Part shown: positions 1 through 35,820 of the stretch, piece by piece
Numbering within the stretch: the first letter of the stretch is position 1
Layout: each line of letters starts with the position of its first letter
From: Deltaproteobacteria bacterium
Lineage (GTDB): Bacteria; Myxococcota_A; UBA9160; JAFDET01
Length of the DNA: 35,820 nt
Assembly (NCBI GenBank): GCA_019310195.1
Contig: JAFDET010000014.1
Coordinates: 1 to 35,820, forward strand
Direction: 5' to 3'
Notes under the pieces: generated by a model
The model's input: only the letters and a program-made list of their open reading frames with translations
Database searches by the model: none
Told to the model about the DNA's origin: nothing
Translations under genes and position numbers: made by a program

Positions 1-114
1 GACGTGTCGTTCGAAGTCGCGCTGGACGACCTGGCGCCCGGCGAGTACCTCTACCTGCGCGTCGTGCAGCTCGGCGGCGGCGCCGCCTGGTCCAGCCCCT
101 TCTTCGTCGAGTGA
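1..114 (+). CDS. C-terminal fragment of a protein with a DUF3604-like ending (partial at window start)
   Basis: Frame 1 open from base 1 to TGA at 112-114: DVSFEVALDDLAPGEYLYLRVVQLGGGAAWSSPFFVE*. The YLYLRVVQ...AWSSPFFV ending resembles DUF3604 proteins. Not in the supplied ORF track. Confidence 0.6.
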   Translation, partial: DVSFEVALDDLAPGEYLYLRVVQLGGGAAWSSPFFVE

Positions 115-121
115 GGGTGAA

Positions 122-949
122 ATGGCGCGCCTGCATTTCTTCGAGTTCGAGGACCAGAGCTGGTTCCCCGGGCTGCTGCGCGCCCAGATGACCGACTACC
201 TGGTGTACGCCGTACGCCAGCTCCGGAGCTTTCCGTCCTACGCTGCGTCGCGTCTGGCGCCGGCGCTCCGCGCCCGGGGCCAGCGCCGGCTCGTGGACCT
301 GGGCTCGGGCAGCGGCGGCGTGATGCCCGAAGTGGTCCGCGCCCTGGCCGACGAGCAGGGGATCCAGGCGGGAGCCCTGCTCACGGACCGCTACCCCCAT
401 GGCGCACACGCCGCCGAGGTTCGCGAAGAGCCCACGGGCCGCGTCGACTTCCACCCGGATCCCGTCGATGCCACCCACGTCCCCGCGGATCTTCACGGCG
501 TGAGAACCCTGTTCCTCTCCTTCCACCACTTCCGCCCGGAACCCGCCCGCGAGATCCTCGCCGACGCGGTTCGCGCCGGCTCGGGCATCGCGATCTTCGA
601 GCTCACCGAACGCCGGCTCATCTCGATACTCGGCTCAGTGCCCGGCATCCCCGTCATGGTCCTGCTGCTCACGCCCTTCATGCGCCCGTTCCAGTGGAGC
701 CGGCTGCTCTTCACCTACCTGCTGCCGATCCTTCCGTTCCTGATCTTCTGGGACGGGCTCGTCTCGCACCTGCGCACCTACTCGGTCGCTGAGCTGGAGC
801 AACTGGTTGCGGAGCTGGACGCACCGGACTGGCACTGGGACGTGCGACGCGAACGCCTGCCCGGCATGCCCGCCGCGTGCACCTCGCTGGTGGGCTACCC
901 GCGCGCCGATCCGGCGCCGGAGTCGGCCAGCAGCACCTCGCGCTCGTAG
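122..949 (+). CDS. class I SAM-dependent methyltransferase-like protein
   Basis: 275 aa ORF; glycine-rich motif I RRLVDLGSGSGGVMPEV; hydrophobic segment later in the protein. Confidence 0.65.
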   Translation: MARLHFFEFEDQSWFPGLLRAQMTDYLVYAVRQLRSFPSYAASRLAPALRARGQRRLVDLGSGSGGVMPEVVRALADEQGIQAGALLTDRYPHGAHAAEVREEPTGRVDFHPDPVDATHVPADLHGVRTLFLSFHHFRPEPAREILADAVRAGSGIAIFELTERRLISILGSVPGIPVMVLLLTPFMRPFQWSRLLFTYLLPILPFLIFWDGLVSHLRTYSVAELEQLVAELDAPDWHWDVRRERLPGMPAACTSLVGYPRADPAPESASSTSRS

Positions 950-3204
950 TCGGCGAGGCTGCCGTGCGCCGCGAAGCGCGGCTGCCCGCACGCGGTCGCG
1001 CGATCCGGACGCGCCGCGGCGCCGCTGCGCTCGAGGAGCGTCTCCACCAGACGCCGCAGGGCCGCCAGGGGCTTGGCCTCGCCCTCGACCAGACGACGCG
1101 GGTCGAAGCGATCCGAGCGCAGGCGCACGACCTGAAGCGGGCGCTCGCCGCCCTCGCTGAAGTTGAGCGCCAGATCGACCAGCAGCACCGGCCGCTCGCG
1201 TCCCGGAAGCCGCACGGCCGCAGCCGACACGGCGTCGATCTTCTCGAAGCGCAGCCGGGTCTTGCCGCGTCCGTCGACCTCGAGGGAGAGCGAGTCCTCC
1301 CGCAGACGCAGGGGCACGGCCTCCATGACCCGCAACGGGCGCAGCAGCGGGGCCGGGGGCTCGAGCGGCGGCACGTCGACCGACGCAGACTCTTCCTGCG
1401 GAGCCTCGCTCGCCTGTGCGTCGTCCAGGGAGATCGTTCCCCAGTCGCTGCCACCCACGTCCTCCGAGACGGGCCCGACGTCGGAGCCCAGCGCGCTGGG
1501 GTCGAAGGTACCGGGCTCCACGCCGGCACCGGGGTCCGAGCTCTTGGGCGCAACCGCCTGCGGAAGCGGCGGCTCGGCCGACAGCGTCTCGGGCGGCGCG
1601 GCTTCGGACGCGAGCGCCGGATCGTGCAGCGGCTCCAAGCTGGGATCCGAGAAATCCCGCAACGCCGAATCCTCGTCGAGCCCCAGGTCTTCCAGGTCCA
1701 GGCCGTCCAGGTCCATCGGGTCGAGTGTGGCGCCCTGCACTTCCACGGCGGGCGACTCGGCGACGTCGCCCACCTCGTCCAGCAGGGCCTGGGCCTCGGC
1801 CGCCTCTGCGGGCGCGGCGCCGACCCGCGCCTTGCGGGCCGCCTCGCCGCACAGCCGCGGATCCAGGGGCCGGGCGGCACGCGCCAGGCGCAACGCCACC
1901 GTCGCGTTCAGCTCCGGCGATGCCAATCCGCGACGCAGGACCTCCGTCGCCAGGTTGCGATGCCCCTGCTGCACCAGCTCCTGCGCCAGCCGCAGGGCCA
2001 GAACCGGCTCGACCGGCAGCCCTTCGCCGCGTTGGGCGAACTCCATCCAGTGCTGCACCGCCAGCTCGGTCTCCCCCGCGCGCACTTCCTCACGGACCAG
2101 ACGCAGCAGGACCGGGGCGGCCTCATCGGCGCGTCCCAGCGCCACCGCTTGATCCCAGTAGACCTGGGCCGCCTCCCGATTCTTCGGGTCGCTGCGCACG
2201 ACACGCTGGAGCTGCGCGAAGGCCTCCTCCGTGCGGCCCTCCTCGGCGGCCTGCATGGCGGCCTCGACACCGTCGTTGGAGACCGCTCCGATCTTGCGCT
2301 CCACGACGCCGTCCATCCAGCGCTCTTCGATGTGCGCCACACGCAGGCCCATCGCCACCAACGCGCCGAAGGCGAAGCCTCCCACGTGCGCCCAGTAGGC
2401 GACGCCGGCGCCACCCATGGGGTTGACCTGCTCCGTGAGCCGGGCCGACAGGAACTCGCCGCCGAACCAGAGCGGCAGCATCAACCAGGCCGGGGCCGAG
2501 AAGGTGAAGCCCACGAAGACGAACCAGACCAGGTAACGCAATTTCGCGCGCCAGAAGCGCACCAGGAATGCGCCCATGCAGCCGGCCACCGCACCCGACG
2601 CGCCCACCAGGGGCGTCTCCAGGTGGGGGAAGCGGCTCATGAACAGGCCCGCGCCGGCCAGCCCGGCCAACAGGTAGAAGCACAGGAAGACCGGCCGCCC
2701 CCACTTGTCCTCGATGAAGGGACCGGTCAGGAACAGCAGCAGCAGGTTGCCGAGCAGGTGCCCCCAGCCGCCGTGCAGGAACATGTACCCGAACGCCCCG
2801 GCGAGGCTGGGGTGAGCGCTGATCAGGCCCCAGCGGAAGAAGGGATGCGCTGCGCGGACGACCGTGGCCTCCTCGACGTGGGTGTCGAGCTCCGCTTGCT
2901 CCTTCCGGCGCTGGAAGCGGGGCGGCGTCAGGACGCCCGCCTGCTCGCGCAGGGCCATGAGCCCCTCGCGCTGCTCCTCCCAGTCCGAGCCGAGGTAGGC
3001 TTCCAGTGCATCGGGAGGCATCAGGTACGGGTGCTCGGCGAAGTACTGCACCGCCTCCTGAATCTCCAGCGAGTACTGACGCCCGATGTCGCGATTGGAC
3101 GACTTGGTGACCAGGAAGACACCCAGGCAGGCCAGCATCAGCACGTACGTCACCCACGGATTGCGCCGCACGGTGCCCGAGTCGTGGCCGATGGGAAGAA
3201 GCAT
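895..3204 (-). CDS. rhomboid family intramembrane serine protease with TPR-like region, acidic linker and C-terminal PH-like domain
   Basis: Start MLLPIGHDSGTVRRNPWVTYVLMLACLGVFL; rhomboid motifs HGGWGHLLGN, GASGA and HVGGFAFG; TPR-like helices; D/E-rich linker; beta-rich C-terminus. Confidence 0.85.
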   Translation of the reverse strand: MLLPIGHDSGTVRRNPWVTYVLMLACLGVFLVTKSSNRDIGRQYSLEIQEAVQYFAEHPYLMPPDALEAYLGSDWEEQREGLMALREQAGVLTPPRFQRRKEQAELDTHVEEATVVRAAHPFFRWGLISAHPSLAGAFGYMFLHGGWGHLLGNLLLLFLTGPFIEDKWGRPVFLCFYLLAGLAGAGLFMSRFPHLETPLVGASGAVAGCMGAFLVRFWRAKLRYLVWFVFVGFTFSAPAWLMLPLWFGGEFLSARLTEQVNPMGGAGVAYWAHVGGFAFGALVAMGLRVAHIEERWMDGVVERKIGAVSNDGVEAAMQAAEEGRTEEAFAQLQRVVRSDPKNREAAQVYWDQAVALGRADEAAPVLLRLVREEVRAGETELAVQHWMEFAQRGEGLPVEPVLALRLAQELVQQGHRNLATEVLRRGLASPELNATVALRLARAARPLDPRLCGEAARKARVGAAPAEAAEAQALLDEVGDVAESPAVEVQGATLDPMDLDGLDLEDLGLDEDSALRDFSDPSLEPLHDPALASEAAPPETLSAEPPLPQAVAPKSSDPGAGVEPGTFDPSALGSDVGPVSEDVGGSDWGTISLDDAQASEAPQEESASVDVPPLEPPAPLLRPLRVMEAVPLRLREDSLSLEVDGRGKTRLRFEKIDAVSAAAVRLPGRERPVLLVDLALNFSEGGERPLQVVRLRSDRFDPRRLVEGEAKPLAALRRLVETLLERSGAAARPDRATACGQPRFAAHGSLADYEREVLLADSGAGSARG

Positions 3205-3279
3205 GGATCGCCGCTCCTGGGAAGAGTCCTCATCTGAACGGCTTTCCCCCCTGCGATCTGAAGCAGGATGGAGAGGCCG

Positions 3280-4286
3280 ATGAAGGGAATCCCCCGCGTC
3301 TCGGTCCTGATGCCGGTACGCGACGCCGCCGACACGCTGGGCGCCTGCCTGCGCAGCCTGCAGCGCCAGTCGTTCTCCGACTGGGAGTGCGTCCTGGTGG
3401 ACGATGGATCCCGGGACGCCAGCCTGGCGGTCGCGCGCGCGGCCCAAGCCCGGGACCCGCGAATCCGCGTGAGCGCGGCCGGGCGACACGGGATCGTGCC
3501 GGCCCTGAACCGGGGGATCGACTTGTGCCGCGGCGCGCTGGTGCTGCGCATGGACGCCGACGACCTGATGCACCGCGAGCGCCTGAGCGCCCAGTGGGCG
3601 GCGCTGGAGGCGGAGCCGCAGCTCGCCGCGGTAGGCTGCCACGTGCGGCTCTTCCCGCGCCGGGACCTGCGCCGCGGGAGCCGCGCCTACGAACGCTGGC
3701 TGAACCGCATGGCCGGTCCCGACGACGTGGAACGCGACGCCTTGATCGAATGCCCGCTGGCACATCCTACGTTGGCCATCCGGCGCGACGTGCTGCACGA
3801 GTACCGCTACCGCGACGCCCCCTGGGCGGAGGACTACGACTTGCTGCTGCGGCTGCTGGCCGACGGCCGGCGCCTGGGTGTCGTGCCCCGCCGCCTGCTG
3901 CTATGGCGCCACGGCGCCGAGCGGCTGTCGCGGAGCGACCCGCGCTACGCGCTGCCGCAATTCGTGGAATGCAAGGCAGCCTTCCTGGCCGAGGGCTTCC
4001 TGGCAGATGCCCCAGGCTACGTGCTCTGGGGCTACGGAGACACGGGCCGGGCCCTGCGCCGGGCCCTGGCCCGCCACGACCGCCACCCGGCCCACATCGT
4101 CGAGCTGCACCCGGGCCGTCTCGGGCAGACGATCCACGGAGCACCGGTGGTGGCTCCCGACGCGCTGCGCCAGCTGCCGCGACGCCCGCTGGTGGTCTCG
4201 GTGTCGGGTGAGGAGCCGCGCGCCCAGATTCGCGCCGCGCTCGCCGCCATGGATTTTCGCGAGCTGCACGACTTCGTCGTGGCAGC

Positions 4287-4290
<4 letters not shown>
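3280..4290 (+). CDS. family 2 glycosyltransferase with C-terminal Rossmann-like domain
   Basis: [46 protein letters not shown]...LRMDADDL (GT-A, DxD); C-terminal [19 protein letters not shown]-like ggagagg upstream. Confidence 0.88.
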
Positions 4291-5635
<1,345 letters not shown>

Positions 5636-5639
<4 letters not shown>

Positions 5640-7024
5640 GCCGCACCCCGGAGTCCGGCCAGGAGCTTTTCTCCCCGGTCCAGCAGACGCGTTGCGGCGT
5701 CGGGCACGAAGGTCGACATCAGCACCTCGTAGGAGCGCTCCGCGCCGGGCTCGCGGAAGTTCTGGGGATGAGGAAGGTAGCGGAGCCAGCCGTTGGCGAT
5801 CCCGACCACGCACGCGTGAGGCGATGCCAGGCGCTCGCGCCACGCACCGCCCACGTCCACCGTGGGCTCCAAGGGCAGGCCCAGAAGCACCGCGTCCCCC
5901 AGCACCAGCACCTGCACCTCGACCTGGGGCTCCAGTCCGCCCGCAAAGCGGGCGGCGGTGCGATCGCGCAGGTAGCGGCGCGCCCGGGCGCGGCGCGCTC
6001 GGCACTCCTCGGCGGGCAGCTCGCGGGTGCGTTCGCCGGTGAGGGCGAAGAGCTCGCCGGTGCCCGCGTCTGAGTCGGGCGGCAGGTCCAGCGCGGCCAG
6101 GGCGTCGCGCCGCCCGGCCTCCAGGGCGGCCCGTGCCGCCTCGGAGCCGCCCTCGGCGCCGTGCACCGGAAGCGAGAGCCGCGCCGATGCCGCGGCCAGC
6201 GGCGCGTCCGCACGGGTGGTGATGCCCAGCGCGGTCTCGGCCACCGCCGCACCGACTTCGCGCCCCAGGGCCTGCATCTCCTCGAAGCTTGCGCCCAGGC
6301 TCTGCCCATCCACAGCCAGGTCCATGACGCCGCGCGTGCGCGGATCCACGTCGGCGTGGGAGGCCGGCGCAAACAAAGCCAGGGCGCCCGGCAGCGCCTC
6401 CTCCACGGTCCGGCTCGCGGCGCCCGGCCAGTCGGCGGAGTACTCCAGGTTCTCGTGCCCCAGCACCGTCGGGTGGCAGCCGTGCAGATAGAGCACGGCC
6501 CGCGGCGCGCCCTCGGCATCGTCCACGCGCACGACCACGACGCCCGGATCCAGGGGCCCCTCGGCGCTGCGCCGGTTGCGGCCGATGTGCGCCTCGCCCC
6601 GACCTACGCCCAGGCGCGCCGGAGCCGCCTCGGCCCACGCACGCTCCCCAGCCTCCACGGCGGCCTGCAAGAGGGGCTCCACGTGGCTCGGCGCCGCGGC
6701 GCCGGCCAGCAGGACGGCCAGGCCCGTGTCGGGCCCCGAGTGGGTGTGCGTGCAGCCCACCAGGATGCGCTCGGCGGCAAGGGCGGTGCGCGCGGCCAGG
6801 CGTGCACGCACCTCGTCCGCCTGGGCCGGCGCCATCAGGCACAGGTCGAGCTCCAGCAGCAACAGGTCGCGCTCGGGACCGGCGCTGTCGGCCAGGTAGA
6901 GCGCCCGCGCGTACAGCGGGTCGTGGCGCCCGGCGGCGCTCCCCTGCCGGGCGCCGTAGCCCATCATGGGGATGCCGAGGGGGGGATCGAGCGGAATTCG
7001 CGCAGCGCCGGCTCTGAGACTCAT
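5636..7024 (-). CDS. neutral/alkaline non-lysosomal ceramidase N-terminal-like protein
   Basis: [28 protein letters not shown]...[11 protein letters not shown]...[18 protein letters not shown] overlaps the asnS GTG start. Confidence 0.8.
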
Positions 7025-7089
7025 GGCGTGGATGATGGACAAACCACCGGGGGAGTGACAACCTCCGGCGATTGCCAACGGAGGCCAGC

Positions 7090-7668
7090 GTGACGGACGA
7101 GCGGGTTCTGGACAAGCGGCGGGAGGCTCTGGAGGAGGAGTTCTTCCAGCGCGAGAACGAGCGTCTGCGCGAGAAGCTGCGCGAGACCGAAGAGATGCTG
7201 GAGACCAGCCGTGAGCTGCATCGGGTCACCGGCATCGACGATTTCGACGTGCTGGTGAGGCTCGCCCAGCTGGGCGTCAAGGCCGACACCCTGGCCGCCA
7301 TCACCCTGGTGCCCCTGGTAGAGGTCGCCTGGGCCGACGGCAGGCTCCAGGAGCGCGAGAAGAAGGCGATTCTGGACGCGGCCCGCGACGCCGGCATCGA
7401 CCAGCGCCACCCGGCCTACGAGCTCTTCTCCAACTGGATGATCCACCGGCCCGCGCCGAAGATGGTGGACGCGTGGACGGCCTACATCCAGGGCCTGTCC
7501 GCGCACCTGGACGATTCCCAGCGCGCATCGCTTCGAGACAAGCTGATCGGCCGCGCCCGCGGCATCGCCGAGGCGGCCGGCGGCTTCCTCGGCCTGGGCA
7601 ACAAGATCTCGCCCGAGGAAGAGGCGGCGCTGGGGATGCTGGAGCGCGCCTTCGAGCGGGCGACCTAG
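7090..7668 (+). CDS. TerB-like domain protein with N-terminal coiled coil
   Basis: GTG start after ggagg; E/R-rich helix, then [31 protein letters not shown] typical of TerB-like helical domains. Confidence 0.6.
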
Positions 7669-7670
7669 GG

Positions 7671-9569
7671 CTACGAGCCACCCGCCAGGCCGAGGCCGCG
7701 CAGGGCCTCGAGGATCTCGTCCAGGATCGCCGGATCGTCGATGGTGGCCGGCACCGCGAACGGCTCGCCATCGGCCATGCGTTGCATGACTCCGCGCAGG
7801 ACCTTTCCGGATCGCGTCTTGGGCAGCCGCTCGACGATGCACGCCTTCTTGAAGGCGGCCACGGGCCCCACCTGTTCGCGCACGCGCGCCACGACCTGGC
7901 GCACCACGGCCTCCGGCGCCGAGTCGCAGCCGGCCTTGAGGACGAGCAAGCCGATCGGAGCCTGTCCCTTGAGAGCGTCCGCCGCGCCGAAGACGGCGCA
8001 CTCGGCCACGTCGGGATGCCCGGCCAGCACCTCCTCCAGACGCCCCGTAGAGAGCCGGTGCCCGGCGACGTTGATGATGTCGTCGGTGCGGCTCATGATC
8101 CAGAGGTAGCCGTCCTCGTCGATGTGACCCGCGTCGCCCGTCTGGTAGAAGCCGGGGAAGCGCTCGAGATACGAGGACACGAAGCCGGCGTCGTTCTCCC
8201 ACAGGGTGGGCATGCAGCCCGGGGGCAGCGGCAGGCGGACCACCACGTGCCCGGTCTCGCCGGCCCCGAGCTCGCGGCCGTCCTCATCCAGGATGCGCAC
8301 GTCGTAGCCGGGCACCGGCAGGGTGGGCGAGCCCGGCTTGACCGGAAGCGCCTCGATGCCGAGGCAGTTGGCGGCCATGGGCCAGCCCGTCTCGGTCTGC
8401 CACCAGTGATCGATCACCGGCACGCCAAGGGCGCGCTGGCTCCAGACCACCGTGTCGGGGTCCGCCCGCTCGCCGGCGAGGAAGAGCGTGCGGAATGCAG
8501 ACAGATCGTGGCGCTTGGGCAACTCCGCGTCCGGGTCTTCGCGCTTGATGGCGCGAAGCGCCGTGGGCGCGGTGAAGAGCACGTTCACTCGGTGCTCTTC
8601 GGCCACGCGCCAGAAGGCCGCGGCGTCCGGCGTGCCCACCGGCTTTCCCTCGTAGAGAACGGTGGTGCAGCCATGGAGCAGGGGCGCGTACACGATGTAC
8701 GAGTGGCCGACCACCCAGCCGATGTCCGAGGCCGCCCAGAAGACGTCGCCCGGCGCGACGCCGTACACGTTCCGCAGGCTCCAGCACAGGGCGACGGCGT
8801 GCCCGCCGTGGTCGCGCACCACGCCCTTGGGCACGCCGGTGGTACCCGACGTGTAGAGGATGTAGAGGGGGTCGGTGGCCGCGAGCTCGACGCATGCGGC
8901 CGGCGCGGCGCCGTCGAATGCCTCGACCCAGTCCAGGTCGCGCCGGGGATCCAGCGCCGCGCGGGCCTGGGGCCGCTGCAGCACCACGCAGCGTTCGGGG
9001 GGCGCGTGGCTGGCCGCGATCGCCCCGTCCAGCAGCGGCTTGTACGCGACCACCCGGCCGGGCTCGATTCCGCAGGAGGCGGCCAGCACGAGCTTCGGGC
9101 AGGCGTCGTCGATGCGTTTGGCCAGCTCCTGGGAAGCGAAGCCCCCGAACACGACCGAGTGGACGGCGCCGATGCGCGCGCAGGCCAGCATGGCGATGAC
9201 CGACTCGGGCACCATGGGCATGTAGATCAGCACCCGGTCGCCCTTCTCCACACCCAGGGCCGCCAGCCCACCGGCCGTGCGGGCAACCCGATCGAGAAGC
9301 TCCGCATACGTGAAGGTCGCCGTGACGCCGGCAACCGGGCTGTCGTAGATCAGCGCGGCCTGCTCGCCGCGCCCGGCCTCCACGTGGCGATCCAGCGCGT
9401 TGTACGCGGTGTTCAGCGTGGCGCCGGGAAACCAGCGCACGAAGGGTGCGCGCGAGTCGTCGAGCACCCGGTCCCAGCGTCGGAACCAGTGCACCTCCTC
9501 AGCCGCCTCACCCCAAAACCCCTCGGGATCCTCCAGCGAACGCGCGTGCGCATCTCGAATGCCGCTCAT
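7671..9569 (-). CDS. prpE: acetyl/propionyl-CoA synthetase family (PrpE-like)
   Basis: MSGIRDAHARSLEDPEGFWGEAAEEVHWFRRWDRVLDDS...; ANL motif YILYTSGTTGVPKGVVRDHGGHA; C-terminal LPKTRSGKVLRGVMQRMADG. Confidence 0.88.
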   Translation of the reverse strand: MSGIRDAHARSLEDPEGFWGEAAEEVHWFRRWDRVLDDSRAPFVRWFPGATLNTAYNALDRHVEAGRGEQAALIYDSPVAGVTATFTYAELLDRVARTAGGLAALGVEKGDRVLIYMPMVPESVIAMLACARIGAVHSVVFGGFASQELAKRIDDACPKLVLAASCGIEPGRVVAYKPLLDGAIAASHAPPERCVVLQRPQARAALDPRRDLDWVEAFDGAAPAACVELAATDPLYILYTSGTTGVPKGVVRDHGGHAVALCWSLRNVYGVAPGDVFWAASDIGWVVGHSYIVYAPLLHGCTTVLYEGKPVGTPDAAAFWRVAEEHRVNVLFTAPTALRAIKREDPDAELPKRHDLSAFRTLFLAGERADPDTVVWSQRALGVPVIDHWWQTETGWPMAANCLGIEALPVKPGSPTLPVPGYDVRILDEDGRELGAGETGHVVVRLPLPPGCMPTLWENDAGFVSSYLERFPGFYQTGDAGHIDEDGYLWIMSRTDDIINVAGHRLSTGRLEEVLAGHPDVAECAVFGAADALKGQAPIGLLVLKAGCDSAPEAVVRQVVARVREQVGPVAAFKKACIVERLPKTRSGKVLRGVMQRMADGEPFAVPATIDDPAILDEILEALRGLGLAGGS

Positions 9570-9581
9570 ACGCAAACCTTA

Positions 9582-9734
9582 CTGCATAGAGCGACGTTCC
9601 TGCACAACTGCACCCAGTACCACTCCTGCATTCAGGGACGTTCCTGCGTAACTGCATGCGGTGCCACCACTAGCAGGACTGGTACTGGGTGCAGTTGTGC
9701 AGGAACGTCCCTCAGTGCAGGACTGGCACTTTGT
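9582..9734. repeat. dispersed inverted-repeat element, compound copy
   Basis: 9593-9629 is the reverse complement of 9673-9709 (36/37). A second overlapping pair, about 9618-9655 with about 9690-9729, is more diverged. About 125 bp align with 24364-24494. Confidence 0.9.
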
Positions 9735-9739
9735 GCAGG

Positions 9740-11089
9740 TCAGCGGCGGCGGGGGGAGTAGCTGCCGGCTTCGGGCTGGCGGCGGCCGCACCAGGGGCAG
9801 AAGTGCCAGGAGCTCTTCGACACCGGCCAGCGACAGCGGGCGCAGCGATCCGGCAGGTCGGGATGGCTCCAGGGGCGGCCGGGCTTGCGCTTGCAGACGG
9901 GGCAGTAGCGCATGAATACCTGGAGCTCGCCGGCGCAGCCGCGGCGCGCGCAGTGGCGCACCGCCTTGGAGTCGCGGCGAAGACGCCGGCCGTTCGATTG
10001 GAAGCGGCCCTTGTAGCACCACGGGCAGTAGCTCCACTCGGGCCGCACGCCCCGCTCGCACTCGGGGCACACCATCGGGTAGCTCGAGACGTCGAGGAAC
10101 GACTGCTCGGCGGCCCCGCACCACGGACAGTGGCGCATCGCCTCGGCGATCGGCCCGCTGCACTGCCGGCACTGGTACCGCATGCCCAGGGTGCGCCCGT
10201 GGGCACGGCCGAAGAGCTGGGCCTGGATGGCCAGGGGCGAGGGAGCCTCGCGCTTGCGGCGCCGGCGGCGAGGGCGCACGGGCGCCGCGTCCGCCTCCAC
10301 CCTGCGGAACGCGGCCTCCAGGGCCTCGTGAAAGACCACGGCGTCCGGGTAGCGGCGCCGCGGCTGGAACTCCATGGCCTTGCGCAGCACCTTGCGCACG
10401 GGCTCGGGAGCCTTGAAACGGAAGCGGGCGTAGCCTTCGGGCGGCCACTCGAAGGGCCAGCCGGGACGGACCCCGGTCAACAGCTCGTAGGCGATGAGGC
10501 CCAGGCTGAAGACGTCGGAGCTCATGGAGGGCTTGCCGTAGGCCTGCTCGGGCGCGATGAAGCCCAGCGTCCCGGCCTCGGTGTAGGTGGCGGTGGAGCT
10601 CTTGGCGAATCGCGACACGCCGAAGTCGCACAACGCCGCGCGGCCGTCGGGCAGAATCAGGATGTTCTCGGGCTTCACGTCCCGGTGCAGGATGCGCTGG
10701 CGATGAGCGTGGGCCAGCCCGGCGGCGGCGTCGCGGATCACGCCGAGCGCCACCTTCGCCGAACGGCGCGCCTTCGGGTACGCGTCCAGGTGGGTCGTAG
10801 CCAGATCCGCAGCCATCACGAAGCGGCCGTCGATCCAGTCGGCGTTGCGAGCGCCGACGATGTTGGGGTGCTCCAGGCGCGCGGCGATCCGGGCCTCGTG
10901 CTCGACCTCGGCCCGGCCCCACTCGGCCACGACGCCGGCGTGCGCCACCTTCAGCGCCACCGGCCGTCGCTCGACGAGGTCGGTGGCCTTCCAGACGTCT
11001 GCGAAGCTTCCGCTGCCGATGCGCGACTCGAGCCGGTACTTGCCCAGCAATGAGCCCCGTCGCAGGGCACTCTTCTCTCGTTGAACCAA
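9740..11089 (-). CDS. serine/threonine protein kinase with four C-terminal zinc ribbons
   Basis: TTG start MVQREKSALRRGSLLGKYRLESRIGSGSFADVWKA; ILHRDVKPENILI; CDFGVSRF; C-terminal YQCRQC...HCPWCG, VCPECE...YCPWCY, HCARRGC...YCPVCK, RCARC...FCPWCG. Confidence 0.92.
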   Translation of the reverse strand: MVQREKSALRRGSLLGKYRLESRIGSGSFADVWKATDLVERRPVALKVAHAGVVAEWGRAEVEHEARIAARLEHPNIVGARNADWIDGRFVMAADLATTHLDAYPKARRSAKVALGVIRDAAAGLAHAHRQRILHRDVKPENILILPDGRAALCDFGVSRFAKSSTATYTEAGTLGFIAPEQAYGKPSMSSDVFSLGLIAYELLTGVRPGWPFEWPPEGYARFRFKAPEPVRKVLRKAMEFQPRRRYPDAVVFHEALEAAFRRVEADAAPVRPRRRRRKREAPSPLAIQAQLFGRAHGRTLGMRYQCRQCSGPIAEAMRHCPWCGAAEQSFLDVSSYPMVCPECERGVRPEWSYCPWCYKGRFQSNGRRLRRDSKAVRHCARRGCAGELQVFMRYCPVCKRKPGRPWSHPDLPDRCARCRWPVSKSSWHFCPWCGRRQPEAGSYSPRRR

Positions 11090-11142
11090 CCTGGCCTCTC
11101 CGTATCGAGAGGTACCCGAGAAAGCCTACCCCGCACAACCCC

Positions 11143-12040
11143 TCAGGCCGGGTTCACCTCCAGGTATTGCACGCTGAAGAGGCGCTCCGGATCGGTCCAG
11201 CACGCGACCACGCTCCAGCCGGCGCCCTGCGCCAGGTCGGCGAACGGGCCGAGCCGGTACTTGTACGAGTTCTCGGTGTGGATGCGCTCGCCCGCGGACA
11301 GCGACACCTGCCGCTCGGCGATCCGAACGGTCTGGTCCCGGACGCTCTCCAGGTGCATCTCGATGCGGCCCTCGTCCTCGTCGTAGAAGGCGACGTGGCG
11401 GAAGTCGTCGGGTCGAAAATCGGCCCCCAGCTCGCGGTTGGCCCGCACCAGCAGGTTCTTGTTGAAGGCCTCGGTGACCCCCGCTGCGTCGTTGTAGGCC
11501 CTTTCCAGGGTCTCGCGATCCTTCTGCAGATCGACGCCCAGCAGCAGACCGCCGCCCTCACCCGAGATCTCGGCCACGTGCTCCAGGAAGGAGGCCGCCT
11601 GGGGCCGCGCCGGTGTAGTCGGCACAGACCGGCAGGACCTCCAGGCGGGGATAGAGCCCGTGGAGGATTGTCGCGGTCCGCTCGAGCTGCTCCCGGGAGA
11701 TGTCAATGGGCACGTAACCAGCGGGCGCGTCGAGGTGGTCCAGCAGGATGCGGGACTTGAGGCTGGCGCCACTGCCGTACTCCACCAACAGACAGCGCTC
11801 GCCCAGACATCCCGCCATCTCCTCGGCGTGGGTGCGGGTGATCTCCAGCTCGGTGCGCGTGGGGTAGTACTCCGGCGTCTCGCAGATGCGCTCGAAGAGC
11901 TCGGCGCCGCGCTCATCGTAGAAGTACTTGGAAGGAATCGACTTGGGATGCTGCTGGAGTCCGCGCAGCAGGTCGTCCCGGAAGGACGCCTGGGGCGATC
12001 CGAAGTCCAGCACTTCGGGAACCGAGGCCCGCTGATACAT
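11143..12040 (-). pseudogene. egtD: L-histidine N-alpha-methyltransferase (EgtD) with internal deletion and frameshift
   Basis: N-terminal half MYQRASVPEVLDFGSPQASFRDDLLRGLQQHPKSIPSKYFYDERGAELFERICETPEYYPTRTE...VCADYT is in one frame; C-terminal half ASFLEHVAEISGEGGGLLLGVDLQKDRETLERAYNDAAGVTEAFNKNLL... is in another. The FFPGSTIGN-type segment is absent around 11600-11625. Confidence 0.85.
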
Positions 12041-12105
12041 GGGGGCCGAGTATAGCCAGCGTGGCGTTTCGTCCAGGCAGGGGCGCTTGCGGCTATGCTT
12101 GGCCA

Positions 12106-12795
12106 ATGCGTCCGCTGGTGGGAGTGGCCGCCGGCGTTTACGGAAACGCCACGGGCACGTCGCGCATCGAACTCGGGCTGGATTACACCCGCGCGCTGGA
12201 GGCGTCGGGAGCGGTGCCAGTGGTGCTGCCGATCCAGGCCGACCCCGCTGACCTCGTCCAGCGCATCGCGGGCCTGGTGGTTCCCGGCGGGCCGGATTTC
12301 GTCCCGACCACGCCCTACCCCGCCGGAGTCGAGTTCGACGCCGCCCCGCCGAAACAGCTGGCCTTCGACACCGCACTGATCCAGGCGGCGCTCGAGCGCG
12401 GCACATCGTTCCTGGGCATCTGCTGGGGCATGCAGCTTCTGGCACGCGCGCTGGGCGGGTCGCTCCACCACCATCTGCCCGTGGACGTGCCGAGCGCCCG
12501 GCCGCACAAGACCGCCTCCGGCGATCTGGAGCACGGCCTGCGCGTGGAGCCCGGCACGCGTCTGGCCGCGCTGCTGGGACCCGACGCGGATCGCGTGAAC
12601 AGCCGCCATCATCAGGCGGTGGCCGACCCGGGACCGGCCCTGCGCATCAGTGCCCGCGCCGACGACGGCGTGGTCGAGGCCCTCGAACGCCCGGGTGCGC
12701 CCTTCTGCGTGGGCGTGCAGTGGCACCCGGAGCGCATGGACGCCCCCCACCGCCGCGCGCTCTTCGGCGGCTTCGTCGCGGCCTGTCGGGACTGA
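12106..12795 (+). CDS. class I glutamine amidotransferase / gamma-glutamyl-hydrolase-like (peptidase C26)
   Basis: MRPLVGVAAGVYGN...GLVVPGGPDF...FLGICWGMQLLARALGGSLHHHL...NSRHHQAV...GVQWHPE; Cys-His-Glu triad present. Confidence 0.88.
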   Translation: MRPLVGVAAGVYGNATGTSRIELGLDYTRALEASGAVPVVLPIQADPADLVQRIAGLVVPGGPDFVPTTPYPAGVEFDAAPPKQLAFDTALIQAALERGTSFLGICWGMQLLARALGGSLHHHLPVDVPSARPHKTASGDLEHGLRVEPGTRLAALLGPDADRVNSRHHQAVADPGPALRISARADDGVVEALERPGAPFCVGVQWHPERMDAPHRRALFGGFVAACRD

Positions 12796-12825
12796 ACGAG
12801 GTACCCTGCCGCGCCCGGAGGTTGC

Positions 12826-14895
12826 ATGAGGACGCGTTGGATCCCGATTCTGTGCCTGGCCCTGGCCTGCGGTGCGCCGGCGCCGGAGATCCCCTCCTCC
12901 GGCCAGACCTACGACGTGCACATCCTGCGCGACAGCTGGGGCGTGCCGCACATCTTCGGCGCCCGCGACGCCGACGTGGCCTTCGGCCTGGCCTGGGCCC
13001 ACGCCGAGGACGACTTCGCCACGATCCAGGAGTCGCTCTTGATGTCGCGGGGCTCGCTGGCGGCGGTCCGGGGGCGCGACGCGGCGCGCTACGACTTCCT
13101 GTCGCGCTGGCTGCGGGTGCAGGACGTGGCCCGTGCGGCTTGGGAACGCGACCTCTCCCCCGAAGCACGCGCGGTGGCCGAGGCCTACGCCGACGGCATC
13201 AACCGCTTCGGACAGCACCACCCGGACCAGGTGCTGCCGGGTGTGTTGCCCGTCAGCGGCGTCGACCTGGCGGCCGGGTTCGTGTTCCAGAACGCGGCGT
13301 TCGTGGCGGGCGGCGAGCTGGCGCGCCTGCTGGACGAGGACCGCGCGCTGGAGGAGGAGAAGCCGGAGCCGCCCCGAGGCTCGAACTCGTTCGCCGTGGC
13401 TCCCAAACGCTCCGCGGACGGGCGCACGCGCCTGGCGGTCAACTCCCATCAGCCCTGGACCGGCCCGGTGGCGTGGTACGAGGCGCACCTGCGCAGCGAC
13501 GAGGGCTGGGAGGCCGTGGGCGGCGTCTTCCCGGGATCGCCCGTGATTCTGCACGGCCACAACCGCCACCTGGGCTGGGCCCACACCGTCAATCAGCCCG
13601 ACCTGGTGGACGTGTTCCGGCTGGAGATCCACCCGGAGGATCCGAATCGCTACCGCTTCGATGGGGAGTGGCGCGAGCTGGAGCAGCGGAAGATCCCGAT
13701 CCGCGTGCGCCTCTGGGGCCCGTTCCACTGGACCGTGCAGCGCGAGGTGCTGGCGTCGGTGCATGGCCCGGTAGTGCGCCGCAAGGACGGCACCTTCGCG
13801 GTGCGCTTTGCCGGGATCGGCGAGGGCGGCATGCTCGAGCAGATCTACCGCATGAACCGCGCGCAGAACCTGGAGGAGTTCCGCGCGGCCATGCGCCTGC
13901 ATCGCATCGCCATGTTCAACACGCTCTACGCCGATGAGGCGGGCAACGTCTGGTACGTCTACAACGCCAAGCTTCCCCTGCGCGCCGACGGCCACGACTG
14001 GAGCGGCGTGGTGGACGGCAGCACCTCCGAAACCCTGTGGAGCGAGTACCTGCCCTTCGACGCGCTGCCCCAGGTGACCAACCCGGCGTCGGGCTTCGCC
14101 CAGAACTGCAACAGCACGCCCTACCGGACCACGGACGGGACCGACAACCCGCGCCAGGACGAGTTCGATCCGAAGCTGGGCGTCGAGACACACATGACCA
14201 ACCGGGCCTTGCGTGCCCTGGAACTCTTCGGTCCCGACGCCTCGATTACCCGCGACGAGTTCTTCGCGTACAAGTTCGACATGGCCTACTCCCGGGAGTC
14301 GGACGAAGCCGGCTGGGTGCGGCAGCTCCTGGAGGCCGGCCCGCCCGAGGACCCGGAGCTGCGCGAGGCCTGGGACCGGATCGCAGCCTGGGACCTGGGC
14401 GCCGAGCCCACCAACCGCGGCACAGCCATCGGCATCCTGACCCTCCTACCCTACTGGAACGCCCTGCGCCGCGGGCTGGAGCCGCCCTCGCTGCTGGAGC
14501 TTCTGGGCCGGGCGGCCGACACGCTGCGCGAGCATCACGGCCGGCTCGACCCTCCCTGGGAACAGGTCAACCGGCTGCGCCGGGGCGACCTGGATCTGGG
14601 CGTGGGAGGCGGCCCGGACATCCTGCACGCGGTCTACGCCGAGCCCACCGACGACGGCCGAATGCGTGGTGTGGCCGGGGACTCCTACGTGCTGATGGTG
14701 GAGTGGGGACCCCGCGGCGTCCGCTCGCGCAGCATCCACCAGTTCGGCAGCGCCACCCTGGACGCCACCTCGCCCCACTACGCGGACCAGGCGGTGCTCT
14801 TCGCCAAGCGCATGACCAAGCCGGTCTGGCTCGACGAGCAGGACGTGCGCGCCAACCTCATCCGCGAGTACGTCCCCGCCGGCGCCACTCCTTAG
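12826..14895 (+). CDS. penicillin acylase / acylhomoserine lactone acylase family lipoprotein
   Basis: Lipobox LALACGAP; SWGVPHIFGARDADVAFGLAWAHAEDDF; autoprocessing GSNSFAVAP; HGHNRHLGWAHTVNQPDLVDVFRLE. Confidence 0.9.
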   Translation: MRTRWIPILCLALACGAPAPEIPSSGQTYDVHILRDSWGVPHIFGARDADVAFGLAWAHAEDDFATIQESLLMSRGSLAAVRGRDAARYDFLSRWLRVQDVARAAWERDLSPEARAVAEAYADGINRFGQHHPDQVLPGVLPVSGVDLAAGFVFQNAAFVAGGELARLLDEDRALEEEKPEPPRGSNSFAVAPKRSADGRTRLAVNSHQPWTGPVAWYEAHLRSDEGWEAVGGVFPGSPVILHGHNRHLGWAHTVNQPDLVDVFRLEIHPEDPNRYRFDGEWRELEQRKIPIRVRLWGPFHWTVQREVLASVHGPVVRRKDGTFAVRFAGIGEGGMLEQIYRMNRAQNLEEFRAAMRLHRIAMFNTLYADEAGNVWYVYNAKLPLRADGHDWSGVVDGSTSETLWSEYLPFDALPQVTNPASGFAQNCNSTPYRTTDGTDNPRQDEFDPKLGVETHMTNRALRALELFGPDASITRDEFFAYKFDMAYSRESDEAGWVRQLLEAGPPEDPELREAWDRIAAWDLGAEPTNRGTAIGILTLLPYWNALRRGLEPPSLLELLGRAADTLREHHGRLDPPWEQVNRLRRGDLDLGVGGGPDILHAVYAEPTDDGRMRGVAGDSYVLMVEWGPRGVRSRSIHQFGSATLDATSPHYADQAVLFAKRMTKPVWLDEQDVRANLIREYVPAGATP

Positions 14896-15764
14896 CTCCC
14901 GCGGAGCTCCTGGGTAGAGAGGCAGAAGCCCACGCCCTGGAGCCAGCAGGTGTCGTCGTGGACGTGCTCGTCGCGCCGCAGCGAGCGGACCTCGCGGACT
15001 CCGCCGCCTTCGAAGGCCCGGGCGATGCGCTTCTGCATCTCGGGATCCCGCCCCCCGAAGAGCGCCGGGATTGCAACCCCGTCGATGAAGCGGGCCTCGA
15101 ACCCTGCGCCATGCTTCACGAGTCGCAGCACCTGCCCTGCGTGGTCGCGGATCACGCGCGCGGTGACGCCGCCGGGAATCCGCGTTCCCGTGAGTGGAAG
15201 CACCAGTCGGCCGCCCACGTCCAGCGCATCCAGCCAGGAGTCCGGGGGATGCGTGACGCCGCCGCCCACCAGGATCGCGTCCAGCGGTCCTTCGAGCGGA
15301 TCGGTCCCGTCGCCGTGAACCACCTCCACCTGACGCACCCGGCGCAGGTTGCGGCGCGCCCGCTCGGCGAGTCGCGGCTCGAGCTCCAGCGCCCGCACGC
15401 GCCCCTCGCGCCCCACCAGCTCGGCCAGAATGGCCGTGTAGTAGCCGCTGCCGCAGCCCACCTGCACCACGCGGTCGCCGGCCTCCAGAGCCAGGGCGTC
15501 GATCATCTTCGCCACCAGGTAGGGCGAGCTGTTGTTGATGAAGCGCGAGACGTCCAACGCCAGGGAGCAATCCGCATAGACCTGGGCAGGATCCGCGTCG
15601 GGTGTGGAGTAGTAGCCGTCGATGCGAAACTCGAGCCAGGGACCTCGGTCCAGGAAGCGCTCGCGCGGCACGCGGGCAAAGGCCTCGCGAAGTCCCGGCG
15701 TGCGCAGCTCCAGCGCCTCCGCGAGCTCATCCGCGAACCGGCGGCGGACCTCGTCTAACCCCAC
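14892..15764 (-). CDS. protein-L-isoaspartate O-methyltransferase-like protein
   Basis: Probable GTG start VGLDEVRRRFADELAEALE; DGYYSTPDADPAQVYAD; motif I GDRVVQVGCGSGYYTAILAELVG. Confidence 0.75.
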   Translation of the reverse strand: MGLDEVRRRFADELAEALELRTPGLREAFARVPRERFLDRGPWLEFRIDGYYSTPDADPAQVYADCSLALDVSRFINNSSPYLVAKMIDALALEAGDRVVQVGCGSGYYTAILAELVGREGRVRALELEPRLAERARRNLRRVRQVEVVHGDGTDPLEGPLDAILVGGGVTHPPDSWLDALDVGGRLVLPLTGTRIPGGVTARVIRDHAGQVLRLVKHGAGFEARFIDGVAIPALFGGRDPEMQKRIARAFEGGGVREVRSLRRDEHVHDDTCWLQGVGFCLSTQELRGS

Positions 15765-15832
15765 GCGGGTGAGTCTATGCGGTGGAGAGCGATGGTGCAG
15801 GTACAATCCAGCCTCGCTCGTCAGGGGGAAGC

Positions 15833-16723
15833 ATGGGAGAGGATCGGGACCGCCGGGCACTCGGGCTGCTCGGCGCGGGTGCGGCGCTGGGAATCGCGCT
15901 GGCCGCATGGGGCCTCGCCGGCTCCGGCGACGCGGTGGGCGGACTGCCGGAGGGCGCGATCGCCGTCGTGAACCAGCAGCCTCTGTCGGCCGAGGCCTTC
16001 GAGCGCTTCGCCGCGGCGGTGGCCGGCGAACGACGCAGCCAGCTGGGCGCCGACGAGCGCCGGCGGCTGCTGGAGCGCATGATCGACGAGGAGCTGCTCT
16101 TCCAGCGCGGACTGGAGCTGGGCCTGGCCCGGCACGAGCCCACCGCCCGCCGCTCGATCGTGTCCGCGCTGATCGCCAGCATCGCCAGCGATGCCGAGGC
16201 CGATGAGCCCGACGAGGCGGCGCTACGCGCCTTTCACACCGACTCCCGCGAGCGATTCACGCGGCCCGGGCGCCTGTCGGTGGAGGTGGCCTTCGTGTCC
16301 GCCCGCGGCCGCGCGGAGAACGAGAGCTACGAGCGCGCTTCGGAGATCGCGCGTCGAGCCAGGGCCGGCGAGCCGCTGCCCGACGTAGCCTCCGCCCTGG
16401 GCGACGTCCCGACGGCCCCACTGCCGGCCGGGCTGCTGCCGGTGGAGACCCTGCGCCAGTACCTGGGGCCCACCGCAGCCGTGGCGGCGGAACGCCTGGA
16501 GGCCGGCGAGGTGAGCGATCCGATCCGGGGCGTCGGGGGCTACCACGTGGTGCGGCTGGTGGAGCGGACCGAGGGCGCCGTGGCGCCCTTCGACGAGGTC
16601 CGCAACCAGGTCCGCGCCGAGTACCTGCGCTCGCTGGGCGAGCGCGCACTGGCCCGCGCCATCGACGACCTGCGCGCGGACTCCACGATCCGGATCGACG
16701 ATGCGAGGCTGGACGCGCCATGA
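15833..16723 (+). CDS. membrane-anchored parvulin-type peptidyl-prolyl isomerase (PpiC/SurA-like)
   Basis: N-terminal hydrophobic anchor; AIAVVNQQPLSAEAFERF; LPAGLLPVETL...LEAGEVSDPIRGVGGYHVVRLVERTEG. Confidence 0.8.
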   Translation: MGEDRDRRALGLLGAGAALGIALAAWGLAGSGDAVGGLPEGAIAVVNQQPLSAEAFERFAAAVAGERRSQLGADERRRLLERMIDEELLFQRGLELGLARHEPTARRSIVSALIASIASDAEADEPDEAALRAFHTDSRERFTRPGRLSVEVAFVSARGRAENESYERASEIARRARAGEPLPDVASALGDVPTAPLPAGLLPVETLRQYLGPTAAVAAERLEAGEVSDPIRGVGGYHVVRLVERTEGAVAPFDEVRNQVRAEYLRSLGERALARAIDDLRADSTIRIDDARLDAP

Positions 16724-17979
16724 CGCGAACGCTGGCGCTGGCTGCGCTGGCGTCCCTGGCCCTGGGACTGCCTGGAGCGGCACTCGCCCACGGCCGTTCC
16801 ACGTCCATGTCGTCCTGGGACATCCGCGACGCAGAGCGGCCCTCGGCGCGCGTGCGCGTGCAGGCGACCTGGCTGGACCTGCAGCGCGCGCTACCCGAGC
16901 TGGGCGGACTGACTCCCGGGGTTCTCGCCACACGGCCGGATCTGGCGGCGGCCGTGGACGCCTACCTGACCAGCCACTACCGGCTGCAGGTAAACGGCGT
17001 CGCGTGCCACCCGACCGCACCGCGTGCGTCGCCGGTGCCCGACGCCACCCACGTGGCTCGCCGCTGGCGCATCCAGTGCTCGCTCGCCGGTGAGCGCTCG
17101 GTGCGGGCCGACGGCTTCACCGAGGTGATGCCGGCCCACCTGCACCTGGCCCGCCTGCGCATCGACGAAGCGGCGCCCCTGGGACGCGTATTCGTGCTGG
17201 CCTCCCCGCTGCTCGAGCTGGACCGGGCCGAAGGCCGGGAGCTGCCCCGGGCCAGTTCGTTTCGGGAGTTCGTCCGCCTGGGGATCGAGCACATCGCCAC
17301 CGGCTGGGACCACCTGGCATTCCTGCTCGCGTTGCTTCTCGTCGGCGTGACCGTATGGGAGGTGGCCACGGTGGTGACCGGCTTCACCGTCGCCCACAGC
17401 CTGACCCTGGCACTGGGCGTGCTGGGCTGGGTGCGCCCCCAGGCCGGGGCGGTCGAGGCCCTGATCGGGCTCTCGATCGTGGTGGTGGCGCTGGAGAACA
17501 CGGCGCTGACGGTTTCGGCGCGGGGGCGGCGCACGATCCTGGTCGGCCTGGCGGCACTGTTCGCCGTGTCCACGGCCGGTGCGCTGGCGGGTCGGGTCGC
17601 GGTCCCCGCCTTGGCGCTGGCCGGCATCGGCCTCTTCTCGCTGTGCTACTTCGGCCTGCTGTCGCGGGTGGCCCGACCCTTCCGGCTGCGCTGGCTGCTG
17701 GCCTTCGTGTTCGGGCTGGTGCACGGCTTCGGCTTCGCGGGCATCCTCACCGAGATGGAGCTGCCGCCCAGCCGCCTGGCCCCGGCGCTGCTCGGCTTCA
17801 ACGTGGGTGTCGAGCTGGGCCAGCTCGCCATCGTCGCCGTGGCCTGGCCCTTCCTGCGCGCACTGCTCCGAGGGCCCCAGACCCGCCGACAGCTTGTCGT
17901 GCAGGCCGGCTCCGCGGCGGTGCTGGCGGCGGGGATCTTCTGGTTCGCGTCCCGCGCGCTGGCCGCCGGCCCCCCCTGA
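16720..17979 (+). CDS. HupE/UreJ family membrane protein
   Basis: Signal peptide; GIEHIATGWDHLAFLLALLLVGVTVWEVATVVTGFTVAHSLTLALGVLGWV; LVHGFGFAGIL; 4-bp overlap with the PPIase gene. Confidence 0.85.
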   Translation: MTRTLALAALASLALGLPGAALAHGRSTSMSSWDIRDAERPSARVRVQATWLDLQRALPELGGLTPGVLATRPDLAAAVDAYLTSHYRLQVNGVACHPTAPRASPVPDATHVARRWRIQCSLAGERSVRADGFTEVMPAHLHLARLRIDEAAPLGRVFVLASPLLELDRAEGRELPRASSFREFVRLGIEHIATGWDHLAFLLALLLVGVTVWEVATVVTGFTVAHSLTLALGVLGWVRPQAGAVEALIGLSIVVVALENTALTVSARGRRTILVGLAALFAVSTAGALAGRVAVPALALAGIGLFSLCYFGLLSRVARPFRLRWLLAFVFGLVHGFGFAGILTEMELPPSRLAPALLGFNVGVELGQLAIVAVAWPFLRALLRGPQTRRQLVVQAGSAAVLAAGIFWFASRALAAGPP

Positions 17980-18032
17980 GACCGCCGCCCGGCTGAAGAC
18001 GCCTTCCGGTTCAGCCGAGGTACAATCTCGTG

Positions 18033-19523
18033 ATGTTCGAAGCAGCCGAGCTGGGGCGGAAGGTCTCCAAGAAGGAGTTCGAGCGCCTGGAGCCGGAGCT
18101 CCGCACGAAGCTCCTGGAGACCCAACGGGAGCTCGCCGAGGCGGGGATCCCGGTCATCCTGATCGTGTCGGGCGTGGAGGGCGCCGGCAAGGGCGAGGTG
18201 GTGAACCGCCTGCACGAGTGGCTCGACACCCGCGGCATCACGACCTCCGCCTTCTGGGACGAGACCGACGAGGAACGCGAGCACCCGACGGCGTGGCGCT
18301 TCTGGCGACACATGCCCGAGCGGGGCAAGATCGCCATCTTCTTCGGCTCCTGGTACAGCGGGCCCATCGTCGAGCGCGCCTTTGGGAAGCTCTCCAATGG
18401 CGAGTTCGAACTCGAGCTCGACCGCATCGCCTCCCTGGAGCGCATGCTCGCGGCCGATGGCGCGCTGATCCTGAAGCTCTGGTACCACCTGCCCAAGAAG
18501 GAGCAGAGCAAGCGCATCGAGGCCGATCGCAAGGAAGACGGACGCAACACCCTCGACGTCTCCCCCTTCACCAAGAAGTTCGCCAAGCGCTTCGACGAGT
18601 TCGCCGCCGTCTCGGAGCGCGCCATCCGCAGGACCGACACCGGCCAGTGCGCGTGGCGGGTGATCGAGTCCACCAACCGGCGCTACCGCGACCTGGCCAC
18701 GGGATTCATCATCCTGGATGCCCTGCGCAGGCGTCTGGACAGCGAGGCCGCAACGCCCGAGCCGCCGGAGTCCCACGACATCGAGATCCCGGACCTCGAA
18801 GCAGCCCGCCTCACGATCCTCGACCGCGTGGATCTGACAGAGCGCATCGAGCCGGAGGCGTACAGCCGCGAGCTCAAGTCCCTACAGTCCAGGCTCAACG
18901 CGCTCTCGTGGAAGGCCTGGGAGCGCAAGAAGACCTGCGTGGCCCTCTTCGAGGGCTGGGACGCCGCCGGCAAAGGCGGCGCCATCCGCCGCGTGAACCG
19001 CGCCCTGGACGCCCGTCTCTACCGCGTCGTGCAGATCGCTGCGCCCACCGACGAGGAGCGGGCCCATCACTACCTGTGGCGCTTCTGGCGCGGCCTGCCG
19101 CGGGCAGGCCACATCACCCTCTACGACCGCTCCTGGTACGGTCGCGTGATGGTCGAGCGCGTCGAGGGGCTGGCCCGCGAGGAAGCCTGGCGTCGCTCGT
19201 ATCGGGAGATCAACGCCTTCGAGGAGCAGCTCTGCGACCACGGCATCACGCTGCTCAAGTTCTGGATGCACATCAGCCCGGAAGAGCAGCTCCGGCGCTT
19301 CCGAGAGCGGGAGCAGACGCCCCACAAGGCCCACAAGATCACGGAAGAGGACTGGCGCAACCGCGAGAAGTGGGACGAGTACCGGGCCGCCGTGAACGAG
19401 ATGGTCGCCAAGACGAGCACCAGCGAAGCGCCGTGGACGCTGGTGGCGGGCGACGACAAGCGCTTGGCCCGGGTCCAGGTGCTGAGGACGTTCGTCGAGG
19501 CGTTCGAGAAGGCGCTGGCCTAG
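18033..19523 (+). CDS. pap: polyphosphate:AMP phosphotransferase (double PPK2 domain)
   Basis: Two PPK2 modules with P-loops VSGVEGAGKGEVVNRLHEWLDTRG and FEGWDAAGKGGAIRRVNRALDAR; YDRSWYGRVMVERVEG. Confidence 0.93.
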   Translation: MFEAAELGRKVSKKEFERLEPELRTKLLETQRELAEAGIPVILIVSGVEGAGKGEVVNRLHEWLDTRGITTSAFWDETDEEREHPTAWRFWRHMPERGKIAIFFGSWYSGPIVERAFGKLSNGEFELELDRIASLERMLAADGALILKLWYHLPKKEQSKRIEADRKEDGRNTLDVSPFTKKFAKRFDEFAAVSERAIRRTDTGQCAWRVIESTNRRYRDLATGFIILDALRRRLDSEAATPEPPESHDIEIPDLEAARLTILDRVDLTERIEPEAYSRELKSLQSRLNALSWKAWERKKTCVALFEGWDAAGKGGAIRRVNRALDARLYRVVQIAAPTDEERAHHYLWRFWRGLPRAGHITLYDRSWYGRVMVERVEGLAREEAWRRSYREINAFEEQLCDHGITLLKFWMHISPEEQLRRFREREQTPHKAHKITEEDWRNREKWDEYRAAVNEMVAKTSTSEAPWTLVAGDDKRLARVQVLRTFVEAFEKALA

Positions 19524-19765
19524 GCAGCCAGGGCGGCCGCGGTGTCCGCCGGCGCGTGGTGTGCCTCGAGACGCGTGCAGCGCTTGCAGCTCGGATAGGC
19601 CTCGACCCGGGTGAGGGGATCCCGGACCACGATGCGGTTGGCCATCCAGCGCTCCAGCCCGATCCCGCACAGAGTGTGCTCGGAGTCGCGCCGCACGTGA
19701 TTGCGACCGTTGGGGGCCAGGTTGCGGCGCGCCGGCCGCGTGAAGTGGGTGAACCAGTTCATCAC
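19520..19765 (-). CDS. small putative zinc-binding protein
   Basis: 81 aa, MMNWFTHFTRPARRNLAPNGRNHVRRDSEHTLCGIGLERW...YPSCKRCTRLEAHHA; HTLCG-xn-CxxC pattern; convergent 4-bp overlap with pap. Confidence 0.55.
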   Translation of the reverse strand: MMNWFTHFTRPARRNLAPNGRNHVRRDSEHTLCGIGLERWMANRIVVRDPLTRVEAYPSCKRCTRLEAHHAPADTAAALAA

Positions 19766-19907
19766 CCAATAAGTGCCCCCGAGCCGGGTTCAGGTGACGG
19801 AACGGGGCGATAAAGACGGAGCTGCGCGGCGAATGCCTGGCTCTGGCCCCCGCGGGGAGAGCTCTCGGCGGCGCCGAGCCCATCACGGGCTGCTGTAGAG
19901 TCGCGCC

Positions 19908-20999
19908 ATGCCTGCGCCGGAGCTGGTCGTCTACGGCTCGGAGGTCTCCTACTTCACCGGGAAGCTCGAGGCGTACCTGCGCTTCAAGGAGATCCCCTAC
20001 GAGCGCAGGCCCATGACCATGCGGCTCTTCCGCGGCGTCGTGCCCGAGAAGACCGGAGCCGCGCAGATGCCGGCGGTGGAGCTCCCCGACGGGCGCTGGA
20101 TGACCGACACCACGCCGATCATCGCCTGGCTCGAAACGCAGCACCCGGAGCCCGCGGTGATTCCCGAAGATCCGCTGCAGGCCTTCCTCAGCCGGCTGCT
20201 CGAGGACCATGCCGACGAGTGGCTGTGGCGCCCGGCCATGCACTACCGCTGGAGCTACGCCGACGGGCGCCGCTTGCTGGGCGAACGGATCGTGCGCGAG
20301 CTGATGACCGACATCCCCCTGCCCCATGCGCTCAAGGTGCTCGCGATCCGGCGCCGACAACGCGGGACGTACGTACGCAAGGACGGCGTCGACGCCCGGA
20401 CCCGCGACCACGTGGAAGCCTGCTACACGCGCACGTTGGATCAGCTCTCGGGGGTGCTGGAGCGCCGCCAATTCTTCTTGGGCGAGCGCCCGACGCTGGC
20501 CGACTTCGGATTCATGGGGCCCCTGTTCCGCCACTTCGCGCTGGACCCGACGCCGGCTCGCATCATGCGCAACCGCGCGCCCGCGGTGTGGGCATGGGTG
20601 GCCCGGGTCTGGAACGCGCGCGCCGGCCGGCTGCACGGCCCGCTGGTCGAGGGTGTTCCCCCGGACTGGGAGCCGATCCTGGACGAGATCGGCGCCACCC
20701 ACCTGGAGCATCTGTGTGCCAATGCCGAGGCCTGGAAGGAGGGCCGGCGCCGCTTCGACGTCACGATCCAGGGCGTGGGGTACCGGCGACTGCCCACCTC
20801 GCGCTACCGGGTCTGGTGTCTCGAGCGCCTGCGGGCGCACTTCGCGGCCCTGTCCGAGCCCGCGCAGGGCGCGGCGCGCACCCTGCTGGAGAAGCACGCC
20901 TGCTGGGAGCCGCTCTGGCGCGTCGAAGGCGCCGCGTCCGGCCTGGATCCGCAGGGCCGGGCGCCCTTCGCCCCGGGCGAACGCGTCTACCCGGCCTGA
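19908..20999 (+). CDS. glutathione S-transferase family protein with extended C-terminus
   Basis: LVVYGSEVSYFTGKLEAYLRFKEIPYERR...AAQMPAVELPDGRWMTDTTPIIAWLE; FFLGERPTLADFGFMGPLF. Confidence 0.8.
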   Translation: MPAPELVVYGSEVSYFTGKLEAYLRFKEIPYERRPMTMRLFRGVVPEKTGAAQMPAVELPDGRWMTDTTPIIAWLETQHPEPAVIPEDPLQAFLSRLLEDHADEWLWRPAMHYRWSYADGRRLLGERIVRELMTDIPLPHALKVLAIRRRQRGTYVRKDGVDARTRDHVEACYTRTLDQLSGVLERRQFFLGERPTLADFGFMGPLFRHFALDPTPARIMRNRAPAVWAWVARVWNARAGRLHGPLVEGVPPDWEPILDEIGATHLEHLCANAEAWKEGRRRFDVTIQGVGYRRLPTSRYRVWCLERLRAHFAALSEPAQGAARTLLEKHACWEPLWRVEGAASGLDPQGRAPFAPGERVYPA

Positions 21000-21005
21000 G
21001 CCGGC

Positions 21006-21428
21006 TCAGCTTCGCTTGGGGCCCTTGCGCTGGGACTCGGTCGGCGGGTTCTTGGCCACCCAGCGGTGGTCCTCCACCAGCGTGAGCAGGTCGAAGGAGC
21101 TCAGCACCCCCACCACCTTCTGCTCATGGGTCACCACCACCCGATGGATCCCGTGGTTGCGCATGACCCGCGCTGCGATGCTCACGTCCTCGTACTTCGG
21201 CACCGTGTAGACCTTCTCGGTCATGATGCTGCTCACCGGCGCGCCGCCCTTCACGTCGCCCACCAGATCCGAGGCGGAGATGATGCCGACGGGCTGGCCG
21301 TCGCTGTCCACCACCGGCATGGCCCCGATCCTGTTGCGTTCCATCACGTGACGCACGTGGTCCACGGTGGTGTGCGGCTCTGTGGTGAGGACGGATTCCG
21401 TCATCAGCTCGTGGACCTTGACGTTCAT
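21006..21428 (-). CDS. tandem CBS-domain protein
   Basis: MNVKVHELMTESVLTTEPHTTVDHVRHVMERNRIGAMPVVDSDGQPVGIISASDLV...SSIMTEKVYTVPKYEDVSIAARVM. Confidence 0.92.
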   Translation of the reverse strand: MNVKVHELMTESVLTTEPHTTVDHVRHVMERNRIGAMPVVDSDGQPVGIISASDLVGDVKGGAPVSSIMTEKVYTVPKYEDVSIAARVMRNHGIHRVVVTHEQKVVGVLSSFDLLTLVEDHRWVAKNPPTESQRKGPKRS

Positions 21429-21455
21429 GGACCCCCGCGGCATCGCCGTCGTCGT

Positions 21456-22328
21456 TCATCCGCCCAGGGGCCGGATCACGCTCTCGGCGAAGTCTTCGAG
21501 ATAGGCGCGCTTCTGGTCCAGGCTCGACCCGGCGCCAACGCTGTACGTGAAAGGATAGGAGACGGTACCGGTCAAACCCCGATCCGCCAGCCGGGCCAGG
21601 CTGTCCGGCTCCGGCGGCGTGGTGAGCGGGACCAGGGCGTCGAAGGGCTCGTCTGCGCGACCGGCCGCGCGACGCAACCGCGCCAACTCCTCCAGGAACC
21701 CCGCCGCCTCGTCCGGGGTCTGGCCTGTGCCGATCCAGCCGTCGCCGCGTTGGGCGGCGCGGCGCAAGGCCGGCCGGCTGAGGCCACCCACCCAGAGGGG
21801 AACGGGCTTGGCGGGAGCCGGGCTCATCTGAAGCGTGTCGAAGGCGAAGTGCTCGCCGCGGTGCTCCACGGGTCGGCCCGTCCAGACCTTGCGCAACACG
21901 TCGATGGCCTCGTCGTAGCGGCGACCGCGGGTCTCGAACGGTACGCCCAGGGTCTCGAACTCCTCGCGGATCCAGCCGGCGCCGGTTCCCAGGACGACGC
22001 GATCGCCCGACAGCACGGCGGCGGTGCCCACGCTCTTCGCCACCTCCAGCGGGTGCCGCAGGGGGAGGATGTAGACCAGCGTGGCGAAGCGCAGCCGGTC
22101 GGTCGCCGCGGCCATGGCGCTGATGGTCGCCCACGGATCGGGGAACGGCGTGGCGCCGTCGAAGCCCGGGCGACCGTCCTCGGCGTAGGGGTAGCGGGAC
22201 TCCAGGCGGCCGGGAAAGAACAGGTGATCCGAGAGGAGCACGCCCTCGAAGCCCACCTCCTCGGCGATTCGGGCCGTCGGGATCAGCTGCTCCGGCTCCG
22301 TGAACGCGAGGGACTGCCAGAACTGCAT
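21456..22328 (-). CDS. LLM class F420-dependent oxidoreductase (TIGR03619-like)
   Basis: MQFWQSLAFTEPEQLIPTARIAEEVGFEGVLLSDHLFFP...VVLGTGAGWIREEFETLGVPFETRGRRYDEAIDVLRKVWTG. Confidence 0.9.
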   Translation of the reverse strand: MQFWQSLAFTEPEQLIPTARIAEEVGFEGVLLSDHLFFPGRLESRYPYAEDGRPGFDGATPFPDPWATISAMAAATDRLRFATLVYILPLRHPLEVAKSVGTAAVLSGDRVVLGTGAGWIREEFETLGVPFETRGRRYDEAIDVLRKVWTGRPVEHRGEHFAFDTLQMSPAPAKPVPLWVGGLSRPALRRAAQRGDGWIGTGQTPDEAAGFLEELARLRRAAGRADEPFDALVPLTTPPEPDSLARLADRGLTGTVSYPFTYSVGAGSSLDQKRAYLEDFAESVIRPLGG

Positions 22329-22397
22329 GGCGGCTCCGTTGGCTTGCAGGCCGGGCCAGATTAGAACATGTTCCACTTCTCTCACAGGGAAGGATCC

Positions 22398-24365
22398 ATG
22401 CGTCGACGGCTCGCGACTGCGGCGCTCGCAGCGCTCCTGCTTCCGGCGTGCGATCCGGCGCCGCCGCCCATCGACCTGTCCGGACCGCTGGCGGACTGGC
22501 CGGTCTACGGCGGCGACGAGCGGGGCGGACGCTGGTCCCCGCTCACCCAGATCAACCGCGACAACGTCGGGCACCTGGAGGTCGCCTGGCAGTACCACCA
22601 CGGCGACGTCTCCGACGGCAGCGACGGGTCGACGCGCACCTCGTTCAACGCCACGCCCATCGTCGTAGACGACACGCTCTACTTCTGCACGTCGTTCAAC
22701 CGGGTGATCGCGCTCGACGCCGCCAGCGGCGAAGAACGCTGGACCTTCGACCCGGGGCAGCGGACCACGCGCCTGCACGGCCCCTACCCCCGCGTGTGTC
22801 GGGGCGTGGATCACTGGCGCGACCCCGAGCGCCGACCGGGCCAGGCCTGCGCCGCACGGATCTTCACCGGGACCCTCGACTCCCAGCTGATCGCGCTGGA
22901 CGCCGCCACCGGGGAGCCGTGCGCGGACTTCGGCCGCGGCGGGCGCGTGCAGCTTCGCGAGGGCATCGGCGAGGCTCCGGACTGGGAGTACTACCCGACG
23001 TCGCCGCCGCTCACCGTACTGGACGTGGTGGTGGTGGGCGCGCTGGTGGCGGACAACGAGCGTGTGGACGCGCCGGCCGGCGTGGTGCGCGGCTTCGACG
23101 CGCGCAGCGGTGCGCTGCGCTGGGCCTGGGATCCGGTCCCGCCGGGATGGCAGGGACGGCCCACCACGGACGAGGGCGAGTTCACCGCTGGCACGCCCAA
23201 TGTGTGGGCCCCGCTCTCGGCGGATACGGAGCGCGGCCTGGTCTTCGTTCCCACCGGAAACGCCTCACCGGACCACTTCGGAGGCCAGCGCCAGGGTCTC
23301 GATCACTACTCCAGCGCCACGGTCGCGCTGGACGCGCGCACGGGAACGGTGGCGTGGCACTTCCCGACCGTGCACCACGACCTGTGGGACTACGACGTGC
23401 CGGCCCAGCCCACGCTGCTGGATTTCCGGCATCCCGACGGGCGAGTCGTGCCCGCGCTGGTCCAGCCCACCAAGATGGGTCTCTTCTTCCTGCTGAACCG
23501 GCTGAACGGCCGGCCGCTGTTCCCGATCGAAGAGCGGCCGGTGCCCCAGGGCGGCGTGCCGGGCGAAACCCTGTCGCCGACGCAGCCCTTCCCCACCCAC
23601 CTGCCGCCGCTGCACCCAACCACACTTACCCCCGACGACGCCTTCGGCTTCACGCCCTGGGACCGGGGCAAGTGCCGCGAGCGCATCGCGGAGCTGCGCT
23701 CCGAAGGCATCTACACGCCGCCCTCTGTCGAGGGCAGCGTCATCTGGCCGGGTCCGGCGGGGGGCCCCAACTGGGGCGGCATCTCCCTCGATCCGGAGCG
23801 GAACCTCGCCTACGTGAACCAGATGCGCCTGCCCCTGGTGGTCAAGCTGATCTCGCGCGAGGACTACGACGCGCTGCCCGAGAAGACGGTTACCTACCCC
23901 AACGACATGTACCCGATGCAGGGCACGCCCTACGCGGTGGTCCGCGGGCCGCTGCTCTCGCCGCTGGGCGCACCATGCAACCCGCCGCCGTGGGGAACCC
24001 TGACCGCGCTCGACCTGAGCGCCGGGAAGATCCTCTGGGAGGTGCCGCTGGGCAGCAGCCGCGACCAGGCGCCGTGGCCGATCTGGTGGCTCCAGGGCGA
24101 CGTGGGTGCACCCAACCTGGGCGGGTCCATCGTCACCGCCGGCGGCCTGCTCTTCATCGGCGCCACCACCGAGAAGACGTTCCGCGCCTTCGACGTGGAG
24201 AATGGCCGCGTGATCTGGAGCACGCGACTGCCCTACACGGCCAACGCAACCCCGCTCACCTACCGGCTGGACGCGCAGGGCCGGCAATTCGTGGTAATCG
24301 CCTCGGGCGGCCACGGCTGGTCAAAACCCGGCGACGCCCTGATCGCCTTCGCCCTCCCCAACTAA
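22398..24365 (+). CDS. PQQ-dependent dehydrogenase (membrane-bound glucose dehydrogenase-like) lipoprotein
   Basis: Lipobox LLLPACDP; WPVYGGDERGGRWSPLTQINRDNVGHLEVAWQYH; HHDLWDYDVPAQPTLLDF; GGPNWGGISLDPERNLAYVNQ. Confidence 0.9.
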   Translation: MRRRLATAALAALLLPACDPAPPPIDLSGPLADWPVYGGDERGGRWSPLTQINRDNVGHLEVAWQYHHGDVSDGSDGSTRTSFNATPIVVDDTLYFCTSFNRVIALDAASGEERWTFDPGQRTTRLHGPYPRVCRGVDHWRDPERRPGQACAARIFTGTLDSQLIALDAATGEPCADFGRGGRVQLREGIGEAPDWEYYPTSPPLTVLDVVVVGALVADNERVDAPAGVVRGFDARSGALRWAWDPVPPGWQGRPTTDEGEFTAGTPNVWAPLSADTERGLVFVPTGNASPDHFGGQRQGLDHYSSATVALDARTGTVAWHFPTVHHDLWDYDVPAQPTLLDFRHPDGRVVPALVQPTKMGLFFLLNRLNGRPLFPIEERPVPQGGVPGETLSPTQPFPTHLPPLHPTTLTPDDAFGFTPWDRGKCRERIAELRSEGIYTPPSVEGSVIWPGPAGGPNWGGISLDPERNLAYVNQMRLPLVVKLISREDYDALPEKTVTYPNDMYPMQGTPYAVVRGPLLSPLGAPCNPPPWGTLTALDLSAGKILWEVPLGSSRDQAPWPIWWLQGDVGAPNLGGSIVTAGGLLFIGATTEKTFRAFDVENGRVIWSTRLPYTANATPLTYRLDAQGRQFVVIASGGHGWSKPGDALIAFALPN

Positions 24366-24494
24366 CTGCACCCAGTACCAGACCTGCACGGAGGGACGTT
24401 CCTGCATAACTGCACTGGGGGTCAGTCCTACCCGCCAGGAGTGGTACTTGGTGCAGTTATGCAGGAACGTCCCTCCGTGCAGGTCTGGTACTTT
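24364..24494. repeat. dispersed inverted-repeat element with perfect 42-bp arms
   Basis: 24374-24415 agtaccagacctgcacggagggacgttcctgcataactgcac is the exact reverse complement of 24451-24492; 35-nt loop. Same family as 9582-9734. Confidence 0.95.
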
Positions 24495-24514
24495 ATGTGA
24501 TCTCCCCGCGGGGG

Positions 24515-24543
24515 TTTACAGAAACGATACGTATCGTTATTGT
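24515..24543 (+). promoter_or_regulatory. putative promoter with embedded 16-bp palindromic operator
   Basis: TTTACA (24515-24520), 17-nt spacer, TATTGT (24538-24543). Perfect palindrome AACGATACGTATCGTT at 24523-24538. Confidence 0.6.
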
Positions 24544-24552
24544 ATTCGGCCC

Positions 24553-25404
24553 TTGGACAAGCGCACCACAGAGCGCGAGGCCGTCGCCGAGCTCCGCGAC
24601 GGCATGACCATCGGCATCGGCGGTTGGGGCTCGCGCCGCAAGCCCATGTCCGTGGTGCGCGAGATCCTGCGCTCGGAGCTCCGGGACCTGACCCTGGTCA
24701 CCTACGGCGGTCCCGACGCCGGCCTGCTGTGCAAGACCGGCAAGGTCAGCCGGATCATCTACGGCTTCGTGTCCCTGGACTCGATCCCCCTGGAGCCGCA
24801 CTTCCGCGCGGTGCGTCAGGCCGGCTCCGTGGAGGCCGTGGAGCTGGACGAGGGCATGCTGCAGTGGGGGCTCTACGCGGCGACCCTGCGCCTGCCCTTC
24901 CTGCCCACCCGCGCCGGGCTGGGCTCCGACGTACTGGAGATCAACGAGCGCTGGATCAAGCCGGTGACCTCTCCGTACGCGGACGGCGAGGAGCTGGTGG
25001 CCATGCCCGCGATCGAGCTGGACGCCGCCTTCGTGCACCTGAACCGCGCGGACGCGCGGGGCAACGCCCAGTACCTGGGCCCCGACCCCTACTTCGACGA
25101 CCTCTTCTGCGGCGCCGCCAAGCGGCGCTTCGTGAGCTGCGAGCAGATCGTCGAGACCGGCGACCTGGTCAAGGGCGGCGTCCCCCAGACGCTGCTGCTC
25201 AACCGCAGCCAGGTGGACGGTGTGATCGAGGCGCCGCACGGCGCCCACTTCACCGAGTGTCCTCCGGACTACGGCCGCGACGAGGCTTTCCAGCGCGAGT
25301 ACGCCACCACCGCCAAGGACCCGGACCACTGGGACCGCTTCTACGCGAAGTACATCGACACCGTCGACGAGGCCGAGTACCAGAAGCGGGTGCGCGAAGC
25401 ATGA
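24553..25404 (+). CDS. ipdA: CoA-transferase-fold subunit A, IpdA-like (COCHEA-CoA hydrolase alpha)
   Basis: LDKRTTEREAVAELRDGMTIGIGGWGSRRKPMSVVREILRSELRDLTLVTYGGPDAGLLCKTGKVSRIIYGFVSLDS closely resembles remembered M. tuberculosis Rv3551. TTG start proposed. Confidence 0.85.
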   Translation: MDKRTTEREAVAELRDGMTIGIGGWGSRRKPMSVVREILRSELRDLTLVTYGGPDAGLLCKTGKVSRIIYGFVSLDSIPLEPHFRAVRQAGSVEAVELDEGMLQWGLYAATLRLPFLPTRAGLGSDVLEINERWIKPVTSPYADGEELVAMPAIELDAAFVHLNRADARGNAQYLGPDPYFDDLFCGAAKRRFVSCEQIVETGDLVKGGVPQTLLLNRSQVDGVIEAPHGAHFTECPPDYGRDEAFQREYATTAKDPDHWDRFYAKYIDTVDEAEYQKRVREA

Positions 25405-26162
25405 GCGATGCGACCCGCGCCGAGGTCTGCACGACGGCGGTCGCCGACGCGTTCCGGGGGGACGGGGAGCGGCTGGCCAGCGCCTTCGGCGCCATCCCCG
25501 CCCTGGGCGCACGGCTCGCCAAGAGCACCTTCGAGCCGGACCTGCTCATGACCGACGGCGTCGCCTACCTGCGCGACGACGTGGCGCCGCTGACCGGCGA
25601 CGCTGCGCAGGAGCCGGTGGTCGAGGGCTGGATGCCTTTCCGGCGCGTCTTCGACCTGCTCTGGAACGGGCGCCGCCACGTGGTGATGACCGCCACCCAG
25701 ATCGACCGCTACGGCAATCACAACTTCGCCTGCATCGGCCCCCACGCCAAGCCCAAGGCCCAGCTCCTGGGCATGCGCGGCGCGCCCGGCAACACCATCA
25801 GCCATCCCACCAGCTACTGGGTCCCCAACCACAGCACGCGCGTATTCGTGGAGCAGGTGGATGTGGTCTCGGGCGTCGGCTACGACCGCGCGCGCAAGCT
25901 GGGCTCGGCGGCGCGCTTCCACGAGATCCGCTGCGTGGTCTCCAACCTGGGCGTCTTCGACTTCGACACGCCGGATCGGCGCATGCGTCTGGCGTCGCTC
26001 CACCCCGGCGTCTCCATCGACGAGGTCGTGGAGCAGACCGGCTTCGAGCTGACGATTCCCGACGACGCGCCCACGACGCGCACGCCCGACGCCGAGGAGC
26101 TGCGCCTGATCCGCGAGGTCCTCGATCCGGGCGGCGCCCGCGACCGGGAAGTGCCCGGCTGA
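25401..26162 (+). CDS. ipdB: CoA-transferase-fold subunit B, IpdB-like (COCHEA-CoA hydrolase beta)
   Basis: EGWMPFRRVFDLLWNGRRHVVMTATQIDRYGNHNF...GAPGNTISHPTSYWVPNHSTRVFVEQVDVVSGVGYD...VVSNLGVFDF resembles Rv3552. ATGA overlap with ipdA. Confidence 0.85.
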   Translation: MSDATRAEVCTTAVADAFRGDGERLASAFGAIPALGARLAKSTFEPDLLMTDGVAYLRDDVAPLTGDAAQEPVVEGWMPFRRVFDLLWNGRRHVVMTATQIDRYGNHNFACIGPHAKPKAQLLGMRGAPGNTISHPTSYWVPNHSTRVFVEQVDVVSGVGYDRARKLGSAARFHEIRCVVSNLGVFDFDTPDRRMRLASLHPGVSIDEVVEQTGFELTIPDDAPTTRTPDAEELRLIREVLDPGGARDREVPG

Positions 26163-26170
26163 GTGCCATC

Positions 26171-27235
26171 GTGACCTCCCCCCTCCACACACCGCTCTGC
26201 GATCTCCTGGGCTCGCGTTACCCCATCGTCCAGACGGGGATGGGCTGGGTCGCCACGCCCGAGCTGACCGCGGCGGCCAGCAACGCCGGCGCCTTCGGGT
26301 TCCTGGCGGCGGCGACGATCCCGCCCGACCAGGTCGGCCCCGCCATCGAGAGGACCCAGCGGCTCACGGACCGCCCCTTCGGCGTCAACTTCCTGATGGA
26401 CGCGCCGGGCGCCGATGTGATCAGCGAGGCCGTCATCGCCCACGGAGTGCGCGCCGCCGGCTACAACCGCGCGCCGGACCCGAGCTTGATCCAGCGGCTC
26501 AAGGCCGCCGGCGTCGTGTGCATTCCCACCTGCGGCGCCGTCAAGCACGCCGTCAAGGCGGAGAAGCTGGGCGCCGACGCCATCATCGTGCAGGGCGCCG
26601 AGGGCGGTGGCCACACCGGGAGCGTGCCCACCTCGCTGCTGGTCTCCCAGTGCGCCGACGCCGTGCGCGTCCCCATCCTGGCGGCCGGCGGGTTCCGCGA
26701 CGGGCGCGGCCTGGTGGCAGCCCTGGCCCTGGGCGCCAAGGGCGTGGCCATGGGTACGCGCTTCGTGCTGACCCGCGAGAGCCCGGTCCCCGACGCCACC
26801 GCGCAGCGCTTCGTGGCCGCGGGCGTGGACGACGTGATCGTCAGCACGGTGCTCGACGGGATGCCCCAGCGCATGATCCGCAACGAGCTGATCGACGAGC
26901 TGGAGCGCAAGGGGCCGCTGGCGCGCTTGTGGCTGTCTTTTCGCAATGCGATGGAGCTGCGCCGGGCCACCGGCGCCTCGATCCCGGACCTGCTGCGCTC
27001 GGGTCTGGCGATGCGACGCCACGAGCGGATGAGCCGCTCGCAGATGCTGATGGCCGCCAACGCGCCCATCCTGGCCCGGCGCGCCATGCAGGATGGGGAT
27101 CCCGCCGGCGGGTACCTGCCCAGCGGCACGGTGACCGGCGTGATCGACGATCGGCCCAGCTGCGCCGAGCTGGTGGCCCGCATCGTCGAGGAAGCCGAGA
27201 CCACGCTCAAGAACCTGGCCAACGGGGCCCGGTAA
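26171..27235 (+). CDS. ipdC: nitronate monooxygenase-family flavoprotein, IpdC-like
   Basis: TPLCDLLGSRYPIVQTGMGWVATPELTAAASNAGAFGFLAAATI...IIVQGAEGGGHTG...VPILAAGGFRDGRGLVAALALGAKGVAMGTRF; follows ipdAB as in the actinobacterial cluster. Confidence 0.8.
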   Translation: MTSPLHTPLCDLLGSRYPIVQTGMGWVATPELTAAASNAGAFGFLAAATIPPDQVGPAIERTQRLTDRPFGVNFLMDAPGADVISEAVIAHGVRAAGYNRAPDPSLIQRLKAAGVVCIPTCGAVKHAVKAEKLGADAIIVQGAEGGGHTGSVPTSLLVSQCADAVRVPILAAGGFRDGRGLVAALALGAKGVAMGTRFVLTRESPVPDATAQRFVAAGVDDVIVSTVLDGMPQRMIRNELIDELERKGPLARLWLSFRNAMELRRATGASIPDLLRSGLAMRRHERMSRSQMLMAANAPILARRAMQDGDPAGGYLPSGTVTGVIDDRPSCAELVARIVEEAETTLKNLANGAR

Positions 27236-27253
27236 GCCGGGCTAGGAGGTCCG

Positions 27254-28042
27254 ATGCCGTTCCAGATCGACGTCCGCGAGCGCATCGCCGAGTTCGTGAT
27301 CGACAACCCGCCGGTCAACGCGCTGAACTGCGCCGGCTGGCACCTGTTCGCCGAGCGCATCAACGAGCTCGGCCGCCGCGACGACGTCAACTGCATCGTG
27401 ATCCGCGCCGAAGGGCGCGGCTTCCAGGCGGGCGTGGACGTAAAAGAGCTGGCCGTCGACGGGAGCCTGATCACCGAGGTGAACCGCGGCTGCTACGACA
27501 CCTTCGCCGCCATCTATGACTGCCCGGTGCCGGTGATCTCGGCGGTGCACGGCTACTGCCTGGGCGGCGGCATCGGCATCTCGGGCTCCAGCGACATCGT
27601 GCTCGCCTCGCAGGACGCCAGCTTCGGGCTGCCGGAGATCGACCGCGGCGCCCTGGGCGCGGCGACCCACCTGCTGCGGATGTTCGGCATGGCCAAGACG
27701 CGGCGCATGCTCTACACGGGCGAGTCCATCGACGCCCAGGAGGCCTACCGGCTGGGCGCGCTGGACTCGGTGGTCCCGCGCGAACAGCTGCGCGACGCCG
27801 CTCTGGACCTGGCCCGCAGCATCGCCGGCAAGAGCGGCAAGGCGCTGCGCCTGGCCAAGCAGTCGCTCAACGGAATCGAGACCCTGGACGTAAAGCGCAG
27901 CTACCGCTTCGAGCAGGGCTTCACCCTCGAGCTCTACACGTCGCCCGACTCCCAGGAGGCGCGGGACGCCTTCGTGGAGAAGCGCGACGCGAGCTTCGAC
28001 CCCGACACCCCGCCCGACGACGGCCGCAACGACGGAGCCTGA
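27254..28042 (+). CDS. enoyl-CoA hydratase/isomerase (EchA20-like by context)
   Basis: FVIDNPPVNALN...CIVIRAEGRGFQAGVDVKEL...VISAVHGYCLGGGIGISGSSDIVLASQDASFGLPEIDRG. Confidence 0.85.
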   Translation: MPFQIDVRERIAEFVIDNPPVNALNCAGWHLFAERINELGRRDDVNCIVIRAEGRGFQAGVDVKELAVDGSLITEVNRGCYDTFAAIYDCPVPVISAVHGYCLGGGIGISGSSDIVLASQDASFGLPEIDRGALGAATHLLRMFGMAKTRRMLYTGESIDAQEAYRLGALDSVVPREQLRDAALDLARSIAGKSGKALRLAKQSLNGIETLDVKRSYRFEQGFTLELYTSPDSQEARDAFVEKRDASFDPDTPPDDGRNDGA

Positions 28043-28043
28043 C

Positions 28044-29213
28044 GTGGACCTGCGTTTCACCCCCGAGCAGGAGGCCTTCCGCAAGGAGGCGCGCGAGTGG
28101 CTCGAAGCCCACGTGCCCAAGGAGCCGCTGCGCTCCTTCGACACCCACGAGGGGTTCGAGGAGCATCGCGTCTGGGAACGCGAGCTGAACGCCGGCGGCT
28201 TCTCCATGGTGCCCTGGCCCGTGGAGTACGGCGGGCGCGGCGCCGACCTGCTGGAGTGGCTGGTCTTCGAAGAGGAGTACTACCGAGCGGGGGCACCGGC
28301 CCGGGTGAACCAGAACGGCATCTTCCTGCTGGGCCCGACCATCATGGAGTACGGGACGCCGGAGCAGAAGGCGCGCTTCCTGCCCACCATGGCCTCCAGC
28401 GAAGAGGTCTGGGCGCAGGGTTGGTCGGAGCCCAACGCCGGCAGCGACATGGCCAACATCCAGGCCACCGCCATCCGGGACGGCGACGCCTTCGTGATCA
28501 ACGGCCAGAAGACCTGGGCCTCGCGCGGGGCCTACGCCCACTGGCTCTTCGGCCTGTTCCGCACCGACGCGGAGTCCGCGCGCCACCGCGGGCTCTCGTT
28601 CGTGCTGGTGCCCATGGATGCGCCCGGCGTCACGGTCCGGCCCATCGAGAAGATCAACGGCAAGCCCGCCTTCGCCGAGGTGTTCTTCGACGACGCCCGC
28701 GTCTCCGTCGAGCACCTGCTGGGGCCCGAGGGCGAGGGCTGGAACGTGGCCATGGCGACGGCCGGCTTCGAGCGCGGGCTGATGCTGCGCAGCCCGGCCC
28801 GCTTCCAGAGCACGGCCGCGCGGCTCGTGAAGCTGTACCGCGAGACAGCGCGGGCCGGCGCGCCCATCGCGCCCGGCATGCGCGAGAGCGTGGCGCGCTG
28901 CTGGATGGACGCCGAGGCCTACTGCCTGAACACCTACCAGACGGTGTCGCGCCTGCTGGCCGGAGGAAAGATCGGCGCGGAGGCCAGCCTCAACAAGATC
29001 TTCTGGTCCGAGCTCGACGTGCGCATGCACGAGCTGGCCCTGGAGCTGCTGGGACCGCGGGCCGAGCTCCAACCGTCGGCCCCGGCAGCGGGCGACGTGG
29101 GAAGCTGGCTCGACGGCTACATCTTCGCCCTCTCGGGCCCCATCTACGCGGGCACCAACCAGATCCAGCGCAACATCATCGCCGAGCGCATTCTCGGCCT
29201 GCCGAGGAAATAG
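28044..29213 (+). CDS. acyl-CoA dehydrogenase (FadE30-like)
   Basis: GTG start; LRFTPEQEAFRKEAREWLEAHVP...GWSEPNAGSDMANIQATAIRDGDAFVINGQKTWAS...SGPIYAGTNQIQRNIIAERILGLPRK. Confidence 0.88.
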   Translation: MDLRFTPEQEAFRKEAREWLEAHVPKEPLRSFDTHEGFEEHRVWERELNAGGFSMVPWPVEYGGRGADLLEWLVFEEEYYRAGAPARVNQNGIFLLGPTIMEYGTPEQKARFLPTMASSEEVWAQGWSEPNAGSDMANIQATAIRDGDAFVINGQKTWASRGAYAHWLFGLFRTDAESARHRGLSFVLVPMDAPGVTVRPIEKINGKPAFAEVFFDDARVSVEHLLGPEGEGWNVAMATAGFERGLMLRSPARFQSTAARLVKLYRETARAGAPIAPGMRESVARCWMDAEAYCLNTYQTVSRLLAGGKIGAEASLNKIFWSELDVRMHELALELLGPRAELQPSAPAAGDVGSWLDGYIFALSGPIYAGTNQIQRNIIAERILGLPRK

Positions 29214-29214
29214 G

Positions 29215-30273
29215 ATGGACTTCGGCTTCAGCGAGGACCAGCACCTGCTGCAGCAGACCGTCCGGGATTTCCTGGACGGCGAGTGCACGCCCGAGTGGCT
29301 GCGCGCGGGCTGGGAGACCGACACCGGGCGCGACCCGGCTTTCTGGTCGCGGCTTGCGGAGATCGGCGTGCCGGGGCTGCTGGTTCCCGAGGACTGCGGG
29401 GGTCTCGGGATGGACGAGATCGACGCCGTGCTGATCTTCGAGGAGGTGGGCCGGGCGGCATTGGCCGAGCCGCTGGTGGGCACCGCCGTCGGCGCGGCGC
29501 TGCTGCGCGAGTGCGGCGACGCCGCGCTGCGCGAGCGCTGGCTGCCCGCCGTGGCCGAGGGGCGCGCGGTCCTGGCGCTGGGCCATCCCCAGAGCCCGTT
29601 CGTCGCCGACGCCCACGTGGCGGACCTGCTGCTGCTGGCCGACGGCGACGCCCTGCACGCGGTGGCACGCGACGCGGTCCGCCTGGAGGCGCAAGCCTCG
29701 AACGACGGCTCGCAACGCCTGTTCCGGGTGAGCTTCGAGGCGTCCGAAGCCACGCGTGTCGCCGAGGGCGAAGCCGCGCGGAGCCTGATCGATGCGGCCC
29801 TGGACCGGGGCGCGCTCTTCAGCGCCGCCCAGGCCCTGGGCGCGGCGGACCGGCTGATCACCCTGGCGGCCGAGTACGCGGGTCAGAGGGTCCAGTTCGG
29901 CGTGGCCATCGGAACCTTCCAGGCGGTCAAGCACATGCTGGCCGACGACAAGGTGAAGCTCGAGTACGCGCGCTCGCACGTCTACCGTGCCGCGCACTCG
30001 GTGGCCCGCGCAGTGCCCTGCCGCGCGGCGGACGTATCCATGGCCAAGCTGGCCGCCTGCGAGGCGGCCAGCCAGGCGGCCAAGACCTCACTCCAGGTCC
30101 ACGGCGCCATCGGCTACACCTACGAGCAGGACGTCCACATCTGGATGAAGCGGGCCTGGTCCCTGGACCTGGCCTACGGCGACTCCGTCTTCCACCGCGC
30201 GCGCCTGTGCGACGCGGTCATCGACGGGGCGCTCCCGGCGGAGAGCTTCGGCTACAGCCCGCGGGGCGCGTGA
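29215..30273 (+). CDS. acyl-CoA dehydrogenase, second subunit type
   Basis: MDFGFSEDQHLLQQTVRDFLDGECTPEWLR...GVPGLLVPEDCGGLGMDEIDAVLIFEEVGRAALAEPLVG...VQFGVAIGTFQAVKHMLAD. Confidence 0.85.
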   Translation: MDFGFSEDQHLLQQTVRDFLDGECTPEWLRAGWETDTGRDPAFWSRLAEIGVPGLLVPEDCGGLGMDEIDAVLIFEEVGRAALAEPLVGTAVGAALLRECGDAALRERWLPAVAEGRAVLALGHPQSPFVADAHVADLLLLADGDALHAVARDAVRLEAQASNDGSQRLFRVSFEASEATRVAEGEAARSLIDAALDRGALFSAAQALGAADRLITLAAEYAGQRVQFGVAIGTFQAVKHMLADDKVKLEYARSHVYRAAHSVARAVPCRAADVSMAKLAACEAASQAAKTSLQVHGAIGYTYEQDVHIWMKRAWSLDLAYGDSVFHRARLCDAVIDGALPAESFGYSPRGA

Positions 30274-30299
30274 GGTAGCCTCGCAACGTGGAGGATCGA

Positions 30300-30734
30300 A
30301 TGGCGAAGCAGCGCGTGCCGGCCCTCGAGGGCTGGTTCACCATGGACGAGCAGAACCCGCGCCTGGTCGGTCTCAAGGACAGCGAGAGCGGAACCTACTT
30401 CTTCCCCAAGGACGTATCCGTGAGCCGCGCGCCCGGCCACGCCGACGCGGCGCTGGAAGAGGTGGAGCTGTCGAACACCGGCAAGCTCTGGTCGTACACG
30501 ACCAACCACTACAAGCCGCCGGAGCCGTACATGTCACCGGATCCGTTCGAGCCCTACACGGTGGCGGCGGTGGAGCTGACCGACGAGCGCATGGTCGTGC
30601 TGGGCCAGCTGGCTCCGAACGTGGATCCCGCCTCCCTGGAGGTGGGGATGGAGATGCAGCTGGTGCTGGGCACCCTCTACGAGGACGACGAGAACGAGTA
30701 CGTCGTCTGGAAGTGGAAGCCGGCGGCGGCCTGA
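30300..30734 (+). CDS. DUF35/OB-fold protein lacking zinc-ribbon cysteines
   Basis: TYFFPKDVSVSRAPGHADAALEEVELSNTGKLWSYTTNHYKPPEPYMSPDPFEPYTVAAVELTDERMVVLGQLA matches the DUF35 OB-fold pattern; no Cys in the translation. Confidence 0.75.
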   Translation: MAKQRVPALEGWFTMDEQNPRLVGLKDSESGTYFFPKDVSVSRAPGHADAALEEVELSNTGKLWSYTTNHYKPPEPYMSPDPFEPYTVAAVELTDERMVVLGQLAPNVDPASLEVGMEMQLVLGTLYEDDENEYVVWKWKPAAA

Positions 30735-30760
30735 CCCCGAGAGCGGAAGAGGAGAGCAGC

Positions 30761-31948
30761 ATGAGCCACCAAGTCGCGATTCTCGGAGTCGGAATGCACC
30801 CCTGGGGCAAGTGGGGGCGCAACTTCGTCGAGTACGGCGTGCACGCGATCAAGGCCGCGCTGGCCGACGCGGGCCTCGACTGGAAGCAGGTCCAGTTCGT
30901 GGCCGGCGGCGACACGATCCGCAACGGCTACCCGGGCTACGTGTCCGGAGCGACCTTCGCCAAGGCCATGGGCTGGACCGGAATCCCCGTGGCCAGCACC
31001 TACGCGGCCTGCGCCACCGGCGCCCAGGCCATGGAGGTGGCGCGCACCCGGATCCTGGCCGGGATGTGCGAGGTGGCCGTGGTGGTGGGCGCGGACACCA
31101 CGCCCAAGGGTTTCCTCGCCCCCAGCAAGGGCGACCGCGTGCTCGACCCGGACTGGCTGCGCTTCCGCCTGCTGGGCGCCACCAACCCGACTTATTTCGG
31201 GCTCTACGCCCGACGGCGCATGGACCTGTACGGCGCCACCGAGCAGGACTTCGCCCACATCAAGGTGAAGAACAGCCGGCACGGCGCCACCAATCCCAAC
31301 GCCCGCTACAAGAAGGTCTTCACCGAGGAGGAGGTGCTCGCCTCGGCCATGGTGGCCGACCCGCTGCGGCTCTTCGAGATCTGCGCCACCAGTGACGGCG
31401 GCGCGGCGGTGGTGCTGTCGTCTCTGGACTTCGCACGCCGGCACAGCACCGAGCCGGTGCGGATCGCGGCCATCTCCACGGTGACACCCACCTTCCCCGA
31501 CACCTACATGGACATGCCGAACTTCTCGACGGACTCGGCAGCGGGAATCGCCGCGCCGGACCGGAGCTTCAAGGACTCGATCTCCCACGCGGCCTACGAA
31601 GAGGCGGGAATCGGGCCCGAGGACCTGTCGCTGGCCGAGGTCTACGACCTCTCGTCGGCCCTGGAGCTGGACTGGTACGAGAACATCGGCCTGTGCAAGC
31701 CGGGCGAGGCGGAGCGGCTGCTGCGCGAGGGCGACACCGCCATCGGCGGCCGCATCCCGGTGAACGCGAGCGGCGGACTGGCCTGCTTCGGCGAGGCGGT
31801 TCCCGCACAGGCCATCGCCCAGGTCTGCGAGCTGGTCTGGCAGATCCGCGGGCAGGCCGGCGACCGTCAGGTCGCGGGCGCCAAGGCGGGAATCACGGCG
31901 AACCAGGGCCTGTTCGGCCACGGCTCGTCGGTCATCTGCGTCAAGTAG
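30761..31948 (+). CDS. thiolase-superfamily lipid-transfer protein (Ltp/SCPx-like), possible aldolase partner of the DUF35 protein
   Basis: MSHQVAILGVGMHPWGKWG...AACATGAQAMEVARTRI...EVYDLSSALELDWYENIGLCKPGE...VNASGGLACFGEAVPAQAIAQVCEL. Confidence 0.82.
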   Translation: MSHQVAILGVGMHPWGKWGRNFVEYGVHAIKAALADAGLDWKQVQFVAGGDTIRNGYPGYVSGATFAKAMGWTGIPVASTYAACATGAQAMEVARTRILAGMCEVAVVVGADTTPKGFLAPSKGDRVLDPDWLRFRLLGATNPTYFGLYARRRMDLYGATEQDFAHIKVKNSRHGATNPNARYKKVFTEEEVLASAMVADPLRLFEICATSDGGAAVVLSSLDFARRHSTEPVRIAAISTVTPTFPDTYMDMPNFSTDSAAGIAAPDRSFKDSISHAAYEEAGIGPEDLSLAEVYDLSSALELDWYENIGLCKPGEAERLLREGDTAIGGRIPVNASGGLACFGEAVPAQAIAQVCELVWQIRGQAGDRQVAGAKAGITANQGLFGHGSSVICVK

Positions 31949-31975
31949 GAATCGTAGAAAGATAGGAGTAGAACG

Positions 31976-33055
31976 ATGGCAGAGGCATTCATCATCGACG
32001 CCGTGCGCACGCCCGTGGGCAAGCGCAGCGGCGGGCTCTCGACGGAGCACTCGGCGGACCTGGGCGCCCACGTGATCAAGGCGCTGATGCAGCGAACCGG
32101 CGTGGACCCGGGCGCGGTAGAGGACGTGATCTTCGGCTGTTGCGACACGGTCGGCACCCAGGCCGGCGACATCGCGCGCACCTGCTGGCTGGCGGCCGGC
32201 CTGCCGGACCACGTTCCCGGCGTGACCATCGACCGCCAGTGCGGATCGTCCCAGCAGTCCGTGCACTTCGCCGCCCAGGGCGTGATGAGCGGCACCAGCG
32301 ACCTGATCGTCGCCGGCGGCGTGCAGAACATGAGCCAGATCCCCATCTCCTACGCCATGACCGCCGCCGAGCCCCTGGGCATGGAGAACCCCTTCCACGG
32401 GTCCAAGGGCTGGGTCGAGCGCTACGGCACCCAGGAGGTCTCCCAGTTCCACGAGCGCGCCCTGCGTGCCATCGACGAGGGGCGCTTCGACAACGAGATC
32501 GTGCCCTACGGCGACGTCACCACCGACGAGGGCCCGCGACGCGGCACCAGCCTGGAGAAGATGGCGAGCCTGCCGCTCCTGATCGAAGGCGGGCGGCTCA
32601 CCGCCGCGGTGGCCAGCCAGATCTCCGACGGTGCAACCGCCCTGCTGGTGGCCTCGGAGCAGGCGGTCAAGGACCACGGACTCACGCCGCGCGCACGAGT
32701 CCACCACATGAGCGTGCGCGCCGACGACCCCATCTACATGCTCACCGCCCCGATTCCCGCCACCCAGTACGCGCTGAAGAAGGCCGGGATGAGTCTGGAC
32801 CAGATCGACGCCGTCGAGATCAACGAAGCCTTCGCCCCGGTGGTGTTGGCCTGGGAGAAGGAACTTCACCCGGACATGGAGAAGGTGAACCCCAACGGCG
32901 GCGCCATCGCCCTGGGACACCCCATCGGCGCCACCGGCACACGCCTCATGGCCACACTGCTCAACGAGCTGGAGCGCAGCGGCGGCCGCTACGGGCTGCA
33001 GACCATGTGCGAGGGCGGCGGCCAGGCCAACGTGACCATCATCGAGCGCCTGTAG
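31976..33055 (+). CDS. fadA6: FadA6-like thiolase, apparently internally truncated
   Basis: MAEAFIIDAVRTPVGKRSGGLS...VTIDRQCGSSQQSVHFAAQGVMSGTSDLIVAGGVQNMSQIPIS...VEINEAFAPVVLAW...NPNGGAIALGHPIGATG. The expected segment between QEVSQF and HERALRA is missing. Confidence 0.85.
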   Translation: MAEAFIIDAVRTPVGKRSGGLSTEHSADLGAHVIKALMQRTGVDPGAVEDVIFGCCDTVGTQAGDIARTCWLAAGLPDHVPGVTIDRQCGSSQQSVHFAAQGVMSGTSDLIVAGGVQNMSQIPISYAMTAAEPLGMENPFHGSKGWVERYGTQEVSQFHERALRAIDEGRFDNEIVPYGDVTTDEGPRRGTSLEKMASLPLLIEGGRLTAAVASQISDGATALLVASEQAVKDHGLTPRARVHHMSVRADDPIYMLTAPIPATQYALKKAGMSLDQIDAVEINEAFAPVVLAWEKELHPDMEKVNPNGGAIALGHPIGATGTRLMATLLNELERSGGRYGLQTMCEGGGQANVTIIERL

Positions 33056-33084
33056 CGGCGGCAGCAGAGGAAGAGAAGAGAATC

Positions 33085-33987
33085 ATGGGAATTTGTGACG
33101 GGCGCGTCGTGATCGTGACGGGCGCCGGGCGCGGAATCGGGCGCGAGCACGCGCTGGCCTTCGCCGGCGAGGGCGCCAAGGTCGTGGTGAACGACCTGGG
33201 CGTATCGCTGGCCGGCGAGGGAGGCTCCCTCTCCCCGGCGGAAGAGGTGGTGAAGGAGATCGAGGCGCTGGGCGGCGAGGCCGTGACCAACGGCGCCGAC
33301 GTCGCCGACCTGGAGCAGGCCGGCGAGCTGATCAAGGCCGCCATCGACCGCTTCGGCGGCCTCGACGTGGTGGTGAACAACGCCGGCGTGGTGCGCGACC
33401 GCATGTTCGTATCGTGCAGCGAGGACGAGTGGGACGCGGTGATCCGCGTGCACATGAAGGGCCACTTCGCGGTCTCGAACCAGGCCTGTGCGTACTGGCG
33501 CAAGCGCGCCAAGGCCGGGGAGCCGGTGGACGCCCGCATCATCAACACCAGCTCCGGAGCGGGCCTCCAGGGCTCCGTGGGTCAGAGCGCCTACTCCGCG
33601 GCCAAGGCCGGCATCGCGGCTCTCACCCTGGTGCAGGCCGCCGAGCTGGGCCGCTACGGCATCACCTCCAATGCCCTGGCACCCTCGGCACGCACGCGCA
33701 TGACCGAGGAGGTGTTTGCGGAGATGATGGCCGCGCCCGACGAGGGCTTCGACGCCATGGACCCGGCCAACATCTCGCCCCTGGTGGTCTGGCTGGGCAG
33801 CGCCGAGTCCCGCGACGTCAGCGGTCGCGTCTTCGAGCTGGCCGGCGGCAAGATCAGCATCGCCGACGGCTGGCGCAGCGGTCCCGAGGTGGACAAGGGC
33901 GCACGCTGGGCACCCGACGAGGTGGGCGCCGCGGTGCACGAGCTGCTCCAGAAAGCGGTCCCGCCCCAGAAGGTGTACGGCACCTGA
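33085..33987 (+). CDS. SDR family oxidoreductase (hydroxyacyl-CoA dehydrogenase-like)
   Basis: MGICDGRVVIVTGAGRGIGREHALAFAGEGAKVVVNDLG...VVNNAGVVRD...SAYSAAKAGIAALT. Confidence 0.88.
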   Translation: MGICDGRVVIVTGAGRGIGREHALAFAGEGAKVVVNDLGVSLAGEGGSLSPAEEVVKEIEALGGEAVTNGADVADLEQAGELIKAAIDRFGGLDVVVNNAGVVRDRMFVSCSEDEWDAVIRVHMKGHFAVSNQACAYWRKRAKAGEPVDARIINTSSGAGLQGSVGQSAYSAAKAGIAALTLVQAAELGRYGITSNALAPSARTRMTEEVFAEMMAAPDEGFDAMDPANISPLVVWLGSAESRDVSGRVFELAGGKISIADGWRSGPEVDKGARWAPDEVGAAVHELLQKAVPPQKVYGT

Positions 33988-33997
33988 GAGGCGAAGC

Positions 33998-35116
33998 GTG
34001 AACTTCGACTTCACCGACGAGCAGGAAGAGCTGCGAGCAACCGCGCGCACTTTCCTCGCAGACCGCTCCGCCTCCGAGGACGTGCGCCGCGCCATGGAGA
34101 GCGGCGCCGGCAGCGACCCGGAGCTGTGGAAGCAGATGGGCGCGGAGCTGGGCTGGACGGCCGTCACGATCCCCGAGGAGTGCGGTGGGCTGGGGCTTTC
34201 CCAGGTCGAGCTCGCGGCGCTGCTGGAGGTGATGGGCGAGTTCCTGGTCTGCGCGCCGTTCTTCTCCACGGTCTGCCTGGGCGCGAACGCGATTCTGTGC
34301 GCCGGCAGCGAGGCCCAGCAGGCGGCGCTGTTGCCGGCGATCGCGGAGGGACAGTGCCGCGCCACGCTGGCGGGCAACGCCTGGGAAGCGGGCGGGCTGG
34401 GCACCAGCGCCCGGCGGGACGGCGATTCCTTCGTGCTCTCCGGCGGCGAGCCCCACGTCCTGGACGGCCACAGCGCCGACCTGCTCGTGATCGCCGCGCG
34501 TCTCGACGACCAGCCCGCCCTGTTCGCCGTGCCGGCCGGCAGCGAGGGGCTCCGCAGGGAAGCGCGACCCACCATGGACCAGACCCGCCGGCTGGCCGCG
34601 CTGGAGTTCCACGACGTGCGCCTCCCGGCGGAGGCGCGCCTGGGCGGCGACGCTGCGGATCCTTCGGCCTGGGAGCGCGTCCTGGCCCGCGCCACCGTAG
34701 CTCTGGCCGTCGAGCAGGTCGGCGGGGCCCAGCGCTGCCTGGACATGGCGGTCGAGTACGCCAAGGAGCGGGAGCAGTTCGGCCGACCCATCGGCTCGTT
34801 CCAGGCCATCAAGCACACCTGCGCCGACATGATGATCGCCGTGGAGGCGGCGCGCTCCGGGGTCTACTACGCGGCCTGCGCTGCGGCCGAAGCGTCCTAC
34901 GAGCTTCCGGTCCTGGCCTCGCTGGCCAAGGCCACCGCCTCCGAGGCCTACTTCCGCTGCGCGGCCGATTCGCTGCAGATCCACGGCGGGGTGGGATTCA
35001 CCTGGGAGTACGACGTCCACCTGCACCTCAAACGCGCCCGTGCCGGTGAACACATGCTCGGCGACCCGGCCTTCCACCGCGAACGCGTCGCGCGGGCCAT
35101 CGGACTGGACGCATGA
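33998..35116 (+). CDS. acyl-CoA dehydrogenase
   Basis: GTG start; MNFDFTDEQEELRATARTFLADRSASEDVRR...VTIPEECGGLGLSQVELAALLEVMGEFLV...REQFGRPIGSFQAIKH...HGGVGFTWEYDVHLHLKRA. Confidence 0.88.
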   Translation: MNFDFTDEQEELRATARTFLADRSASEDVRRAMESGAGSDPELWKQMGAELGWTAVTIPEECGGLGLSQVELAALLEVMGEFLVCAPFFSTVCLGANAILCAGSEAQQAALLPAIAEGQCRATLAGNAWEAGGLGTSARRDGDSFVLSGGEPHVLDGHSADLLVIAARLDDQPALFAVPAGSEGLRREARPTMDQTRRLAALEFHDVRLPAEARLGGDAADPSAWERVLARATVALAVEQVGGAQRCLDMAVEYAKEREQFGRPIGSFQAIKHTCADMMIAVEAARSGVYYAACAAAEASYELPVLASLAKATASEAYFRCAADSLQIHGGVGFTWEYDVHLHLKRARAGEHMLGDPAFHRERVARAIGLDA

Positions 35117-35820
35117 GCGTGAAGATCGATCTCACGGGACGCGTGGCCATCGTCACGGGCGGCGCGCGCGGCGTCGGCCGCGGCATCAGCGAGCGCTTCC
35201 TGGAAGCCGGCGCCGAAGTGGTGATCTGCGGCCGCAACGAGCCGGAGTCGCCGCCCCAGGCCGACGGACGGCAAGCCGTCTTCACGCCCGGCGACGTGCG
35301 CGACGTGGAGCAGATCGACGCCATCGTGGCCTTCACCACCGAGCGCTTCCAGCGATTGGACGTGCTGGTGAACAACGCCGGCGGCTCGCCCCACGCGGAG
35401 GCCGCAACCGCCTCACCGCGCTTCTCCGAGGCCATCGTCGCGCTCAACCTGATGGCTCCCTTGCACTTCAGCCAGCGCGCCAACGCGGTGATGCAGGAGC
35501 AGGACGAAGGCGGCAGCATCGTGAACGTGGCCAGCGTCTCGGGAATCCGGCCCTCACCGGGCACCGCAGCGTACGGCGCCGCGAAGGCGGGCCTGCTCTC
35601 GCTGACCCAGACCCTGGCCGTGGAGTGGGCGCCCAAGGTCCGCGTCAACGCGGTGACGGCGGGCATGATCCGCACCGAGCAGTCCCAGCTGCACTACGGC
35701 GACGAGGCGGGCCTGGCTGCGGTGGCGGCGACGGTCCCGCTGGGACGCATGGGCGAGCCCCGCGACGTGGGCGACCTGTGCCTGTTCCTGGCGTCGCCGC
35801 TGGCCTCCTACGTCAGCGGG
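35113..35820 (+). CDS. SDR family oxidoreductase (partial, runs off the window)
   Basis: MSVKIDLTGRVAIVTGGARGVGRGISERFLEAGAEVVICGRNEPE...VNNAGGSP...VASVSGIRPSPGTAAYGAAKAGLLSLTQTLAVEWAP; ATGA overlap with the upstream gene. Absent from the ORF track because it has no stop. Confidence 0.88.
   Translation, partial: MSVKIDLTGRVAIVTGGARGVGRGISERFLEAGAEVVICGRNEPESPPQADGRQAVFTPGDVRDVEQIDAIVAFTTERFQRLDVLVNNAGGSPHAEAATASPRFSEAIVALNLMAPLHFSQRANAVMQEQDEGGSIVNVASVSGIRPSPGTAAYGAAKAGLLSLTQTLAVEWAPKVRVNAVTAGMIRTEQSQLHYGDEAGLAAVAATVPLGRMGEPRDVGDLCLFLASPLASYVSG

Follow-up and report, generated by a model that had tools for sequence, protein, structure and literature searches.

The element at the 3' end of a PQQ dehydrogenase gene in the window (the whole stretch of 35,820 nucleotides analysed here) is very probably a non-autonomous REPIN-like miniature, which originated from a TnpA-Y1 transposase of subclass 2.1 (RAYT/TIRYT) and is, or once was, mobilised by it. 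The genome of the window, here called G000, is a Myxococcota MAG of 3.72 Mb, 85.7% complete and 6.4% contaminated. In this genome, the ends of the element also flank a single-copy RAYT gene, which makes it most likely that the element is mobile, carries no gene and is copied by the RAYT.

The copy at the PQQ dehydrogenase gene spans positions 24364-24497 and consists of two inverted tagged units with truncated outer units. The TAA stop codon of the gene (22368-24365), located at 24363-24365 on the forward strand, overlaps the first bases of the element, AACTGCACCC, so that the gene indeed runs into it, as the first-pass annotation had claimed. The exact inverted repeat reported there was also recovered: the arms at 24374-24415 and 24451-24492 are 42 nt long, 100% complementary and separated by a spacer of 35 nt. 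Read from the left, the element begins with a truncated outer unit, AACTGCACCCAGTACCAGACC, and a linker, TGCACGGA, which precede the tag (24364-24392, forward strand) and match unit positions 15-32. The core of the inner left unit, GGGACGTTCCTGCATAACTGCAC, follows at 24393-24415 on the same strand, with the tag GGGACG at 24393-24398. In the loop between the perfect arms (24416-24450), a variant module, GGGGGTCAGTCC, was recognised, as was the tail of the right unit. The inner right unit is inverted (24442-24473, reverse strand), its tag reading CGTCCC at 24468-24473, and the truncated outer right unit (24474-24497, reverse strand) is degenerate. As RNA, the region 24364-24500 was predicted to fold with -106.9 kcal/mol (z = -15), none of 200 shuffles being as good, and an Rfam search with the element was without match. 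The U-tract, the absence of which had been remarked upon earlier, is indeed missing beside the arms, the right arm being followed by TTATGTGATCTCC. A rho-independent terminator, which requires a G+C hairpin followed by a U-tract, was rejected for this reason. NCBIfam models identified the upstream gene as a PQQ dehydrogenase (the best one, TIGR03074, scoring under its cut-off), and the downstream gene, starting at 24553, encodes a CoA-transferase family protein (PF01144), compatible with an identity as IpdA. Just 5' of this ipdA-like gene, we observed a perfect 16-bp palindrome, AACGATACGTATCGTT (24523-24538), which is conserved in the related genomes G001, G002 and G003 and looks like a putative repressor operator.

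A second copy in the window (9582-9738) contains units, with > and < denoting the two orientations, at > 9593-9622, > 9635-9666 and < 9680-9711, and a partial outer unit. The possibility that these two copies are the only ones in the genome, which would have counted against a dispersed element, did not hold: BLAST and a core pattern together yielded about 42 dispersed element loci and one transposase locus, the core pattern giving 53 hits per strand against 4-6 for a control pattern. Each element is built from a 44-nt end unit, which is present twice, and often three or four times, in inverted order, with tandem units on each side repeating at a 44-nt period. In G000, every copy with both orientations is ordered > (>) < (<), which means that the units face each other and that the tag GGGACG stands at the outer end of each. 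In the congener G002, one locus has an extra leading <. Outer units are often cut at one point, CTGCACCCAGTACCA; the outer left unit of the window copy is among them, its cut point having been found again in other copies. The core GGGACGTTCCTGCNNAACTGCA is nearly invariant, the modules outside it vary, and TGCANAACTGCA motifs form part of the unit. When the 34-nt arms of 33 copies were compared, mismatches were typically seen at about 5 positions, and the two arms were identical in only four copies. The perfect 42-bp match thus stands at the extreme of a looser family, of which the defining feature is the fixed core and not the perfect match. A single unit does not fold appreciably (z = -0.3 to -0.5); the inverted pair alone does so (z = -10). 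Plasmid and phage collections contained no DNA similar to the element. At two loci the inverted repeat was seen to extend into the flanks, by 22 nt at G000:C366 (L002) and by 47 nt at G000:C310 (L176), the latter copy lying near a contig end, where it may be an assembly foldback.

The best Y1_Tnp/HUH match in the genome, at C317 (L030), encodes a protein of 269 aa and is located inside a ">> gene <<" arrangement of units. The unit pairs upstream (1302-1392) and downstream (2295-2383) are in inverted order and correspond over 79 nt at 86%. In the congener G002, the orthologous locus has the same flanks and its protein is 88% identical. The first-pass annotation had proposed looking for a RAYT or Y1 transposase flanked by the same arms, and such a gene is thus present in both genomes. 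Together with the roughly 42 dispersed copies, these flanks support its suggestion of a REP/MITE-like unit mobilised by a RAYT. The 269-aa transposase contains the motifs NHLH, FQ and YVHANP, and 21 homologues show no variation at the HUH, FQ, Tyr and NP positions. It scored 71.3 bits with the NCBIfam model for REP-associated tyrosine transposases, just below the cut-off of 80, and its best PDB match by sequence is TnpA_REP (4er8), which is also the best PDB match of the structure predicted by AlphaFold for the G002 orthologue (pLDDT 89.7). The C-terminus is DnaA/HTH-like: the Pfam matches to HTH_23 and Bac_DnaA_C are weak and below cut-off, and the predicted G002 structure matches DnaA C-terminal domains in a viral library. 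By its motifs and C-terminal domain, the transposase fits TnpA-Y1 subclass 2.1 (the "TIRYT" group). The unit-flanked gene is single-copy and has not multiplied. An IS200/IS605 insertion sequence, for which a near-identical multicopy transposase gene would be required, was considered and rejected, as one copy was found. A second transposase, 44-46% identical and with different flanks, GGGACAGTCCCTTTAGTTGA, is present in both genomes (G000:C148, L031; G002:C66, L080).

Among 61 related genomes, the element was detected only in G000, G002 and, weakly, G003, which belongs to a sister genus. In G001, a member of the same genus, both the element and any homologue of the 269-aa transposase are missing. 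At the transposase locus, G001 and G003 have kept the neighbouring genes and lack the unit-flanked insertion. About 25 sites are common to G000 and G002, and since most sites are shared in this way, the insertions are for the most part old. On L186, G000 carries the element at two sites that are empty, or almost empty, in G002; any recent activity of the family is putative. The window site is filled in G002, and in G001 an unrelated stretch of about 760 bp is found there. In G003, the equivalent PQQ 3' end carries a copy of a family of its own, GGGGACGTTGGTT. The presence of two unrelated families at one PQQ 3' site suggests that this site is preferred or tolerated. In the G003 copy (G003:C34:9636-9705, L240), we observed that the palindromic family continues directly from the PQQ reading frame and, as the aligned frame reads, supplies the stop codon. 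Neither a base-precise junction nor a target duplication was readable at the window site and two comparison sites. A different arrangement was noted at G002:C86:651-1684 (L207), where the element halves (>> ... <) lie about 925 bp apart, with a short PEP-CTERM-motif region and no transposase between them; the region could be a passenger gene that was captured, or an insertion may have split the element.

The association of tag and transposase extends to related enzymes. Using homology as the criterion, we collected 86 related transposase loci, mostly from MAGs and from several phyla (Deltaproteobacteria-named, Clostridia, Myxococcota and other records), with related loci kept in the sample. 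GGGACG was the commonest upstream hexamer and occurred upstream at 70 of the 86 loci (shuffle mean 4.3), and CGTCCC was present downstream at 65 (6.5). Both inverted flanks, GGGACG...CGTCCC, were found at 60 loci, where 0.6 would be expected, and the opposite orientation at none, with 0.9 expected. Within the 24 nt past the tag, 49 less redundant arms exhibited an excess of self-similarity at lags 8 and 9 (z = 3.7 and 4.8, respectively; 13 lags tried).

Dispersed repeats also follow the transposase of their own genome. In 7 of 9 families, with the caveat that the arms were transcribed by hand, the arms flanking the RAYT best resembled the dispersed arms of the same genome, a result matched by 0 of 100,000 permutations. 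The two failures, G027 and G078, suggest that the enzyme acting on some repeats may be a different one, or may be missing or have been lost. G003 contains two different transposases, each with its own dispersed family: the family GGGGACGTTGGTT... gave 56 unit hits, mostly in facing pairs, and none in controls, and the family GGGGACGGTCC... was read at 8 loci. The pattern GGGACGTTN15-45AACGTCCC was present in 11 of 91 genomes of the class; G000 is missed by it because its spacer is longer. Of the nine genomes with two or more matches to this pattern, seven carry a homologue of the 269-aa transposase, compared with 20 of the 91 overall, a comparison among related genomes that is given without a p-value for this reason. 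We also observed 35 tagged pairs in G027, which fail to match the sequences flanking the transposase detected in that genome, and 2 tagged pairs in G030, where no homologue was found; these could possibly be orphan families, or reflect missing assembly.

Genes were called with our own caller, which applies a GC3 criterion suited to GC-rich DNA. By these calls all copies are intergenic and none lies inside a gene. A neighbouring gene 3' end was found at 50 nt or less from the first unit in 48 of 51 cases. The position relative to stop codons, which the first-pass annotation had wished to see mapped, is thus mostly one of direct adjacency. The 37 scored element regions comprised 17 convergent, 17 tandem and 3 divergent ones, against 16, 95 and 24 among the other regions of the same loci, which amounts to a convergent enrichment of 17/37 versus 16/135 (p = 1.7e-5). 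If the copies lie at gene ends, and preferentially between convergent genes, could they have arisen as a functional device? The position at gene 3' ends is compatible with a structured RNA or an insulator. In such an explanation, the element would first of all be a bidirectional terminator, a transcription insulator or an mRNA 3'-end stabiliser between convergent genes, and its link to the RAYT would be incidental. The great stability of the folded RNA is in line with this, as is the covariation of the arms in G003 (5 mismatches, versus 30.6 when shuffled). However, the same placement is also expected from avoidance of genes and promoters, a U-tract is lacking, and arm covariation is absent in G000, the window's own genome. 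The arms covary in G003 but not in G000, indicating that pairing of the hairpin is not uniformly maintained. A device would also leave unexplained why the units bracket a transposase in two species, and why flanks and families track each other genome by genome. We consider a functional device with an incidental RAYT link improbable. Function and selfish origin are not exclusive, since an element of selfish origin can come to serve such a function, and a secondary role of the copies at transcript ends is possible.

The long terminal inverted repeats, the small size and the many copies, in a MAG that is only 85.7% complete, would also suit a conventional TIR MITE, mobilised by the double-strand DDE transposase of an IS outside the assembly. 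Against this, the flanked transposase is a Y1 and not a DDE enzyme, target duplication was not seen at the sites examined (where junctions are not base-precise), and internal tandem 44-nt units are atypical of MITEs, which makes this explanation very unlikely. An assembly foldback or other artefact has next to no probability: the C310 copy, near a contig end and with 47 nt of its flanks also inverted, does resemble a foldback chimera, but the window copy is located mid-contig between unrelated flanks, and the independently assembled congener G002 has the element at the same site, which refutes an artefact for the window copy.

Returning to the REPIN-like miniature copied by a RAYT, how might a unit pair devoid of any gene spread? 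We infer that it is or was mobilised by the transposase whose flanks it shares. Single-stranded DNA exposed at replication would allow two units to pair up as a single long hairpin. The HUH/Tyr enzyme would bind this structure by recognising GGGACG as a guide, in the role of GTAG, and the adjoining short repeated motifs, which may be the DNA target of its DnaA/HTH-like C-terminal domain. The enzyme would then nick the unit pair and transfer it to a new site, so that the gene-less pair would be copied as single-stranded DNA, as was proposed for the copying of REP sequences by TnpA_REP (PMC8266576). Insertions would survive where they are harmless, mostly directly after stop codons. There may be an even chance that this holds more broadly, i.e., that subclass-2.1 RAYTs generally have their own tag, GGGGACG, and two direct motifs of about 8-9 bp recognised via the DnaA-like C-terminal domain, and form a separate and widespread REPIN class, the families of which independently re-occupy sites at gene 3' ends. 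The shared tag and the clean RAYT/repeat pairs make the model testable in vitro with one protein and one oligonucleotide set. The model also offers an explanation for the GGGGACG hairpins at gene 3' ends in this Myxococcota class.

Y1 transposase genes located between long inverted repeats were described previously (Di Nocera 2013; PMC3733652), with some of the repeats also forming dispersed families of moderate abundance, and elements of this kind are therefore already known. The TIR families in that report often occur as dimers or clusters, and many flanks contain the G-rich motif GGGGWSAS. Our system resembles these TIRYTs/TIRtrons in having a Y1 gene flanked by long inverted repeats that are dispersed elsewhere in the genome. 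It differs from them in the motif (GGGACG / GGGGACG), in the tandem 44-nt units on each side, and in the cognate pairs found in several genomes of one class. With respect to GGGGWSAS, our units read GGGACG, often GGGGACG, with G and not A at the seventh position, and some relatives have GGGGACA. With the REPIN/REP and RAYT systems (REPtrons) of groups 2 and 3 (PMC3116915, PMC8266576), the present one shares dispersed, intergenic, tagged inverted pairs, together with a RAYT that is present once and has these same units on both sides. By contrast, it has no GTAG/GTGG (GTRG) foot of canonical REPs and REPINs, the conserved tag being GGGACG; a single unit is not a stable hairpin, and a DnaA/HTH-like domain is added to the enzyme at its C-terminus. 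CGTC-tagged REPs (Di Nocera 2013) were considered because CGTCCC, the reverse complement of the tag, contains CGTC. These REPs are stem-loops of 8-9 bp that carry the tag at their foot and are not associated with a transposase, and membership in this family was rejected on structure, as our element lacks a single-unit stem and a transposase is present. Finally, the transposase shares with TnpA-Y1 subclass 2.1 (PMC6006769) the motifs NHxH, FQ and Y-x-x-x-N-P and a C-terminal HTH / DnaA_C-like domain. Quentin 2018 (PMC6006769) reported no REP-like sequences near subclass 2.1 genes, whereas here a tagged inverted repeat is common and can form families. In the open-access papers searched, we found none on Myxococcota with REP or RAYT. 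Compared with those papers, our findings add a shared GGGACG tag and, within a single Myxococcota class, cognate families in several genomes; they also provide a case that contradicts the reported absence of repeats around subclass 2.1 transposases.
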